NCBI GenBank assembly: GCA_022825825.1 | Contig: JAJDWA010000022.1 | Coordinates: 78,078 to 142,077, forward strand | Source of the DNA: Candidatus Poribacteria bacterium | GTDB lineage: Bacteria; Poribacteria; WGA-4E; WGA-3G | Length of the DNA stretch: 64,000 nucleotides | Direction: 5' to 3' | Shown: in pieces, positions 1 to 64,000 of the stretch | Layout: the number at the start of each line of letters is the position of its first letter | Position numbering within the stretch: position 1 is the stretch's first letter | The notes under the pieces: generated by a model | The model's database searches: none | What the model was told of the DNA's origin: nothing | The model's input: only the letters and a program-made list of their open reading frames with translations | Made by a program: the position numbers and the translations under genes

Positions 1-659
1 CCCCAGAAAACCCATTTGGTATTATTAGGATCACCATCAACAGCAAGCTCAAAGAGATCCGGACATTCACCGTCTGGTATCTTGATATCAGAGAGACGTT
101 CCCATTCCTTTAGATTTGTAGATCCAAAAAAGGTAAAATCATTTCCATCAAGGAAAAGCGTCATCACCCATTTTTGTGTTGGTTCGTGCCAAATCACCTT
201 CGGGTCACGATTGCTCCCAACGATGTGTTCAATGACGGGATTACCTTCATATTTTGTCCAACTCCGTCCACGGTCATTACTATAAGCAATGCTCTGTGTA
301 AACGGCACCTTTTCTGGTGCGTGGCTACCAGCAGAAGTATAAAATACCACAAGTACCGCCTCGTCACCTGTTTGGAAACCAGCAGTATTGTTATAATCCA
401 CTACCCCGGAACCCGAGAAAATAGTTCCAAGTTCATCAGGATGGATGGCGTGTGGCAGCTGCTTCCAGTGAACAAGGTCAGGACTAACAGCATGTCCCCA
501 CGTCATATTACCCCAGTTGATGCCGAAGGGATTGTGTTGAAAGAAGAGGTGATACTCTCCTTTGTAATATATCAATCCGTTTGGGTCGTTGGTCCAGTTG
601 GTCTTAGGTGTAAAATGGTATTGCGGCCGATATGTTTCCTTGTAAGCAGTTTGAATCAT
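1..659 (-). CDS. Glycoside hydrolase family 32 (levanase/invertase-like), N-terminal part
   Basis: The reverse strand reads open from an ATG at 659 to the window edge (219 codons visible), with an AAGGAAGGA ribosome site 8 bases upstream. The N-terminus contains NDPNG at residues 24-28, where D25 is the GH32 nucleophile. It also contains the RDP motif at 151-153 (transition-state stabiliser) and ECPDLF at 198-203, where E198 is the acid/base. GH32 enzymes hydrolyse beta-fructosidic bonds in sucrose, levan or inulin. No signal peptide precedes the catalytic domain, so a cytoplasmic enzyme acting on imported oligosaccharides is likely. The C-terminal beta-sandwich lies outside the window. Positive-strand open frames in this stretch are only its antisense shadow. 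Confidence 0.93.
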   Translation of the reverse strand, partial: MIQTAYKETYRPQYHFTPKTNWTNDPNGLIYYKGEYHLFFQHNPFGINWGNMTWGHAVSPDLVHWKQLPHAIHPDELGTIFSGSGVVDYNNTAGFQTGDEAVLVVFYTSAGSHAPEKVPFTQSIAYSNDRGRSWTKYEGNPVIEHIVGSNRDPKVIWHEPTQKWVMTLFLDGNDFTFFGSTNLKEWERLSDIKIPDGECPDLFELAVDGDPNNTKWVFW

Positions 660-753
660 TATCTATTCCTTCCTTTCGCAGGTAAGTGTGTCTCGTGGAC
701 ACAAACAGAATTATGATTTATGGTCTATCTCTATTCCTCACGCTTTAATGGGG

Positions 754-782
754 ATTCTATACATGTTTCTTTATTTTGTCAA
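754..782 (-). promoter_or_regulatory. Sigma-70-type promoter of the GH32 gene
   Basis: On the minus strand TTGACA (782-777), a 17-base spacer and TAGAAT (759-754) form a near-consensus promoter. The predicted leader of about 90 bases contains a small hairpin (TGTGTC/GACACA, 687-703). Confidence 0.6.
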
Positions 783-1025
783 GAATACTTTGTTTAATAT
801 CAGTGAACATTTTATTGTCTTAAAATTGCAAATTTTTGTAAAATTAGGCAACCGTTTTGTCTGTTACCCGCGTCACTATATATTGAAATGAAGAAATTTC
901 TCATTATTGCTCCTTTCTGAAAAAAGAGAGAGTACATTTTATTCTCATCAACCTATGAGCAAATCGTGAGGGACCGTATAACTAAAATCAAATTTTGACA
1001 TTGTAAAGATAAGGAGAATTTTAAA
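783..1025. other. Divergent intergenic region
   Basis: AT-rich spacer between the divergent GH32 gene and the 1026 gene (the whole gap is 660-1025). Apart from the minus-strand promoter and the AAGGAG ribosome site at 1011-1016, I see no gene or convincing repeat. TTGACA at 995-1000 lacks a -10 box at the right distance. Confidence 0.5.
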
Positions 1026-2693
1026 ATGAAAACGTTAATTAGGGGTTGTCTTATTCTAATTTTAGTAAGTACCCCACTTTACGCGGATGTGAATTCCACA
1101 CATACTGACAAAATCACGCTCACTCTTGATAGTGGGCAAGAAGTAAATGTGAAAGGCTTTATTGCCCCAATAGGGGATGCCGTGTCCGATAATTTTAAAG
1201 AGTGGGATTCCTTGACAAATCTACGGGTTGCAGAACCTGAGAAAAAGTATCCCGCATCGGTTTTCCAATCTTTTCTGCCGAACAAACCGGTTTCGGTTGG
1301 TGAACTCTGGGGAGTAAATACGGAAGGTGTTGTTACCTTGCTCAAGCAGCTACATCCGAATCCAAATCTGTTTTTGCACATCAATGCGGGTGATTCTCTC
1401 GGTTTATGGGCGTGCCTACGTGCCTACAACGATAAGTTTGCTGACATCGTGTTTCGTATCCATGCCGAATTTGTCCTCAAAGATGGATGGTTTACACCCT
1501 CACAATTTACTGGACATCTGGTTATTGACCGAATCGAAGAGAAGGTCACTTTTTTTGAGATGTACATCCCTGAAGGCACGATAAACTTTGATGTCAATAG
1601 AAAATTACATGGAATGCGTATTTCAGGAACAGGCTATTGCTCGCAAATGGAACTCCGAACTGGAACGAAAGATTTTCTGGAAAACGTCAAGTTTTCAGAA
1701 TCCATTACCCAAAAAGCGGCTGAACGTGCTTTGATACTACGCTTCTATAAATCGCAGCAAATCAATTGGGTGCATCCGGACCAAGTGTTGGAGATGTCAA
1801 AAGCACTGCAAAAGCCGATTCAGGCTATCTCCATAGATGGACCGTTGGTTGATGAGTCGTGCTGAGGGAGCGGTAAAACCCTGAGGGCAGTTGTCCTCTC
1901 TAATGACCGAGTCATCAAGTTTTTGAACGAAAATTTTATCAATACTTGGGTGTCAAATGTTGAATTAGAACGTACACCTTCTAAGAAAGTCTTTATTGCG
2001 CTGAGACAGCAACAGGGATTTAAACCGTTTGATAAAATGCATCCGTTGGCACAGGCGATTATGAAAGGGTGGAAGAAACGTTCACCAGCGGATTCTTTGG
2101 TGCTATCACCGAAACTGGAACTGATGGGTAAATTACCTGTCAACGAACGGAGCGCGCCATACAACGGGGCAAAGGGTTACCTTTTATTTCTCAAGGATGC
2201 CTTAGATGGTAAAATGCCCGGATTGAATGAGGATATCCTGAAACCTACAAAAACAGATTGGGGGACGCTCCTCGAATCTGGTGCTGTCGTAGATGATGGC
2301 TTGACAGTTGTGCTTACCAATGAGAGACCCGAACAAGAGGTACTTAGTGTTTTTCGGGCATCTGACTACACTATCGTAGAAATTGATGTGACTGCCTATA
2401 AAGACGGCGGTTTGCTCACTATTGATGTCTGGGTTGGGGATGCCGAAATTGCTGGGTCGTTTGATCTGTTTTCTGGTCATACACAACGTGCTGTGGAACT
2501 CGCACCTGACAACGCGCTTGCCTCTGCAAGGAATATTCTTCCAGACGAAAGGAAAACAATCACGTATCGTTTTAACAAGGGACAAGTCTTCAAGTTAGGT
2601 GCTATTGGGAATTCCAGTGAGAAGGCGAAAATCAATGGATTTCTTGCTAATGTTTCTGTTAAACCTACACCACAACAAAAGGATGAACAGTAA
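1026..2693 (+). CDS. Secreted thioredoxin-like protein with in-frame TGA, candidate selenoprotein
   Basis: Start ATG at 1026 after AAGGAG. Residues 1-20 are a signal peptide (cut after LYA). The frame meets TGA at 1863-1865, directly after Cys279, and stays open without a frameshift to TAA at 2691-2693. Read through, it gives 555 residues. The sequence around the TGA, C-U-G-S-G-K at 279-284 followed by a helix-like stretch and NENFINTW, resembles a thioredoxin-fold active site with selenocysteine at position 280. A hairpin typical of a bacterial SECIS follows at 1883-1898. Residues about 430-550 form a domain that recurs in the neighbouring sigma factor. The function is unknown; an extracytoplasmic redox role is inferred. 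The alternatives are two separate ORFs (the second from TTG at 1923, with no ribosome site) or a nonsense mutation. No selA, selB, selD or tRNA-Sec lies in the window. Confidence 0.75.
1863..1898 (+). promoter_or_regulatory. Candidate Sec UGA codon with bacterial SECIS-like hairpin
   Basis: TGA at 1863-1865 is followed by the stem GAGGGC (1883-1888), loop AGTT (1889-1892) and GTCCTC (1893-1898): six pairs including one G-U. The loop starts 23 bases after the TGA and has a G in its first two positions. Both agree with the known bacterial SECIS pattern, from memory of the family rule. Confidence 0.65.
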
Positions 2694-2768
2694 TGTTACT
2701 TTCTGCTGGTGCGCTTGCAAAGTGCAACAGCAGTGATCAACGAAGTTATCCTTTTCTGGAGGTAATGG

Positions 2769-4094
2769 ATGAAAAATGGCGATGTTGAACTGATTCTGAG
2801 TGTCCTTGATGGTGACCAAAGCGCTTTTACCAAACTGGTGCGAAAATACCAGAAACCGATTCACGCGCTTGCATGGCAGAAAATAGGGGATTTCCACATC
2901 GCAGAAGAGATTACCCAGGATACCTTCCTGAAGGTCTATCAGAAACTGGCAACGTTGAAAGATCCAAATCGGTTCGCCGGATGGCTTTATAGAATTGCCG
3001 CCCGCCAATGCCAAGCGTGGCTGAGAAAAAAACGGATGCAGACGCAATCGCTTGAAGATACGGATACCAAACAGATAGAAAAAATGACGTATTCTCAATA
3101 TGTTGCCGAAGAGCGGGCGAAAGCGGCGGCAGAAGCACAACGCGATATTGTCCATAAATTGCTTGCACGGTTACAAGAGAATGAACGTACCGCCATTACA
3201 CTCCATTATTTCGGAGAAATGACGTGTGAAGAAATTAGCCGTTTTTTAGGTGTATCGCCAAGCACTGTTAAGAGTCGGCTTCGGCGAGCGCGGCTCCGCT
3301 TAAAAAAAGCGGAACCTATGATCCGAGAAGCGTTAGAAGGTTTCCAAATTAAAGCGAATCTCACTGAGAATATCATGAAAGAAATCCCACGTATCAAACC
3401 CGAAACGCCTTCTGGAAGTAAACCATTTGTGCCGTGGGCAATCGCTGCTTCAACTGTTGTTATCGTTATGGCGATGCTGGGAATAGGTAATCAATATTTA
3501 TCTCGCTTCCAACAACCTTACAACTTTGATGCAACATCCGAGATGACGGTGGAGATTATTGACGCGCCTATTGTTCTGGATACTACTTCAAAACCGAATG
3601 TGCGGACTCAACAAGGTAAATCTATGGTACCCAGTAAAGGGGACAGTCTTACCCTGAACGCAACTCAACCGGAATATGTAACGAGATTTCTCTCCGCACA
3701 GGCAAAGAACATTGTCCTCAACGATGATAAACCTTCACAAGATGTATTGAGCATTTTCCGAACACCGACAGCAGGCTATCAAGATTATACTGTGGTTGAG
3801 ATTGATGCAACAGCATTTAGAGATGGTGGGACCCTCACAATTGATATTCAGGTAGGGAGTGCCGAGGCTGCCGGTGCGTTTGTGCTGTTTGAGAACGAGA
3901 ACGAACTCTCCATAGGAGAAATGCCCAAGACTATACTTACTGCAGCGTCTGGAATTCCAGGCGGTAAAACAGGGAGAATTGCATATCGTTTTGAACAAGG
4001 CACAACCTTCTTGTTAGGATCTACCGGCAAGTCGTTTAGTGGGAAAGGGAAGGTCAATTCTTTCCTCTCGAGAATTTCTATAGAACCTGAGTGA
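2769..4094 (+). CDS. ECF-type RNA polymerase sigma factor with membrane anchor and extracytoplasmic domain
   Basis: 441 residues; ATG 2769 with GGAGG at 2758-2762. Residues about 10-75 are sigma region 2 (AEEITQDTF motif) and about 130-185 region 4 with the helix-turn-helix (EEISRFLGVSPSTVKSRLRR). A single hydrophobic segment at about 219-243 follows, and then some 200 residues that should lie outside the cytoplasmic membrane. The last 120 (about 318-441) match the C-terminal domain of the upstream secreted protein (DVLSIFR, TVVEIDATAFRDGGTLTID, ITYRF/IAYRF). No separate anti-sigma factor is nearby, so the sensor may be built in. Its sigma part is closely similar to the protein at 48117. The 75-base gap to the upstream gene suggests one operon. 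Confidence 0.9.
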   Translation: MKNGDVELILSVLDGDQSAFTKLVRKYQKPIHALAWQKIGDFHIAEEITQDTFLKVYQKLATLKDPNRFAGWLYRIAARQCQAWLRKKRMQTQSLEDTDTKQIEKMTYSQYVAEERAKAAAEAQRDIVHKLLARLQENERTAITLHYFGEMTCEEISRFLGVSPSTVKSRLRRARLRLKKAEPMIREALEGFQIKANLTENIMKEIPRIKPETPSGSKPFVPWAIAASTVVIVMAMLGIGNQYLSRFQQPYNFDATSEMTVEIIDAPIVLDTTSKPNVRTQQGKSMVPSKGDSLTLNATQPEYVTRFLSAQAKNIVLNDDKPSQDVLSIFRTPTAGYQDYTVVEIDATAFRDGGTLTIDIQVGSAEAAGAFVLFENENELSIGEMPKTILTAASGIPGGKTGRIAYRFEQGTTFLLGSTGKSFSGKGKVNSFLSRISIEPE

Positions 4095-4206
4095 GCAAAG
4101 AAAAATGAATATTAACGTTAAAAAATACCAAATCTGGGACATACGCTATGGTCCCTATCTATATGGATGGGTGTATACTTAATCTTTAAATCAAAAGGAT
4201 AAAAAA

Positions 4207-5301
4207 ATGAAAATAACGAAATTAGTACATTTTATGCTTCTCTTAACTGTTGCCGTCTTCCTGGTGGACGGTTTTACGCAGGATTTACCCACGGGTGCTA
4301 TAGCACGCATTGACATAGGTGAGGGACCTGTTAATGCTATTGCATATTCTCGATCCGAAAATCGGATCGCAGTGGCAGCTGCAGAAAATATTCACATCTA
4401 CGATGCAAGCACCTATAAAAAACTTACGGTGTTTAACGGACATACCGATTTGGTATTAGCACTTGCCTTTTCTCCGAACGGCAAATTTCTTGTGAGCGGT
4501 AGTTTGGACAAGACAGCGCGTTTATGGAATATAGACTTAGGAAAACTCATACACACTTACAAAAAACATACAGGATCTATCAATGCTGTTGCTTTTTCAA
4601 CAAAGGGGGAGAAGTTTAAGAGTGGTAGTAACGAACATGCGGATGTTTGGTATTTGTATTTGGACCATCTCAGATCAGGGAAAAGTGGTAGTTACATGCC
4701 TACGAACAAATTCACTGCCACAGCATTCTCTTATGCAGGTGAAATAGAAGCACGAGCGTTCGACAGCGTATCAGTTTTGGATGATACCTTAGTTAAGCTC
4801 TTATCAGAAAACGGAAGAAAAATTGAGAAGAGCATTGTTTTCCTTGAGAGTTCGGATAGGGCTGGTTTCTTGTCTGCACATACAGCTTCGGTTAATGTCC
4901 TGACCCTTTTTGCAAAAGGAAAAATCCTTGCAACCGGAAGCGTAGATAAGACAATTCAGTTATGGAATGCAAACACCACTATTAACACCACTACTCACAT
5001 CACTAAACCGCTACACATTCTTTCAGGACATACCGGGGGCATTGCTGCTATGGACTTCTCAGTGAACGGTAAACTTCTTGCCAGTGGGGGTTCGGATAAA
5101 ACGATTCGACTATGGGATGTCGCAACTGGACAGCATCTGCATACGTTTACGGGGCATACGGGTGAAATTGGCGCGGTGACATTCTTGGGAGACAAAGCAC
5201 TTGCCAGGACAGCATTTGCTAAAGATAAAGCACTTGCAAGCGGAAGTTCAGATGGCACAGTTATCATCTGGGATCTGGGTAAAGTTATTCCAAATGATTA
5301 A
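4207..5301 (+). CDS. Secreted WD40-repeat protein
   Basis: 364 residues with an N-terminal hydrophobic signal sequence (residues 6-25, cut near TQD). At least five WD units are readable: GHTDLVLALAFSPNGK...ARLWNI, one around residue 120, one near 245 (IQLWN), GHTGGIAAMDFS...IRLWDV and GHTGEIGAVTF...VIIWDL. The middle (residues 130-220) is degenerate and lacks clear WD ends. WD40 propellers are protein-binding platforms; no enzyme motif is present. It lies 112 bases downstream of the sigma factor on the same strand and may belong to the same unit. The arrangement sigma factor plus secreted WD40 recurs at 45777-50927. Confidence 0.85.
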   Translation: MKITKLVHFMLLLTVAVFLVDGFTQDLPTGAIARIDIGEGPVNAIAYSRSENRIAVAAAENIHIYDASTYKKLTVFNGHTDLVLALAFSPNGKFLVSGSLDKTARLWNIDLGKLIHTYKKHTGSINAVAFSTKGEKFKSGSNEHADVWYLYLDHLRSGKSGSYMPTNKFTATAFSYAGEIEARAFDSVSVLDDTLVKLLSENGRKIEKSIVFLESSDRAGFLSAHTASVNVLTLFAKGKILATGSVDKTIQLWNANTTINTTTHITKPLHILSGHTGGIAAMDFSVNGKLLASGGSDKTIRLWDVATGQHLHTFTGHTGEIGAVTFLGDKALARTAFAKDKALASGSSDGTVIIWDLGKVIPND

Positions 5302-5364
5302 AGCATCTTCATAAATAAGTTTGGATAGAGTTAGCAAATCTGTGTAATGCCAAATTAACACATT

Positions 5365-5395
5365 GTAGGGCAAGACCTCTGTGTCTCAGCCCTAC
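5365..5395. repeat. Palindromic intergenic repeat
   Basis: GTAGGGC at 5365-5371 pairs with GCCCTAC at 5389-5395. The inside also pairs partly (AGAC/GTCT). It is one of many small hairpins of this style between genes in the window. Confidence 0.55.
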
Positions 5396-5396
5396 T

Positions 5397-5671
5397 GGGT
5401 GTGTAAAGTTTTTTGCATGAACATTAAGCAGCTTTTGTGTTTTGATACCAATAATTATCCCAAGCATTATTTTTAAACAAACACCGCCACTTCAACACGG
5501 CATTGATACCGGGTTGTTCCCATTTCATAGCTGCTTGTTTGCACCTTTGTCCCACAACATGTGGACACGCACTTTCAATCACACTCCCAATAGGATAGGA
5601 TACCATTTTTTATACCTCACAACATCTCATTTCTTTATACATCACTGTTTCTACAAAAACTTTACACACCC
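5397..5671. mobile_element. Miniature, internally deleted insertion sequence (ISKra4/UPF0236-like)
   Basis: Perfect 17-base inverted repeats GGGTGTGTAAAGTTTTT (5397-5413) and its complement (5655-5671) bound the element. Looser similarity continues about ten bases inward. Inside, on the minus strand, is the C-terminal end of a transposase. CCCTA stands just outside both ends (5390-5394 and 5672-5676), which may be a target duplication. About 275 bp remain, so it cannot encode a working transposase. Confidence 0.7.
5424..5606 (-). pseudogene. Transposase C-terminal fragment (ISKra4/UPF0236-like)
   Basis: 60 codons from an ATG at 5606. Readable motifs are YPIGSVIESACPHVVGQR, KWEQPGINAVLKWRC and WDNYW, which I recognise from the C-terminal region of ISKra4/UPF0236-type transposases (usual form YPIGSG-VIES and a final WDEYW). 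One residue seems lost after GS. Upstream in frame a TAA stops the reading after two codons, so the rest of the gene is missing. The assignment is from memory of the motif, not a search. Confidence 0.6.
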
Positions 5672-5687
5672 CCCTAAAATTGTCTTA

Positions 5688-5716
5688 TTGTGTTTATTCA
5701 ATAATTATGCTATAAT
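5688..5716 (+). promoter_or_regulatory. Promoter of the DUF362 gene
   Basis: TTGTGT (5688-5693), 17 bases, TATAAT (5711-5716). The predicted leader is about 80 bases. Confidence 0.5.
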
Positions 5717-5805
5717 CTTTCTATATCTAATAATCACATCTACAACATATTATTCCAAATTCCTGCTGCTAACGCGGCATGGTGCCAATTATCATAAGGA
5801 GCAAA

Positions 5806-7023
5806 ATGTCAGAAAAACATTTCAAAGTTCGTGCAGCACATTGCGATTATCGGGCAAGTGAAGAGGAGATTTACCAGACTCTACGTCGTATTACCGACCC
5901 GCTTACCCGATCTTGGAAACCGATTGAAACTGCAAAAAAAGTTGTTATCAAATTCAACATGATGAAACCGCATGAGCGTATTATCTATTTTGAAGGGCGA
6001 CGCCGTGAATTGGTCGACGATGCAGTCTGCCGTGCCGTCCTACGGTTGCTCAAGGAGCATACCACAGCACAACTTATCGCTACCGATACAAACCCATATA
6101 CCCACAGACATCGTATGCCTCCCGGTTTCAACTATGAACATCATCTCAAAGAATTTGGTGTGCAGTTTGTTGATTCAAATCTACCACCGTTTAAGGTTTA
6201 CGATGTTCCCGGTGGCGGGTCAATGTTTGACCGATACACGTTGAGTGCATGTTTTGACGATGCTGATGCTGTTGTATCCGTAGCAAAGATGAAAAATCAT
6301 GCATTTATGGGCATCACTTTGTGCACCAAGAATCTGTTCGGTTTACCGCCGATGCTGCTTCCTGAAGGAAGGACGCGAAGTTACTATCATCATCTAATTC
6401 GTTTATCCTACGTTCTACCTGATCTTGCCCTCATTACTAAGCCGTGTCTCAATATCATAGATGCGCTAACGGGACAATGGGGACGCGAATGGGGTGGCGA
6501 AGGCAGAATTTGCAACGCGCTCATCGCGGGCGATCATCCGATTTCCACTGATACCGTTGGCATGCATCTGATGGGACATGATCCTGCCTCTGACTGGCCT
6601 ACACCCCCCTTTAAACGCGATCGCAACCATATCCTCATCGCTGCACAACGCGGATACGGCACTGTTGACTTGGATGAGATTGATTGGAAAAGTGAGGTTA
6701 AAGCACCTTTAGCCGAGTTCGATTCGGTAGAGACAGATACGCCAGAAATGGTTGCCAATTGGAGACGCACGACGTGTGAACAGGGGTTAGTCTATCTCGA
6801 AAACCAAAAGGACATGATAGATAGGTATCGCGGAGATTTCATCTATTTGCAGGGCGGCGAAGTTGTATGGAGCGGTCCGGATCCGTCAAATTTGGGTAGT
6901 CGACGTCATCTCAGTGGAGAAAAGAAGGATAGCGCACTCTGGCTTAAACTTGTTGATGCTGAGGAACACGAAAGGGAACAATTTGGCGTCTATGAAGAAT
7001 GTTTGAAAGACTTTGCAGCCTAA
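5806..7023 (+). CDS. DUF362 domain protein
   Basis: 405 residues from ATG 5806, chosen because AAGGAG stands 5 bases before it; an in-frame start at 5779 lacks one. Family marks are VVIKFN near residue 46, DADAVVSVAKMKNHAFMGITLCTKNLFG around 155-182, and the ...ALIAGDHPISTDTVGMHLMG segment. DUF362 proteins have no settled biochemical role; some are fused to ferredoxin domains, but this one has no Cys-rich cluster. No signal peptide, so cytoplasmic. It is monocistronic or loosely coupled to the next gene, 74 bases downstream. Confidence 0.85.
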   Translation: MSEKHFKVRAAHCDYRASEEEIYQTLRRITDPLTRSWKPIETAKKVVIKFNMMKPHERIIYFEGRRRELVDDAVCRAVLRLLKEHTTAQLIATDTNPYTHRHRMPPGFNYEHHLKEFGVQFVDSNLPPFKVYDVPGGGSMFDRYTLSACFDDADAVVSVAKMKNHAFMGITLCTKNLFGLPPMLLPEGRTRSYYHHLIRLSYVLPDLALITKPCLNIIDALTGQWGREWGGEGRICNALIAGDHPISTDTVGMHLMGHDPASDWPTPPFKRDRNHILIAAQRGYGTVDLDEIDWKSEVKAPLAEFDSVETDTPEMVANWRRTTCEQGLVYLENQKDMIDRYRGDFIYLQGGEVVWSGPDPSNLGSRRHLSGEKKDSALWLKLVDAEEHEREQFGVYEECLKDFAA

Positions 7024-7097
7024 AAAATATGGAATTGTCGTAGGAAATACGTTATACTGATATTTAAAATTGGAAAGTCCTATAGGAAATTCATTAA

Positions 7098-7559
7098 ATG
7101 GTAAAAGATAAAGAGGAGAAAACTGATATAGCCCAAGAACAAAAGTTTGTACCGATACTTGGTATTAGACAAAAATGGTTTGACATAGCCTTAAAACTCT
7201 ATTCGGTGGTCTTTTTTGCCTATTCTTTTTTTGTCATTCGCGAAAAGTTTAGCGAAGGAAAACCGATTATGGAAACAACAGAGGCTATCTTTGTACATCT
7301 TGCGGCTTTTAGTGTAGTTGAAACTGTAATCTTCGTTGCACTATTTCAAGGAGTAGATATTCTCATGTATTTAACAGAAAGGTTTAGAGCGAAACTTCAA
7401 AGACAAATTGAAAAAGCCAGAGCTGAAGGCAGAGCTGAAGGTAAAGATGAAGTTTACCAAGAAATGGCTGCGTGGAATAACCGGCGGTTAGAAGCAGAAG
7501 CGAAAGGGATTCCTTTTGATGAACAACCTCCAATAAATTCGCAAGAAAAACCTGAATAA
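7098..7559 (+). CDS. Small membrane protein with two transmembrane segments, unknown function
   Basis: 153 residues. Two hydrophobic segments (about 30-50 and 70-93) are followed by a charged, probably coiled-coil tail rich in Arg, Glu and Ala, with a short internal repeat (RAEGRAEGKDEV) and ending WNNRRLEAEAKGIPFDEQPP. Both ends are predicted to face the cytoplasm. I know of no function. Codon use and the in-frame context make it a real gene rather than a shadow. Confidence 0.7.
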   Translation: MVKDKEEKTDIAQEQKFVPILGIRQKWFDIALKLYSVVFFAYSFFVIREKFSEGKPIMETTEAIFVHLAAFSVVETVIFVALFQGVDILMYLTERFRAKLQRQIEKARAEGRAEGKDEVYQEMAAWNNRRLEAEAKGIPFDEQPPINSQEKPE

Positions 7560-7616
7560 TCAATTTGGGTTTTAACTGTGTCTTTTCGTATTGAATCAGC
7601 GCTAAAGGAAAGATAA

Positions 7617-8369
7617 ATGGATATCACCGAGGCACAAAAGAAGCAATTAGATGAGCAGGGATGTATCGTCATTCCAGATGTGCTTTCCGATGAAGAAATC
7701 GAGATGTACAGAGCCGATATTCTTCGGTTAGCAGAGCAAGAAAAGCAGGATGGTTCTGCACTTCGCCATACCGATGGATACGGCCAGCATGTGCGTTGGT
7801 TGATGAACAAAGGCAAAATATACGAGAAACTCGTTGCACACCCGAAGGTGATGCCTTTCTTTGAACATCTGCTCGGCACGGATTACACATTAAGCACTCT
7901 CACCTCTAACATTATTGATCCGGGGGCTTCTGATGGAGGATACCATGTTGATAGTGTTTTAGGCGGCATGCCAGAACCGCTGCCCAGTTTTCCGGTGGTC
8001 GCCAACAGCCTCTGGTTACTTAACGATTTTACGCCAGAAAACGGCGGCACACGCCATGTACCGGGTATTCATCGTCAACAGATAAAACCGCCCCCTGGCA
8101 CCACATACCACCCCGACGAAGTGCGTCTCTCTGCACCGAAAGGCTCTGTATTTCTGTTCAACGGGGCAGTCTGGCATTCAGCTGGTGCTAACAAAACTGA
8201 TCAGCAGCGCATAGCACTTATCTGTTTCTGTTGCCGGTCTTTTATCAAGCCGATGTTTGACTTTGTGCATTATCTTGAATCAGAGGCACTTGAACGTGCT
8301 ACCCCAACAATGCGTAGGATATATGGGTTTGATTCCCAACCAAGACCGCCAGATAAACCTAAGCAGTAA
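7617..8369 (+). CDS. Phytanoyl-CoA dioxygenase (PhyH) family protein
   Basis: 250 residues, starting 57 bases after the previous gene with GGAAAG before the ATG. PhyH enzymes are Fe(II)/2-oxoglutarate oxygenases that hydroxylate small molecules. The iron triad is visible as H110 and D112 (YHVD) and H187 (VWHSAG), with an arginine about ten residues later for 2-oxoglutarate. GTRHVPGIHR at about 145-154 is the usual PGSH-like strand. Substrate cannot be inferred. The window has two more family members (16881 and 31794), so the family is amplified here. Confidence 0.9.
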   Translation: MDITEAQKKQLDEQGCIVIPDVLSDEEIEMYRADILRLAEQEKQDGSALRHTDGYGQHVRWLMNKGKIYEKLVAHPKVMPFFEHLLGTDYTLSTLTSNIIDPGASDGGYHVDSVLGGMPEPLPSFPVVANSLWLLNDFTPENGGTRHVPGIHRQQIKPPPGTTYHPDEVRLSAPKGSVFLFNGAVWHSAGANKTDQQRIALICFCCRSFIKPMFDFVHYLESEALERATPTMRRIYGFDSQPRPPDKPKQ

Positions 8370-8478
8370 TTGCAACGACGATAGGATTTAATTTGATCCT
8401 TTGTTCAATGTCGTTTCACTGTAATCAACACCTAATGCATTATAACATTGGAAAATTGCACAGATTATGTTGATTTTT

Positions 8479-8504
8479 GTTGGGTTTCGTCCAGGCAACC
8501 CAAC
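8479..8504. repeat. Small intergenic hairpin
   Basis: GTTGGGTT (8479-8486) and AACCCAAC (8497-8504) with a ten-base loop, in the 249-base gap between the PhyH gene and the regulator gene. The same arm sequence forms part of the larger palindrome at 31698-31760. Confidence 0.5.
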
Positions 8505-8554
8505 CTAAGGCCTGATGTGTCAAAGATTTACACATCTACACACAAATTATCATC

Positions 8555-8583
8555 TTGAATTGAAAAAATAGATATGTTATAAT
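8555..8583 (+). promoter_or_regulatory. Promoter of the SufR-like regulator gene
   Basis: TTGAAT (8555-8560), 17 bases, TATAAT (8578-8583); the expected start of transcription is about 30 bases before the GTG. Confidence 0.65.
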
Positions 8584-8618
8584 ACCTTTAAATTCAAACT
8601 TGTAAGAGGAAAAGTCAC

Positions 8619-9296
8619 GTGAATTGCGAAATGAGTGAAACGCGAATGCGAATCCTCCAGTTATTGAAGATGCGTAGCAGCATGACCGTCAGCCAATTGA
8701 CAGAAGCATTGCATATCAGTGCTATGGGGGTCAGGCAACATCTCACAATTCTTGAAGAGGAAGGCTTAGTTGAATATCACAGTGAGAAGCAGGGCCGTGG
8801 GCGTCCGCGTCACATCTATAATTTAACTGATGATGCGAACAGTCTTTTTCCAACCACTTACGCTAACTTTGCGGTCGGTTTGATGCACGAAGTCGCAAAA
8901 TTTAACGGACCTGGGTTCATCAATAAAGTTTTCCGAAGCCGCATGAAGTCCCAGTTACAGATGTACCAAGAGCGATTGCACGGCAAAGAATTAGTTGAAC
9001 GTATCCAGGAACTCGCCCGTATTCGCGACGAAGAAGGTTATATGGCGCGTTTTGATGAAAATGATACCGATTATGTCTTAGTTGAACACAATTGTCCGAT
9101 TGCTGCAATTGCGCAGGAATACCCGCACGTGTGTGAGATTGAATTGGCACTATTTCGCCAATCTGTGGGAACGAAGGTATATCGGGTTGAGCATCTCATG
9201 CAAGGTAGTCATAGATGCTGCTACCGCATTCCCAAAGACAATTGCCAAAATCAGGATGTTGAGTCAACATCTGATGAACAGTCTATCCAAAGCTGA
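8619..9296 (+). CDS. Winged-helix regulator with C-terminal cysteines, SufR-like
   Basis: 225 residues from GTG 8619 (AAGAGGA eight bases upstream); ATG 8631 is an alternative. Residues about 5-70 are a winged helix-turn-helix (MTVSQLTEALHISAMGVRQHLTILEEEGLV). The C-terminal half has C-P-I...C with 12 residues between, then a CC pair 27 residues later. This resembles the CX12CX13CX14C iron-sulfur ligand pattern I recall for SufR, with the third Cys replaced by Lys. SufR represses iron-sulfur cluster assembly genes, but no suf genes are here. The next gene encodes a four-cluster ferredoxin, so an iron-sulfur or redox response is inferred. Confidence 0.8.
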   Translation: MNCEMSETRMRILQLLKMRSSMTVSQLTEALHISAMGVRQHLTILEEEGLVEYHSEKQGRGRPRHIYNLTDDANSLFPTTYANFAVGLMHEVAKFNGPGFINKVFRSRMKSQLQMYQERLHGKELVERIQELARIRDEEGYMARFDENDTDYVLVEHNCPIAAIAQEYPHVCEIELALFRQSVGTKVYRVEHLMQGSHRCCYRIPKDNCQNQDVESTSDEQSIQS

Positions 9297-9352
9297 TAAA
9301 GTGTCATCCACTTCACGCCTCAATTACAGAGACGAATTTAAAGGCAAATCTC

Positions 9353-9946
9353 ATGTCTGACGAAACAGGTAGACGCGACTTTTTCAAAGAAGCCCTGAAC
9401 CAAATCATGAAACCTGTCGCAGAATTCCTTGATGACAGGATTGGTGACCAGCTTCCCTATGACGATCCAAACCGTGTAATTTTACGGCCGCCAGGTGCTT
9501 TGCCTGAACCCGAATTCTTAGAGAAATGTCATCGGTGCGGCAACTGCATTAAAAACTGCCCCGCAAACGCTATACAACCTTTACAAAGCAGGGACCCGAA
9601 CCGTGCTAACACACCCTACATTGACCCCGAAGAACAACCGTGTGTAATTTGCGATTCGTTGGCATGCATGTATGTCTGTCCAAGTGGTGCTTTACAACCG
9701 GTCTTTGCTGAAGATATTAGGATCGGGCTTGCAGTTTTTAATGCTGATACTTGCCTTCGCACAAAATCAGTGGACTGCAGCTACTGCGTGGATACCTGTC
9801 CTATTGGAGAAGACGCGATTAAGTTTTCGTCAGGCGGAATAGTAGAAGTTCTCGATTCTGGATGTACTGGATGCGGGGTATGTCAGTACGCATGCCCGAC
9901 AGAGCCAAAATCGATAGTGATTGAACCGTTCATGCTTTCACAATAG
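9353..9946 (+). CDS. Ferredoxin-type protein with four 4Fe-4S motifs (NapG/MauM-like)
   Basis: 197 residues. Four cysteine clusters are readable: CHRCGNCIKNCP (about 59-70), CVICDSLACMYVCP (about 97-110), CLRTKSVDCSYCVDTCP (about 134-150) and CTGCGVCQYACP (about 170-181). The N-terminus carries a twin-arginine-like GRRDFFK, but the following stretch is not hydrophobic, so Tat export is doubtful. NapG/MauM-like proteins pass electrons from quinols to periplasmic enzymes. No nap, mau or other terminal enzyme is nearby, so the partner is unknown. It lies 56 bases behind the SufR-like gene and is probably co-transcribed with it. Confidence 0.85.
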   Translation: MSDETGRRDFFKEALNQIMKPVAEFLDDRIGDQLPYDDPNRVILRPPGALPEPEFLEKCHRCGNCIKNCPANAIQPLQSRDPNRANTPYIDPEEQPCVICDSLACMYVCPSGALQPVFAEDIRIGLAVFNADTCLRTKSVDCSYCVDTCPIGEDAIKFSSGGIVEVLDSGCTGCGVCQYACPTEPKSIVIEPFMLSQ

Positions 9947-9950
9947 CATC

Positions 9951-10508
9951 ATGTCCGTTCTTCCCCAATTCCTTTTGCAAACATCTCCAAACGAACAGAA
10001 TCTGCGCGACATCAAACCTCCACTGGATATTCCACCAAATCTTCTACCCTATATCCTTCTAAGTGGACTCATTCTTGCTGCCATTTTTGGAGCAATATGG
10101 ATATATCTCCGAAAACGTCGTAAGTCTAAGGTGTCTACGCCAACTGAAGAAGTGATAACGCGGCCACCTCATGAAATTGCGCTTGAACAGTTGAAGATAC
10201 TCGAAACAGCATCCTATGATATGAAAACTTATTACACCCAAATTTCTTTTATTATCCGCGAATATATTGCGGCGCGTTTTCGAATCCCCGCATTAGAATT
10301 AACAACCGCAGGACTTCTTCAGCAGATGACACGTGAACAAATAGGCGATCTATACGTTGAACGTATCCGACTGTTTCTTGCCAACTGTGATCAGGTAAAG
10401 TTTACCAAACATCAACCTGAACGATCTGAAGCAGATGCGCGTATGGAAGACGCTCAATGGTTTGTGGAGGAGACGAAGACACCTACAGAGAGCCCAACTT
10501 CATCGTAG
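9951..10508 (+). CDS. Single-pass membrane protein, DUF4381-like
   Basis: 185 residues from ATG 9951, four bases after the ferredoxin stop; an in-frame TTG at 9921 overlaps that gene and is less likely. One transmembrane segment at about residues 36-54 is followed by a basic stop-transfer (RKRRKSK) and a cytoplasmic domain with YYTQISFIIREYIAARFRIPALELTT. I associate that pattern with the DUF4381-type proteins of Bat (aerotolerance) clusters. That fits the DUF58 and BatA genes 3 kb downstream, although the RsbWVU genes are inserted between. The family name is a memory-based guess. Confidence 0.6.
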   Translation: MSVLPQFLLQTSPNEQNLRDIKPPLDIPPNLLPYILLSGLILAAIFGAIWIYLRKRRKSKVSTPTEEVITRPPHEIALEQLKILETASYDMKTYYTQISFIIREYIAARFRIPALELTTAGLLQQMTREQIGDLYVERIRLFLANCDQVKFTKHQPERSEADARMEDAQWFVEETKTPTESPTSS

Positions 10509-10814
10509 AGGTAGGCTCTGTACACGTCCGTTATTCTCTTCATGAGATATGGTCTATTTTCTATTATTCTTTCAGATTTGATGTCAGTTACAAAGTGTCT
10601 TGATTAATCAACTCTTAATATGTAATAATTTACAGTGTATACAACATATTTATATTCACAGCGTAAATACCTCGAAAGCATCATTTGAAAATACCTTGAA
10701 ATATTTTCTTAACTTTGGTATCCTTTTTAAATGCAATAAAAAAGTAGTTATTGCTTAGCAATTCTTTATCATACGCGTGAAAATCGGATTATTCTAAAGG
10801 GAGGTCATCTTAGG
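10509..10814. other. AT-rich intergenic region with operator-like palindrome
   Basis: No gene seen. It contains the perfect 12-base palindrome TTGATTAATCAA (10600-10611) and, 85 bases further on, the promoter of the partner-switching genes, so a regulator may bind here. Confidence 0.5.
10696..10724 (+). promoter_or_regulatory. Promoter of the partner-switching operon
   Basis: TTGAAA (10696-10701), 17 bases, TATCCT (10719-10724). The following gene has GGGAGG ten bases before its ATG. Confidence 0.5.
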
Positions 10815-11249
10815 ATGAAAAATGCAGTTTTGAGGGACGAAGTTTGTTTAACAATCCCGATGGACCATGATATGGAACTGGTAGCGGCCAAAACAGGTTC
10901 CGTTCTCGCCGAATTGAATCACTTCAACGAAGAACAGATTGAAGAAATTCAATATGCGATTATTGAGACCTGTATCAATGCCTTTGAACATAGCCAAAGT
11001 GAAGACCGTAAGGTTTACATTCTGTATATTAGAAGGGTTGATGAGTTAGAGTGCAAAATAACTGATACCGGTGTCGGTTTCACACCAGAAGATCAACATA
11101 ACAGCATCTCTAAACGTCAAGGCATGCATTCGGATCTGCGAAAACGTGGTTGGGGTTTAGAGATTACCAAAACACTCATGGATGAATTTGATATTCAGAG
11201 TAGCGAAAACGGAACAACTGTTAGCTTTATAAAAAGAATTGTATCGTAA
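10815..11249 (+). CDS. RsbW-like anti-sigma serine kinase (HATPase_c_2)
   Basis: 144 residues. The N box (EIQYAIIETCINAFEHS, about 43-59), G1 box (DTGVGF, about 89-94) and G2 box (RGWGLEI, about 117-123) of the GHKL ATPase fold are all present. Kinases of this group phosphorylate an STAS antagonist and bind a sigma factor or other target. The antagonist gene follows after 38 bases and the phosphatase gene after that, making a complete three-part switch. No B-type sigma factor is adjacent, so the target is open. Confidence 0.88.
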   Translation: MKNAVLRDEVCLTIPMDHDMELVAAKTGSVLAELNHFNEEQIEEIQYAIIETCINAFEHSQSEDRKVYILYIRRVDELECKITDTGVGFTPEDQHNSISKRQGMHSDLRKRGWGLEITKTLMDEFDIQSSENGTTVSFIKRIVS

Positions 11250-11287
11250 GTTTCAAGCGCACTAATTTACTGTTGAGGAGTAAAGGG

Positions 11288-11632
11288 ATGCTAAACAAAT
11301 TTGATATACAGATACGAGCTGAACAAGAATACGCAGTGTTAGAGACGGCGGGATACTTAAACGATTCACTCGGAGAACAACTTTCAAAGAAAGCACAAGA
11401 ACTCATTGAGAAAGGATATACCCAGCTGGTAATCAATTTAGATAAAACCGCACTGATTAACAGCATTGGTATATCGATTCTGATAGAAATCATTGAGGCA
11501 CTTGAGGAACGGAATGGCACATTAAATTTTTGCGGATTGTCTGCAACACAGGAACGTACTTTTCGTATGATGGCAATAGCAAAATACGCAGGAATTTTCC
11601 CTGATGAAAAAACGGCTATTGCTAATTTCTAA
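11288..11632 (+). CDS. RsbV-like STAS anti-sigma factor antagonist
   Basis: 114 residues from ATG 11288; GAGGAG at 11275-11280 gives the right spacing, and the in-frame TTG at 11273 has none. The STAS core INLDKTALINSIGISIL carries the expected phosphoacceptor S59. Unphosphorylated antagonist would capture the kinase and free its target. It is encoded between the kinase and the PP2C phosphatase. Confidence 0.9.
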   Translation: MLNKFDIQIRAEQEYAVLETAGYLNDSLGEQLSKKAQELIEKGYTQLVINLDKTALINSIGISILIEIIEALEERNGTLNFCGLSATQERTFRMMAIAKYAGIFPDEKTAIANF

Positions 11633-11755
11633 CGAACTCAGAACTGAACACACACCACTAAAACCTAAATGCCTAAAACACCGTTCTTTAGCACAAACGG
11701 GTTAATAGGATTGAAAACCCTACCGTAAGTTTTGAAGACAAAGGAACAGCCTGTC

Positions 11756-13639
11756 ATGCACCTAAGTTCAGCAGAAGAAACTATACAAAGGTTAATATTC
11801 AGTTTGTCTGAATTGGAACAGTTGGGTCAGACGCTAATTTCCGGACACAGTAACTTTAATGTTTCAAGCAAGACCTATCTTCGGATTACACTTGGTACCC
11901 TTCAGGCGACTCGGGGGGCTATCTTTTGTTTCCATCCGACAGATAATTATCTGACAATTGCTGCCTCAACCCCAAAAGTAGAAATCCCTCCAATAGAAAT
12001 TGAACCTGACGAAGTTGCATGCCTACTGGAATGCTCTTTCTTTGAATTAGACACACCACCTCAAGATCTCCAAAATTTTATCAGCAGAAATTCGGAACTG
12101 CTTAACGGATATGCAATGCATCGTCTCTGGGTGCCTTTAAAAATCCATGAAGAATTTCTTGGTATTTTGAGCTTAGGCAAGTTTTTAGGTCGCACAGCAT
12201 TAGAAGAATGGGAACAAGAACTCCTCACCATTCTGGCACATCAAATATCAATTGCAATCGCATATTCTCGAATTGTAGAAGGCATTCAGAGCGAAAAGTT
12301 TCGGTTGTTTATGTTGGCTGAAAGTGCACCTCAAATTTGTCAACTGTTACAGCCGGAAGACGCAGCAGAACAGGTAGTCCATCAAGCAGTGGCACTCCTT
12401 GATGCGAATGTAGGTGGACTGATGTTAATTCAGCCCCAGCAGCAAAATCTTGAGTTGCGGTACGCTTTCCCTGAAACAATAATTTCAGAAAATGATGACC
12501 AAAACGGAAATAAACCGATCTCTATTTCATTAAAGGATATAGAAGCAGACACAGCAGAAGCAAACGAGAAAACAGCATTTGATATGTTAGCCAGCGTTGT
12601 CAAAGAAGGCAGAACAGTCCGCAGTGCCTTTAGAACGGAGACTTTTTTCGGTGGAAAGAACTTAATGGCAGGTCCAATACAGGGGCGCGACGGTGATATT
12701 TTAGGCGTGCTCGTTGTAGGCGACAAAGAAGAGCGTGGTGGAAGAATTGCTGAATTCACAGACGAAGATGAAATTCTCCTTGATTCTTTCGCTAAACAAG
12801 CAGGTGTAGCAATTGAAAACGCTCACCTACATCAAGAAGCACTTGACGCGCGCCAATTACAAGCAGAGATGGAAGAAGCTCGGAAAATCCAAGAAAATCT
12901 TATACCCGAAACACTTCCAGATATACCTGGTTATGAAGTTGCCGGACATTACGAACCGCGCGGTCCCGTCGGTGGTGATTATTACGACTGTATTGAACTG
13001 TCTGCTGGTGGATGGGGACTTGCTATTGCTGATGTTTCTGGAAAAGGGATGCAAGCAGCGCTTTTGATGGCAACACTACGCGCAGGACTCCTCTCTGAGT
13101 TAACAAGTTCAAGGGTTCGGGAAGAAAACGACTCCATAGATATGAAAAATGAACTCGTTGACATGGCAATGACACTCAATTCGCTCCTTTACGTCAGCGG
13201 AACGGAAGAAAAATATGCTACGTTCTTCTATAGCCATCTTAATCCAGAAACAGATACACTAACATCACTAAATGGTGGACACAATCCGCCGCTGATCGTG
13301 AAAAACGATGGAAGTATCGTGTGGCTGGGCGAAGAAGTCGGGGGATTGCCGTTGGGAATGTTCCCAAATGATATGGTACCACTTATCGCTAAATATGAAG
13401 CAGAACAGATAAAACTCGAAAGCGGTGATCTTATCATCTTCTATACCGATGGCGTTACTGAAACTGTTAACACTGAAGATGAGCTATATGATGAAGAGCG
13501 TCTTGAACAGGTCGCTAAAACATGCATAGATGGTGATGCTTCGCATATATGTAACTTAATCTATCGAGCAGTAATGGACTTTCAGGGAGACGCTGACCAA
13601 TTTGACGATTTGACTTTACTTGTCCTCCGAAAGAAATAG
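11756..13639 (+). CDS. RsbU-like PP2C phosphatase with two GAF domains
   Basis: 627 residues from ATG 11756 (AAGGAA upstream; an in-frame TTG at 11732 is less likely). Two GAF-like sensor domains (about 40-190 and 205-360) are joined by a helical linker (EMEEARKIQENLIPETLPDIPGY, the usual lead into this class) to a SpoIIE/PP2C domain. Its marks are GGDYYD, DVSGKGMQAALLM, GGHNPP and FYTDGVTE, giving the metal-binding aspartates. It should dephosphorylate the STAS protein when the GAF domains sense a small ligand. No membrane segment, so the signal is cytoplasmic. Confidence 0.9.
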   Translation: MHLSSAEETIQRLIFSLSELEQLGQTLISGHSNFNVSSKTYLRITLGTLQATRGAIFCFHPTDNYLTIAASTPKVEIPPIEIEPDEVACLLECSFFELDTPPQDLQNFISRNSELLNGYAMHRLWVPLKIHEEFLGILSLGKFLGRTALEEWEQELLTILAHQISIAIAYSRIVEGIQSEKFRLFMLAESAPQICQLLQPEDAAEQVVHQAVALLDANVGGLMLIQPQQQNLELRYAFPETIISENDDQNGNKPISISLKDIEADTAEANEKTAFDMLASVVKEGRTVRSAFRTETFFGGKNLMAGPIQGRDGDILGVLVVGDKEERGGRIAEFTDEDEILLDSFAKQAGVAIENAHLHQEALDARQLQAEMEEARKIQENLIPETLPDIPGYEVAGHYEPRGPVGGDYYDCIELSAGGWGLAIADVSGKGMQAALLMATLRAGLLSELTSSRVREENDSIDMKNELVDMAMTLNSLLYVSGTEEKYATFFYSHLNPETDTLTSLNGGHNPPLIVKNDGSIVWLGEEVGGLPLGMFPNDMVPLIAKYEAEQIKLESGDLIIFYTDGVTETVNTEDELYDEERLEQVAKTCIDGDASHICNLIYRAVMDFQGDADQFDDLTLLVLRKK

Positions 13640-13650
13640 GAATAAAAACC

Positions 13651-14613
13651 ATGCAACAGGCATCAGAAGGACGTCGATTCTTAAATCCCACGATCCTTGC
13701 ACAAATTGGTAATCTTGAACTTATTGCGAAATTCGTTGTAGAAGGATTCATCTCAGGATTACACAAAAGTCCATACCACGGCTTCAGTGTTGAGTTTTCG
13801 CAATACAGGCAATATATGCCTGGGGACGACACAAAACACATCGACTGGAAGGTTTACGGCAAAACTGACCGCTATTATATCAAACAATTTGAGGAAGAGA
13901 CCAATCTAAACTGTTATCTCTTATTAGATACCAGCCAGTCTATGGCGCATCCATCCCCGGAGGATTTACAAGAAATAGATGCATCCCAACAAACTGAAAC
14001 ATCTGGAACTGTAGAACCCTTATCTAAACTGCGCTATGCTTGTTTTCTTATCGCTTCTCTCTCCTATTTTATGGCAAAACAGAAAGATGCTGTCGGGTTC
14101 GCCTACTTTGATGAAAGAGTACATCAGTACTTGCCTGCGCGCAGTAGTGCATCGCATATGCATTCTATCTTATTGACATTAGAAAACCTTCAAACTGCAA
14201 AAGAAACTCGAATTGGTGAACCGCTACACGAGATTGCAGAGCGGTTGACAAAACGTGGATTGGTAATTCTCATTTCAGACCTTTACGATGAAAATCCCGA
14301 TGAAGTTATTAAGGGACTTGAACACCTTCGTTACGATGGACACGAAGTGATCGTTTTTCACCTTCTATCAAAAGAAGAAGTAGAATTTGAGTTTGAAAGG
14401 CTTATCCGTTTTGTTGATGCGGAAAACGACCAAGAAATTATCACCACACCGCAGGTTATCCGAGAGAGTTATCTGAGCAATTTTAACGAATTTATTGACC
14501 ACTACCGAACAACGTTGAATCAATCGGATATTGATTACAACCTGATAAATACATCAACACCGATTGACCGCGCACTTTCATCATATCTGGCAAAACGACA
14601 AGGGTTTTTATAA
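13651..14613 (+). CDS. DUF58 domain protein
   Basis: 320 residues, 11 bases behind the phosphatase gene. The family core SQYRQYMPGDDTKHIDWKVYGKTD is at about 49-72, and YLLLDTSQSM (about 89-98) looks like a VWA metal site (DxSxS). DUF58 proteins normally sit beside a MoxR AAA ATPase and BatA/VWA proteins and are thought to help assemble periplasmic complexes. Here the BatA-like gene follows, but no MoxR gene is present in the window. Confidence 0.88.
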   Translation: MQQASEGRRFLNPTILAQIGNLELIAKFVVEGFISGLHKSPYHGFSVEFSQYRQYMPGDDTKHIDWKVYGKTDRYYIKQFEEETNLNCYLLLDTSQSMAHPSPEDLQEIDASQQTETSGTVEPLSKLRYACFLIASLSYFMAKQKDAVGFAYFDERVHQYLPARSSASHMHSILLTLENLQTAKETRIGEPLHEIAERLTKRGLVILISDLYDENPDEVIKGLEHLRYDGHEVIVFHLLSKEEVEFEFERLIRFVDAENDQEIITTPQVIRESYLSNFNEFIDHYRTTLNQSDIDYNLINTSTPIDRALSSYLAKRQGFL

Positions 14614-14659
14614 AGTTGTAGAGACATCCGCGTGCTGAGGCACGAAGGAGACAAACACG

Positions 14660-16756
14660 ATGGGTTTTTTAGCTGGGGCGTTTGCAATTGTAGGCACTAT
14701 AGGTGCTTCTATTCCTCTTATTATCCACTTATTGAACCGGGAGCGCGCCCGCAGGCTTATTTTTAGCACTGTTCGTTTCATCCAGATGTCGCATCAAACA
14801 AATGTGCAACGTCATAAGTTGAAACGGCTACTTCTACTGCTTATGCGAATCTTGATGTTAATCCTTCTTGGTCTCGCCTTTGCGCGCCCTTTTATCGCGG
14901 CTGATCCTACAACCGCACCCGAATTAGGCGGTGTACGGAATGCAGTTATAATTTTGGATACATCCTACAGCATGCAGTATGAGGAAGTTTTTGAACATGC
15001 TAAAAAAGAGGCGATTGCCCGACTTGACGGTTTAGAGAGTGCCGATGCCGTTGCCCTTATCCTATCCGCTGACAAAGCACTAAAAGTTTTGCCTATTGAC
15101 TCCGAACATAATCACATCAGAACAGCAATAGAGAGTGCAGAGTTTACCGACCAGACAACAGATTATCTTGATGCTATCCAAACAGCTGACGAGATACTTC
15201 AAGGTGTCGCCGCCGGACAGAAACAGATATACCTTATCGCAGATTTGCAGAAAATTGGATGGGAAAACTTTCTTGAAACGGATAGACTGAGTCCCGATGT
15301 CCACATCGAATTTGTCAACGTCGCAGTTGAACAACCGAACAATCGTGCTATTACGGACATCAACGTTCCACCAGTCGTACTGATTGAACAAAAAGATACT
15401 GAATTGGTAGCACGTATCCACAATTTCAGTACTGAACAAGTGCAAAAACTACCTGTCCATCTTTTTATTAATAACAGTAAAGTTCAAACAATGCAATTGG
15501 ATATTGAACCAGAAGATAGCGCGGACGCTGTCTTTAAAATGAAAATCGATCTACAGTCAGAGGCTGTTCATACAGGGTGGGTCGAAATTGGGACTGATGC
15601 ACTTGAAATTGATAACCGATACTATTTTACTGTGCAAAGCATGAAATCTATCAAGGTGCATGCAGTCAACGGTGAACAGAAAAGGGATGATATTGAAGAT
15701 GAAACCTTCTTTTTGACAAAAGCACTGAAAAATGTTGGCGATGAAGGAGCACCTATTGATTATACAGAGTCTACCGTATTACCATCGGCAGCTGCGCTGC
15801 AGCGATACGATGTGCTTATCCTTGCAAATATTAAACAGATCACAGCAGCTGAAGCCGAAAGATTGAAAACTTTTGTGAATGCAGGTGGAGGTCTAATTAT
15901 CACGCTCGGTGATAAAGTTGATGCCAATGCTTACCAGCGACTCCTTGGCGGGACAGATAATCCGCTGATGCCGTGTACCTTGATGCAGGCTGTTGGTGAT
16001 CCTATTGGTAAAAACAAGTTCCAAGTTATAGCAAGTGTTGATTACCGTCATCCTATTTTTATGCCGTTCAGCAATCCAAACCATGGTGATTTTGGTAAAG
16101 GACGATTTTATCGATATTTTCAGACCGCCCCTACTTCAGAAGCCGTAGTTATCGCTGCTTTTGATGACGGAAATCCAGCAGTCCTTGAAAAAGTATACGG
16201 TAACGGACGAGTGCTCTGTTTTACATCTACGATTGACCGTGAATGGAACGATTTGCCTATACACGGAGTCTACTTACCTTTTCTGCACGAAACCATCAAA
16301 TATCTTGCGCTAAAGCAAGCAGGCAAAGTGCCGGAATATCGTGTTGGAGACAATGTAGAATACAATGGGACTCAAGACAGTGCTGGAAAAGAGGTGGCTG
16401 TTTTCAATCCAGAACGTAAAGAAACGCGGATGACTTTGAATGAACAGGGTAATCTTTTTTATGAAAACACTGAACACCCTGGTATCTATTCGGTACACGG
16501 TTCCGGTAAATCAGCTCACTATTTTGTTGTCAATGTTGATACTGCTGAATCAGACCTGACACAACGGAATCCAGAAGAGTTGACCAGCATGCTTATCGGT
16601 TCAACTGAAGTTGACCGTGCCCCTGCTGAGCCTACACCTGAAGTGATAAAAAAATATAAAGAAGATGTTGAGAAAAACCAGGGCATTGCAACTTATCTTT
16701 TGTTAGCAGTTTTCGCTTTAGCGATTACGGAAATGTTCCTCGCAAATCGGGTTTAG
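14660..16756 (+). CDS. BatA/VWA-type membrane protein
   Basis: 698 residues. The N-terminus is the BatA signature (IPLIIHLLNRERARRLIFSTVRFI), with hydrophobic segments at about 5-22 and 55-73. A VWA domain begins at about residue 95 (ILDTSYSM, MIDAS DxSxS). A glutamine-amidotransferase-like segment with GGGLIITLGD lies at about 410-425, and a last membrane helix at 677-694 is followed by a very short tail. The bulk is periplasmic. The role is presumably stress tolerance or envelope complex assembly together with the DUF58 protein. Confidence 0.85.
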   Translation: MGFLAGAFAIVGTIGASIPLIIHLLNRERARRLIFSTVRFIQMSHQTNVQRHKLKRLLLLLMRILMLILLGLAFARPFIAADPTTAPELGGVRNAVIILDTSYSMQYEEVFEHAKKEAIARLDGLESADAVALILSADKALKVLPIDSEHNHIRTAIESAEFTDQTTDYLDAIQTADEILQGVAAGQKQIYLIADLQKIGWENFLETDRLSPDVHIEFVNVAVEQPNNRAITDINVPPVVLIEQKDTELVARIHNFSTEQVQKLPVHLFINNSKVQTMQLDIEPEDSADAVFKMKIDLQSEAVHTGWVEIGTDALEIDNRYYFTVQSMKSIKVHAVNGEQKRDDIEDETFFLTKALKNVGDEGAPIDYTESTVLPSAAALQRYDVLILANIKQITAAEAERLKTFVNAGGGLIITLGDKVDANAYQRLLGGTDNPLMPCTLMQAVGDPIGKNKFQVIASVDYRHPIFMPFSNPNHGDFGKGRFYRYFQTAPTSEAVVIAAFDDGNPAVLEKVYGNGRVLCFTSTIDREWNDLPIHGVYLPFLHETIKYLALKQAGKVPEYRVGDNVEYNGTQDSAGKEVAVFNPERKETRMTLNEQGNLFYENTEHPGIYSVHGSGKSAHYFVVNVDTAESDLTQRNPEELTSMLIGSTEVDRAPAEPTPEVIKKYKEDVEKNQGIATYLLLAVFALAITEMFLANRV

Positions 16757-16880
16757 TTGCGGGACAATTTTACTTCGGCAATATTAGAATCTGTCTTATG
16801 GGTTGGACTAAAGAATTTGAACCTGAATATTATTTTGTAGGTTCGTGCTTCTATCAAATGTAGGAGGATAATATAAACAA

Positions 16881-17804
16881 ATGGGTCCTGAAACAACAGA
16901 AAAAATTGAGGTTCCGAATATTGTGTCTGATAAGGAATGTCAATTTTTTATAGAAAACGGATATCTTGTCGTTCCAAACTTGCTATCCGATAGCGAAATT
17001 GAAGAACTTAGGCAAGATACAGTCACGCTTGCTCGTGGTGAATATGAATGTGATAACATGAAACCTTTGCCCGATAGTGTTACAGATGAAGATGCAATCG
17101 GCAGGATTCTTTGCATTCATCAACCGCATTTCGTTAGCGGGACTATTGAAAAGTACGTCAAACACCCAAAAATCTGTGGAATCTTGAGCCAAATTACCGC
17201 TGCACATCTACCTTTTTGGGATGGTAGTGTCAAGTGTATGCAATCAATGCTTTTTGTCAAACCGCCCAATTTTCAGGGGCAGGCGTGGCATCAAGATGAA
17301 ATCTATATCCCTACGCGCGACCGTTCCTTAATTGGTGCGTGGATTGCTATGGATAATGCCACTGTTGAGAATGGGTGTTTGTGGGTGCTACCGGGTTCAC
17401 ATCGGCAAGGTTACCTATATCCACAACGTAATCACGAAAACCCTGACGAATTCGATTTCGCGCAAGAAAGTTATGGGTTTGACGGTTCTACGGAAGTTCC
17501 CGTTGAAGTGACAACAGGAACACTTGTTTTTTTCAACGGCTATTTGCTGCACCGTTCTCGCAAAAATAGAGGAAACACATTCCGCCGCGTCCTCGTCAAC
17601 CACTATTGCAATTCATGGTCGCTGCTTCCGTGGTCAATTCGAGAAGGGGAACGACCCGCAAGTGCCGATCGTCGATGTGTAATTCCTGTATCTGGTGTTG
17701 ACCCTTATTCGTGGAAAGGTTATGATGATCCGCCAAAAAGCATAGGGTTGCGAACATGCAAAGCAATTGACGAATTACCGCCCATTGAAGCGGAAAGTGA
17801 GTAA
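16881..17804 (+). CDS. Phytanoyl-CoA dioxygenase (PhyH) family protein
   Basis: 307 residues with AGGAGG before the ATG. The iron ligands are H137 and D139 (WHQDE) and H224 (LLHRSRKN), with the 2-oxoglutarate Arg shortly after (FRRVL). LPGSHRQGYL at about 171-180 is the usual family strand. It differs clearly from the 7617 and 31794 proteins, so these are old paralogues rather than recent copies. The reaction is a 2-oxoglutarate-dependent hydroxylation of an unknown substrate. The small gene downstream begins three bases after its stop. Confidence 0.9.
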   Translation: MGPETTEKIEVPNIVSDKECQFFIENGYLVVPNLLSDSEIEELRQDTVTLARGEYECDNMKPLPDSVTDEDAIGRILCIHQPHFVSGTIEKYVKHPKICGILSQITAAHLPFWDGSVKCMQSMLFVKPPNFQGQAWHQDEIYIPTRDRSLIGAWIAMDNATVENGCLWVLPGSHRQGYLYPQRNHENPDEFDFAQESYGFDGSTEVPVEVTTGTLVFFNGYLLHRSRKNRGNTFRRVLVNHYCNSWSLLPWSIREGERPASADRRCVIPVSGVDPYSWKGYDDPPKSIGLRTCKAIDELPPIEAESE

Positions 17805-17807
17805 ACG

Positions 17808-18011
17808 ATGACAACAGAACAAGCAGCTGATCTACAAAACACATTGGAGACTATGTTAAATCGTATCGCGACAGGAGACGACATCACTGATCAACTTCTC
17901 ATGATTGAGCAGTTATCTGCGGACATAGAGTCTGCTGCGCCAACGATGCTTAAACACTATCTCGAACGGAAGAGTTATACAAAAGCGTTGGATTTTCTTA
18001 AAGATTTGTAA
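17808..18011 (+). CDS. Small acidic helical protein, unknown function
   Basis: 67 residues, starting three bases behind the PhyH gene and so probably translated with it. Predicted all-helical (long Leu/Ile/Ala heptads), acidic N-terminal part, basic end (LERKSYTKALDFLKDL). No motif known to me. Kept as a gene for its tight coupling and coherent composition. Confidence 0.6.
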   Translation: MTTEQAADLQNTLETMLNRIATGDDITDQLLMIEQLSADIESAAPTMLKHYLERKSYTKALDFLKDL

Positions 18012-18051
18012 AGGATGTCCCCCCAAAGTGAATTTTCACTTTTTGTAAATT

Positions 18052-18080
18052 TTGACAAATCCGATATTCTGTGATACAGT
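18052..18080 (+). promoter_or_regulatory. Promoter of the rph operon
   Basis: TTGACA (18052-18057), 17 bases, TACAGT (18075-18080): one of the best promoter matches in the window, about 108 bases ahead of the rph start codon. Confidence 0.65.
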
Positions 18081-18084
18081 TTGC

Positions 18085-18136
18085 GGTAGCGTTCTACCAA
18101 TAAAGCAGTGCCAACTTTTTATAGGCATTGCTTTTT
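18085..18136 (+). terminator. Leader hairpins with intrinsic terminator before rph
   Basis: Just behind the promoter lie a small hairpin, GGTAG-CGTT-CTACC (18085-18098), and then AAAGCAGTGCC (18102-18112) pairing with GGCATTGCTTT (18124-18134; one G-U), ending in a T-run to 18136. It has the form of an intrinsic terminator inside the 5' leader, so it may be an attenuator or may end a short RNA of about 50 bases. Confidence 0.55.
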
Positions 18137-18187
18137 GAACATAAAACTTCTGTTGAGCTAGAGATTAAAACTTGAAATGAGGACTAC

Positions 18188-18946
18188 ATGATCAGAGAAG
18201 ATGGACGAAAAACAGATGAGATGCGTCCGACTATAATTAGACGGAACTATATTAAACACGCTGAAGGCGCAGTGCTTATAGCAACTGGGGATACCAAGGT
18301 AATCTGCACTGCCTCCGTTGACGAACGTCAACCGCGCTTTATGCGCGACCAGAACATACGAAAAAGGGGATGGGTTACAGCCGAGTATTCAATGTTGCCG
18401 CGCTCTACTTCACAACGCATGTTACGCGAAGCAGCGTTAGGGAAGCTTGGTGGACGGACACAAGAGATACAAAGACTCATCGGCAGATCACTCCGCGCAG
18501 CTGTTGACCTCGATTCATTAGGTGAAAGAACAATCTGGGTGGACTGCGACGTTATTCAAGCTGATGGCGGTACCCGTACCGCAGCAATTACAGGAGCGTT
18601 TGTGGCACTCTGGGACGCTTGTAAAACGCTGCAACACCAAGGCAAGATTGATGATCTGCCAATCTTAGACAATATCGCAGCGACCAGTGTCGGGATTGTT
18701 GAAGGTATTCCTATGCTTGACCTCTGCTACACTGAGGATTCTGCTGCTGATGTCGATATGAACGTTGTGATGACAGGAAGTGGTAAGTTCATTGAGATTC
18801 AAGGCACCGCCGAACATAATCCATTTTCTCGAGAAGAATATGATCAATTGCTTGACCTATCTGTCAGCGGTATTCAACAACTTATCCGTTTGCAAAATCA
18901 AATGATGCTTGAGGACCTTGATGAAGCTTGTTTTGGCAACACGTAA
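18188..18946 (+). CDS. rph: Ribonuclease PH
   Basis: 252 residues, usual length. RNase PH is a phosphate-dependent 3' exonuclease that trims tRNA precursors. Family marks are [19 protein letters not shown] near the N-terminus, [20 protein letters not shown] (about 81-100) and [19 protein letters not shown] (about 121-139). The end of the gene overlaps the start of the next gene by 26 bases, a common arrangement with the RdgB/HAM1 gene. The GGACT before the ATG is only a weak ribosome site. Confidence 0.96.
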
Positions 18947-19565
18947 TCTCGGTAAAGTGAAAGAGCTTACGACAATGCTTAATACAGATCGGCAACAGAG
19001 GGATATTCAAATCCTCTCGCTTCAAGATTTTCCTGATGCACCAGAGGTGATTGAGGATGCCGAAACATACCAAGAAAATGCCGCTAAGAAAGCCACGGTC
19101 ATCGCTGATTACACCGGTCTTCGGACACTTGCTGATGATGCTGGCTTAGAGGTTGACGCGCTCGGTGGTGCACCGGGTGTTCACTCCAAACGATGGGTAG
19201 GTGATGATGCTACTGATGCTATTCGCGTTCAGAAACTGCTTGAAGTTTTGGAAGGTAAGACCAATAGGACTGCACGATTTGTTGCAGCGATTGCTATTGC
19301 GGAACCAACTACATCTAACAGCAGTGATTCCGGCAAAAATACCTTAAAACAACCAAAAGATTCTATATCAAAAAAGGTACATGTAGTAGTGGGAAAATGT
19401 GAAGGACATATTATCTATGCTCCTGCTGGGAACAGCGGCTTTGGATATGATCCAATATTTGTGCCAATTGGTTATGAAAAAACTTTTGCTGAATTAGGCG
19501 AAGCAATTAAAAATCGAATCAGTCATAGAAGTGAAGCATTGCGATTAGCACTCAAATTATTATAG
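18921..19565 (+). CDS. rdgB: XTP/dITP pyrophosphatase (HAM1/RdgB family)
   Basis: 214 residues from ATG 18921 (GAGG upstream), giving the classical start [16 protein letters not shown]. The enzyme removes non-canonical purine triphosphates (XTP, dITP). Active-site marks are [20 protein letters not shown] and GFGYDPIF. A low-complexity insert of about 20 residues ([20 protein letters not shown], about 133-152) separates the two halves and is not usual in the family. It overlaps rph. Confidence 0.95.
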
Positions 19566-19675
19566 GAAACTCTGTAGTTGTTATATCAATGGCAAATTTC
19601 CTACAGACGTATTTTTAATCTGAAAACATCAAATTGAAATATATACCTAACTGTTTTTTTTAGAAAGGAAATTTA

Positions 19676-20233
19676 ATGGCAGCACTAAAAGATTTACGAA
19701 ATGGATTAGTCATCCGGCTTGACGACATTGTCTACACTATTGTAGACTGTCACCCTGTGAAACCCGGCAAAGGAGGCGCGTTCACTCGAACTAAAATTAA
19801 ACGTGTAACTGATGGCGCGGTACTTGACCGTACCTTTCGCGCTAACGAAACCATTGAAACCGTGCGTCTCACCGACCAAGAAATGCAGTTTCTCTATAGT
19901 GAAGGAAACCTGTTATGGTTTATGGATAACGAAACTTTTGACCAACACGCGCTTCCCGCAGCACTCCTTGGGGATAGTCTGAAATACCTAAAAGAAGGTG
20001 AAACTGTAACGGTAAAAATGGATGCGGCTACACCGCTCGCGGTGGAACTGCCAACCTTTGTCCAACTCCAAATAGTTGAAACGGACCCCGGTTTACGAGG
20101 CGATACTGTCAGCGGTGGTTCAAAAACAGCAAAATTAGAGACTGGCGCTGTTGTGAATGTTCCTCTCTTTGTAAAAAACGAAACTGTAATTAAAGTTGAC
20201 ACTCGGACAGGGAAATACGTTGAAAGGGTTTAA
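19676..20233 (+). CDS. efp: Translation elongation factor P
   Basis: 185 residues, AAAGGAAA before the ATG. EF-P relieves ribosome stalling at proline stretches. The loop PGKGGAF (about residues 33-39) keeps the lysine that is modified in many species; the modifying enzymes are not in this window. The KOW-like N-terminal domain and two OB domains fit the usual length. It is followed by accB after three bases, a gene order seen in many bacteria. Confidence 0.96.
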   Translation: MAALKDLRNGLVIRLDDIVYTIVDCHPVKPGKGGAFTRTKIKRVTDGAVLDRTFRANETIETVRLTDQEMQFLYSEGNLLWFMDNETFDQHALPAALLGDSLKYLKEGETVTVKMDAATPLAVELPTFVQLQIVETDPGLRGDTVSGGSKTAKLETGAVVNVPLFVKNETVIKVDTRTGKYVERV

Positions 20234-20236
20234 AAC

Positions 20237-20722
20237 ATGAAGCAGAAAAAGCAAACTGAGAAAGCTGACTCTTCCGCTGACAAAGAAACTACTCCTGACC
20301 CTCTGCTACAACGCCTTGAACAGCTTATTGCAATCGCAGAACAGGCAGATTTGGCAACGGTTCGAATTAGAGAAGGTGAAGTTGAGATAGAAATTTCACG
20401 CGGCACCGCGCAACCTATGCCAATCGCTCCCCCTATTACAAGTGCCGCTGCACCGACACTCGTCACGGAAAACGAAACGGGTGACGACATAATTCGCTCA
20501 CCGATGCCTGCTCGTTTCTATCGGGCACCAGCACCCGATGAACCGCCATTTATAGAAGTCGGTGATACTGTTACAGCAGGTGCTTCATTAGCTACGCTTG
20601 AAGTCATGAAAACTTTCAATGATGTTGAAGCTCCTTTCAATTGTGAAATCCTTGAAATTCTTGTTGAAGATGGGTCCGCAGTTGAATACAATCAATCCCT
20701 CTTTCGAGTGAGGCAAACTTAG
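20237..20722 (+). CDS. accB: Biotin carboxyl carrier protein of acetyl-CoA carboxylase
   Basis: 161 residues. A Lys/Glu-rich N-terminus, then an Ala/Pro linker (about 60-75), then the biotinyl domain with EVMKTF, in which K125 would carry biotin. The more usual motif is (A/V)MK(L/M), so Thr-Phe after the lysine is a small variation. It supplies biotin to AccC in the first step of fatty acid synthesis. Tightly coupled to efp (3 bases) and accC (4 bases). Confidence 0.93.
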   Translation: MKQKKQTEKADSSADKETTPDPLLQRLEQLIAIAEQADLATVRIREGEVEIEISRGTAQPMPIAPPITSAAAPTLVTENETGDDIIRSPMPARFYRAPAPDEPPFIEVGDTVTAGASLATLEVMKTFNDVEAPFNCEILEILVEDGSAVEYNQSLFRVRQT

Positions 20723-20726
20723 GACT

Positions 20727-22085
20727 ATGTTTCAAAAAATATTGATTGCAAACCGTGGTGAGATAGCCATCCGCATAATCCGCGCCTGTAAGGACATGGA
20801 TATTAAGACTGTTGCCATTTACTCAACGGCAGACAAAGACGCCCTCCACGTTAAATACGCTGATGAGTCATACTGTATCGGACCGCCCCCTTCTAATGAT
20901 AGTTATCTTAAATATGCAAATATCACTACCGTTGCAGAACTTGCCAATGTTGATGCGATTCACCCTGGTGCGGGGTTTCTCGCTGAAGATGCACAGTTCG
21001 CTGAAATCTGTGAGGCACACCAAATAAAATTCATTGGACCCTCTATTAATGACCTGAATACTATGGGCAACAAGATTCGCGCACTTGAAACAGTCGCAAA
21101 GGCAGGTTTGAAGCTTGTCCCTGGTAGTCAAAGCAGAAAAAGAAAAAAAGACAAAAAAGCCACCGTTGAAACCGCTGAAGAAGCAGCCGAACTCGCTGAA
21201 AAAATCGGATATCCGATTGGAATCAAGGCATCGGCTGGTGGTGGTGGCCGCGGCATCCGTATCGCACACAACCGTCCCAGTCTGTTCAACCTATTCCATA
21301 TCGCAAAAGCCGAGAGCGAAGCCGCGTTTGGGAACAGCGATGTTTACGTTGAAAAATGGATTGAAGATGCACGGCATATTGAAGTTCAAGTTTTGGGAGA
21401 TTCTCACGGTAATGTCGTCCATTTCGGAGAACGTGAATGCTCTATCCAACGCAAACAGCAAAAACTGCTTGAGGAAGCCCCTGCCGCATCTATCTCCTCC
21501 AAACTCCGTAATGAAATTTGTAAAGCCGCCGTCAAAGCCGCCAAGTCAATCGGATACCTAAATGCAGGTACAATTGAGTTTGTCGTTGATAAGGATGAAA
21601 ATTTCTATTTCCTTGAGATGAACACGCGTATTCAGGTTGAACATACCATCACCGAAAGTATCACTGGTATTGATTTGATTAAGGAACAGATACGTTTGGC
21701 AATGGGAGAGGAACTCGGATACAACCAATCTGATATTCACATTAACGGACACGCTATTGAATGCAGAATCAATGCTGAAGACCCTGCGAATCAGTTTATG
21801 CCTTCGCCAGGGTTAGTTACAGACTATCAACCCCCCGGTGGTATCGGTATCCGTGTTGATGGGTATATCTACACGGGTTATACGGTTCCTCCGCACTACG
21901 ATTCACTCGTTGCGAAATTAATCGCTATCGGTAGGGATCGTGATGAAGCAATCGCCCGATTGAAGCGAGCACTTTCCGAATTTAAGATTGAAGGTATCAA
22001 AACCACAATCCCACTCCATCAAAACATTATAGATGATGAGCGGTTTCTAAACCGAAATATTTTCACTAACTTCCTAAAAACATGA
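20727..22085 (+). CDS. accC: Biotin carboxylase subunit of acetyl-CoA carboxylase
   Basis: 452 residues. The N-terminus KILIANRGEIAIRIIRAC is the biotin carboxylase signature. The ATP-grasp glycine loop SAGGGGRGIR (about 171-180) and the catalytic stretch FLEMNTRIQVEHTITE (about 294-309) are intact. A lysine-rich insert (SRKRKKDKK, about 134-142) extends the B-domain edge relative to the usual protein. It ends overlapping the next start by four bases (ATGA). Confidence 0.96.
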   Translation: MFQKILIANRGEIAIRIIRACKDMDIKTVAIYSTADKDALHVKYADESYCIGPPPSNDSYLKYANITTVAELANVDAIHPGAGFLAEDAQFAEICEAHQIKFIGPSINDLNTMGNKIRALETVAKAGLKLVPGSQSRKRKKDKKATVETAEEAAELAEKIGYPIGIKASAGGGGRGIRIAHNRPSLFNLFHIAKAESEAAFGNSDVYVEKWIEDARHIEVQVLGDSHGNVVHFGERECSIQRKQQKLLEEAPAASISSKLRNEICKAAVKAAKSIGYLNAGTIEFVVDKDENFYFLEMNTRIQVEHTITESITGIDLIKEQIRLAMGEELGYNQSDIHINGHAIECRINAEDPANQFMPSPGLVTDYQPPGGIGIRVDGYIYTGYTVPPHYDSLVAKLIAIGRDRDEAIARLKRALSEFKIEGIKTTIPLHQNIIDDERFLNRNIFTNFLKT

Positions 22086-23812
22086 GAACCTTTATAGGTA
22101 CAACAACGGAGAATTGGCACATCCCTAACTATATTCTGTACTTTGTGGTACTCGTGTTTATCACAACATACTCACATGCGCAGTCTGTTACTTTTATTGA
22201 TGTAACACACGAGTCTGGAATCCGCTTCCAACACTCAAAAGGTTCTCGCTCCAGTTTGCTCCCTGAAGATATGGGTTCTGGCGCAGGTTTTGCCGATATA
22301 GATAATGATGGTGATCTTGATCTCTACATTGTAAACATTCCCGGTCCTTACAAAATAAAACCACCCATCAAACCTGTTACTACATCTGCTGCAAATATGC
22401 TTTACCGGAACAACGGTAACGGCACGTTTTCTGACATTACAGATGCTGCAAAGGTTGGAGACACAGGGAACGGCATGGGATGCGTTTTCGCAGATTACAA
22501 TGGAGATGGAAACGTTGATCTCTACGTAACGAATTATGGCGAAAATGTGCTTTATCAGAACAACGGTAACGGCACATTTACTGATGTAACAAAGACTGCC
22601 GGAGTCGGGTGTCCGTTGTGGAGTACAGGCGCTGCTTTCGCTGATTACGATGGAGACAACGATTTAGACCTATATGTTTGTAATTACGTCACGTATGATC
22701 TGGAAAAGTTTGAACAACAGAAAAAGGAATCCATGCAATCTGGGAAATTAGTGCCGAATGCCCTGAATCCCACCGCTTTTGAACCGCAAGATAATGTATT
22801 TTACCGTAACAACGGGGACGGGACGTTTACTGATGTCACTGTCGAGGCAGGTGTTGCTGCCCACGGGGGTAGAAGTATGCAAGCCATTTTCAGCGACTTT
22901 GACAATGATAACGATATGGACCTTTACGTAGCAAACGACACTTCTGAAAACCATGTTTTTCGCAATGACGGGGACGGGGCGTTTACGGATGTTAGTGCTG
23001 AGTCCTGGGCAGCAGACTTTCGCGGATCCATGGGGTTAGCAGCTGGGGATTACGATGCAGATGGAGATATTGATCTCTTTATCAGCCACTGGATTGATCA
23101 GGAATATGTCCTCTATAGGAATCTGTTACAGGAAAATGAAGAAACAGAAAAAAGCATCCCCAAACGCATCCGATTTGTAGACGAATCCTATTCTGCTATG
23201 CTTGCAGAAGTCACGTTAAAAGAAATTGGATGGGGCACTTCTCTTTTTGACTATGACAATGATGGCGATTTAGATATTTTTGTGGCAAATGGCAGCACTT
23301 TCCAAAAACTTGACCAACCTGAAGTGCTTATCCCACAACACAATCAGCTGTTTCGTAATGAAGGCGATGGAACTTTCAGTAATGTTAGTAAAAGCACAGG
23401 TATTGCGAACCTACCCTCGCGTGTTAGCCGTGGTGCTGCATTTGGAGACTACGACAACGATGGAGATGTTGATATATTCATCGCCAACAACTATGACAAA
23501 CCGACTCTGCTGCGGAATAACACCAACGATTTCAAGAACAGCAATAATTGGCTGCACGTTAAGTTAGTAGGGACAAACCCAAATAGAAACGCTGTCGGTG
23601 CGAAAATCTTACTGAAAACAGCAGATTCTACACAGATACGTGAAATTTATGCAGGTGAAAGTTACATGTCTGCTAATAGTTTTATCGCTGAATTCGGGTT
23701 AGGAAAAGCCTCACAGGTTAAGACACTTCAGGTTACCTGGACCAACGGTAAAACGCAAATGCTTCAGGATATATCAGCAAACCAGCTGATACAGATTACT
23801 CAGAAACCATAG
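22082..23812 (+). CDS. Secreted FG-GAP/VCBS repeat protein with UnbV/ASPIC C-terminus (CRTAC1-like)
   Basis: 576 residues; signal-like hydrophobic stretch at about 17-33. At least seven FG-GAP-type calcium loops of the form DYDGDNDLDLYV run from about residue 70 to 470 (DIDNDGDLDLYI, DYNGDGNVDLYV, DFDNDNDMDLYV, DYDADGDIDLFI, DYDNDGDLDIFV, DYDNDGDVDIFI). The last 90 residues match the UnbV/ASPIC domain (NAVGAKILLKTADSTQIREI...YAGESYMSANS). It is presumably an extracellular calcium-binding beta-propeller. The ATGA overlap with accC ties it to that operon, which is odd for a secreted protein. Confidence 0.9.
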   Translation: MRTFIGTTTENWHIPNYILYFVVLVFITTYSHAQSVTFIDVTHESGIRFQHSKGSRSSLLPEDMGSGAGFADIDNDGDLDLYIVNIPGPYKIKPPIKPVTTSAANMLYRNNGNGTFSDITDAAKVGDTGNGMGCVFADYNGDGNVDLYVTNYGENVLYQNNGNGTFTDVTKTAGVGCPLWSTGAAFADYDGDNDLDLYVCNYVTYDLEKFEQQKKESMQSGKLVPNALNPTAFEPQDNVFYRNNGDGTFTDVTVEAGVAAHGGRSMQAIFSDFDNDNDMDLYVANDTSENHVFRNDGDGAFTDVSAESWAADFRGSMGLAAGDYDADGDIDLFISHWIDQEYVLYRNLLQENEETEKSIPKRIRFVDESYSAMLAEVTLKEIGWGTSLFDYDNDGDLDIFVANGSTFQKLDQPEVLIPQHNQLFRNEGDGTFSNVSKSTGIANLPSRVSRGAAFGDYDNDGDVDIFIANNYDKPTLLRNNTNDFKNSNNWLHVKLVGTNPNRNAVGAKILLKTADSTQIREIYAGESYMSANSFIAEFGLGKASQVKTLQVTWTNGKTQMLQDISANQLIQITQKP

Positions 23813-23845
23813 GTGAATAGTCAACGGAATATAAGACACAATTTG

Positions 23846-23870
23846 TAGGCGCGGTTTCAAACCGCGCCTA
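23846..23870. repeat. Perfect palindrome between genes
   Basis: 12 bases (TAGGCGCGGTTT) and their exact complement around a single C. It sits 34 bases behind the FG-GAP gene and could end its transcript or belong to the dispersed palindrome family. Confidence 0.65.
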
Positions 23871-23946
23871 TCGCGAGATAGGTTTGTAGTCGCGCATTTA
23901 TTGCATCTCTTTGATTCGGAGAACCGATAACTGAAAACTAATTGTT

Positions 23947-25326
23947 ATGAACATCAAAACCTCACCCAAATCCATCCTATTGACAGAATCCGAAATGGCA
24001 CTGTTTGTTGATTACTATCAACTCACGATGGGACAAGCAGATTTCAATGCTCAAAACGATGCTATTATCACTGCCAATTACTATGTCCGCAAAATCCCAC
24101 AAGGTGAATATCTCATCGCGGCAGGCCTTGAGCAGGTTATCCACTACATCTTAAATCTGCGTTTTACGGATGATATGCTCAACTGGCTATCACAACGTGG
24201 CGAATTAAGCGATGACTATCTTGCATCATTGAAAGATTTTCGATTTGACGGTTGTGTTTATGCTGTCCCCGAAGGCACTCCTGTTTTCCCGAATGAACCC
24301 ATTATCAACGTAACCGGCATATCCCGTGACGTTCAACTTTTTGAAACCTACCTGCTCTGCGTGATGAACTTTCAAACGTTAATTGCAACAAAAGCCTCAC
24401 GGATTGTCCATGCGGCGAGAGAAAAACCGGTCTTCGATTTCGGTGCAAGACGCGCACACGGTAGAGATGCAGGTTTACTCGCCGCGCGTGCTTCCTTCAT
24501 CGGTGGTGCAAGCGGCACATCGCTTGTACTTGCAGGGCGTTATTTCGATATTCCCTACGTCGGCACAATGGCACATAAATTTGTTATGGAACGACCAACA
24601 GAGGTCGATGCGTTCCGAGATTACGCAAACGCCTTTCCGCACAACACAACACTTCTGATTGATACCTACCATACGTTAGAAGGAGCAAAAAATGCCTGCA
24701 TCGTTGCACATGAGATGGAAGCACGCAGTGCCCGACTGAAAGCAGTAAGATTAGATAGCGGTGATCTCTTGACACTCAGCCAAGAGGTCCGCCGTATCCT
24801 TAATGCAGACGGACTTGACTATGTGCAAATTATCGCCAGCCATGATCTTGATGAATTTGAGATAGACAAATTACTTAAAGAAGATGCGCCGATTGACGCA
24901 TTTGGCGTTGGGACACGTCTTGCGACTGGTGCTAACTTTGATTCCCGGACAGGTGAGGGTGGGCCTTCGGCGCTCGGTGGTGTCTACAAGTCAGTTGAAC
25001 GTGATGGTGTTCCTATTGGTAAACAGTCACTTGATGAACCTGCCAAAGCCACTCTCCCAGGAAGAAAACAGGCTTATCGCCAAACCGACTCCAATGGACA
25101 CTATTTTAAAGACTGCATAACACTTTGGGATAAACCGATATCCGATGGAGAACCGCTTTTAATTTCCATTGTCAAAGACGGAGAATTGGTGTATAATTTT
25201 CCAAATCTGACAGACATTCAGGATCGGGCGAGGGCAGAACTCATAAAATTAGATGAATCTCATAAAGTTTTGACGGATGCTAAACCTTATACGGTTGAAA
25301 TACATGCGGGGTTGAGAACAGAATAG
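23947..25326 (+). CDS. pncB: Nicotinate phosphoribosyltransferase
   Basis: 459 residues. The enzyme makes nicotinate mononucleotide from nicotinate and PRPP in NAD salvage. Family marks are LFVDYYQLTMGQAD (about 14-27), FDFGARRAHGRDAG (about 165-178), GTMAHKFVM (about 209-217), RLDSGDLL (about 270-277) and GVGTRL. The last 57 codons occur twice more downstream as decayed copies (26228-26398 and 27815-27891). No ribosome site of note before the ATG. Confidence 0.95.
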   Translation: MNIKTSPKSILLTESEMALFVDYYQLTMGQADFNAQNDAIITANYYVRKIPQGEYLIAAGLEQVIHYILNLRFTDDMLNWLSQRGELSDDYLASLKDFRFDGCVYAVPEGTPVFPNEPIINVTGISRDVQLFETYLLCVMNFQTLIATKASRIVHAAREKPVFDFGARRAHGRDAGLLAARASFIGGASGTSLVLAGRYFDIPYVGTMAHKFVMERPTEVDAFRDYANAFPHNTTLLIDTYHTLEGAKNACIVAHEMEARSARLKAVRLDSGDLLTLSQEVRRILNADGLDYVQIIASHDLDEFEIDKLLKEDAPIDAFGVGTRLATGANFDSRTGEGGPSALGGVYKSVERDGVPIGKQSLDEPAKATLPGRKQAYRQTDSNGHYFKDCITLWDKPISDGEPLLISIVKDGELVYNFPNLTDIQDRARAELIKLDESHKVLTDAKPYTVEIHAGLRTE

Positions 25327-25388
25327 CAATGAAGACACGTAAGTCGTGATAAGAGGGATGCCTGCTCTGATATACCAGGGAGGAAATG

Positions 25389-26237
25389 ATGGATATTCTA
25401 ACGGACTTTGAATTCAAGCAAAGAAAATATATGCCCACCTTTCCGATAGTCAATGGAAAACCGACTATATACATAGAAGGTTATCCTTACGAGGATGATA
25501 AGCCGATGCCAGCGACTGAGTTTCACGGTTTGCAGATAAACATATTTTATGACCAACTTTTCCGATATTTTAGGATTAATGATTACGTTCACATCGGTAA
25601 TGACAACTTTATCTATTATGAAGAAGGTGACATCACGAAGGTAGTCGCGCCTGATATTTTCGTCGTGTTTGGCGTTAAGAAGTATCCGTTGCGGCGTTCA
25701 TTTTATACGTGGTCTGAAGGTGCGGCACCGGTAGCAGTTTTTGAGTTTCTATCAGATGCGACAGCGGATCAGGATCGGCATGAAAAGGTGGAAGTATATC
25801 TGCAAGAGATGGGGGTTCAAGAGTTCTTTATCCATCAACCTGAGATGGATAAACCTGTGGAGTTTTTTGGGTGGCGGCGTGTTTCTGGTGATATTGTTGA
25901 AATAGTGCCGGATGCGTCTGGTGGCTTGTTCAGCGAGGCATTAAATCTATGGTTTCGGTGGGAGGAAGATCAAACGACGCGCGTGCGGTTATTGCGTCCA
26001 TCTCTGCCTGACGGCACACCGATAAACACATCTGTGGAGGAAGAACATCTGCGAGAACAAGAACAGCAACTACGACTGGAAGAACAGCAACTACGACTGG
26101 AAGAACAGCATAAGAGAGTAGAAGCGGAAGCGCGCGCCGAAGAAGCTGAACGAACCGCCAAAGAAGAAGCTGAACGAAGACAGGCGTTAGAAGCCGAGTT
26201 AGAACATCTCCGTACGCAAATCGCTAACCGCTCTTAA
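25389..26237 (+). CDS. Uma2-family protein (DUF820, PD-(D/E)XK-like) with coiled-coil tail
   Basis: 282 residues from ATG 25389; GGAGG at 25379-25383 favours it over the ATG at 25386. Core marks are VVAPDIFVVFG (about 88-98), PVAVFEFLSDATADQD (about 115-130) and KVEVYLQEMGVQEFFI (about 133-148), the Uma2 restriction-endonuclease-like fold with a D...ExxS arrangement. A Glu/Arg coiled coil of about 65 residues follows, with a 21-base tandem repeat (26061-26102). The gene stops inside a copy of the pncB 3' end, so it was probably inserted by recombination. The family is amplified in cyanobacteria and related genomes; its biological role is not settled. Confidence 0.88.
   Translation: MDILTDFEFKQRKYMPTFPIVNGKPTIYIEGYPYEDDKPMPATEFHGLQINIFYDQLFRYFRINDYVHIGNDNFIYYEEGDITKVVAPDIFVVFGVKKYPLRRSFYTWSEGAAPVAVFEFLSDATADQDRHEKVEVYLQEMGVQEFFIHQPEMDKPVEFFGWRRVSGDIVEIVPDASGGLFSEALNLWFRWEEDQTTRVRLLRPSLPDGTPINTSVEEEHLREQEQQLRLEEQQLRLEEQHKRVEAEARAEEAERTAKEEAERRQALEAELEHLRTQIANRS
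26061..26102 (+). repeat. 21-base tandem repeat within the coiled coil
   Basis: Two identical 21-base units starting GAACAGCAAC at 26061 and 26082, with the start of a third at 26103. Each adds EQQLRLE to the coiled coil. Confidence 0.85.
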
Positions 26238-26398
26238 TTGCCATTGTCAAAGATGGAAAATTGATGTATAATTTTCCATCTTTGACAGATATTCAGAAAC
26301 GAACCAGAGCAGAACTCATAAGATCGGATGCATCTCATTAAGTTTTGACAGATGCTAAGCCTTATACGGTTAAAATACATCTGGAATTGAGAAAGTAA
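26228..26398 (+). pseudogene. Decayed copy of the pncB 3' end (copy 2)
   Basis: Matches 25153-25326 of pncB over its whole length (for example IVKDG-LVYNF..LTDIQ becomes IVKDGKLMYNFPSLTDIQ). An internal TAA interrupts it at the SHKVL position (SH-stop-VLTDAKPYTV), and the final TAA is at 26396-26398. The Uma2 stop codon lies within the first ten bases. The rest of the pncB gene is absent. Confidence 0.88.
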
Positions 26399-26569
26399 AA
26401 CGAGTTACATTGATTCTGCTGGCGAGATGTGGTATTCTTAATCTATCATTTTATAACATAAAAGCGGCACGCGTCCTATGAGTTTTCGATGCGGCACGCA
26501 CACATTTTTAATTAAGGCATAACATCGTTGTTATGCTTGAAAGCTAAATGCTGAAGGAGCACAAAATTA
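26399..26569. other. Intergenic leader of the desaturase gene
   Basis: No gene seen. It contains the promoter at 26410-26438 and, just before the GTG start, GAAGGAGC as ribosome site. Confidence 0.5.
26410..26438 (+). promoter_or_regulatory. Promoter of the desaturase gene
   Basis: TTGATT (26410-26415), 17 bases, TATTCT (26433-26438). Confidence 0.5.
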
Positions 26570-27754
26570 GTGTCTAAAGAACCAAGCAATTCGCGTTCCG
26601 TCGATACGGCGGACATTGTTCATCCTCGTCCTATACCTTTTATATTGATTCACCTTGCATGTTTTTCCATTTTTTGGGTAGATGTCCAACCCATCGATTG
26701 GATTATATGCGGCGTTCTTTACGTTATCCGTATGTTTGGTATCACAGCAGGATTTCATCGTTATTTTTCACACAGAGCATTTAAAACAAGCCGTAGTTTC
26801 CAATTCTTTTTGGCATTTCTCGGACAAAGCGCAGCTCAACGAGGCACACTCTGGTGGGCAGCAAAACATCGGGAACATCATAAGTATTCTGACACAGAAC
26901 ATGATGTTCACTCACCAGTTAAACATGGATTTTGGTACTCCCATGTAGGTTGGATTTTGTGTAAACGCGGGCTAAGTGTAGATTACAGTCTAATAAAGGA
27001 CTTCCGAAAATATCCTGAACTTGTTTGGCTTGGGAAATTCCATTCACTACCGGCAGTCCTATTAGGTATTTTCGTTTGGGTAATTGCAGGCTGGTCTGGA
27101 CTTGTCGTAGGTTTTATAATAAGTACTGTGCTTCTATATCACGGAACTTTTGCTATCAATTCTCTTTCCCACATTTATGGGAAACAACGTTATGACACCG
27201 GAGATAATTCTCGTAACAATATTTTTCTTGCCATCATTACACTCGGAGAAGGATGGCATAATAATCATCATCACTTTCCAAGTGCTGCCCCACAAGGTTT
27301 TCGTTGGTGGCAAATTGACATCACGTACTATATTTTGAAAATTTTGTCCGTTTTTAGAATCGTTTGGGACCTTCGCTTACCCCCCGCGCATGTCATTGCG
27401 GGTAAACGTAGAGTGCCTCTCGCTGCCATAGAAAACGCTGCCCAGCAACTTGCTGCGAGTTTTTCGATTGAACAGATAAGCAGAACGGTTTTGCATGTAT
27501 GGGCACATACGCCAAAATTAGAAGAACTTCGTAGGCGCGCCCGCATCGGTCAGGCAGAGGTTGAGGCATTTCTAAAAGAGATGAAGATTCTTGAGTTACC
27601 GAAAATAGGAAATCTTAAAGATAAAGCACAAAACATGTTCACTCACATCCCAACTTTAAATCCGATTGTTGAGCGGGCAAATCAAATCATCGTTCAGGCA
27701 GTTTCGGTGTGGCTGCTTCAGAACGACATGTGCGAAACGGCTATTGGGGTTTAG
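26570..27754 (+). CDS. Membrane fatty acyl-CoA desaturase (delta-9 type)
   Basis: 394 residues from GTG 26570 (GAAGGAG upstream). Three histidine boxes bind the di-iron centre: HRYFSH (63-68), HREHHKYSD (100-108) and HNNHHHFP (230-237). Hydrophobic segments surround them (about 25-60, 155-185). It introduces a double bond into acyl chains, acting at the inner membrane with an electron donor not encoded nearby. The C-terminal 120 residues are an extension with several helices, beyond the usual end of bacterial enzymes. A further pncB tail follows, suggesting the gene arrived by the same route as the Uma2 gene. Confidence 0.92.
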   Translation: MSKEPSNSRSVDTADIVHPRPIPFILIHLACFSIFWVDVQPIDWIICGVLYVIRMFGITAGFHRYFSHRAFKTSRSFQFFLAFLGQSAAQRGTLWWAAKHREHHKYSDTEHDVHSPVKHGFWYSHVGWILCKRGLSVDYSLIKDFRKYPELVWLGKFHSLPAVLLGIFVWVIAGWSGLVVGFIISTVLLYHGTFAINSLSHIYGKQRYDTGDNSRNNIFLAIITLGEGWHNNHHHFPSAAPQGFRWWQIDITYYILKILSVFRIVWDLRLPPAHVIAGKRRVPLAAIENAAQQLAASFSIEQISRTVLHVWAHTPKLEELRRRARIGQAEVEAFLKEMKILELPKIGNLKDKAQNMFTHIPTLNPIVERANQIIVQAVSVWLLQNDMCETAIGV

Positions 27755-27772
27755 TGAATACTGATAAGGGTT

Positions 27773-27800
27773 GGGTTAGATTAAAAGTAAAATCTAACCC
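27773..27800. terminator. Hairpin behind the desaturase gene
   Basis: GGGTTAGATT (27773-27782) pairs perfectly with AATCTAACCC (27791-27800) around an 8-base loop. There is no T-run, so termination is uncertain. Confidence 0.4.
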
Positions 27801-27814
27801 CGTCCTAACGGTAC

Positions 27815-27891
27815 AGGAATCTCATAAAGTTTTGACAGATGCTAAACTGTATCATGTTGAAATACATTCGGGGTTGAGTAATTTATATTAA
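27815..27891 (+). pseudogene. Decayed copy of the pncB 3' end (copy 3)
   Basis: Reads ESHKVLTDAKLYHVEIHSGL, closely matching the last 22 codons of pncB (ESHKVLTDAKPYTVEIHAGL), and stops at TAA 27889-27891. Only the tail is present, 60 bases behind the desaturase gene. Confidence 0.85.
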
Positions 27892-27900
27892 TGGAGAAAA

Positions 27901-30846
27901 ATGATGAAAACCGTTTTATTTGCTTTATTTTCAGTTATCTTTTTGTGTGTGATTGTCTCTCAAAGTGCCGCTTTTGATTATCATTGGGAAATAGACGAAA
28001 CACCTGAAGGACAGGAGAGTGTTACCGTCGTTGAACCTGTACAAGTAACGATACTTGATGAACAGGTTGAAATATCATCTCATAGCGCATCAATATGGCT
28101 GATGGAACGATATTCTGTTCACCTCGGTACTGAATGGAGTGGTGCACACGCATATAAATTGCTACAAACCTTTGAATCCATTCCACAAAATAAGAACGAT
28201 CCTCGCAATCAGCACGCAACAGTGCCGATTTCATTATGGAGGTTGAGTAATAGACACATCCAAAATGACATTGAGATTGAATTTCAAGGTGACACAAAAG
28301 TTGTCACTATTGCCGCAGAGGCTTTTACTTATGCCAAACCTCTATTAGCGGAGATTGAGGGTGTGCGCGGTAGGTATTTTTCTAAACGACTCCACCGCGC
28401 TGTAGTTAGGTTTATAACCGATGGTGGAGCGGATAGACACGCGCTTGAACGGATATTGCAAGAACGCTACGCTGTCAGTATTAATATTCCAGATTATACT
28501 GAACTCACACGGTACACAACAGGTGAGCACGCAGGACGTTTTTCAACGTTCAAAAATGAAGAACTCCTTGCACTCATATCAATGTTTGAGGAATTTCCAC
28601 GAGGTATGCACAAAGTGCCAGGTTTAAAATATCTCGTTAGACGTTTGGATGGCACATCTCATCCGACACATCCGACCGCGCCAGCGGTAGCATGGCCGAG
28701 TGCGGGATATATTGAGTTCATGGAATCTGCTTTCAAGGAAAAGGGATTAGACTACATTCACCGTTTGATTCTCCATGAAAAGGCACACTTTTTGTGGGCA
28801 CACCTCTTTGATGAACAACTTAAACGGGATTGGATTGAACTCGGTGGGTGGTTTAATAATCCTGACGTTCCCAGCGGATGGTCAACCACAAAACAAACCG
28901 AGTTCGTATCTGCTTACGCACATGGCGTAAATCCGAATGAGGATATGGCAGAGAGTATAAGTTTTTACATTGTCCGCCCCGATAAACTGCGTTCTCGTTC
29001 ACCTGCAAAATACGAGTTTATACAAAATCGTATTATGCATGGTACGCGTTACATCTCACAGATACGCGAAGATTTAACCTTTGAGGTCTACAACCTCTAT
29101 CCAGATTATGTTTATCCGGGACGAATAATTCGAATAGATATACAAGTTGATGGCAAACCTGAAGAAGATAAACTCATAACGGTTGAAATTGAAATTCATA
29201 GGGAAAGTGACTTAGACAACGCTAGCAGAGGATATGCCAGGGTTTGGAGTCAAAAAGGCACTCGTGAAGACATTCACTTCCGTCCTATTGGTCTTGATGG
29301 CAATGTTACCTCCTCAGGTTCACACATCTTAAGATCACAATTTAGATTATCGCGCTACGCTGCAAACGGTTTCTGGAGACCGTATACCATTGAAATAAAA
29401 GATGCTCAAGGTAATGAGCGATACAGCGGGGACCAGGATTTTGGGTGGAACCTTTATATTGACAATCCACTTGAAGATTTGAAGCCACCGGAATACATCA
29501 GAAACTCAATGAGACTCTCTTTATCAGAAGCAAATGAAGATGGAAAACCCTATCAAATCGTTACTGCACGCTGGCGACTTATTGAGGAAAACGGTGTAGA
29601 TGGCATTTATGCCCATTTGTATGATGCGACAGATGAAACTTACTCACGTCGTTTGTCAGACTGGGGAGAATATAAACAAGTGAGCGATGGCGTATGGGAA
29701 GCAACTGCTAAACTTAAGGTGCCTAATTATTTACCAAGTGGTATCTATAAAATCACTGATATTGTGATGAAAGATCTCGCCCAAAACAGAAATAGGATAT
29801 TTTTTACAGAGGGTGGAGATGATGAATTGCCTGCTACAATTGATGTTCAAACGACAAATCCAGATTTAGAACCGCCTGTGCTTGATTTAAATCGGATTAC
29901 CATCAAGGCAGAGCCAACGAATCCAGAAGCATCAAATGGTGAGACACGGGTTGATATTACTTTTCGAGTCAAGGATAACATAAGCGGACACAGAATTACA
30001 TATATGAGTATACGAAACCCCCAAGGTGTTATGCTTAACTTTGATTATTACGATTCTGATTTTTACAAAATTTATTTCACACGAGACCCATCTATTTATG
30101 AAACTTATCATAAGACGATCATCCTTCCGGCTGGAAGCCCGCCCGGTATATGGGGACTTGATGAAATGACGATATATGACAAAGCACAAAATAAACTTAA
30201 TGTGGACTTCACTGAAATCGTCCGCTTTAAGGTGGATGATGGGACTGTCTACGCCCAATCTGATGTCAACGAAGACGGACAGATTAATATACTTGATCTC
30301 GTTATCGTTGCATCATTCGACGCGTCGAACGAGAGAGCAGACGTCAACGGTGATGGGACTATCAATATTCTGGATTTAGTGGCAGTTGCCAGTAATTTCG
30401 GTGAAGAAGAATTAGCTGCACCAGCTATTTATAGCGCTACTGCCGACCAAATACAAAGTTGGATTACACAAGCAATGCAAGCAGATGATGGGAGTCCTGC
30501 CTTCCGCAGAGGTATCCGGGCATTACAAAACCTCTTACTTAAAACACGTCCGGAAACAACCGCGCTGTTACCAAACTATCCAAATCCGTTTAACCCAGAA
30601 ACGTGGATACCTTATCATTTGGCAAACGCCAGTGATGTTCAGATTACGATTTACAATGCGAAAGGTAGTATAATTCGCACACTTTCGGTTGGACATCAAG
30701 CAGCAGGCTATTACACGGACAGAGACCGTGCAGCATATTGGGATGGTCGTAATGGTTTAGGAGAACGTATTGCAAGCGGTATCTATTTCTATCAACTGCA
30801 GGCGGATTCTATTTCACAACTGCGCAAAATGGTTATTTTGAAGTAA
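27901..30846 (+). CDS. Large secreted zinc metallopeptidase with dockerin repeats and C-terminal sorting-like domain
   Basis: 981 residues; signal peptide 1-25. The zinc site is HEKAH at 292-296, with NEDMAES at about 346-352 supplying the glutamate ligand. Together with TEFVSAYAHG this resembles the anthrax lethal factor (M34, ATLF-like) gluzincin family. Beta-rich domains follow (390-780). Two dockerin-type calcium loops (DVNEDGQINILDLV and DVNGDGTINILDLV, about 789-835) and a last domain of about 90 residues (YPNPFNPETWIPY...GIYFYQL) of the FlgD/type-IX-secretion-tail type complete it. It is presumably exported and cell-surface bound. Start ATG 27901 with GGAG upstream; ATG 27904 is equally possible. 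Confidence 0.82.
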   Translation: MMKTVLFALFSVIFLCVIVSQSAAFDYHWEIDETPEGQESVTVVEPVQVTILDEQVEISSHSASIWLMERYSVHLGTEWSGAHAYKLLQTFESIPQNKNDPRNQHATVPISLWRLSNRHIQNDIEIEFQGDTKVVTIAAEAFTYAKPLLAEIEGVRGRYFSKRLHRAVVRFITDGGADRHALERILQERYAVSINIPDYTELTRYTTGEHAGRFSTFKNEELLALISMFEEFPRGMHKVPGLKYLVRRLDGTSHPTHPTAPAVAWPSAGYIEFMESAFKEKGLDYIHRLILHEKAHFLWAHLFDEQLKRDWIELGGWFNNPDVPSGWSTTKQTEFVSAYAHGVNPNEDMAESISFYIVRPDKLRSRSPAKYEFIQNRIMHGTRYISQIREDLTFEVYNLYPDYVYPGRIIRIDIQVDGKPEEDKLITVEIEIHRESDLDNASRGYARVWSQKGTREDIHFRPIGLDGNVTSSGSHILRSQFRLSRYAANGFWRPYTIEIKDAQGNERYSGDQDFGWNLYIDNPLEDLKPPEYIRNSMRLSLSEANEDGKPYQIVTARWRLIEENGVDGIYAHLYDATDETYSRRLSDWGEYKQVSDGVWEATAKLKVPNYLPSGIYKITDIVMKDLAQNRNRIFFTEGGDDELPATIDVQTTNPDLEPPVLDLNRITIKAEPTNPEASNGETRVDITFRVKDNISGHRITYMSIRNPQGVMLNFDYYDSDFYKIYFTRDPSIYETYHKTIILPAGSPPGIWGLDEMTIYDKAQNKLNVDFTEIVRFKVDDGTVYAQSDVNEDGQINILDLVIVASFDASNERADVNGDGTINILDLVAVASNFGEEELAAPAIYSATADQIQSWITQAMQADDGSPAFRRGIRALQNLLLKTRPETTALLPNYPNPFNPETWIPYHLANASDVQITIYNAKGSIIRTLSVGHQAAGYYTDRDRAAYWDGRNGLGERIASGIYFYQLQADSISQLRKMVILK

Positions 30847-30970
30847 AACGCGAGTTTGTCTCACTGCCCTATTTCGTGCAATCGGGTATAAAGTCTGCAC
30901 CTTTTTGTGCAGTAGTCTCATGCATTTCACAAAGCAGTCCATCAGTTCTGTAGATTGTCTAAATAAAAAT

Positions 30971-31000
30971 TTACGAATTAAGTCTTATTTATGGTAAAAT
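30971..31000 (+). promoter_or_regulatory. Promoter of the Sm-like protein gene
   Basis: TTACGA (30971-30976), 18 bases, TAAAAT (30995-31000), about 30 bases ahead of the ATG, with GGAGGG between. Confidence 0.45.
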
Positions 31001-31031
31001 ATTAAAAATTACTATTTTGGAGGGAATTCCC

Positions 31032-31547
31032 ATGACACAAGAAAATGATGCAGCACAAGAAAATGATGCAGCACAACAGAACGATCAAGAACAAAACCTT
31101 GAAGCTATAACCCTGCTTGAGAGGTTTCAGGGCCCCGTGGTGCTCGTAACTTATGAAGGCATCAAAAAAGTGAATATCACAGAAATAGAGAAATATGAGA
31201 TCCAGACATCTACGGGTTCATTCCACAAAGTAGATATCCTCTTCTCTCTGATGCCAGAGTCCGCCGAGAACTTAGGCAACGCTTTGCGGATGAACAAAGA
31301 AGTTAAAGCGAAAGAACTCCGAACCGATAAAGACCCGCAAAAACGACCAAAAATCATCGGCAGACGCCCCATGCGTAAGTTGGTACAGAAAAACATCAAG
31401 GTAACACTGCGAAACGGGCATATCCTTTACGGTATACCGATAGAATACAATGAATATAACTTTACAATGAATGTAAATAACCAGATGGTCCTTGTCTATA
31501 GACACGCCGTCTATCAGTTCGAGAAAGCCAATATAAAAAAAGAGTAA
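31032..31547 (+). CDS. Tandem Sm/Hfq-like RNA-binding protein
   Basis: 171 residues from ATG 31032 (GGAGG at 31019-31023). A low-complexity start with a repeated QENDAA unit precedes two Sm-like units. The first, about residues 28-75, is LLERFQGPVVLVTYEGIKK...EIEKYEIQ. The second, about 118-165, is NIKVTLRNGHILYGIPIEYNEYNFTMNVNNQMVLVYRHAVYQFEK, and follows the Hfq pattern NG-x-x-(x)G and Y(K/R)HA very closely. Hfq monomers have one such unit; two in one chain could form a trimer of dimers. A basic linker (KDPQKRPKIIGRRPMRK) joins them. A role in small-RNA regulation is inferred. Confidence 0.72.
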   Translation: MTQENDAAQENDAAQQNDQEQNLEAITLLERFQGPVVLVTYEGIKKVNITEIEKYEIQTSTGSFHKVDILFSLMPESAENLGNALRMNKEVKAKELRTDKDPQKRPKIIGRRPMRKLVQKNIKVTLRNGHILYGIPIEYNEYNFTMNVNNQMVLVYRHAVYQFEKANIKKE

Positions 31548-31590
31548 ATCAGGTGAATTATAAAAAATAGGCACTTTCGTCCCCCAGGTA

Positions 31591-31612
31591 GGCGAGGTTT
31601 CCTAACCTTGCC
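31591..31612. repeat. Palindromic repeat, GGTTTCCTAACC type
   Basis: Nine base pairs (GGCGAGGTT / AACCTTGCC, one G-U) around the loop TCCT, the same loop as in the copies at 47641 and 52691. Confidence 0.65.
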
Positions 31613-31697
31613 AGTGCTGAGTGTCTAAATAATTCTAAATTTACCATAAATTGGCACAGAATTTGCTTTTGTTGTAAAGTGAGTTAGACTAAACCCC

Positions 31698-31760
31698 GTA
31701 GGTTGGGTTGAACGGACACCTATTTTGGGTGTTGAGTTTTAGAAACTCAACCCAACCTAC
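31698..31760. repeat. Long intergenic inverted repeat before a PhyH gene
   Basis: GTAGGTTGGGTTGA (31698-31711) is matched exactly by its complement at 31747-31760, around 35 bases. It ends three bases before a possible ATG (31764) of the PhyH gene, which argues for the GTG start at 31794. Confidence 0.7.
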
Positions 31761-31793
31761 ATAATGTTTTTTACTCTACCAAAGGAGTCGTCA

Positions 31794-32693
31794 GTGGAAA
31801 CCGAACAGAAATATCGTATTGCACCACCCGGATTCACATTGGAACAGTGGGAAACGTTTAACAAAGACGGTATCATTTTCATTGAAGACGCTATCTCCGC
31901 TGTGGATATCCAGACTTATATTGATGCAATAGATCGCGTTGCTGCGACCAATCCGAAATATACACAAGGCGGCTATCTCGGCATAGAGAACATTGTTGAA
32001 CGCGACCCTGTCTTTACAAGCTTGATTGATCACGAACGGCATGTCGGTTTTGCCTACGATCTTTTTGGTGAGCTTCTTAAACTGCATCAGAGCCAATTTT
32101 TCTTGCGTCCACCCGGCGGTAAACAATATAACATCTGGCATCCGGATGGGGCGCGTGCGCTGCCTTACGGCGTGTTTTCACCAAAATTGCCGTTGCAAAT
32201 CAAAATTGGTTATTGGTTGACGGACCTCTCGCGTGAAAAGATGGGCAATCTCGTAGTGTTACCGGGAAGCCACCGTCAACAGTATATGGACGGGTACGAT
32301 ACCCACAATAGCGTTCCGGGAGAGATGGTTGTGTGTCCCCGTAAAGGCACAATGACGGTGATGCACTCCAGCATTTGGCATCGAGTTGAACCGAACGAAA
32401 GCGATGTGGTGCGCTACAATATTTTTGTTGCGTATTGCCCATCGTGGGTTACACCAGCAGATAGATTCCACTCCTCGCCCGAATGGTTAGAGACACTCAA
32501 TCGTGAACAACGTATCATCATGCGTAGTTATAGACACGCCTATCACAACGCAAAACCGCCTGCATCGGATTTTCCACTTTTTTTAGACCGTGAAACCGGT
32601 GCTGAGACAGATGTTGGTGCGTATTTAGATCATGTTCAACTACACAGACGAAAACGTCAGACAATGCACGAACGGCTTACCGCCTCGGTTTAG
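31794..32693 (+). CDS. Phytanoyl-CoA dioxygenase (PhyH) family protein
   Basis: 299 residues from GTG 31794, chosen because AAAGGAG (31781-31787) lies six bases before it. The ATG at 31764 (ten residues longer) abuts a hairpin and has no ribosome site. The iron ligands are H116 and D118 (WHPD) and H196 (SIWHRVEPN), followed by the Arg of the 2-oxoglutarate site (VVRYNIF). LPGSHRQQY at about 165-173 is the usual strand. The substrate is unknown. It could start an operon with the membrane and ABC transporter genes downstream. Confidence 0.9.
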   Translation: METEQKYRIAPPGFTLEQWETFNKDGIIFIEDAISAVDIQTYIDAIDRVAATNPKYTQGGYLGIENIVERDPVFTSLIDHERHVGFAYDLFGELLKLHQSQFFLRPPGGKQYNIWHPDGARALPYGVFSPKLPLQIKIGYWLTDLSREKMGNLVVLPGSHRQQYMDGYDTHNSVPGEMVVCPRKGTMTVMHSSIWHRVEPNESDVVRYNIFVAYCPSWVTPADRFHSSPEWLETLNREQRIIMRSYRHAYHNAKPPASDFPLFLDRETGAETDVGAYLDHVQLHRRKRQTMHERLTASV

Positions 32694-32720
32694 AAAATAA
32701 AATCATCAGAGAGGGACAAT

Positions 32721-33026
32721 TTGAAAAAATTCAAGAAACTACTCAGATTGATGTCATACGCAGCCGATTTGACGTTATATACCGTAGTGTTTATATGCGG
32801 TATTTGGATTAGCCTAATTCCAATAGGGTTGGTAATCTTTTTCTATAGCAGAGCATGGCGTGCAACAGATGTTACGCTCACATTTTATGAACGTCTTAAT
32901 CTGACGATCAAAGCAACTTTTTGGGAAACCCTTGCCGCGTTGGCGTTAATGATTGTACTGCGGAATATTACGTATTGGGCGATCAGATATGCAAAGGAAA
33001 AAGAATCAGAATCAGAATCAGAATAA
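32721..33026 (+). CDS. Small membrane protein, unknown function
   Basis: 101 residues, two or three hydrophobic segments (about 17-42 and 72-88), basic N-terminus, and a tail of repeated ESESESE encoded by GAATCA repeats. It lies 27 bases behind the PhyH gene and 68 before the ABC permease gene. I know of no related family; it may be an accessory of the exporter. Confidence 0.62.
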   Translation: MKKFKKLLRLMSYAADLTLYTVVFICGIWISLIPIGLVIFFYSRAWRATDVTLTFYERLNLTIKATFWETLAALALMIVLRNITYWAIRYAKEKESESESE

Positions 33027-33094
33027 CCCACACAAATTGGTGAGCAAAACAATAGGTCGGTTTATAACGTTTTCGGTAAACTAAAGAGTCAGAT

Positions 33095-34273
33095 ATGAAT
33101 ACACTATTTCTCAAAGACATGCGGTATCGTCGAGCGAGAGTTGTGCTAACAGTCCTCGGCATCACCGTGCTAATTTCTCTGATTCTGCTGTTAGGCGGTA
33201 TTATGAACGGCATGCGCATACAAGCACAGCAATACGTAAAATCCACTGGTGCGGACATCTGGATTTCCGCTGAAGGTTCTGGGGGCGCTTTCATCGGGTT
33301 TTCACTACTTGATGAGGAACACATGGCATTTCTTAAAGCATCGCCGGGATTAGTCCTCGATTCTGCCTCTCCACTGATTTTCGCTCAAGCACGCCCTAAC
33401 GTTCGCGGGAAACCTACGAAAGCAATGGTTGTCGGCTACACATTAGGTAAACTGGGAGGGCCTAAAAACGTAGTTGAAGGAAGAATGTTCAAACCGCGCA
33501 AGTTTGAGGATTACCGCCCCGAAGACCCTGTCCCTTATGAAGTAATTGTTGATGAAAAAATGGGACTTCAAGTCGGTGAATTGATCTCTATAAGCAAAGA
33601 AAAAGTGCGAGTCGTAGGGAAGGCTAAAAGTCTGATGTTTGTTTTAGATACCCCTTTGCTCTTTATGGATGTCCGTGCAGCACAGAAAGTTTTGCTCGAA
33701 AACACACCGTATGTGAATATGATGATTGCCAAATCAAATATAAATGAAAAACCGACAAAGGTCGCTGCGAATTTAGATGAGTTCGGTACTATTGAAGCAC
33801 GCACTTTGGAACAGACACTCAAGGATATCATGGAGTATTGGGTTGACGAACCGATGAAGGCGGTGCAATTTTTGCGAGTTATGCTATGGTTAGCTGCGGG
33901 TTTGCTCGTTGGAATGATTACTTACGTGACGATGCTGGAAAAAACACAGGAAATTGGCGTGTTAAAAGCCATCGGTGCTTCAAACGGTTATGTGATGACA
34001 CTTCTACTCAAACAGGTCGCTTTAATTTCAGTCGCGGGCGTACTGCTTGGATTTACCTTGTCCTACATATTTGCGGCTGCCGCACCCATTTTTGTAGCGA
34101 TTCATTTTGTTGAATCCATCATCGTTGCATGCATCAGTTTTCTCGTGTGTTGTGGCAGTGGTTATCTCGCAGCTCGTAAAGCGATTATGGTTGACCCGAT
34201 GATAGCGTTTCGGGGCGAAATTGATATTGGAATGACACAACAAAATCAAAGTTTTGCTGACGCTGAGGTTTGA
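33095..34273 (+). CDS. ABC transporter permease (FtsX/MacB family)
   Basis: 392 residues with the four-helix FtsX layout: one N-terminal helix (about 16-37), a long extracytoplasmic MacB-like core (about 40-260) and three C-terminal helices (about 265-285, 300-330, 340-370). The motif EIGVLKAIGASNGYV (about 287-301) is the cytoplasmic coupling loop of this family. Together with the ATPase 96 bases downstream it forms a MacB/Lol-type exporter or mechanotransmission system. The cargo is unknown. Confidence 0.88.
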   Translation: MNTLFLKDMRYRRARVVLTVLGITVLISLILLLGGIMNGMRIQAQQYVKSTGADIWISAEGSGGAFIGFSLLDEEHMAFLKASPGLVLDSASPLIFAQARPNVRGKPTKAMVVGYTLGKLGGPKNVVEGRMFKPRKFEDYRPEDPVPYEVIVDEKMGLQVGELISISKEKVRVVGKAKSLMFVLDTPLLFMDVRAAQKVLLENTPYVNMMIAKSNINEKPTKVAANLDEFGTIEARTLEQTLKDIMEYWVDEPMKAVQFLRVMLWLAAGLLVGMITYVTMLEKTQEIGVLKAIGASNGYVMTLLLKQVALISVAGVLLGFTLSYIFAAAAPIFVAIHFVESIIVACISFLVCCGSGYLAARKAIMVDPMIAFRGEIDIGMTQQNQSFADAEV

Positions 34274-34369
34274 CGGAATAAAACGCACACCACATCAGAA
34301 TATACGAGCACATTTCATAAACTGTGGAGGGCTTTGTTAGCCCGATAGAAAACGTTAAAAGGGATTATC

Positions 34370-35044
34370 ATGACAACGATTGTAGAAGGAATCGGTTTGA
34401 CAAAACGTTTTGGTACGGGTGATGCTGCTGTCGTCGCGATTGATTCGGTTGACATCCAAATTGCGGAACGTGAATTGGTGATGATTATGGGAGACAGCGG
34501 ATGTGGGAAAACAACGCTGATTAGCCTTCTCGGTTGTATTCTCACACCGGATGCGGGAGAACTGCACATTGACGGTGAAGCAATCAATTTGGAAAACCGA
34601 GACCTAAGCGCCATTCGCCGAGAAAAGATCGGGTTTGTTTTTCAGATGTTTCATCTGTTACCGTATCTTACAGCACTTGAAAATGTTATGGTCGCCATGG
34701 ATATCGCCAAGACAAGGACTTTTGAAGCAGAAAACCGGGCGATAGAGCTGCTAACACGTGTCGGCTTAAGTGAACGCCTGCACCACCGTCCTGCCCAATT
34801 ATCTGGTGGTGAAAAGCAACGCGTTTCTTTTGCCCGCGCACTTGCTAACCAACCCAAAATCATCTTCGCTGATGAGCCAACTGCCAACTTAGACAGCCGC
34901 CAAAGTGACAACTTGATGAACCTGATTCAAGAACTGCGGCAGGAACACCAAACCACCATCGCCATTGTAACTCATCATGAGGGGTTAAAAGAGAATGCCG
35001 ATCGCGTTATTCACATGAAAGATGGAAGGATTGTTGCAGCTTGA
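34370..35044 (+). CDS. ABC transporter ATP-binding protein (LolD/MacB type)
   Basis: 224 residues. Walker A GDSGCGKTT (about 39-47), Q-loop FQMFHLL (about 92-98), signature LSGGEKQRVSFARAL (about 144-158) and Walker B IIFADEPTANLD (about 164-175) are all complete. This is the short ATPase type that pairs with FtsX-family permeases. Its stop overlaps the start of the next gene by four bases (TTGA). Confidence 0.93.
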   Translation: MTTIVEGIGLTKRFGTGDAAVVAIDSVDIQIAERELVMIMGDSGCGKTTLISLLGCILTPDAGELHIDGEAINLENRDLSAIRREKIGFVFQMFHLLPYLTALENVMVAMDIAKTRTFEAENRAIELLTRVGLSERLHHRPAQLSGGEKQRVSFARALANQPKIIFADEPTANLDSRQSDNLMNLIQELRQEHQTTIAIVTHHEGLKENADRVIHMKDGRIVAA

Positions 35045-36426
35045 AAGATAATTCTGTATTTGTAGATTTTAGTCGCGGCATTTTCGCGTCAGTGATTTTA
35101 ATTCTGGCAATAGTCTCTCCAATTTCTGCTCAGGAACGCTTAACACCAATGGCAGAACAAAACTTCTTAACCAGCGGATTCTACGGGGGCGGTTTAACAT
35201 TCATCAACGGTGATGCGTATGTTCGGATTCAACTCCAACCAGAGATTCCACTCGGAAAGATCGGCATCGGTTTCGATCTCGTTTTACTTTACAATCCTTA
35301 TGCAGAAAATGCCGAAGATCAATTCCTTGCTGAGGATGGCGAAATATGGGATAGCGCAAGCACATGGTTACGACTGATTCGTTACATCAGTTATAGTGAT
35401 CCTTACGATCCTTTCTACTTTCGCCTTGGCGAATTCGATTACCTAACAATTGGACACGGCTCAATTATGTCCGGCTATTCTAATCACGATCGACGCGGGT
35501 TGCACCTAAACCTCAGAAAATCTGATAACCGATACGGTGTTGAAACGATGGTGAATGACCTTGGGCATCCTACAATTTTTGGCGGACGTGGATTTTTCCG
35601 CCCGTTTCAACGACCAGAAAATAATAATTTGCTAACACGATTTGAACTCGGTACAACCTATCTCATTGATATTGACCCAGATTCCATAGAAGATGAAGAC
35701 CCATTAGACGCAGTAGGGTTTGATGTCGGATTTCCAATTTTTGAGAATAGTTCGTTTCGGTTTGACCTATATAACGATTTTGTGATGCTAAATCCGCCCC
35801 CTAATCCCGAAAATCTTGTGTTGAAACCTGCAGCAGCTGAAGAAAATACCGCTACAAAAACGGACCCATCAGTAGTAGAATTAGGATGGGGTAACGCTGT
35901 CGGCATTGGCTTCGCTGCTACCAAAGCCATTTTCAAATTTGAGTATCGGACCTTTAGTGATGGCTATATTCCCGCTGTATTTGATTATACCTACGAAACA
36001 GGAATGCCGGAATTTTGGGGATATGAAACGAACAGTGCAGCGAGACGCGGATTTTTCACACAACTTATTTGGCAGCCAATGCCGCAGCTTCATTTCTTAG
36101 GTGCTTTTGAAAGGTATAACAACAACACATCTAAAATCTATCTTGGCATTAAAGAGTCTGGATTAGTCCCGCGCCTCACGCTTCGAGCATTCTACACAAA
36201 ACGAAATATTGGGGAAAATAGGGAAACAAATTTTTTCACGGATATATTTGACCTTGATCAAAAATCAGCACTCAATCTCGAAATCCGTTATGCAATCTTT
36301 CCACCCATTCAAACAATTTTCATCAAAGAATATCGATTTCGACGTGTTAAAACGGATGAGGGAATTTCGCAATTCGAACCTATCCATAAAACTTCAATCA
36401 TGGTAGGGGTTACAACAGATTTTTGA
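35041..36426 (+). CDS. Probable outer-membrane beta-barrel protein, unknown function
   Basis: 461 residues from TTG 35041, overlapping the ATPase gene, with GGAAGGA about ten bases upstream. Residues 1-35 form a long signal peptide (cut near SAQ). Alternating beta strands with many aromatic girdle residues and a C-terminal phenylalanine (GVTTDF) suggest a porin-like barrel. The tight coupling to the ABC exporter genes suggests an exit channel or a cargo of that system. No family could be named from sequence alone. Confidence 0.7.
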   Translation: MKDNSVFVDFSRGIFASVILILAIVSPISAQERLTPMAEQNFLTSGFYGGGLTFINGDAYVRIQLQPEIPLGKIGIGFDLVLLYNPYAENAEDQFLAEDGEIWDSASTWLRLIRYISYSDPYDPFYFRLGEFDYLTIGHGSIMSGYSNHDRRGLHLNLRKSDNRYGVETMVNDLGHPTIFGGRGFFRPFQRPENNNLLTRFELGTTYLIDIDPDSIEDEDPLDAVGFDVGFPIFENSSFRFDLYNDFVMLNPPPNPENLVLKPAAAEENTATKTDPSVVELGWGNAVGIGFAATKAIFKFEYRTFSDGYIPAVFDYTYETGMPEFWGYETNSAARRGFFTQLIWQPMPQLHFLGAFERYNNNTSKIYLGIKESGLVPRLTLRAFYTKRNIGENRETNFFTDIFDLDQKSALNLEIRYAIFPPIQTIFIKEYRFRRVKTDEGISQFEPIHKTSIMVGVTTDF

Positions 36427-36432
36427 TAGCTT

Positions 36433-38325
36433 ATGGCACAAACGGACACAAAAGAGGCTACAGGGTTTACAACGCAACGATCTGAATTAAAGGGTATTTC
36501 AAAACGGATTTTTGAGATTAGCGCTGTCTTTTTCGTTGGTTACTACATCTATAGTGCAGGTTTCGGCACCGCTGCTGAACAATACCATCTCGGTTTATAT
36601 CTTCTCCTCACATTCTCCCTAATTGGTATTCTCTACAAATTTCGTCAAAACTCACCTGCCTCACGCCCATCTATTTTCGATCTGGTATTAGTATGTCTGA
36701 GCGTCTGTGCAATCGGTTATTGGATTATAGATTATCCAAATATTGTAAATCGCGCAGGTGCGTACACACATTTAGATATAGTGATAGGGGCTATCGGGCT
36801 CATCGTTAGTTTTGAGATGAGTCGGCGCACAGTTGGGTGGGGACTGCCTATCATCGCAGCTATTGGTATCCTATACGCCTTGTTTGGTAATATTATGCCT
36901 GAAGCTATCTCGCACCGAGGCTTCTCGTTTCGGCGGATTACTGAACACTGCTTTTTTGGTCAAGATGGGATTTTCGGCATTATGGCAAACGTGATGGCGA
37001 CTTATGTAATCCTTTTTATTTTTTTCGGTGCGTTTTTAGAAAAATCTGGTGTGGGCCAATTCTTCATAGACCTACCGATGTCACTTACAGGTAAGTCAAT
37101 TGGCGGTGCTGCGAAGGTGTCTGTTGTCACATCCGGCTTTTTCGGTTCTGTTGCGGGAAGTGCTATTGCAAACACGGTTACTACTGGTGCGTTCACGATT
37201 CCGTTGATGAAGCGGACCGGTTTTCGTCCACACATTGCAGGTGCCGTCGAAGCGTCAGCCTCTGTCGGAGGTCAATTCTTACCACCAGTGATGGGAGCAG
37301 GCGCATTCTTGATAGCAGAACGGACAGGAATGCCGTACAGCAAAATCGCTCTCATATCAATTGTGCCAGCAGTTCTCTATTTCTTATCTGTATGGGTAAT
37401 GGTGCATTTTGAAGCGAAAAAACAGGGGCTTGAACCGATACCTGCAGCAGAAATACCAAAACTTTCTACTCTCCTAAAAACAGGATGGTTTTACTTATTA
37501 CCGTTAATAACCCTCATTGTATCTCTAATGAGAGGTTATTCCGCTTACAAATCAGCATTTTTCTCAATTCTCGTCACGATAGTAGTAAGTTACTTCCGTA
37601 CGCAAACACGGTTGACACCGAAAAGGATTTGGGAGGCGATGGTCACAGGTGCAAAAAATTCCCTCGCTATCGGTGGCGCAGTTGGCACGATAGGCATTAT
37701 CGTCGCCGTTATTGATCTGACAGGTTTAGGCAGGATATTCCCAGATTTAGTGCTATTAGTAGCAGGCAATAATAAAGCAATTGCAGTGTTACTGCTCGCA
37801 GCTGCTTCTTTAGTCTTAGGAATGGGAATTCCGGTTACCGCTGCTTACTTAATTACCTCAGCACTCGCTGTACCAATTCTCACCAATGCTGAAATGGGCA
37901 TCCCGATCATTGCTGCTCACTTGATTATCTTTTGGCTTAGTCAAGATTCCAATATCACACCACCAGTTGCGTTGGGGGCTTATGCGGGCGCAGCAATCGC
38001 CCGTGCCGATCCGTGGAAAACGGGGTGGGCGTGTTTTAAGTTCGCCAAACTTTTATACATCATGCCGCTCCTGTTTGCATATACACATATCCTGTTTACA
38101 GGCACGCTATTTCAAAATGCGATGTCTGTCGGAACAGCATTAGTGGGAACTGTCATCTTTTCTATTGTGACGATGGGTTACTTTATACGGAAAACGCGCT
38201 GGTCCGAATCGATCCTACTCGCGCTTGCAGCGTTTCTCGCGTATACGAACACTATTTGGACGTTTATTGTTGCTATGGTGCTTCTCACCGCTGTGTTCGT
38301 AGTTCAAAAGCGGACAAAACCATAA
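36433..38325 (+). CDS. TRAP transporter fused permease (DctQM type, 4TM/12TM)
   Basis: 630 residues, almost all membrane helices. The first about 180 correspond to the small subunit (DctQ) and the rest to the large one (DctM). Marks of the large subunit are GSVAGSAIANTVTTGAFTIPLMKR (about 237-260), SVGGQFLPPVMGAGAFL (about 276-292) and MGIPVTAAYL. Fused TRAP permeases normally act with a TAXI-type periplasmic receptor. None is encoded beside it, so the receptor must be elsewhere or replaced. The 5' end is six bases behind the outer-membrane gene, so it may share that operon. Confidence 0.92.
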   Translation: MAQTDTKEATGFTTQRSELKGISKRIFEISAVFFVGYYIYSAGFGTAAEQYHLGLYLLLTFSLIGILYKFRQNSPASRPSIFDLVLVCLSVCAIGYWIIDYPNIVNRAGAYTHLDIVIGAIGLIVSFEMSRRTVGWGLPIIAAIGILYALFGNIMPEAISHRGFSFRRITEHCFFGQDGIFGIMANVMATYVILFIFFGAFLEKSGVGQFFIDLPMSLTGKSIGGAAKVSVVTSGFFGSVAGSAIANTVTTGAFTIPLMKRTGFRPHIAGAVEASASVGGQFLPPVMGAGAFLIAERTGMPYSKIALISIVPAVLYFLSVWVMVHFEAKKQGLEPIPAAEIPKLSTLLKTGWFYLLPLITLIVSLMRGYSAYKSAFFSILVTIVVSYFRTQTRLTPKRIWEAMVTGAKNSLAIGGAVGTIGIIVAVIDLTGLGRIFPDLVLLVAGNNKAIAVLLLAAASLVLGMGIPVTAAYLITSALAVPILTNAEMGIPIIAAHLIIFWLSQDSNITPPVALGAYAGAAIARADPWKTGWACFKFAKLLYIMPLLFAYTHILFTGTLFQNAMSVGTALVGTVIFSIVTMGYFIRKTRWSESILLALAAFLAYTNTIWTFIVAMVLLTAVFVVQKRTKP

Positions 38326-38327
38326 AC

Positions 38328-39185
38328 TCACTTTGTCGATGTCTCAACAATCTCTTGCAGTCGTTTTAAAATGTTATCTGCTGCACGGCGAGATATATCT
38401 TCATTGAATTCATCAACAGCCTTTTCCGCCTTATATAAATTCCCCAGATAATATCGCTGAAAAATAAAGTACGTCCACGACACTGCATCTACGTAATGTC
38501 TATCCAGAACCCTATCAACTGCAACATAGCCGAAAATACCGTTTAGCACAAGCGCGTTTAATCCTCCCCGCCAATTGCCTGCATAGATTTGCCCTGCTCC
38601 CGGAACAATTGCAGACAACACCTTAGCAACTCTGGTAGATTTTTGTGGTAGATTAACAGCTTGGGCAAGAAGTTTTTCAAGCATTTCATCTGTAGTCCAG
38701 TTTCGTAAAGCCTCATGGGCTTCTTCCCATCGAAACTGATAAATCAAGGCTACTGCTTGCAAGAAAAGCGCGCGTTGATACAACGGGCCAGAGGGCGTGC
38801 GGATTGTTACTCGTATTAGTTCAAATCGGGCAAGATCGTAGTTCTGTGAGGCGATAAGGGTTACCGCAAGTTCAAGTTGATATTTAGATTTTTCTTTCCC
38901 ACTCAGGGTGTGTAGCACGGCATTGCGCATTGCTAAAATTGCTTCTTCCCATAAGCCTTGTGCCCTATAAGTAAGTCCAATCTTAAAGTAGACTTCTGCT
39001 GCACGCGTGTCATCTGGATGAAAAAACAGAAAACGTTTGTATTCTGTAATGGCAGCATCATAATTTTCCAATTTAGAAAAATGGTCCCCGAGGGCAAGGA
39101 TATCCTCTTCTGCAATTGAAGTAAAATTGCAAAAGAGTAGGTGGGTTAGAACAAAGAAAAGAGATGTGACACGTTTCAAATTCAT
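38328..39185 (-). CDS. Secreted or membrane-anchored TPR protein
   Basis: 285 residues from ATG 39185; signal peptide 1-25 (cut near SIAEE). TPR-like units run from about 28 to 180 (YDAAITEYKRFLFFHPDDTRAAEVYFKIGLTYRAQGLWEEAI). The segment LSAIVPGAGQIYAGNWRGGLNALVLN (about 188-213) looks like a re-entrant or membrane hairpin found in some TPR proteins. It converges on the TRAP gene with only two bases between the stops. Function unknown; probably a periplasmic scaffold. Confidence 0.75.
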   Translation of the reverse strand: MNLKRVTSLFFVLTHLLFCNFTSIAEEDILALGDHFSKLENYDAAITEYKRFLFFHPDDTRAAEVYFKIGLTYRAQGLWEEAILAMRNAVLHTLSGKEKSKYQLELAVTLIASQNYDLARFELIRVTIRTPSGPLYQRALFLQAVALIYQFRWEEAHEALRNWTTDEMLEKLLAQAVNLPQKSTRVAKVLSAIVPGAGQIYAGNWRGGLNALVLNGIFGYVAVDRVLDRHYVDAVSWTYFIFQRYYLGNLYKAEKAVDEFNEDISRRAADNILKRLQEIVETSTK

Positions 39186-39278
39186 TGGAAATCAGAGATT
39201 AGGGACATTTCGTATGCGTTTTATTCAGTTTAACATATTTAGACCTATTTTGCAATCCTGTTTAAGTCATTGCAAGAA

Positions 39279-39307
39279 TTGACCTAATTTTTTGGACATG
39301 CTACAAT
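39279..39307 (+). promoter_or_regulatory. Sigma-70-type promoter sequence
   Basis: TTGACC (39279-39284), 17 bases, TACAAT (39302-39307). It points to the enzyme gene at 39600 but leaves a leader of almost 300 bases, with the 39415 palindrome inside it. Confidence 0.5.
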
Positions 39308-39414
39308 GCCCATAGTGTAAATCGGAATCCAACCACTAAAACCCAAGCTGCTATCTGTATAGCACAATCTGTCCGAAGAATAATAAAATATTTCGGTCCT
39401 CTATAATCATATTC

Positions 39415-39436
39415 GGTTCGGTTAGGAAACCGAACC
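39415..39436. repeat. Palindromic repeat, GGTTCGGTT type
   Basis: GGTTCGGTT (39415-39423), loop AGGA, AACCGAACC (39428-39436). It is the exact complement of the copy at 47641-47662. Confidence 0.75.
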
Positions 39437-39599
39437 TACCGGGTTTGGGAAAAACAAATATTACCGAATCAATGACTTAATCTTCATACAGTTTACGGCA
39501 CAAAATGTTGCGAGGACTGAACTATTCACGATTAAACACTGTGCCTATATATCTAAAGTCTTATAGATAGCAACTTGGGTTACTAAAGGAGACTCAACT

Positions 39600-40598
39600 A
39601 TGGATATGACCGAAAAACAACCATACAAAAAATCATCGATGCATGTAGGTGTCCAGGGAATAGGAACATCTAAAAAAGAATTGGAATTCCTTGTTCGCCA
39701 CGGTGTAACGCACATGGACGCCTCAGTCAGAAACAACCAACCCGAAACCTTAATGGAACATAAAGCGGAAGCAGAAGCAGCGGGTGTCAGCCTTGAGATG
39801 ATTCACATAGGAATTCCAAGAAGCATTACGCTCGCCCAAGACCCACAACGTGATAAAGATATTGATGGGGTTTGTAAAACAATTGAAAATGCTGCTGCGG
39901 CAGGTTTACGAGGTTTGAATTACAATTTCTGCATTCTGAATCATCAGCGAACGAAAAGCACGCTGGGACGTGGCGGTTCGAATTACAGCACATTTGACTT
40001 TTCCAAGTACGATAACAAAACACTTTCAGACGCGGGTGAGGTAAGTCGCGAGGAGGCGTTTGACAGAATAGCGTATTTTCTTGAACGTATCATTCCCGTT
40101 GCCGAAGAAAATAAGGTACAGATGGCATGTCACCCGAATGATCCACCCGCACCTGTTCTACGGGGTGTTGAACGTTGGAATTACCCAATCTTTGATGGAT
40201 TAAAACGGTACGCGGAGATTGTAGATAGTCCGTATAACGGCTTTAATTTCTGCTGCGGTGTCGTATCAGAAGGGTTGGATGATCCCGGTACCGAACTTTA
40301 CGAGATAATTGCGTATTTCGGCAAACGAAAGAAGATTTTCAATATTCATTTTCGCAATATTCGGGGCGGCTTACATAACTTCCAAGAGGTATGGCCCGAT
40401 GAAGGAGATGTAGATATGTATAAAGTCGCACAAACTTTGCGAGATGTAGAATATCCCTACATGCTGATGCCCGATCACGCGCCATCACACCCAGATGACA
40501 CGGCTCCTGTTGGTGTTTCTGGGCGTGTGCGGCAGGCATGGGCGTTCCAATTCGGATATATCATTGCACTGATTCAGGCTGTCAATTCTGAAAAGTGA
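39600..40598 (+). CDS. Mannonate dehydratase-like (UxuA family) enzyme
   Basis: 332 residues; AAGGAG before the ATG. UxuA removes water from D-mannonate to give 2-keto-3-deoxygluconate in hexuronate breakdown. Family marks are NYNFCILNHQRT (about 103-114), ACHPNDPP (about 177-184), FNFCCGVVSEG (about 214-224), HFRNIRG (about 249-255) and PDHAPSHPDD (about 290-299), which carry the metal-binding Cys and His residues. Some relatives are sugar isomerases/epimerases, so the substrate is uncertain. The surrounding sulfatase and fucosidase genes fit algal glycan breakdown. Confidence 0.85.
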   Translation: MDMTEKQPYKKSSMHVGVQGIGTSKKELEFLVRHGVTHMDASVRNNQPETLMEHKAEAEAAGVSLEMIHIGIPRSITLAQDPQRDKDIDGVCKTIENAAAAGLRGLNYNFCILNHQRTKSTLGRGGSNYSTFDFSKYDNKTLSDAGEVSREEAFDRIAYFLERIIPVAEENKVQMACHPNDPPAPVLRGVERWNYPIFDGLKRYAEIVDSPYNGFNFCCGVVSEGLDDPGTELYEIIAYFGKRKKIFNIHFRNIRGGLHNFQEVWPDEGDVDMYKVAQTLRDVEYPYMLMPDHAPSHPDDTAPVGVSGRVRQAWAFQFGYIIALIQAVNSEK

Positions 40599-40614
40599 AC
40601 TGTTCAATTATTTG

Positions 40615-40643
40615 TTGATACAAAAAAGAAGATGTGTTAAAAT
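40615..40643 (+). promoter_or_regulatory. Promoter of the LamG protein gene
   Basis: TTGATA (40615-40620), 17 bases, TAAAAT (40638-40643), giving a leader of about 90 bases. Confidence 0.55.
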
Positions 40644-40738
40644 CGTAGATATCCTGTACTTGTACAGTGCAGTTTAAATGGTAACTGATAATTGCATAAC
40701 AATAGAATCAAATGAATTCCTAATTTTTTGGAGGAAAA

Positions 40739-41533
40739 ATGAGAAAGATTATAAGTCGCTTAGCGATAATCGGTATCACTTTATTCGTCATCATGTTCAC
40801 ATTCTCAGTGGAAATTGATGCGATTGAACCTGGGAGTGCTATGGCAATTTGGCTCCTTGACGAAGGCGATGGCAATATAATTAACGATAGTTCTGGAAAT
40901 GAAAATCATGGAGAACTTAAAAGCGGAAAATGGGTTAATGGTCCATCCGGTCCTGCCTTGAGTTTAAATGGTAATGATGACCGTGTTATCATCCCAGATT
41001 CTGATAGCTTATATGCCGACAAAGCATGGACAATCACCGCTTGGGTTTATGTGAATGCTGCCGAGAACGGTTATGGACATATTGTGGGCAAAAGAGCTGC
41101 GGCTGGCGCAGTGGCAAATTACGCTTTCCGAACAAGCCCTGATGGCAAACAATGGGATGCCTACTTTAGCCGAGGCGGTTGGAAAGGAGTATGGAGACAA
41201 GGAAGTGTAAAGAAAGATACTTGGTTGTATATGACAGCTACTTACGATGGAGTGGATACCATTAAACTCTATGAAAATGGAACCGAGTTCAGTTCAACCA
41301 GTGGCTATGGCGGTCCTCCACCAAGGAACACATCTGAAGTTAACATCGGCGGTTGGACGAATAACACTTCAGAAACTCTTAATGGTATGCTTTACGATGT
41401 CGCAATTTTCAGTGTTGCACTGTCCGAAGCGGATATAAATGAACTGATGGACAAAGGTCTATCAGGGTTACTGCCGGTTGAACCGGCTGACAAACTTGCG
41501 ACTACATGGGGTAACATCAAATCCCGGAAATAG
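40739..41533 (+). CDS. Secreted LamG-domain protein
   Basis: 264 residues, GGAGG before the ATG. Signal peptide 1-29 (cut near IDA). Residues about 38-235 are a LamG/concanavalin-like jelly roll (AIWLLDEGDGNIINDSSGNENHG, WTITAWVYV, LYDVAIFSVALSEADINELM), a sugar- or protein-binding fold. No catalytic domain is attached, although other LamG proteins often carry one. The tail (KLATTWGNIKSRK) is typical of a recurring ending in such proteins. It may bind the glycans processed by the adjacent enzymes. Confidence 0.85.
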   Translation: MRKIISRLAIIGITLFVIMFTFSVEIDAIEPGSAMAIWLLDEGDGNIINDSSGNENHGELKSGKWVNGPSGPALSLNGNDDRVIIPDSDSLYADKAWTITAWVYVNAAENGYGHIVGKRAAAGAVANYAFRTSPDGKQWDAYFSRGGWKGVWRQGSVKKDTWLYMTATYDGVDTIKLYENGTEFSSTSGYGGPPPRNTSEVNIGGWTNNTSETLNGMLYDVAIFSVALSEADINELMDKGLSGLLPVEPADKLATTWGNIKSRK

Positions 41534-41550
41534 TCGTTTTCTTTTCAAAT

Positions 41551-41585
41551 AAGGTGTAATGCTATGGCATTGCGCCTTATTTCTA
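41551..41585 (+). terminator. Rho-independent terminator behind the LamG gene
   Basis: AAGGTGTAATGC (41551-41562) pairs with GCATTGCGCCTT (41567-41578; two G-U pairs) around TATG, followed by a T-rich tail. Confidence 0.65.
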
Positions 41586-41607
41586 ATCTGATGGGGGCCT
41601 CATAAAG

Positions 41608-41802
41608 ATGAGAGGAGATCGTCATCCTGATAATATAGAACGTGCCCAAGAATTGAATCGCATCGCCTGTAATCATATTTCTGATGGCAATCTCAAAGAA
41701 GCGAAAGATAGCTTAATAGAAGCGATACGTATAGCGCCCAATTTGGCTGCACTACACACCAATTTGGGCGTTCCTACTGCATGGTGTGAGATAGTAGATT
41801 GA
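41608..41802 (+). pseudogene. Truncated TPR protein fragment
   Basis: 64 codons. The readable TPR unit, NRIACNHISDGNLKEAKDSLIEAIRIAPNLAALHTNLGV, is a good one, but it stops after about one and a half repeats at TGA 41800-41802. TPR proteins of this style normally continue for several units. The next gene starts 38 bases on. A short working protein cannot be ruled out. Confidence 0.55.
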
Positions 41803-41846
41803 CCGCACATTTTTGAAAGACAATCAAAACATACACGGAGATGGCT

Positions 41847-43127
41847 ATGGCACAATTACCCAACATTTTACTTATTCTCGCTGATGATCACGGATATGGC
41901 GATATTTCAGCGCACGACGGCCCCTCAATTCAAACACCTAATATTGATAGAATCGCTACGGAAGGAACGCGTTGGACACAATTTTATGCGAATTCTTCTG
42001 TCTGTTCCCCGAGCCGCGCATCACTTATGACTGGACGTTACCCCGATAGAGTTGGTGTTCCCGGAGTGATTCGCACGCATGCACAAAACAACTGGGGCTA
42101 CTTTCACCAGGACGCCATAACACTTCCTTCAATGTTGAAACAGAAAGACTATCGGACGGCACTTATCGGAAAGTGGCATTTAGGGCTTGAGGACGAGAAT
42201 CACCCGTGTAAGCGAGGTTTTGACCATTTTCACGGGTTTCTCGGTGATATGATGGACGACTACTACACACATCTTCGACATCAAATTAACTACATGCGGC
42301 ACGATTTTGATACGATTGATCCGAGAGGACACGCTACAGACCTTTTCTCGGATTGGAGCGTGGACTTTATTCGGACTCATGCGCATACATCTCACCCTTT
42401 TTTCCTTTATCTTGCCTATAATGCACCGCACACACCAATTCAACCGCCTGAAGACTGGATTGAACGGGTGCGGGAACGTGAACCAGATATTTCACCGCAA
42501 CGCGCAAAATACGTTGCCCTTGTTGAGCACATGGATGCTGGTATCGGACGTGTACTTGATACACTTGAGGATACTGGGCAGCTTTCCAATACGCTGGTTA
42601 TCTACACATCAGACAATGGTGGTGCTATGCAGGTTGGTGCTAACAATGGACCACTACGCGGACAGAAAGGTGAGATGTACGAAGGTGGCATACGCGTGCC
42701 TACGTGTGCTATGTGGCAAGGACACATTCCAAAAGGGCATGTTACGGATCAGGTTGGAATGCTTATGGATATCTTCCCAACAGTGTGTGAAGTTGCTGAT
42801 GTACCCATCAAACACGAAATTGAGGGACGTTCAATTTGGCAAACACTTCAAGGAGAAAAACAGGACTTCTCTGAACGACTCTTGTATTGGTTGCGAAGAG
42901 AGGGTGGACAACAGTTCCAGGGACAGTGTCAACACGCTGTTCGGCGTGGCGATATCAAGTTGCTACACAATCGCCCCTTTGAACCTCTGGAACTTTATGA
43001 CTTGTCGAGCGATCCGTTGGAAACAACAGATACTTCACAGACAGATACTGCGCTTTATAAGGAGATGGGGCGTTTGTTTCAGGAAGAGACGCAAAAGGCA
43101 GGCAGCGTGCCATGGCAGAAAACGTAA
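41847..43127 (+). CDS. Sulfatase (arylsulfatase family)
   Basis: 426 residues from ATG 41847; GGAG at 41837-41840 gives six bases of spacing, against none for the ATG at 41841. The metal site is LADDHGYGD (about 11-19). C53 in CSPSR is the residue converted to formylglycine. GKWHLG (about 110-115) and YTSDNGG (about 252-258) complete the active site. No signal peptide, so a cytoplasmic enzyme that cleaves sulfate from imported sugars is likely. It lies directly before the GH95 gene (67 bases), supporting breakdown of sulfated fucose-containing glycans. The maturation enzyme is not in the window. Confidence 0.93.
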
Positions 43128-43194
43128 TCATTCCTTATATTTGAAACTTACTGTAGACACGTTTACATTATTTGGCAATAAAGAGAGATTGAAT

Positions 43195-45495
43195 ATGAAA
43201 AATACAAATGATTTGGTTTTATGGTATAACAAACCTGCCGAACAGTGGACAGAGGCGCTGCCCGTTGGAAACGGACGGCTCGGTGCGATGGTGTTCGGCG
43301 GCGTTGAACGTGAACGCATTCAACTTAACGAAGATACGCTTTGGGAAGGTGAACCTCGCGATACCAACAATCCCAAAGCTTTGGAAGCACTTCCAAAAGT
43401 GCAACAACTGCTTTTTGAAGACAAAAACGACGAAGCGACGAAACTCGCAGGTGAAACGATGTTGGGTGTTCCACATCGAGTCAAATCGTATCAGTCTTTA
43501 GGTAACATTATCTTGGAATTTCCGCATGGAGACGCTACGGGCTATCGGCGGGAACTCGACTTGGATACAGGCATAGCCAAAACAACCTATCGCTGTGGTG
43601 AGGTCAGTTTCAGTAGGGAGGTTTTCGCAACTGCAGTTGATAACATCATCGCTATCCGAATTGAATGTGATCCATCGGAAAACATCACCTTTGATGCAAC
43701 GATGACGCGGGAACAGGATGCAACCGTTGAAGCTATCTCCGACAATACTCTTAGACTCAGTGGACAGTGCAGCGATGGTATAGTTCGCTTTTCAGCGTAT
43801 TTGCAAGTAAACGTTGACGATGGAAGCGTTCAGTCAGAAGATGACCGAATTTCTGTGAGCGATGCAAATGCTGTTACCCTTCTACTTGCAGGTGCAACAA
43901 GTTACATTAATCAGAAGGATGCAAGCGGAGCCCCGCATGAACTTTGTGAAAATTATCTTGCATCTGCTGAGAAAAAATCTTATGAAGCAATCCGGACTGA
44001 CCATATTGCTGAACATCAATCCCTCTTTAGACGAGTTGACTTAGATCTCGGTTCTACCGATGCGGAAAACCTGCCGACAGATGAACGTTTGGCAGCTGTA
44101 AAAGAAGGTGTGTCAGACCCAGGGCTTGTAGCACTTTATTTTCAATATGGTCGTTATCTACTGATGGGAAGCTCGCGACCGGGCTGCCTACCTGCAAACC
44201 TGCAAGGCATTTGGAACGAGCACATGAAAGCGCCTTGGAACAGCGATTTCCACACTAACATCAACCTCCAGATGAACTATTGGGTGCCCGAAGTCTGTAA
44301 TCTTGCTGAGTGTCATAAACCCCTATTTGATTACATGGACACTCTTGTTGAACCGGGTAATCAAACAGCGAAACGCCACTACGGTGCTGAAGGATGGGTT
44401 GTCCATCATCTCTCCGATGTGTGGGGATTTACAACGCCTGCTGATGGAATCTGGGGTATCTCTCCGATGGGTGCTGCATGGTTGTGTGAGCATGTGTGGG
44501 AACACTACCTTTTTGGCGGTGACGAGGAATTTCTGAAAGAACAAGCCTACCCATTGATGAAAGGTGCAGCACGTTTTATCCTTGATTTTCTTGTTGAAGC
44601 ACCCGAAGGCACCCCACTCGCAGGAACATTGGTCACGAATCCTTCACATTCACCTGAAAACAGTTTCCTGAAACCTGATGGCGAACGTTCCCTCTTCACT
44701 TATGCGGCGACGATGGATTTAGAGATCGTGCATGAACTCTTCACAAATTGCATCGCTTGTATTGATGTGCTTGGTGGTGATGCGGATTTCCGCGCAGAAT
44801 TGGGCTCTGCACTTGAACGGCTTGCACCACTTCAGATTAGTGAGAAAACGGGAAGGCTGCAGGAATGGGTATTTGATTATGACGAACCGGAGCCTGGACA
44901 CCGACACATGTCCCACATGTATGGACTGCATCCGAGTTGTCAGATTACGTTACGCGGTACGCCTGATTTGGCGGCGGCAGCAAAGAAATCGTTGGAATAT
45001 CGGTTAGAACATGGGGGTGGACAGACAGGCTGGAGTCGCGCTTGGCTCATCAACTTCTTCGCAAGGTTTGAGGAGTCAGAGGCAGCGTACGACCATCTTC
45101 AAGCACTTCTCGCGAGGTGTACCTTGACAAACCTATTTGATACACACCCGCCATTCCAAATTGACGGCAATTTTGGCGGTACTGCCGGTATCGCTGAAAT
45201 GTTGCTACAGAGCCATGCTGGTGAGGTTAACTTGCTACCAGCACTGCCAAAGGCATGGAGGACAGGATATGTCAAAGGGTTGCGTGCCCGCGGCGGTTTT
45301 GAAGTAGATATGGCGTGGGAAAATGGAAAACTCACGCAAGCGCAACTGTTATCTACTCTTGGGAATGATTGTTGGGTCCGAACGCCTGGCACTGTCTCTG
45401 TAACATGCGATGGTGAACGGGTTAAGTACTCTCAGTCAAAGGATGTTGTTAACTTCCACACGGAAACAGGCAAAACATATACAATTTCGGCTTAG
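43195..45495 (+). CDS. GH95-family alpha-L-fucosidase or related glycosidase
   Basis: 766 residues from ATG 43195. The frame is open far upstream through the sulfatase gene, but GH95 homology begins here ([28 protein letters not shown]). Active-site features known for 1,2-alpha-L-fucosidase are kept: the N355/N357 pair in [11 protein letters not shown]488 in SPENS as acid, and D657 in FQIDGNFG. No signal peptide, so cytoplasmic. Some GH95 members act on galactose instead of fucose. AGAGAG before the ATG is a modest ribosome site. Probably co-transcribed with the sulfatase gene. Confidence 0.92.
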
Positions 45496-45566
45496 CTTGA
45501 TGTTATGAAGTACAGAACTATTCAATTCTCCAATAATTCTGTCTTTCTCTAAAACCTCTTACTGTA

Positions 45567-45588
45567 GGAGCGGCCTGGAGGTCGCTCC
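45567..45588. repeat. Palindromic repeat, GGAGCG type
   Basis: GGAGCGGCC / GGTCGCTCC (one G-U) around TGGA, followed by ATAGGCGTCAATTTAAG. The same trailing sequence follows the copy at 47674 and, inverted, precedes the one at 47859. Confidence 0.7.
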
Positions 45589-45639
45589 ATAGGCGTCAAT
45601 TTAAGAACAAGAAAGTGTAATTTCTGAAAGAAATAATTG

Positions 45640-45668
45640 TTGTTAAGTGAAAATACCTCCTATATAAT
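45640..45668 (+). promoter_or_regulatory. Promoter of the WD40 gene
   Basis: TTGTTA (45640-45645), 17 bases, TATAAT (45663-45668); leader of about 100 bases. Confidence 0.6.
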
Positions 45669-45776
45669 GTAGAAAATACTATCTTTTTTACTTTACACAA
45701 GAGGTGTTTCCATACTCACGTTAAAATAGGATCAAAATCATTTTCCCCCAGACCAGCACACAAGGAGAATTCATCA

Positions 45777-47579
45777 ATGAAAACCAGGTTGACTTTAATT
45801 TTAACAGCACTGTGTGTAGTACTCACATTGATGCCCAGCGCCTTTGCCCAAATTTCACTCGTACCGTACAGGGGAGGCTATATCCATGAGATCAAGTATT
45901 CGCCGGATGGCACGAAACTCGCGGTAGTCAATTTATCCGATACTCGGCTCTACGATACACAGACAGATGAAGAGCTTGAGAATTTTGCCTCACCGACTGG
46001 GATCTTCAGCATTGCGTTTAGCCCGGATGGAAAGATACTTGCAGGTGGGAGTGCGGACAAATCTGTGCGTCTATGGGACACTGGAGATACCGCTGCAGGC
46101 ATAGGTCTACGCATGTTATCTGGGCATATAGACACCCTCAAAGGGCATAGCGACAGGATCACCAGCGTTGCATTTAGTCCGGATGGAAAGATACTTGCAA
46201 GTGGGAGTTGGGACAAATCCGTGCGTCTGTGGGATATAGAGGCAGGCAAACTTCTACGTAAACTCAAAGGGCATAAAGGTAAGGTTTTGAACGTGGTGTT
46301 CAGTCCGGATGGAAAGATTATCGCTGCAGGCGGTTGGGGAGAAGTCCATCTGTGGGACACGAACACAGGAAAACGACTCCGAACGCTCAGCCAACTCACA
46401 ATAGTCAAAGAAGATACAGCTTCGTTCACCAGCATTGCGTTCAGTCCGGATGGAAAAACTATCGCAACTGGTAGTTCTGACGCAACCATCCGCCTCTGGG
46501 ATGTAGACACAGGTAAACATCTCCAAATGCTCAACCAACTCCGATCACCCAAATCAAAGAGGGATTGGGTCACCAAGGTCACATTTAGTCCAGACGGCAG
46601 CGTTATTGCAGGTGCCCTCCGAGGGAAAGTCCATCTGTGGAACGCGAACACAAGAAAATACATTGAAACGATCAAGGGACAGACAAATCATGTCAAAAGC
46701 GTTGCGTTTAGTCCAGATGGAAAAACTATCACAACTGCCAGTTCGAATGGAATCCATCTGTTTGATGTAAACACAGGAAAACAGGTCAGAACACTCATAG
46801 AATATACAGGTTATGCCCAAAGCGTTGCGTTCAGTCCAGATGGAAACATGATCGCAAGTGTGAGTTTTAACGGCACGCTCCGTCTGTGGGACACGGACAC
46901 AGGCAATCCCCGATTTTCCTTATCTGCCCATACGAATTGGGTTAATAGCGTTGCGTTTAGTGCAAATGGCAGGACTATCGCTACGGGAAGTAATGATGGG
47001 ACTATCCATCTGTTTGATGTAAACACGGGACAACAAATCAGAACCCTCAAAGGACATAGAGGTGTAGTTGACAGTATAGCGTTTAGTCCAGATGGAAAAA
47101 CTATCGCAACTGTAATTTGGGGTCAAGTTCATCTGTTTAATGCAAACACAGGTCAATACGTTCGATCGATCAAAGACATGCAAACGATCAGAGGGAATAT
47201 TGGTGTTGTCAATAGTGTCGCTTTCAGTCCAGATGGAAAAATCATCGCTACGGGAAGTAAGGAAGGTGCTATCCGTCTAAGGGAGGTGAATACAGGACAA
47301 CAAATTCGTATGATCAAAGGACATAGGACTACGGTCACCAGCATTGCATTTAGTGCGGATGGAAACACAATCGCGAGTGCCAGTGAAGACAACACTATCC
47401 GCCTGTTTGATACGAACACGGGACAATACGTCCGAACACTCAAAGAACATAAGCATCGTATCATGAGCATGGTGCTCAGCCCGGATGGGAAAATGATCGC
47501 GAGTGCCAGTCGGCATGGAGCCGATCTGTGGGATGTGAACACGGGAAAACACGTCCGAGCGCTCATAAATGGTTTTTGA
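45777..47579 (+). CDS. Secreted WD40-repeat protein
   Basis: 600 residues; signal peptide 1-24 (cut after AFA), AAGGAG before the ATG. About thirteen WD units of 40-45 residues can be counted by their FSPDGK-type strand, from IKYSPDGTKLAV near the N-terminus to LSPDGKMIASA near the end. They would form two propellers. Most of the units are very alike, suggesting recent internal duplication. It stands just upstream of the second ECF sigma factor gene, as the 4207 protein stands beside the first. A binding or sensing role outside the inner membrane is inferred. Confidence 0.9.
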   Translation: MKTRLTLILTALCVVLTLMPSAFAQISLVPYRGGYIHEIKYSPDGTKLAVVNLSDTRLYDTQTDEELENFASPTGIFSIAFSPDGKILAGGSADKSVRLWDTGDTAAGIGLRMLSGHIDTLKGHSDRITSVAFSPDGKILASGSWDKSVRLWDIEAGKLLRKLKGHKGKVLNVVFSPDGKIIAAGGWGEVHLWDTNTGKRLRTLSQLTIVKEDTASFTSIAFSPDGKTIATGSSDATIRLWDVDTGKHLQMLNQLRSPKSKRDWVTKVTFSPDGSVIAGALRGKVHLWNANTRKYIETIKGQTNHVKSVAFSPDGKTITTASSNGIHLFDVNTGKQVRTLIEYTGYAQSVAFSPDGNMIASVSFNGTLRLWDTDTGNPRFSLSAHTNWVNSVAFSANGRTIATGSNDGTIHLFDVNTGQQIRTLKGHRGVVDSIAFSPDGKTIATVIWGQVHLFNANTGQYVRSIKDMQTIRGNIGVVNSVAFSPDGKIIATGSKEGAIRLREVNTGQQIRMIKGHRTTVTSIAFSADGNTIASASEDNTIRLFDTNTGQYVRTLKEHKHRIMSMVLSPDGKMIASASRHGADLWDVNTGKHVRALINGF

Positions 47580-47640
47580 TACTACCATTTCGCTCTGCGT
47601 TAACCATAACTGTCAACTTAGCGTCATGCCAGGCCCGGTC

Positions 47641-47662
47641 GGTTCGGTTTCCTAACCGAACC
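47641..47662. repeat. Palindromic repeat, GGTTCGGTT type
   Basis: GGTTCGGTT (47641-47649), loop TCCT, AACCGAACC (47654-47662). Confidence 0.75.
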
Positions 47663-47673
47663 GGATTTAAACG

Positions 47674-47692
47674 GAGCGGTTAGAAACCGCTC
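47674..47692. repeat. Palindromic repeat, GAGCGGTT type
   Basis: GAGCGGTT, loop AGA, AACCGCTC, followed by TATAGCCGTCAATTTA. Confidence 0.7.
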
Positions 47693-47725
47693 TATAGCCG
47701 TCAATTTAGCGGAGATTTTATTGTC

Positions 47726-47778
47726 GGAGCGTGTTTTGCTCGCGACCGTTCGTCCGGTACGCGAGCAAAACTCGCTCC
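47726..47778. repeat. Long inverted repeat, GGAGCG type
   Basis: A 19-base arm (47726-47744) matches the complement of 47760-47778 at 18 positions, around a 15-base loop. Very stable if transcribed. Confidence 0.75.
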
Positions 47779-47858
47779 TACAGAATATAAGAGGTGTCAA
47801 ACGCTCATTTGACGTTAATTCCTGGGGTTGAACACATCCAAAATACACATAATATTCC

Positions 47859-47898
47859 TTAAATTGACGCCTATGGAGCAGTTAGAAACCGCTCTACC
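47859..47898. repeat. Inverted copy of the GAGCGGTT repeat
   Basis: Starts TTAAATTGACGCCTATGGAG and continues with the hairpin GAGCAGTT-AGA-AACCGCTC (one mismatch). It is the reverse-oriented relative of the copies at 45567 and 47674, including their trailing sequence. Confidence 0.65.
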
Positions 47899-48062
47899 AT
47901 ATAAGGCCTCAAACTACGTAAATCCTGAACAAGTTACCAAAATTCGCATAATCCGAGATTCAGACAGAAAAGTAATGAACTCTCATATAACACCCATCAA
48001 TTCTACCTCTTAACAAAACATTTACACACTCTTTCAGAAAAATTTGCATTTTATGCAACCTT

Positions 48063-48090
48063 TTGCACTTTGCATGTATCATTATATCAT
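48063..48090 (+). promoter_or_regulatory. Possible promoter of the sigma factor gene
   Basis: TTGCAC (48063-48068), 16 bases, TATCAT (48085-48090). A moderate match. Confidence 0.35.
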
Positions 48091-48116
48091 AAGGGAATTC
48101 CATTTAGGAGGCACTT

Positions 48117-50927
48117 ATGAAAAATAACGATGTTACACTCATTCAACAGACCCTCAGTGGTGACCAAAACGCGTTTACTGTTTTAGTGGAAAAATATCAG
48201 AAGCAGGTACACGCGTTTGCATGGCGGAAGTTAGGTGACTTCCATCTCGCTGAAGAGATTACGCAGGACACCTTTCTTCAGGTTTATCAAAAACTTTGGA
48301 CACTTAGAGATCCGAACCGTTTTGCTGCATGGTTACATGCTATTGCGAAGAATTGTTGTTTAGCTTCTTATAGAAAAACGGAGCTACCGGTTGTATCTCT
48401 TGATACTATGCCTGAAGCAGAATTAGAAAAAATTTTCTATACCCAATATCTTGATAAACAAAGCGAAGTGAGCGCTGATGAAAAACGTCATGAGGTAGTG
48501 AAACATCTTCTCAACAAACTGCCTGAGAATGAATATACTGTGATAACGCTTCACTATCTCGGTGAAATGCGTTGTGAAGAGATTAGCGAGTTTTTGGATG
48601 TTCCGGTGAACACGATTAAGAGCAGACTTCATCGGGCAAGAAAGCGATTAAAGGAGGAGGAATTGATGGTTCGCGAAACATTAGGTGGCTTTGAATTGCC
48701 AGATAATCTTACGGATAATATCATGGAATGGATTCAGGTGAATGAACCCGGCGTTGCCGCTGCAGTAGGCACATTAGCTAAAACATCGGATGGGACGCTC
48801 TATGCAGTGATGGGTTATGAGAACATCTACAAATTACCTGCAGATAAAAATGAATGGCAACCCGTTAACTCGGATTTTTTGCCTGAAAAGACTGAAGGGA
48901 GTATTCCGATTGCTGAACACAACGGAACACTTTATATTATCCCATCTCATGAAATATTTGCCTCAACTGATGAGGGCAAAACTTGGTCTTCTATCGGTAC
49001 TTGTCCAAAAGGGCAGGCGCGGGAACTGCTGGTTACTGAAGAGGCTTTTTACCTCACCCATAATAAAGGTGTTTTCCGATCCGATGACTCTGGAAAATCA
49101 TGGCATAACATGAATGATGGTTTGGACAAACGTCTGATAGAGGAATCGGCAATTGGTCCATTACGATTGAGCCAAGACACCTTATTTGCAGGTACTTCTC
49201 TGGGAATATGCCGCTTTAAAACAGGAACTTGGGAACGTTTACAGTTGCCAATAGAAAATATTGTGAGAGTATGTTCTTTAGTGGTGTCTGAAGAACATAT
49301 CTATGCCGCAGTTGCGGTGAATGTATTGGAAGGTGACGGAACACTTATAGAAAATTACTTTAATTTCTGTGATATCAGTAAGGATTCGTGGTGGGTCCTA
49401 CGATCAACCGATGGCGGTGATTCTTGGACAGATATAACGCCTACGGATGCCCGGAATCTATTGAAAACTTTGCCTCCGATACAACTGCTTGCATCTGGAA
49501 AAACACTGTTATTGGTAGGTGAAGAAGAGGGAATTGTTGCTCGCTCAATTGATTGTGGAAACACATGGGAAACTATAGAACACTCTGGTATCACACCTAT
49601 GCAGTTTAGCGTGAACTGTGCTGTGGCTTTAGACGAAAACACGTTTTATACTGGCGGAATCGCTGGAATTCACCGTTCAACAGATGGTGGTGAAACATGG
49701 CACCGTTTTAATACAAGGTTTGCGTGCCGTGTGGATAACTTAGTCAGTTTGAATACGAGTCCCGATTCAAAATTGTCAAATGCCCTTTATGCGACAGTTG
49801 CAGGGAGTGTGGTCAGATCAACAGATGCGGGGAGTTCGTGGTCTACTGTTGGCATTGAATTGCCAAGGTATACTGAGACAGTACCAAAGTATAATGCAAA
49901 AACAAAAGGTAGGGATTATACACCGCAAATTGTGCAGATTTCCGAAGTCAACGGCGTTCTGTACGCAAAAGGAATTCGGCGTAATAGCGAAACGGCTTAC
50001 TATCGTTTAGATCCGGACATAGATCGCTTATTTCCTGTAGAGGGTTATACTTTTAAAGATAAAGAAGGAAAAGTACCTCCTTCGCGAGATTCAGCAAGGC
50101 TTATGTGGACCGTGTTTGGGGAAGCAAAATTTCCCTTCGAATCTAATCGGCTCCCGGGACAAAGGACACAAATTTCCTGTACCTCCTCTACTGATCCTGA
50201 TGCCGATGTTGAGTCTCTATCCACTCAAGTGATACGAAAGGATCCAAAATTTGGTGCAGAATGCTTATTAAAATTATTGGATCAAGTACAAGACGAGGAT
50301 AAACTGACTTTTGAATTACTGTGGGAAGGGCTGTTCGGCAACTTCGCGGTGAGTGGAGAAACGTACTACATGGAGTACAACTATAAACTCTTCCGATGGA
50401 AACCCGGTGATACAAGATGGTCCGATACAGGTGTCCAAGAAACTTGCGAACTCACACGTGAAAATATGTCGCACGGTTTTAAACTTGCCACATCAGCTGA
50501 AACAGTATACGTCGGTAAGCGAGATGGGCAACTCTTTCAATCACTTGATGGTGGTGATAGTTGGAACGACATCACAGAAAATCTGCCGCAGTCGATTGAG
50601 CACTTCAATCAAATTGTCATTGCCGACTCAACGGTTCATGTTGCAACAGATAAAGGAGTCTTTAATTCAATAGATGGTGTTGTTTGGAATACGATCACCG
50701 ATAAAGCAGGGGAAACCGTAATCATCAAGTCGTTAGCTACAGCGGAGGATGCTGTTTATGGCGCAAATGATGACGGTATCTATCAATTAGAAAAGAAAAA
50801 AGGGATTTGGGAACAAATTGTGCCTGAAATTCCAGACACTATAACTTCTCTTGTTGTTGACGGAGACACCTTTTACGTTGGCACAGAACATCGTGGGGTG
50901 CTCCGTTTTGAACGTGCAGAGTCATAG
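48117..50927 (+). CDS. ECF-type sigma factor fused to a BNR/Asp-box beta-propeller
   Basis: 936 residues; AGGAGG before the ATG. Residues 1-185 are sigma regions 2 (AEEITQDTF) and 4 (EEISEFLDVPVNTIKSRLHR), closely similar to the 2769 protein. From about 215 on comes a long domain with seven readable Asp-boxes (S-x-D-x-G-x-(S/T)-W): STDEGKTW, SDDSGKSW, STDGGDSW, SIDCGNTW, STDGGETW, STDAGSSW and SLDGGDSW. Unlike the 2769 protein there is no hydrophobic segment between, so the propeller should stay in the cytoplasm. Such propellers bind proteins or glycans. The fusion suggests a sigma factor controlled by its own large C-terminal domain. No anti-sigma gene is nearby. Confidence 0.9.
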   Translation: MKNNDVTLIQQTLSGDQNAFTVLVEKYQKQVHAFAWRKLGDFHLAEEITQDTFLQVYQKLWTLRDPNRFAAWLHAIAKNCCLASYRKTELPVVSLDTMPEAELEKIFYTQYLDKQSEVSADEKRHEVVKHLLNKLPENEYTVITLHYLGEMRCEEISEFLDVPVNTIKSRLHRARKRLKEEELMVRETLGGFELPDNLTDNIMEWIQVNEPGVAAAVGTLAKTSDGTLYAVMGYENIYKLPADKNEWQPVNSDFLPEKTEGSIPIAEHNGTLYIIPSHEIFASTDEGKTWSSIGTCPKGQARELLVTEEAFYLTHNKGVFRSDDSGKSWHNMNDGLDKRLIEESAIGPLRLSQDTLFAGTSLGICRFKTGTWERLQLPIENIVRVCSLVVSEEHIYAAVAVNVLEGDGTLIENYFNFCDISKDSWWVLRSTDGGDSWTDITPTDARNLLKTLPPIQLLASGKTLLLVGEEEGIVARSIDCGNTWETIEHSGITPMQFSVNCAVALDENTFYTGGIAGIHRSTDGGETWHRFNTRFACRVDNLVSLNTSPDSKLSNALYATVAGSVVRSTDAGSSWSTVGIELPRYTETVPKYNAKTKGRDYTPQIVQISEVNGVLYAKGIRRNSETAYYRLDPDIDRLFPVEGYTFKDKEGKVPPSRDSARLMWTVFGEAKFPFESNRLPGQRTQISCTSSTDPDADVESLSTQVIRKDPKFGAECLLKLLDQVQDEDKLTFELLWEGLFGNFAVSGETYYMEYNYKLFRWKPGDTRWSDTGVQETCELTRENMSHGFKLATSAETVYVGKRDGQLFQSLDGGDSWNDITENLPQSIEHFNQIVIADSTVHVATDKGVFNSIDGVVWNTITDKAGETVIIKSLATAEDAVYGANDDGIYQLEKKKGIWEQIVPEIPDTITSLVVDGDTFYVGTEHRGVLRFERAES

Positions 50928-51002
50928 TTTGTCCCACAAACTTTATGAAGATTAATTTTTTAATTCGGTACTTTTCTGTTCAATGCAAGTATACCGTCTG
51001 CT

Positions 51003-51060
51003 GGCGAGGCGGGGAATGCCTAAATGGCATTCATACCGTTGATTTCTTCCTAACCTCGCC
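51003..51060. repeat. Nested inverted repeats between sigma factor and permease genes
   Basis: Outer arms GGCGAGG (51003-51009) and CCTCGCC (51054-51060); inner hairpin GAATGCC-TAAAT-GGCATTC (51014-51032). Confidence 0.6.
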
Positions 51061-51092
51061 ACATTAATTCGTAATAAACAGGGAAATTCAAC

Positions 51093-52526
51093 ATGCTATT
51101 AACATTGATCCAAAAAGAGATTATGCATCATATTCTGAGTGTCAGGTTTGTCGCACTCCTTTTGATGTGTCTCTTGCTTGTTCCGCTTACCTTGCATATC
51201 AATTACAGCAATTATCGCCAAAATTTACTGGACTATCAAGAAGCCATCAAACTGGCAAACACTGAAGAGGAAGAAGTGAACCCAAACTCACTACCTGAAC
51301 CGGAAGAGGAAGTTTCCAAATTCTTTCTCAAACCGACACCTTTGAGCGTCTTCGCAAACGGATTAGAAAGCGTGCTGCCGAGTTACTTGGGTATGACACG
51401 CAATGGGATTACACAGGGACCCGACGCTTTAATTGCTTCACCCCTTTCCTATCTGTTGGGACATCTCGATTTTCTCTTTGTCATAGGCACAGTTTTCAGT
51501 CTGCTGGCGTTGTTGTTTACGTTCGATGCCGTTGCTGGGGAGAGAGAAGCAGGGACGTTGCGGATTACCTTAGCGAACGCGCTGCCACGCGACTTATTCC
51601 TATGGAGCAAGTTGATTGGTGGATACCTTGTGTTTGTTGTTCCGTTCTTAGTATCGTTTATCTTTGGTTTACTCTTGATCGTTTGGCAAGGATTTCCGCT
51701 CGGTGAATCCGACATTTTTCCACGAGTACTCAGTTTAACCCTTGTTTCCTTGCTTTATATTGCTGTGTTTTTCGCAATAGGGACAGTGATTTCCATCTAC
51801 CTGGATAGTGCCAAGACGGCTCTCATCGTTGCTTTTACTGTCTGGGTGTTTGCGGTGCTGATTACACCACGCGTTGGGTTTCTTGCCGCCAAACTCATTG
51901 CCCCTACACGAACGCCGCAGAGTATCTACATGGAAAAAGCAGCCATGCAAGAGGATTTCAATGCGGTGCTCAAAAAGGAAAAAGATAAAATAGTTTCTCA
52001 GCTTGAAGGGGAGGAGGTAATCGATGAAATGGGCCGCAGGATGACGATAGTAATACCGGGAATGGGGAAAAATGCGGAAAAAATTAATAAGCACATGGGA
52101 CCGCTTGAAGAGGAATATCGCCTGAAATTCCAAAACCACTCCGATGAACTTGACCGGGATTACAAACGTGAAACAGAACGACAAGAGCAAATCGGTGAGA
52201 CGTTCTCCCGAATTACACCTACATCTTCTTTAATCTATCTCGCTACAAACTTGACACAGACTGGAAAAGGGAAAAGAAGAGATTACTTGCAAGCAGGAGA
52301 TCGCTACTGGGATAGGCTTGACACGGATGTGTTCAGCAAAATTTCAGACCATACCTATAACCGACATCACCATGCAGATGTCAAAATTACACCACCGTCC
52401 CCTTTAGAGACAACGACTTTAGGTGAAACATTCCGTCGATCTGCTGTGGATGCGCTACTGCTCTGCTGTTTTGCCGTGGTGTTAACAACCGTGGCGTTTC
52501 TGAAATTCTTTAGATCGGATATTTAG
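51093..52526 (+). CDS. ABC-2 type permease (first of three paralogues)
   Basis: 477 residues. A first helix near the N-terminus (about 17-36), a soluble part, then five helices from about 125 to 275, another large soluble part and a final helix (about 450-470). The loop FDAVAGEREAGTLRITLANALPRDLFLWSKLIGGY (about 146-180) matches the corresponding loop in the two following genes. ABC-2 permeases need a separate ATPase, which is not encoded here. The long extracytoplasmic loop suggests DUF3526-like members of unknown cargo. Confidence 0.85.
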   Translation: MLLTLIQKEIMHHILSVRFVALLLMCLLLVPLTLHINYSNYRQNLLDYQEAIKLANTEEEEVNPNSLPEPEEEVSKFFLKPTPLSVFANGLESVLPSYLGMTRNGITQGPDALIASPLSYLLGHLDFLFVIGTVFSLLALLFTFDAVAGEREAGTLRITLANALPRDLFLWSKLIGGYLVFVVPFLVSFIFGLLLIVWQGFPLGESDIFPRVLSLTLVSLLYIAVFFAIGTVISIYLDSAKTALIVAFTVWVFAVLITPRVGFLAAKLIAPTRTPQSIYMEKAAMQEDFNAVLKKEKDKIVSQLEGEEVIDEMGRRMTIVIPGMGKNAEKINKHMGPLEEEYRLKFQNHSDELDRDYKRETERQEQIGETFSRITPTSSLIYLATNLTQTGKGKRRDYLQAGDRYWDRLDTDVFSKISDHTYNRHHHADVKITPPSPLETTTLGETFRRSAVDALLLCCFAVVLTTVAFLKFFRSDI

Positions 52527-52690
52527 CCTTTTCACCGCGCGGGTTACAGTCAAATTTTCTTATTTTCTATCCGTGTCGTTCAGTTCTCTGTTTCATTCAG
52601 GGTTATTCAGTTTTCAGTTTTCAGTTTTTCTGGTGCATTTTATCACATCCGTTAATGTTTCATCGCAAACCTAAATATGTGAACAACCTT

Positions 52691-52720
52691 GGTAGGATCG
52701 GTTTCCTAACCGATCCTACC
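52691..52720. repeat. Palindromic repeat, GGTAGGATCGGTT type
   Basis: Thirteen base pairs (GGTAGGATCGGTT / AACCGATCCTACC) around TCCT. The same loop and inner stem (GGTT-TCCT-AACC) as the copy at 47641. Confidence 0.75.
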
Positions 52721-52842
52721 GCAACTTATATAAATAGTAACTATAATATCCTACAGACTTCACTCTTTGACCCAAACTCACAATTAACCTCATAAAGTGA
52801 AAACTCTTAAAACTAAATAACCCTGCATACATAATAAAAAAG

Positions 52843-52871
52843 TTGTCAATTTCACAGAACAGTGGTACAAT
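52843..52871 (+). promoter_or_regulatory. Promoter of the second ABC-2 permease gene
   Basis: TTGTCA (52843-52848), 17 bases, TACAAT (52866-52871), about 75 bases ahead of the ATG. It suggests that this gene is transcribed on its own. Confidence 0.6.
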
Positions 52872-52951
52872 AGTCAGAGGTTTTCTTTATACCATAAACT
52901 CTTACTTTTTTCCGAACTCACGTTACTATAACAATATTTGTGGTATAGCTT

Positions 52952-54451
52952 ATGGCAACACTTTGGCTTGTTATTCAACGAGAATTCGTTTCAAATGTAT
53001 TGACATCCCGATTCATGATCGGTTTTCTCATCTGCCTGATGTCAACCGCTGCTGCAGTTTTCGTTCAGGTTGAAGATTATGAGAAACGCTTAGCAGCATA
53101 TCACACCGCCGTTCAGGAACATCAAGAAACATCCCAGACATGGGACCTCTACAGCCAAATTAATCCCAAGGCACACAGAAAACCCAATCCGCTCAGTATC
53201 TTCAACGTCGGCATGGAAAAATCCGGTGCCGATATGGTGAGTATTCAACTCGCAACGCCTATCTGGGAGAAAGAAGCGCAGAAACAGGGTTCGGACAACC
53301 CTTTCCTCTCAATTTTCCTTTCTGTTGATGTCATTTTTGTCTTCAAAATCATCCTCAGTGCCTTGGCGATCCTTTTCGCTTACAACACGATTTCAGGGGA
53401 AAGGGAGGACGGCACGCTGAAACTGGTCCTATCCAATCCAGTTCCGCGACACACACTTATACTTGGGAAATATCTTGGTGGTATGTTGCCCTTATTCCCA
53501 ATTGTAGTGATTAGTTTCGCTGTTGGACTCGTTATCGCCTTCGCCTCTTCCGCGACTACTTTCAATGGCAGTGATATATTACGTCTCGTCCTGGTACTCA
53601 TTGTCTCGCTATTATATGTGTCAGTCTGTTATCTTTTAGGATTGCTCTTATCTGTATGGACAAAGGCTGCAGCAACTACACTGATCCTCTCAATGTTCAT
53701 TTGGGGGATTCTGACGATTGTTCACTCAAATATAGCAACCTTTGCAGTCGCGAAATTCCCGCCGCATAAACTTCAATCCGAAAAAGAAACTCGGCAACAA
53801 GTTGAAAAGATATGGGAAGACTTCAAGGTGGAACGTGATGCCTATATTCTCAAAAAGTGGGGATATAAATACCCCGTAAGCGCGATTTCTCAGAAAGGAG
53901 CGCTCTCAATACAGATCAGCATGAGTTCACCCTGGGAACTTGGGTTCAAAGAATTATATACCATTAAACCGATTCACAATGCAGATGTCTCTAAATTTCA
54001 GGAGGTATTAGGTTATCAAGAACCCCTCCGCATTGATTATGCAAATAAAGCTGAGGAACTTCTCAAGCGGACGGAAGAAATTAGCGAAAGAAATGGGCAA
54101 CTTGCCAGAGATATTTCCCGGATTTCTTTGGCGGACGCATACCGCTTTGCTGTAGGGAAGATAACCGGTACGGACCAGAAAAGTTACAACGATTTTATGG
54201 AGCAGGCAAGGAGTTATAAACGTCAGATTGTTGATTATCTGGTTGATAAGAACGCATTTTCCGAGCAGGCATGGTTTTCGAGCGATAAGGGGGCGGCAGA
54301 ATTCATAGACCTACCCGTATTTCAGCATCAATATAACCCTGTTTCTGATAGTCTTTTTCGTGCATTAGGCGACGTTTTCATCTTGTTGGCGTGGAATGTC
54401 ATTCTGTTTATGGGCGCATACCTATCGTTCCTTCGGTATGATATGAGTTGA
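52952..54451 (+). CDS. ABC-2 type permease (second of three paralogues)
   Basis: 499 residues with the same plan as the gene before: an N-terminal helix, about 100 soluble residues, a block of helices (about 130-270), a long soluble stretch (about 275-465) and a last helix. The conserved loop reads YNTISGEREDGTLKLVLSNPVPRHTLILGKYLGG. No ATPase partner in the window. The ribosome site before the ATG is poor. Confidence 0.85.
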   Translation: MATLWLVIQREFVSNVLTSRFMIGFLICLMSTAAAVFVQVEDYEKRLAAYHTAVQEHQETSQTWDLYSQINPKAHRKPNPLSIFNVGMEKSGADMVSIQLATPIWEKEAQKQGSDNPFLSIFLSVDVIFVFKIILSALAILFAYNTISGEREDGTLKLVLSNPVPRHTLILGKYLGGMLPLFPIVVISFAVGLVIAFASSATTFNGSDILRLVLVLIVSLLYVSVCYLLGLLLSVWTKAAATTLILSMFIWGILTIVHSNIATFAVAKFPPHKLQSEKETRQQVEKIWEDFKVERDAYILKKWGYKYPVSAISQKGALSIQISMSSPWELGFKELYTIKPIHNADVSKFQEVLGYQEPLRIDYANKAEELLKRTEEISERNGQLARDISRISLADAYRFAVGKITGTDQKSYNDFMEQARSYKRQIVDYLVDKNAFSEQAWFSSDKGAAEFIDLPVFQHQYNPVSDSLFRALGDVFILLAWNVILFMGAYLSFLRYDMS

Positions 54452-54742
54452 AAAGGAGGGTTATCAGTTTTTAGTTTTCAGTTAAGATGCGTTTTGTAAT
54501 AATCTCCCACTTTGGAATATTCCAGGGGAGGTGAATTGTTACCAGAAACCTCTTGTGGCTAATAATTGTTAACTGACCACTGACAACTATTATAGTAGAT
54601 TTTACAATTAACTTTATATCTGAATTGTAGGAGGGAATTCCGATTCCCGACTATTATTGGTTTCGTCGCGATTCGGAGATCGCTCGAACAGAATATATGT
54701 AAACTTATTTACAAAATTTACTATAACCGATAACTATTAAAA

Positions 54743-56194
54743 ATGATTTGGCACATTGCGAAGAAAGAGATACATCACAATCTCATGACGTTACGGTTCG
54801 TTTTGATGATAATTCTTCTGCCTGTTCTGATGGTGGCGAACGCGCTCATATACGGATTCGGTGATACGGGATACACGGAAGAAATAGACAATTATAATCG
54901 TAAAGTGACACAGAGACTGTTACATATTGAGAGATTCGCCTTGGAAGGTCTGGGAAAATTGGCAATGATAGGCCCAGGCGAAATACCGAAGCGTCCAAAC
55001 CAGTTAACATTTTGTGCCGATGGGGCTGATGAGTCAATACCGCGTTCTATCACAATAGCAGACCGCACAAACTACGGCAGGGGCGGGAACGAGGGAGAAG
55101 CATATAGATGGCGAGAGATGTGGTCCTTAGAATATTTACCTTCAAATCATAGCAGTGACGCAACCACACTTATCAAAATTGACTGGGTCTTTATCGGTAT
55201 TTTCATGAGTTTTTTTGTGATACTATTCACCTTTGACGCCATCGCTGGGGAACGCGTACAGGGGACACTAAGCCTAATGATGTCTAACCAAATCTCCCGA
55301 GGACAGATGTTATTAGCGAAATACTTAGGTGCGTTTTTTACGCTCATGGTCCCCCTCACAATCGGTATCCTGATGAACTTGTTGATTATCTATCTTTCAG
55401 GGAATATCCCTTTTGATTCAGATGATTGGCTACGAATTTTGGGAATGGTAGGGCTTTTTGCGTTGCATATCTCTATCTTTATTTTTTTAGGGCTGTTTTT
55501 CTCCAGTCGGGTATCAAATGCTATAACCAGTTTAGTCTGGCTGCTATTAAGTTGGGTATGTTTGGCATTTATTTTTCCAAGTCTGCTCGGTATTTTTGTT
55601 GGTACTCTTGATCCGATTCCATCAATAGAGGTAATTTCATCGCGTAGACAAACCCAATTGGCAAACATTGAAAATGAATTTCGCCCTTTGGAAATATCGG
55701 AATCAGGTAAGTTAAAACAAGCACCCTCTCCCGATAATCCCGTGGCTACACGTCGTTGGGCTGCCTATCTTACATCCATTGGGGAAACGAAAACCCATAT
55801 AGCGGATAAGTATGTAGACCAGCAATTTAGACAAGTCCGACTCGCTCGCGAACTTACCCAAATCTCTCCAATAGCATGTTTCCAATATGCGATGGAGGGT
55901 CTTGCAAACTCAGGGATTACCAGCTATATGAATTTTGTTAAACAGGTGCGCCGTTACAGACAAACATTTTTAAATTTCATAAAATATGAGGATAGAAGTG
56001 ATCCGGATAGCCTTCATATTTATTTTGTGAGAGAGGGTTTGTCTCAAAAACCAGTAGATCCAGACGCTGTGCCAAGGTTTGAAGAGCGTCCCTCGTATCA
56101 AAACGTCCTTTTCCCCGTCGGCTTGTTAATCCTTTTTAATATCCTATTCTTTACTGCAGCACAACTGTCCTTTCTGAAATGTGATCTCAAGTGA
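54743..56194 (+). CDS. ABC-2 type permease (third of three paralogues)
   Basis: 483 residues, the same architecture again. The conserved loop reads FDAIAGERVQGTLSLMMSNQISRGQMLLAKYLGA. All three proteins begin with a similar phrase (KEI/REF followed by LT-LRF or TSRF). The 291-base gap before the gene (54452-54742) holds no gene, only short direct repeats of the TAACTG/CAGTT kind. Same uncertainty about the ATPase. Confidence 0.85.
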   Translation: MIWHIAKKEIHHNLMTLRFVLMIILLPVLMVANALIYGFGDTGYTEEIDNYNRKVTQRLLHIERFALEGLGKLAMIGPGEIPKRPNQLTFCADGADESIPRSITIADRTNYGRGGNEGEAYRWREMWSLEYLPSNHSSDATTLIKIDWVFIGIFMSFFVILFTFDAIAGERVQGTLSLMMSNQISRGQMLLAKYLGAFFTLMVPLTIGILMNLLIIYLSGNIPFDSDDWLRILGMVGLFALHISIFIFLGLFFSSRVSNAITSLVWLLLSWVCLAFIFPSLLGIFVGTLDPIPSIEVISSRRQTQLANIENEFRPLEISESGKLKQAPSPDNPVATRRWAAYLTSIGETKTHIADKYVDQQFRQVRLARELTQISPIACFQYAMEGLANSGITSYMNFVKQVRRYRQTFLNFIKYEDRSDPDSLHIYFVREGLSQKPVDPDAVPRFEERPSYQNVLFPVGLLILFNILFFTAAQLSFLKCDLK

Positions 56195-56247
56195 GGCATT
56201 GAGGATTTGGACGCAACATTACGGTATTGAACAGTTAATGTTGAACT

Positions 56248-57303
56248 TTAACTTATTGAAAAAACACTCACCCCACCCAACTCGTCACCAACAGCAATAT
56301 ACTGGTCATTCGGGGACCAAACGAGGTTTGTGACCCCCGCTGTCAGAGTGGCTTCATGAACCACCCGAGAACTGCGTCTGCCTTGCAATTCCCAGACGTA
56401 GACTAGACCGTCGGCACCGCCTGAGACCAACAATTTTCCGCTATGTTGAAAACGCACAACGCTAATAAAATCCCGATGCCCGGAAAGCGGAATAGGTTTG
56501 GTACCGGCCGGTCCGCGCCCGGAACAATCCCACACCGTAACATCCAGACCGCCGCCCGTAGCTAAGAATCGACTCGTGGCATCCCACGAGAGTTCTTTCA
56601 CTTTCGTGGGATAACCATACATTTGCAAGTCCTCCCCGGTAGACATAATCCAGAAATGTACGGTCGAATCTTGATCTCCGGTGGCGATGTGTTTGCCGTC
56701 AGGGCTCCACGCAATCACCAATGCTGAACCTTTCCATTCCAATCGGCGGACGGCTTCCGACTGTTGCGGGTCCCACAGCGCGACACCGCCGTAGGTAATC
56801 GAGGCAAGTTGCCTTTCACGCGGTTTCCATTGAATATCAGAAATCGTGCTCTGATGATCGGGATATTCGCGAACCAGATCGCCGACAGCGTTCCAGAGTT
56901 TCAGCTTACGACCAGCGGCAGAGGCGAGTATCGGTTTTTCGCCGCCACTCCAAGCCAGGTGCTCAACCCATGCTGCGCCCCCATCAAGCGAATGGGTCGC
57001 TTCGCCACTTGTGATATCCCATAACCGAATTTTCCCATCTTGTCCTGCGCTTGCAAGCACCTTGCTGTCTGGATGCCACGCGATTGACATTGTGCCGAAT
57101 TCATGCCCTTCGAAGGTCCGGATAACCGCTTGATGACGACCTTCAAAAATTGTCACCGGACCGAGAACCGACGCGGCAGCGATGTATCTCCCATCAGGCG
57201 ACCACGCCAGATCAATGACGTAGTCGCTGATGGTTGCGCTCCAATTTTCGTGCAGTTGAGAGTGCTGGACAAAGCGGTTACTCAGTCTGTTCAAGCGAGA
57301 CAT
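56248..57303 (-). CDS. Cytoplasmic WD40-repeat protein of the metal locus
   Basis: 351 residues from ATG 57303, overlapping the end of the CobW-family gene by 13 bases, so it is co-translated. No signal peptide. About eight WD units (WSPDGRYIAAA, WHPDSKVLASA, WSPDGKHIATG, WDATSRFLATG, FQHSGKLLVSG and others) would give one closed propeller. The translational coupling to a metal-chaperone GTPase suggests that it binds that GTPase or its client. This differs from the two secreted WD40 proteins of the window. Confidence 0.88.
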   Translation of the reverse strand: MSRLNRLSNRFVQHSQLHENWSATISDYVIDLAWSPDGRYIAAASVLGPVTIFEGRHQAVIRTFEGHEFGTMSIAWHPDSKVLASAGQDGKIRLWDITSGEATHSLDGGAAWVEHLAWSGGEKPILASAAGRKLKLWNAVGDLVREYPDHQSTISDIQWKPRERQLASITYGGVALWDPQQSEAVRRLEWKGSALVIAWSPDGKHIATGDQDSTVHFWIMSTGEDLQMYGYPTKVKELSWDATSRFLATGGGLDVTVWDCSGRGPAGTKPIPLSGHRDFISVVRFQHSGKLLVSGGADGLVYVWELQGRRSSRVVHEATLTAGVTNLVWSPNDQYIAVGDELGGVSVFSIS

Positions 57304-58643
57304 GCTTCAAACCCTTCAGTCAATTCGGTCCGGTCGAGGTTGCGTCCGATGAAGATAAGGCTATTGTAGCGCTCTTCACTACCCCACGGACGGTCGGGGC
57401 GCCCGTCGAAGAGCATATGAACACCTTGGAAGACGAATCGGTTTGATTCACCCTTGATGCTCAGAATACCTTTCATGCGGAAGATGTCAGGACCTTTTGT
57501 CCGAAGCAGATCGCCAATCCAATCGTTCAGCCGGTCAGCGTTGAGGTCGCCAGGGGTTGTGATGCCGACCGATGTGACTTCGTCATCATGTTCGTGGTCT
57601 GGCTTAAATTCGCGTTCAACAACTGGCTTGACAAGGGCACCGCTGCCAAAGAGTTGTGCTTGAAATTCGTCCGGGTGATGCTCGGTAAACAGCGCGTAAG
57701 CACCGGTGCGGTCAATCTGCGCGTCAAAGCGTAATTCGTCTGCTGTGAGATTCAACTCAATGAGTTGTCCACTCGGTTGAAGGGTGCCACCCGCCGAAAG
57801 TTCATGCTCATCATCGGAGAAAACCATAACGACTGGCTCAACAGCGGCCTCCAAAGCTTCATCGGTTGACTCATTTACGGGTACCAACGCGAGTTTCATC
57901 GCCGGGTCAGGACCTTCTTGAAGAACCAGTTCATGCGTGCCTGCCGAAAGGTTATAAATACCAGCCCATTCAAAGGGATACTCCGGTTCCATAAACTGCG
58001 GGTCAACCTCCATCGCACGGTCCAGATCGAATCCGCCGACATTGAGAATCTTCTCCATTTCAACCACGGCGTTTTTCGTTCGATAAATCTTCGCTGCACT
58101 GTTCATGTTGCGAATTCTGGCTTCCAGTTGATCTAACTCTCCCTCGGTCACAAGGTCAATCTTGTTCAACAAAATGACATCGGCAAAGGCAATCTGTTCA
58201 CGCGCCTCGTCGCTGTCATCAATGTGCTGCCAAATGTGTTTGGCATCCACCACCGTCGTGACGGAATCCAGTTGCAGTTTCTCCTGCATTTCGGTGTCCA
58301 TGAAGAACGTCTGAGCAACTGGCCCGGGGTCCGCAAGCCCTGTGGTTTCGACCATGATGTAGTCGAACTTATCGCGACGCTTCATCAGATTCCCCAAAAT
58401 ACGGATGAGATCACCGCGCACCGTGCAGCAGATGCAACCATTGTTCATCTCGAAAATCTCTTCTTCGGCACCGATGACCAAATCATTATCAACGCCGATC
58501 TCGCCAAACTCGTTTTCGATAACGGCGATCCGTTTGCCATGGTTTTCGGTGAGAATACGGTTGAGAAGCGTGGTTTTACCAGACCCCAAAAAGCCTGTCA
58601 ACACGGTGACGGGGACTTGATTGTTTAGTATGGCTGTGTTCAT
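57291..58643 (-). CDS. CobW/COG0523 family GTPase (metallochaperone)
   Basis: 450 residues from ATG 58643 with AGGAGAG upstream. Walker A GFLGSGKTT (18-26), the metal-binding CICC (72-75) between two switch regions, NKIDL (about 160-164) and a C-terminal CobW_C domain (about 290-440) are present. The His/Asp stretch DHEHDDE (about 346-352) is another possible metal site. COG0523 GTPases deliver zinc (or cobalt, iron) to client enzymes. Here the substrate-binding protein, the outer-membrane receptor and the histidine-rich protein nearby point to zinc. Confidence 0.93.
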   Translation of the reverse strand: MNTAILNNQVPVTVLTGFLGSGKTTLLNRILTENHGKRIAVIENEFGEIGVDNDLVIGAEEEIFEMNNGCICCTVRGDLIRILGNLMKRRDKFDYIMVETTGLADPGPVAQTFFMDTEMQEKLQLDSVTTVVDAKHIWQHIDDSDEAREQIAFADVILLNKIDLVTEGELDQLEARIRNMNSAAKIYRTKNAVVEMEKILNVGGFDLDRAMEVDPQFMEPEYPFEWAGIYNLSAGTHELVLQEGPDPAMKLALVPVNESTDEALEAAVEPVVMVFSDDEHELSAGGTLQPSGQLIELNLTADELRFDAQIDRTGAYALFTEHHPDEFQAQLFGSGALVKPVVEREFKPDHEHDDEVTSVGITTPGDLNADRLNDWIGDLLRTKGPDIFRMKGILSIKGESNRFVFQGVHMLFDGRPDRPWGSEERYNSLIFIGRNLDRTELTEGFEACLA

Positions 58644-58662
58644 CTTTCTCTCCTTTTTGAAT

Positions 58663-58926
58663 TTAGCCAGCGGTCAAGCTAACGATGTCCGTCTGCTTCA
58701 CCTCCGCCAGCGGTTTGTGAATCTTGTATTGCCGAGGCTTTCCCGGCGTCTCCATGATTGCAATGACCGTTTCAATAGGCGGACAGCCTTCTTCGGTGCA
58801 TTCCAACTGAGTAATCATTATGGAGACATCATCTGATAGATCAAATGCTTGTGAGACCCACGATTTGACTTCGGCAAGTTGCCGTGGGTCACTCTTTTGT
58901 TGCGAATTGAAAAATTTCATCTGCAT
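58663..58926 (-). CDS. Small conserved protein of the metal operon, unknown function
   Basis: 87 residues, first gene of the unit leading to the CobW-family gene (19 bases between them). It has a CTEEGCPP motif (about 43-50) with two cysteines that could bind metal, and an ETVIAIMETPGKPRQYKIHKPL stretch. I cannot name its family with confidence. The position at the head of the operon argues for a direct role in metal handling. Confidence 0.72.
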   Translation of the reverse strand: MQMKFFNSQQKSDPRQLAEVKSWVSQAFDLSDDVSIMITQLECTEEGCPPIETVIAIMETPGKPRQYKIHKPLAEVKQTDIVSLTAG

Positions 58927-58935
58927 CTTTAAGGC

Positions 58936-58959
58936 CTCGTTATATAACTCGTTATATAA
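58936..58959 (-). promoter_or_regulatory. Tandem TTATATAACGAG repeat, candidate metal-dependent operator
   Basis: The 12-mer CTCGTTATATAA (plus strand) occurs twice in direct succession (58936-58947 and 58948-58959), ten bases before the 87-residue gene. It includes the palindrome GTTATATAAC (58939-58948). Zur boxes in some proteobacteria have the form GTTATA-N-TATAAC, so this may be a Zur-like site overlapping the -10 region. Confidence 0.45.
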
Positions 58960-58994
58960 AAGGTTAGGATACCCGATTCTCTTGTAGAAACGGT

Positions 58995-59951
58995 TTATAA
59001 CTCCGATTCCTCAATCAAAGCATGTACAATTGTATCAATATTATGTCGGATCATCCCGATGTAGGTTCCTTCAGGTGTTCCCTCGTTTCCCATAGCATCT
59101 GTGAAGAGCTCACCACCAATCTCTACATCAAATCCTTTTGACTTCACGGCGGCTTTCACCGCTTCGAGACCCCGTGATGAGACGGATGACTCTACAAAAA
59201 TAGCAGAGATACCCCGTTCTGCAATAAACGTCGCCAATTCCTGTACATCAGCGATACCGACTTCTGTCTCGGTGCTAATACCTTGTAATCCGCGTACCTC
59301 AAACCCGTACGCCTTTCCGAAGTAGTTAAAACAGTCGTGCGCCGTCACAAGGACGCGTTGCTGAGATGGCACGCGTTCCACTTGCGACTTTACGTATTCA
59401 TCGAGTTCCATGAGTTTCGTGAGGTAGCGTTCAGCGTTGTTTCGGTACAGGACAGTATTATCGACATCAAATTCACTCAGGGCATCGCGAACCTTGTCCA
59501 CCGCTTGCATCCAAAGCTTCACGTCAAACCATAAGTGCGGATCGTAGAGCCCCTCGTATTCTGGGGGTGTTAGCAGTAGACTCCGATCGACAGCGTCTGT
59601 TACGGCGACCGTCAGGGTATCCTCCAATATATTCGCAAGGATGTCCCCCATTTTTGCTTCAAGGTGCAGCCCGTTATAGAAGATGATGTGTGCTGAACCG
59701 AGCCTTTGAACATCTTTAGGAGTCGGGTTGTAAAAGTGTGGGTCTACTCCAGGTTTCACTATCCCGGTCACCTCAACGCGCGTACCGCCAACATTTTTAA
59801 CAACATCCGTAATCATGCCGATTGTGGTAACAACACGAAGTTTATCGCCTGTGACAGCACCCGGTTGTTCCTTCGGATCACAGCCAGACCATACCAATAT
59901 ACCTATTAAACACACTGAAATGTATATTCTCTGCATAATTTTACTCTGCAT
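58995..59951 (-). CDS. Metal ABC transporter substrate-binding lipoprotein (ZnuA/TroA family)
   Basis: 318 residues from the second ATG (59951); the ATG at 59963 directly touches GGGAG, and a third at 59936 is possible. A 15-base tandem duplication (59929-59958) creates this choice. Lipobox VWSGC near residue 20. The metal ligands are likely the His of GVDPHFYNP, the His of YDPHLWFD, a His in VTAHDCF and a Glu/Asp near the end. No His-rich loop is present, as in TroA/MntA-like members, so Mn cannot be excluded. The permease and ATPase genes are not in the window. It overlaps the gene before when counted from 59963. Confidence 0.9.
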   Translation of the reverse strand: MQSKIMQRIYISVCLIGILVWSGCDPKEQPGAVTGDKLRVVTTIGMITDVVKNVGGTRVEVTGIVKPGVDPHFYNPTPKDVQRLGSAHIIFYNGLHLEAKMGDILANILEDTLTVAVTDAVDRSLLLTPPEYEGLYDPHLWFDVKLWMQAVDKVRDALSEFDVDNTVLYRNNAERYLTKLMELDEYVKSQVERVPSQQRVLVTAHDCFNYFGKAYGFEVRGLQGISTETEVGIADVQELATFIAERGISAIFVESSVSSRGLEAVKAAVKSKGFDVEIGGELFTDAMGNEGTPEGTYIGMIRHNIDTIVHALIEESEL

Positions 59952-59958
59952 AATTTTA
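59929..59958 (-). repeat. 15-base tandem duplication at the start of the metal-binding protein gene
   Basis: CTCTGCATAATTTTA occurs twice without gap, giving KIMQS-KIMQR and repeated ATG codons. Confidence 0.85.
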
Positions 59959-60354
59959 CACATCTCCCGGTTCGCATGCTGGACAGGTCTTACATAGGTG
60001 CCGATTTACAAGGTGTGCGGAGGCGAGTAAAATCCCACCGATACTGTAGAAGACCACTTCAAAAGAGCCTTCAACGGCTGTCCGAGAGATGACGATGAAG
60101 GCCAACGCCACTATCAGTATCAACAATGCTCGCCAGCTTCGGTGGAGTCGAACACCCCACGCTAAACTCCCAATTGCCAGTGCAATTGCGCCAGTGATAA
60201 GGACCAATTCAGCACGTTCAGTCGCAAGAAAACTCAATCCAATCAAAGGTAAAACTACGACTAAAAGCGGCATCGCCATGCAATGGAGTGCACATGCAAA
60301 AGATAGACAGGCGCCAGTATTGTCTACGAATTCTTGACTAAAATATCTTTTCAT
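59956..60354 (-). CDS. MerC-domain membrane protein
   Basis: 132 residues from ATG 60354 with AAGGAG upstream. Four hydrophobic segments (about 12-32, 36-56, 63-95, 100-118). The pair CALHC (21-25) in the first helix is the MerC metal-binding site, and the tail adds CKTCPAC (about 121-127). MerC-like proteins carry metal ions (mercury in mer operons) across the inner membrane. In this setting uptake of zinc or a related ion is more likely than mercury resistance, as no merA or merR is present. Confidence 0.85.
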   Translation of the reverse strand: MKRYFSQEFVDNTGACLSFACALHCMAMPLLVVVLPLIGLSFLATERAELVLITGAIALAIGSLAWGVRLHRSWRALLILIVALAFIVISRTAVEGSFEVVFYSIGGILLASAHLVNRHLCKTCPACEPGDV

Positions 60355-60419
60355 TTTTTCTCCTTAGAAAATTGAGAACGGGGACGGATGATAGAAAGAA
60401 TCGTCCCTGTCCTACAGTT

Positions 60420-62687
60420 TTAAAAATTAAGTTTATACAAGAGTTTCACATTCCGTCCCGGTTCCGGCATTGCCGATTTGATGCGGGACAGATGTTCGCG
60501 ATACGTTGTATCAAAAAGGTTTTCAATCTCGAAAACGACCATGTTCTCAAGCTGCCACCACGAAAAATTGAGATAGCTGCCGATATCATAGACGAGATAG
60601 CCGTCTGTCGGTTCCTCAAATTCACCGAGTCGGGTTTGGCTGCCTGAAAAACGGGATGCGGCATACAAATGCAACGGTGCAGGTGTGTAACTGATGACGA
60701 ATTTACCGTTGAGGGGTGGGACACGCTCCAGTGGTCGCCCACTGGTTTGAATCGTTCCGTTGACGTAACTCATATTGAGCTGAAGATGGACCTGCGGCAG
60801 CACCTCACCGCCTATTTGGATTTCAGCCCCATCCATTATAACATCGTGCCCCATGTATTGATAAATCCACAACCATCCCGCTGCGCCGCTGCCCCACTCT
60901 TTTTCACCGCTGTGCGTCGGAACGAGGTAGTTCTGTATCTGATTCCTGAAAAGGGCAAGATTGAGTCTGAACCTGTCACCTGCGTATTTGACAAAGAGTT
61001 CAGTGCCATAGCCGTTCTCAGATTCCAGATCTACATTACCAATTTCGTAGGAATAGACAGCCAAGTGGGGACCATCGCTGAAAAGTTCCTCAATACCGGG
61101 GGCGCGAAACGTTTTCATCAGGGTCGCTCCAGTGCTCAGCCTATCCGTCCAATGGTAAATTCCAGAGGTAGCCCCGGAGAAACCGTTGAAATCGCGGCGT
61201 TGGACGGTTCCGGCTCGGACAACTGCTCCGGGTCTAAAAGGTTCCGCCCGCCTAACGTCGTAGCGGATAGTCCCCTGTAAGGTGAGTTTGTCAAAGTTAC
61301 GCTGGTTTAGAAAAAATCCTGCCAACGCGAATTCACGGGTGTGCGGTGTCCAGTAAAACCCGCCTGTGGCATGGTCTCGGTACTCACCCCAAATACCCGC
61401 AACGGCGTTGTCTAATACGTGAGCCATCGCTGAGACATTGTACGTTAGCACCCCGAATTCCACACCAAGTGTCCCGTTCGACTCCAACTCTTGATGCTGA
61501 TAACGCGTATAGGCAGTCTGGAGTTTTACCTTTTCAAGCATCCTTGTATTGAAGCGGTATTCCATCTGTCCTTCATAGCGTTGCTTGTCAAGTGCGATGT
61601 TAACCCCAGTCAGATGCCCTTCAGGGGAACCGGGGATGCCGTAATTCGAGCGATAACTGCTTCCAGAGGCACCGATGAAGCCCCACGGTTTAATCAGCGA
61701 GGCACCGCCTGAAAAATTGACGTTTGAAAGGGCAGTGTTTTCGAGGACACCTACCGGCGTTTGTATGTCGGATGCACGCCGCCGATTCCATTCTACATTG
61801 CCCGCAAAGTCACCAATCGGGAACGTAAAACCTGTCGTTCCAGTCAAACCTGAGTTGACAGATTCAGCCTGGAACGTTAGATGCGTATCGAGCCGTCTCG
61901 GTAGAATTTGGGGTATGTGATTGCTTTTGACATTGATGACACCGCCCAATGTGCTTGAGCCGTAAATGAGCGATGCAGGCCCCCGCGTAATTTCAACGCC
62001 CTCGGCAGTCGTCGGATCAATGGATACGGCGTGGTCGGCACTGGAGGCGGATTTATCGCCTGTCCGTTCACCGTTTTCAAGAATGAGCAGCCTGTCACCT
62101 CCCAATCCACGAATAACTGGACGGGCAACCGCACGTCCCATCGTTCGCTGAGAAATGCCGATCTCATCTGCTAATGTGGTCGCCAAGGTCATACCTAACC
62201 GTCTTTGGAGTTCTTCCTCATCCAATGCTAAGTCGGTTGTCTCCTCAAACTGTGAAAGCGTGCGATTTGAACCGTATACCGTGATGGTTTGCAGTTGAAA
62301 TGACAACGCCGCCAATTCAACCTTGAGATGAGGCGTGGAGGCGTTGACATTAACAACCTGTTCAAACCGCTGATAACCAACCTTGAGGAACTGAAGCGTC
62401 TGCTGCCCTTCTGGCACTGCGTCAAACTTAAACCGACCATTTGAATCGGTCCTCACACTTCTCTCAAGGCCCGTAATCTGGACTCTAACGCCACTAAGGC
62501 GAGCATGACTCCGTTCTTCAGTAACTTCTCCTTCCAAAGACTGCGTTGTGTCCGAAGCACTTTGGACCTCCTTGAGATAGCAGAACAGGCATCCTACTAT
62601 TCCAAATACGAACATCAATAGGTGAGGACACTTTCTAAGCGTCCTCACCGTGGGAGACCTGTGCGAACAAGCACAAGTGCTTAACAT
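60420..62687 (-). CDS. TonB-dependent outer-membrane receptor, probably for metal (ZnuD-like)
   Basis: 755 residues. After a long N-terminal signal region (to about residue 43) there is a carboxypeptidase-regulatory-like domain (about 50-125: LEGEVTEERSHARLSGVRVQITG). The plug domain comes next (about 145-260: PVIRGLGGDRLLILENGERTGDKSASSADHAVSIDP), and then the barrel, ending KLLYKLNF with a final aromatic residue. ZnuD-type receptors import zinc. The histidine-rich lipoprotein gene lies ten bases before it and the MerC gene 65 bases after it, supporting a metal substrate. Confidence 0.9.
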   Translation of the reverse strand: MLSTCACSHRSPTVRTLRKCPHLLMFVFGIVGCLFCYLKEVQSASDTTQSLEGEVTEERSHARLSGVRVQITGLERSVRTDSNGRFKFDAVPEGQQTLQFLKVGYQRFEQVVNVNASTPHLKVELAALSFQLQTITVYGSNRTLSQFEETTDLALDEEELQRRLGMTLATTLADEIGISQRTMGRAVARPVIRGLGGDRLLILENGERTGDKSASSADHAVSIDPTTAEGVEITRGPASLIYGSSTLGGVINVKSNHIPQILPRRLDTHLTFQAESVNSGLTGTTGFTFPIGDFAGNVEWNRRRASDIQTPVGVLENTALSNVNFSGGASLIKPWGFIGASGSSYRSNYGIPGSPEGHLTGVNIALDKQRYEGQMEYRFNTRMLEKVKLQTAYTRYQHQELESNGTLGVEFGVLTYNVSAMAHVLDNAVAGIWGEYRDHATGGFYWTPHTREFALAGFFLNQRNFDKLTLQGTIRYDVRRAEPFRPGAVVRAGTVQRRDFNGFSGATSGIYHWTDRLSTGATLMKTFRAPGIEELFSDGPHLAVYSYEIGNVDLESENGYGTELFVKYAGDRFRLNLALFRNQIQNYLVPTHSGEKEWGSGAAGWLWIYQYMGHDVIMDGAEIQIGGEVLPQVHLQLNMSYVNGTIQTSGRPLERVPPLNGKFVISYTPAPLHLYAASRFSGSQTRLGEFEEPTDGYLVYDIGSYLNFSWWQLENMVVFEIENLFDTTYREHLSRIKSAMPEPGRNVKLLYKLNF

Positions 62688-62697
62688 GATGTCCCCC

Positions 62698-63345
62698 TTA
62701 TTCTACTGTTACTGGTATCGGGAGTGCTGCTGTGAAGTCCGGATGATCCCCGTGAAGCAGTTGGAGTTTGATTTCCGTTTTTCCTGCTTTCAATCCTTCG
62801 AGTCCAAACGGTAACGCGTCACCGTGTTCCTCGTGTTCCCCTTCGTGTTCCTCTTCATGACCATGTTCGTCATGTTCCTCTTCGTGTTCATGTTCATCGT
62901 GGTCCAGATGGATATTGATAATAGAGGAATCGTAACCCGACAGACCCAAACTGAAGAATTCCGCTCCGTCATGGTCATGGTCATGGTCATGGTCGTCATC
63001 TTCACCCGGCGGGGCCGCTATTTCATCAAGATGGAGTTCGTTTTCGTCCGCGTCAAGAAAATGTACATGTATCTCAATCTCTTCACCAGCTTTAACGGTG
63101 AGACCGCCTTCATGGTGACCTTGATGTTGATGATAGACCACTTCTCCATTGATTTCCAGGTTAAAGCCGTCGGCATCGGCGTGAAGGGGTGCATCCGCTT
63201 CGTGTTCGTGGTCATGCCCATCATCAACAATGGGGTTGTCATCTTCACCGCAACCGCCCATAAACGGTAGCATTGCTACCAAACTTATTAACATTAATTG
63301 TGAAATAGCGACAGAAAAGTCGCGCCTAAAAAAATAGGTAAACAT
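62698..63345 (-). CDS. Histidine-rich lipoprotein, metal-binding
   Basis: 215 residues from ATG 63345 (TTGGAGAA upstream). Hydrophobic stretch 12-30 ending in MGGC, a likely lipobox. Three clusters rich in His with Asp/Glu follow: DDGHDHEHEADAPLHADAD (about 42-60), DDDHDHDHDHD (about 116-126) and DHDEHEHEEEHDEHGHEEEHEGEHEEHG (about 148-175). Between them are beta-rich stretches. It is probably a periplasmic-facing zinc buffer handing metal to or from the receptor encoded just downstream. Repetitive codons GACCATGAC make it prone to length change. Confidence 0.88.
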   Translation of the reverse strand: MFTYFFRRDFSVAISQLMLISLVAMLPFMGGCGEDDNPIVDDGHDHEHEADAPLHADADGFNLEINGEVVYHQHQGHHEGGLTVKAGEEIEIHVHFLDADENELHLDEIAAPPGEDDDHDHDHDHDGAEFFSLGLSGYDSSIINIHLDHDEHEHEEEHDEHGHEEEHEGEHEEHGDALPFGLEGLKAGKTEIKLQLLHGDHPDFTAALPIPVTVE

Positions 63346-63448
63346 TTGTATTCTCCAATTTTTAAATTTTTAAAATTTTGTAATCTAATGGTGCACAGTA
63401 TGTGCCTATCACTTCTAAAATAGATAGAACTTACACATGCTGCTGTGT

Positions 63449-63570
63449 TGTAGCATAAACTGTTAGTTTGTGCGTAAGGGGCGCAACCTAACAGGATACG
63501 CAGGTTTTTCTTGTAGCATAGGCTGTTAGCCTGTGCGTGTGTGTCTAAAACGTAACCTAACAGGATACGC
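63449..63570. repeat. Two copies of a hairpin-plus-box repeat
   Basis: TTGTAGCATA-AACTGTTAGTTTGTGCGT (63449-63475) and TTGTAGCATA-GGCTGTTAGCCTGTGCGT (63511-63538) form the same hairpin with exchanged base pairs in the stem. Each is followed by CG(C/T)AACCTAACAGGATACG (63482-63501 and 63551-63570). Confidence 0.75.
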
Positions 63571-63656
63571 TACGAAATCCTAACGAGAACCATCGAACAC
63601 ACACAATCAGGCAGCATCTACTACAGAAGCATTACGATATGTTGCAAAGTAGAGAT

Positions 63657-63701
63657 GTACAAAGCGCGGGGCGCGTATAGAGAACCCCGCGGTCTTTGTA
63701 C
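63657..63701. repeat. Strong inverted repeat behind the last gene
   Basis: GTACAAAG (63657-63664) and GCGGGG (63666-63671) pair with CCCCGC (63685-63690) and CTTTGTAC (63694-63701). It lies 33 bases behind the stop of the partial minus-strand gene and could terminate it, although no T-run follows. Confidence 0.6.
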
Positions 63702-63734
63702 AATAGGAGTATGAAGGAAAAACAAAATCTGCCT

Positions 63735-64000
63735 TTAAAAGGCAAAATTTGCGAGTGCAGTGAAGAATACAGGGGGGGCACGACTTCGCGTGTTCGTGAT
63801 AAGTCTTAAAGGAAGAAAAACGGCTTCATAAAATGGGAGTGTGGTACTGAAAAAGAAAAGATATATAAGAGCGGAAAATTCAATTTCGACACTGACGTGC
63901 TGGCTGTGAAAGAAACAGGCTGCGCAGGTATCCTCCGAATGGCAGGTATCCCCCCAATAGCAATGTTCGCTATGATCGTGTGCCAGTCCGATAATACCCA
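63735..64000 (-). CDS. C-terminal part of a small membrane protein with Cys/His motif (DUF2946-like)
   Basis: The minus strand is open from the window edge to TAA at 63735-63737 (87 codons visible). The start is beyond the edge. The visible start LAHDHSEHCYWGDTCHSEDTCAACFFHSQ is dense in His and Cys. A hydrophobic segment (ALIYLFFFSTTLPF) and RSRAPPV near the end follow. Small proteins with a periplasmic His/Cys patch, a helix and a final RAPP are known to me as DUF2946-like and often accompany copper or zinc genes. It fits as another member of the metal locus. The family name is from memory only. Confidence 0.6.
   Translation of the reverse strand, partial: GIIGLAHDHSEHCYWGDTCHSEDTCAACFFHSQHVSVEIEFSALIYLFFFSTTLPFYEAVFLPLRLITNTRSRAPPVFFTALANFAF

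What the first reader, a model, noticed from the sequence alone, without database searches (positions are those of the whole stretch)
1026..2693. Candidate new selenoprotein: one frame through an in-frame TGA with a SECIS-like hairpin
Two ORFs (1026-1865 and 1923-2693) lie in the same frame, separated only by TGA directly after a Cys. The 19 codons between them are open, and the downstream ORF lacks a ribosome site and begins in mid-domain. The TGA sits where a thioredoxin-fold active-site residue is expected (C-U-G-S-G-K). A six-pair hairpin with loop AGTT begins at the distance typical for bacterial SECIS elements. A conventional gene finder would report two proteins and miss the active site.
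Basis: partly seen in the sequence, partly recalled or inferred. Interest (0 to 1): 0.93.

Follow-up and report, generated by a model that had tools for sequence, protein, structure and literature searches.

The report
Bacterial relative of muscle selenoprotein N
In a bacterium of the phylum Poribacteria, what looks like two genes is one reading frame whose internal UGA 'stop' is likely read as selenocysteine, and the protein is a sequence relative of selenoprotein N, the protein behind a human muscle disease.

Summary
Window 1026-2693 is one frame interrupted only by TGA at 1863-1865, right after Cys279. With all stops read through, 120 of 122 distinct homologues in fetched Poribacteria loci have TGA at this codon (one GGA, one TCA), and so do 88 of 88 further ones; none has TAA, TAG or a Cys codon. 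The next stop of family members is TGA in 37 of 116, so TGA is not simply reassigned. Synonymous variation is lowest over the hairpin at 1883-1898, which covaries and fits the published bacterial SECIS model. The genome has selA, selB, selD and tRNA-Sec(UCA). Selenocysteine insertion is strongly predicted; no protein was seen.

Pfam, NCBIfam and a 2026 table of 119 prokaryotic selenoprotein families do not hold it. Its chemistry is inferred. It makes SELENON's unknown activity, and the origin of SELENON's recoding hairpin, testable.

The parts
1011..1016 (+). AAGGAG, likely ribosome site of the gene
   Evidence: read by eye
1026..2693 (+). one gene: 555 codons with UGA at codon 280, then stop TAA
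   Evidence: TGA kept in 120 of 122 and 88 of 88 homologues
1026..1085 (+). signal-like N-terminus (inferred export)
   Evidence: by eye (hydrophobic stretch...LYA-D); helix 2-14 in the model
1329..1970 (+). segment matched to coelacanth SELENON by BLASTP (residues 102-315)
   Evidence: 113 bits, E 6e-31
1755..2213 (+). thioredoxin-like domain, residues 244-396
   Evidence: model and structural matches
1860..1862 (+). Cys279 codon (TGC), inferred redox partner
   Evidence: Cys in 96 of 96 non-redundant copies
1863..1865 (+). UGA280, predicted selenocysteine codon
   Evidence: machinery
1883..1898 (+). SECIS hairpin GAGGGC-AGUU-GUCCUC
   Evidence: 98.7% of cells paired in 53 distinct branch-A sequences, 0 of 500 shuffles; low synonymous entropy; -8.9 kcal/mol
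2277..2675 (+). C-terminal beta-sandwich domain, residues 418-550, not in SELENON

Best explanation
The locus is one gene for a homologue of eukaryotic selenoprotein N, whose in-frame UGA280 is predicted to be decoded as selenocysteine by the genome's own SelA, SelB, SelD and tRNA-Sec, guided by the likely SECIS hairpin at 1883-1898. The protein would be exported (signal-like start), and in its thioredoxin-like domain Cys279 and Sec280 would form an adjacent selenenylsulfide pair, with Sec280 the nucleophile, that reduces disulfides (or peroxides) of envelope or secreted proteins. Shown: the single frame, TGA conservation, hairpin conservation, presence of the machinery genes, homology to SELENON. 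Predicted: Sec insertion. Inferred only: export, the C-U redox pair and the substrates.
For: TGA in 120 of 122 and 88 of 88 distinct homologues with stops read through. Residues after the UGA conserved before any downstream start: U+3 Gly and U+7 Arg in 96 of 96 non-redundant copies. Relative synonymous entropy 0.04-0.39 over the hairpin codons against 0.45-0.99 at U+12 to U+39. Hairpin: 98.7% of cells paired in 53 distinct branch-A sequences, 0 of 500 shuffles, slid versions 46-76%; on 96 non-redundant copies of both branches 96.0% paired, best of 2000 shuffles 95.1%. All published bSECIS limits met. tRNA-Sec 78.7 bits next to selB 352 bits, selA 610.7, selD 371.8 bits. SELENON homology: 113 bits with the window protein, 149 bits with L090, hhalign probability 100 over 315 columns. 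Thioredoxin-like domain.
Against: No protein or reporter data. Single-sequence folding energy is ordinary. The hairpin of the second branch, in a register two bases on, does not beat shuffles with six sequences (171 of 500). 2 of 122 copies lack the UGA, and the 16 database proteins that span the site have Gly 13, Trp 2, Thr 1, so some copies live without Sec or Cys; a redox role for those is doubtful. Four tandem copies in the same genome begin without an evident signal peptide, so export is not a family trait. A shared SECIS loop motif with this genome's selD was not evident.
Confidence: 0.93

Rival explanations
1. The UGA is a stop or is leaky: the cell makes a 279-residue protein, with some read-through by an ordinary tRNA, and the hairpin stimulates read-through rather than Sec insertion.
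For: TGA is the next stop of 37 of 116 family ORFs, so release at UGA happens in these genomes; copies with Gly, Ser, Trp or Thr exist, so Sec is not always needed.
Against: The hairpin meets the bacterial SECIS model in genomes that hold SelB and tRNA-Sec; the UGA is never TAA or TAG in 210 copies, as Sec decoding requires; SELENON carries Sec in the same SCUG motif (PMC12839072 passages).
Confidence: 0.05
2. Two separate genes, a decaying gene, or a sequencing error produced the interrupted frame.
For: ORF finders report two ORFs, and databases mostly hold halves: of 120 listed hits 45 end exactly at Cys279 and 59 start after the UGA.
Against: The same codon is TGA across independent genomes with the coding after it conserved; the halves join in one thioredoxin-like domain.
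Confidence: 0.01
3. The likeness to SELENON is only that of two thioredoxin-fold proteins with a convergent C-U site.
For: The EF-hand and anchor part of SELENON has no counterpart in the bacterial rows; the branch between the groups is long (0.95 on each side).
Against: The match covers 315 profile columns and many conserved blocks outside the thioredoxin-like part (FRIHAEF, P.QFTG, MEL); known-structure thioredoxins are matched only at E 2.1 by sequence.
Confidence: 0.02

Closest known systems
Selenoprotein N (SELENON, SEPN1) of eukaryotes
   Same: Homologous core; SC-U-G at the active site (papers); a hairpin in the coding region just after the UGA (SRE, passages of reviews). With Sec as 462, the myopathy positions G463, R466, R469 fall on U+1, U+4, U+7, which are G/A, K/R and invariant R in 96 bacterial copies.
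   Different: No EF-hand or anchor segment in the alignment; an extra C-terminal beta-sandwich in the window protein; bacterial SECIS inside the coding region; many copies per genome.
Thioredoxin-like oxidoreductases DsbH, AGR2/AGR3, ERp19, DsbD-gamma, UAS domain
   Different: No significant sequence match; here C-U-G-S-G at the site where they carry CxxC or a variant (recalled).
The 119 prokaryotic selenoprotein families and subfamilies of PMC13188914, Table 1
   Same: Sec insertion by SelB and a coding-region SECIS.
   Different: None in the table is SELENON-like or has an SCUG motif.

Membership tests
Bacterial selenoprotein | in-frame UGA conserved at a homologous site | tested here: met
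   120 of 122 and 88 of 88 distinct homologues
Bacterial selenoprotein | SECIS: loop 3-9 nt, stem 4-16 bp, G in first two loop positions, 16-37 nt from UGA to loop, MFE -7.5 or lower | tested here: met
   4 nt, 6 bp, second loop base G, 23 nt, -8.9 kcal/mol; stem and G limits in 95 of 96 copies
Bacterial selenoprotein | selA, selB, selD and tRNA-Sec in the genome | tested here: met
Bacterial selenoprotein | selenocysteine present in the protein | not testable with these tools
   needs mass spectrometry or selenium labelling
SELENON homologous family (shared core) | significant homology over the core, beyond the thioredoxin-like domain | tested here: met
SELENON homologous family (shared core) | C-U pair in the S-C-U-G motif | tested here: met
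   window SCUG; in 96 copies U-2 is S in 73 and A in 23, U+1 is G in 85 and A in 11; SELENON motif from papers
Vertebrate-type SELENON | EF-hand and N-terminal membrane anchor | tested here: not met
   bacterial rows have no residues against the SELENON DxxDxxLSPEEF segment. Pfam finds no EF-hand here, but none in coelacanth SELENON either, so Pfam alone decides nothing. Filed therefore as a bacterial branch of the core family, not as a SELENON ortholog
Thioredoxin fold | strand-loop-helix active site within a thioredoxin-like domain | tested here: met

The most novel reading that the evidence does not exclude
The Poribacteria genes and eukaryotic SELENON descend from one selenoprotein that crossed between bacteria and early eukaryotes with its UGA in place, and SELENON's SRE hairpin just after the UGA is the remnant of the bacterial SECIS; a 2026 review already remarks that the SRE resembles a bacterial SECIS (PMC12936836, passage). 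The muscle-disease protein would then be a bacterial invention.
Probability: 0.25. Interest if true: 0.92.

Novelty: new variant of a known kind. Interest (0 to 1): 0.82.

Why it matters
[quoted passage not shown] Bacterial homologues without the anchor segment offer a route to structure and enzymology. They extend to bacteria a family once called animal-specific (PMC2375036, passage) and later found in algae (PMC7539508, passages), let the idea that the SRE comes from a SECIS be tested, and show a large family that gene calling splits at the UGA.

Tried and rejected
Rfam search of the window: nothing over threshold; no tRNA in the window. Pfam and NCBIfam: no family for the protein at E 0.01. 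PDB by sequence: nothing significant. Single-sequence folding energy as evidence for a SECIS: rejected, ordinary. A loop motif shared with selD: hairpins in two of three distant selD genes, none clear in this genome's selD; left open. First codon count at residue 280 could not see TAA or TAG; repeated with all stops read through, same result. SELENON relatives in other bacterial phyla: the one genome-contig scan used a single peptide pattern shaped by this family; 173 stretches matched, 140 confirmed, best 80 kept, and the 79 distinct loci are all titled Poribacteria; the 60 confirmed but not kept were not seen, so other phyla are not excluded. Direction of descent: the quick tree (52 bacterial, 7 vertebrate rows) separates the two with support 100 but is rooted on SELENON by choice and holds no invertebrate, sponge or algal SELENON. 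Neighbourhood: sigma-factor matches in 15 of 79 loci and WD40 matches in 15 of 79, 0 of 15 control loci for both, but control loci are half as long and some loci overlap; weak. Absence from print rests on full-text searches of an open-access library; of PMC13188914 I read section 5 and section 7 parts 1 and 2 of 3, otherwise passages; of the other papers named, passages only; the two papers and the one I saw only in the listing.

Full report
What is in the sequence. Window 1026-2693 on the + strand reads as 555 codons with a single interruption, TGA at 1863-1865, right after TGC for Cys279. The 19 codons from there to the TTG where an ORF finder restarts are open.

Where it comes from. Genomes of its family include contigs whose lengths match records titled Poribacteria (G080 with OX638352.1, G082 with OX639992.1), so it belongs to that phylum. 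That Poribacteria are mostly sponge symbionts is recalled knowledge.

Is the UGA a codon? A search of 84 genomes of the phylum found relatives in 64; the listed matches (the list was cut) hold at least one TGA in all rows but two. I aligned distinct copies at residue 280 with all stops read through: 120 of 122 TGA, one GGA (L078), one TCA (L077), the last two fetched because they had no stop; of 88 further distinct copies from named records all have TGA. No TAA, TAG or Cys codon occurs in these 210. The next stop after the site in 116 complete ORFs is TAA 46, TGA 37, TAG 33 times, so UGA ends translation elsewhere and the recoding depends on context. In 96 non-redundant copies (under 93% DNA identity) U+3 Gly and U+7 Arg are invariant while U+3 uses all four Gly codons. 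In databases the family is split: of 120 listed hits 45 end exactly at Cys279, 59 start after the UGA, 16 span it, with Gly 13, Trp 2, Thr 1. These 16 are copies without UGA, which gene calling leaves whole, hence a biased sample.

The hairpin. Relative synonymous entropy is 0.04-0.39 in codons U+6 to U+11 (the hairpin), 0.45-0.99 in U+12 to U+39 and 0.49-0.98 in U-18 to U-2; the Cys codon U-1 (0.08) and U+1, U+2, U+4, U+5 (0.30-0.51) are restricted too, U+3 is not (0.77). I took one sequence for each distinct hairpin region, 59 from 120 copies; on the 53 of branch A 98.7% of cells pair, 9 cells change on both sides, 0 of 500 shuffles reach the paired fraction or the covariation score, and slid partners give 46-76%. 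Related sequences can beat such shuffles without structure, which is why the slides and the synonymous constraint matter. On all 96 non-redundant copies 96.0% of cells pair against at most 95.1% in 2000 shuffles, 85 of 96 with all six pairs. The six branch-B sequences pair two bases further on, GAGGGC-GGGUCC-GCUCUC, 97.2% paired with one G-C to C-G exchange, but do not beat shuffles (171 of 500). The element fits the published limits (PMC13188914 section 5): 4-nt loop, 6 pairs, G second in the loop, 23 nt from UGA to loop, -8.9 kcal/mol; stem and loop-G limits hold in 95 of 96 copies. Stability of the longer single sequence is ordinary.

The machinery. The genome has tRNA-Sec at 78.7 bits, 34 nt from selB (352 bits), anticodon UCA by ARAGORN, selA (610.7 bits), and a selD (371.8 bits) with its own in-frame TGA. 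Over the phylum matches above the curated cut-off occur in 75 (selB), 71 (selA), 75 (selD) and 74 (tRNA-Sec) of 84 genomes; the tRNA-Sec cut-off also rings in 5 of 14 control genomes, so scores near it mean little. Of the 64 genomes with the family, five lack selB over the cut-off (G029, G032, G047, G058, G059), all 73-83% complete.

What protein it is. Pfam, NCBIfam and the PDB by sequence give nothing. The motif, and a branch with ILLWGALDDESC-U (L074), recalled SELENON. Conserved blocks lie largely outside the thioredoxin-like domain. The SELENON entries I aligned are garbled at the Sec itself, so that Sec is taken from papers (SCUG; passages). With Sec as 462, the myopathy positions G463, R466 and R469 within the SRE (PMC3541580 passage) fall on U+1, U+4 and U+7, which are G 85/A 11, K 94/R 2 and R 96 in 96 bacterial copies.

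Family biology. With residues 101-330 as query this genome has 6 matches, each with one TGA; four form a tandem array on contig C25 that begins without evident signal peptides. Of nine genomes so searched eight have matches; G080 has 19 match rows, 15 with a TGA (some rows are parts of one copy). P0226 is an ECF sigma factor fused to the core, with Cys at the Sec position. In the window the next gene is a sigma factor sharing the selenoprotein's C-terminal domain. In the tree the rows without Sec lie among rows with Sec, which suggests repeated loss of Sec.

Novelty. The 2026 catalogue of 119 prokaryotic families and subfamilies lists no SELENON-like one, and its main text does not name Poribacteria. 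Full-text searches for Poribacteria with selenoprotein or selenoprotein N gave no paper, with selenocysteine two papers with one mention each; searches for bacterial SelN or SELENON-like wordings gave one paper, on a human gene. Subscription papers and preprints were not searched, and a protein database may already group these sequences.

Verdict. The new point is identity: a bacterial branch of the SELENON core family with a bacterial-type SECIS. Its activity, its compartment and the direction of descent are inferred or open.

Noticed in passing
L121 4245-10502 (G000:C25, about 84.7-91.0 kb): Tandem array of four overlapping SELENON-like UGA genes without evident signal peptides, each reported as two ORFs, followed by a WD40-repeat protein.
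   Followed up: partly
window 2769-4094: ECF-type sigma factor whose C-terminal part is related (45%) to the selenoprotein's C-terminal domain; sigma-factor matches lie in 15 of 79 related loci.
   Followed up: partly
P0226 (database protein, 690 aa): ECF sigma factor fused to a SELENON-like core with Cys at the Sec position: a possible redox-sensing sigma factor.
   Followed up: no
P0002-P0017, L077, L078: Copies that lost the UGA carry Gly, Ser, Trp or Thr; GGA and TCA were seen in DNA, both one base from TGA.
   Followed up: partly
window 4207-5301: WD40-repeat protein close downstream; WD40 matches in 15 of 79 related loci, 0 of 15 control loci.
   Followed up: partly
L117 (G000:C51:57200-58700): selD of this genome has its own in-frame TGA (CAG-U-ASK) but no clear SECIS hairpin in a simple fold.
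   Followed up: partly
G003 and G004: Two genomes of the same class have no selA match and no selB or selD over the cut-off, and no member of the family.
   Followed up: no
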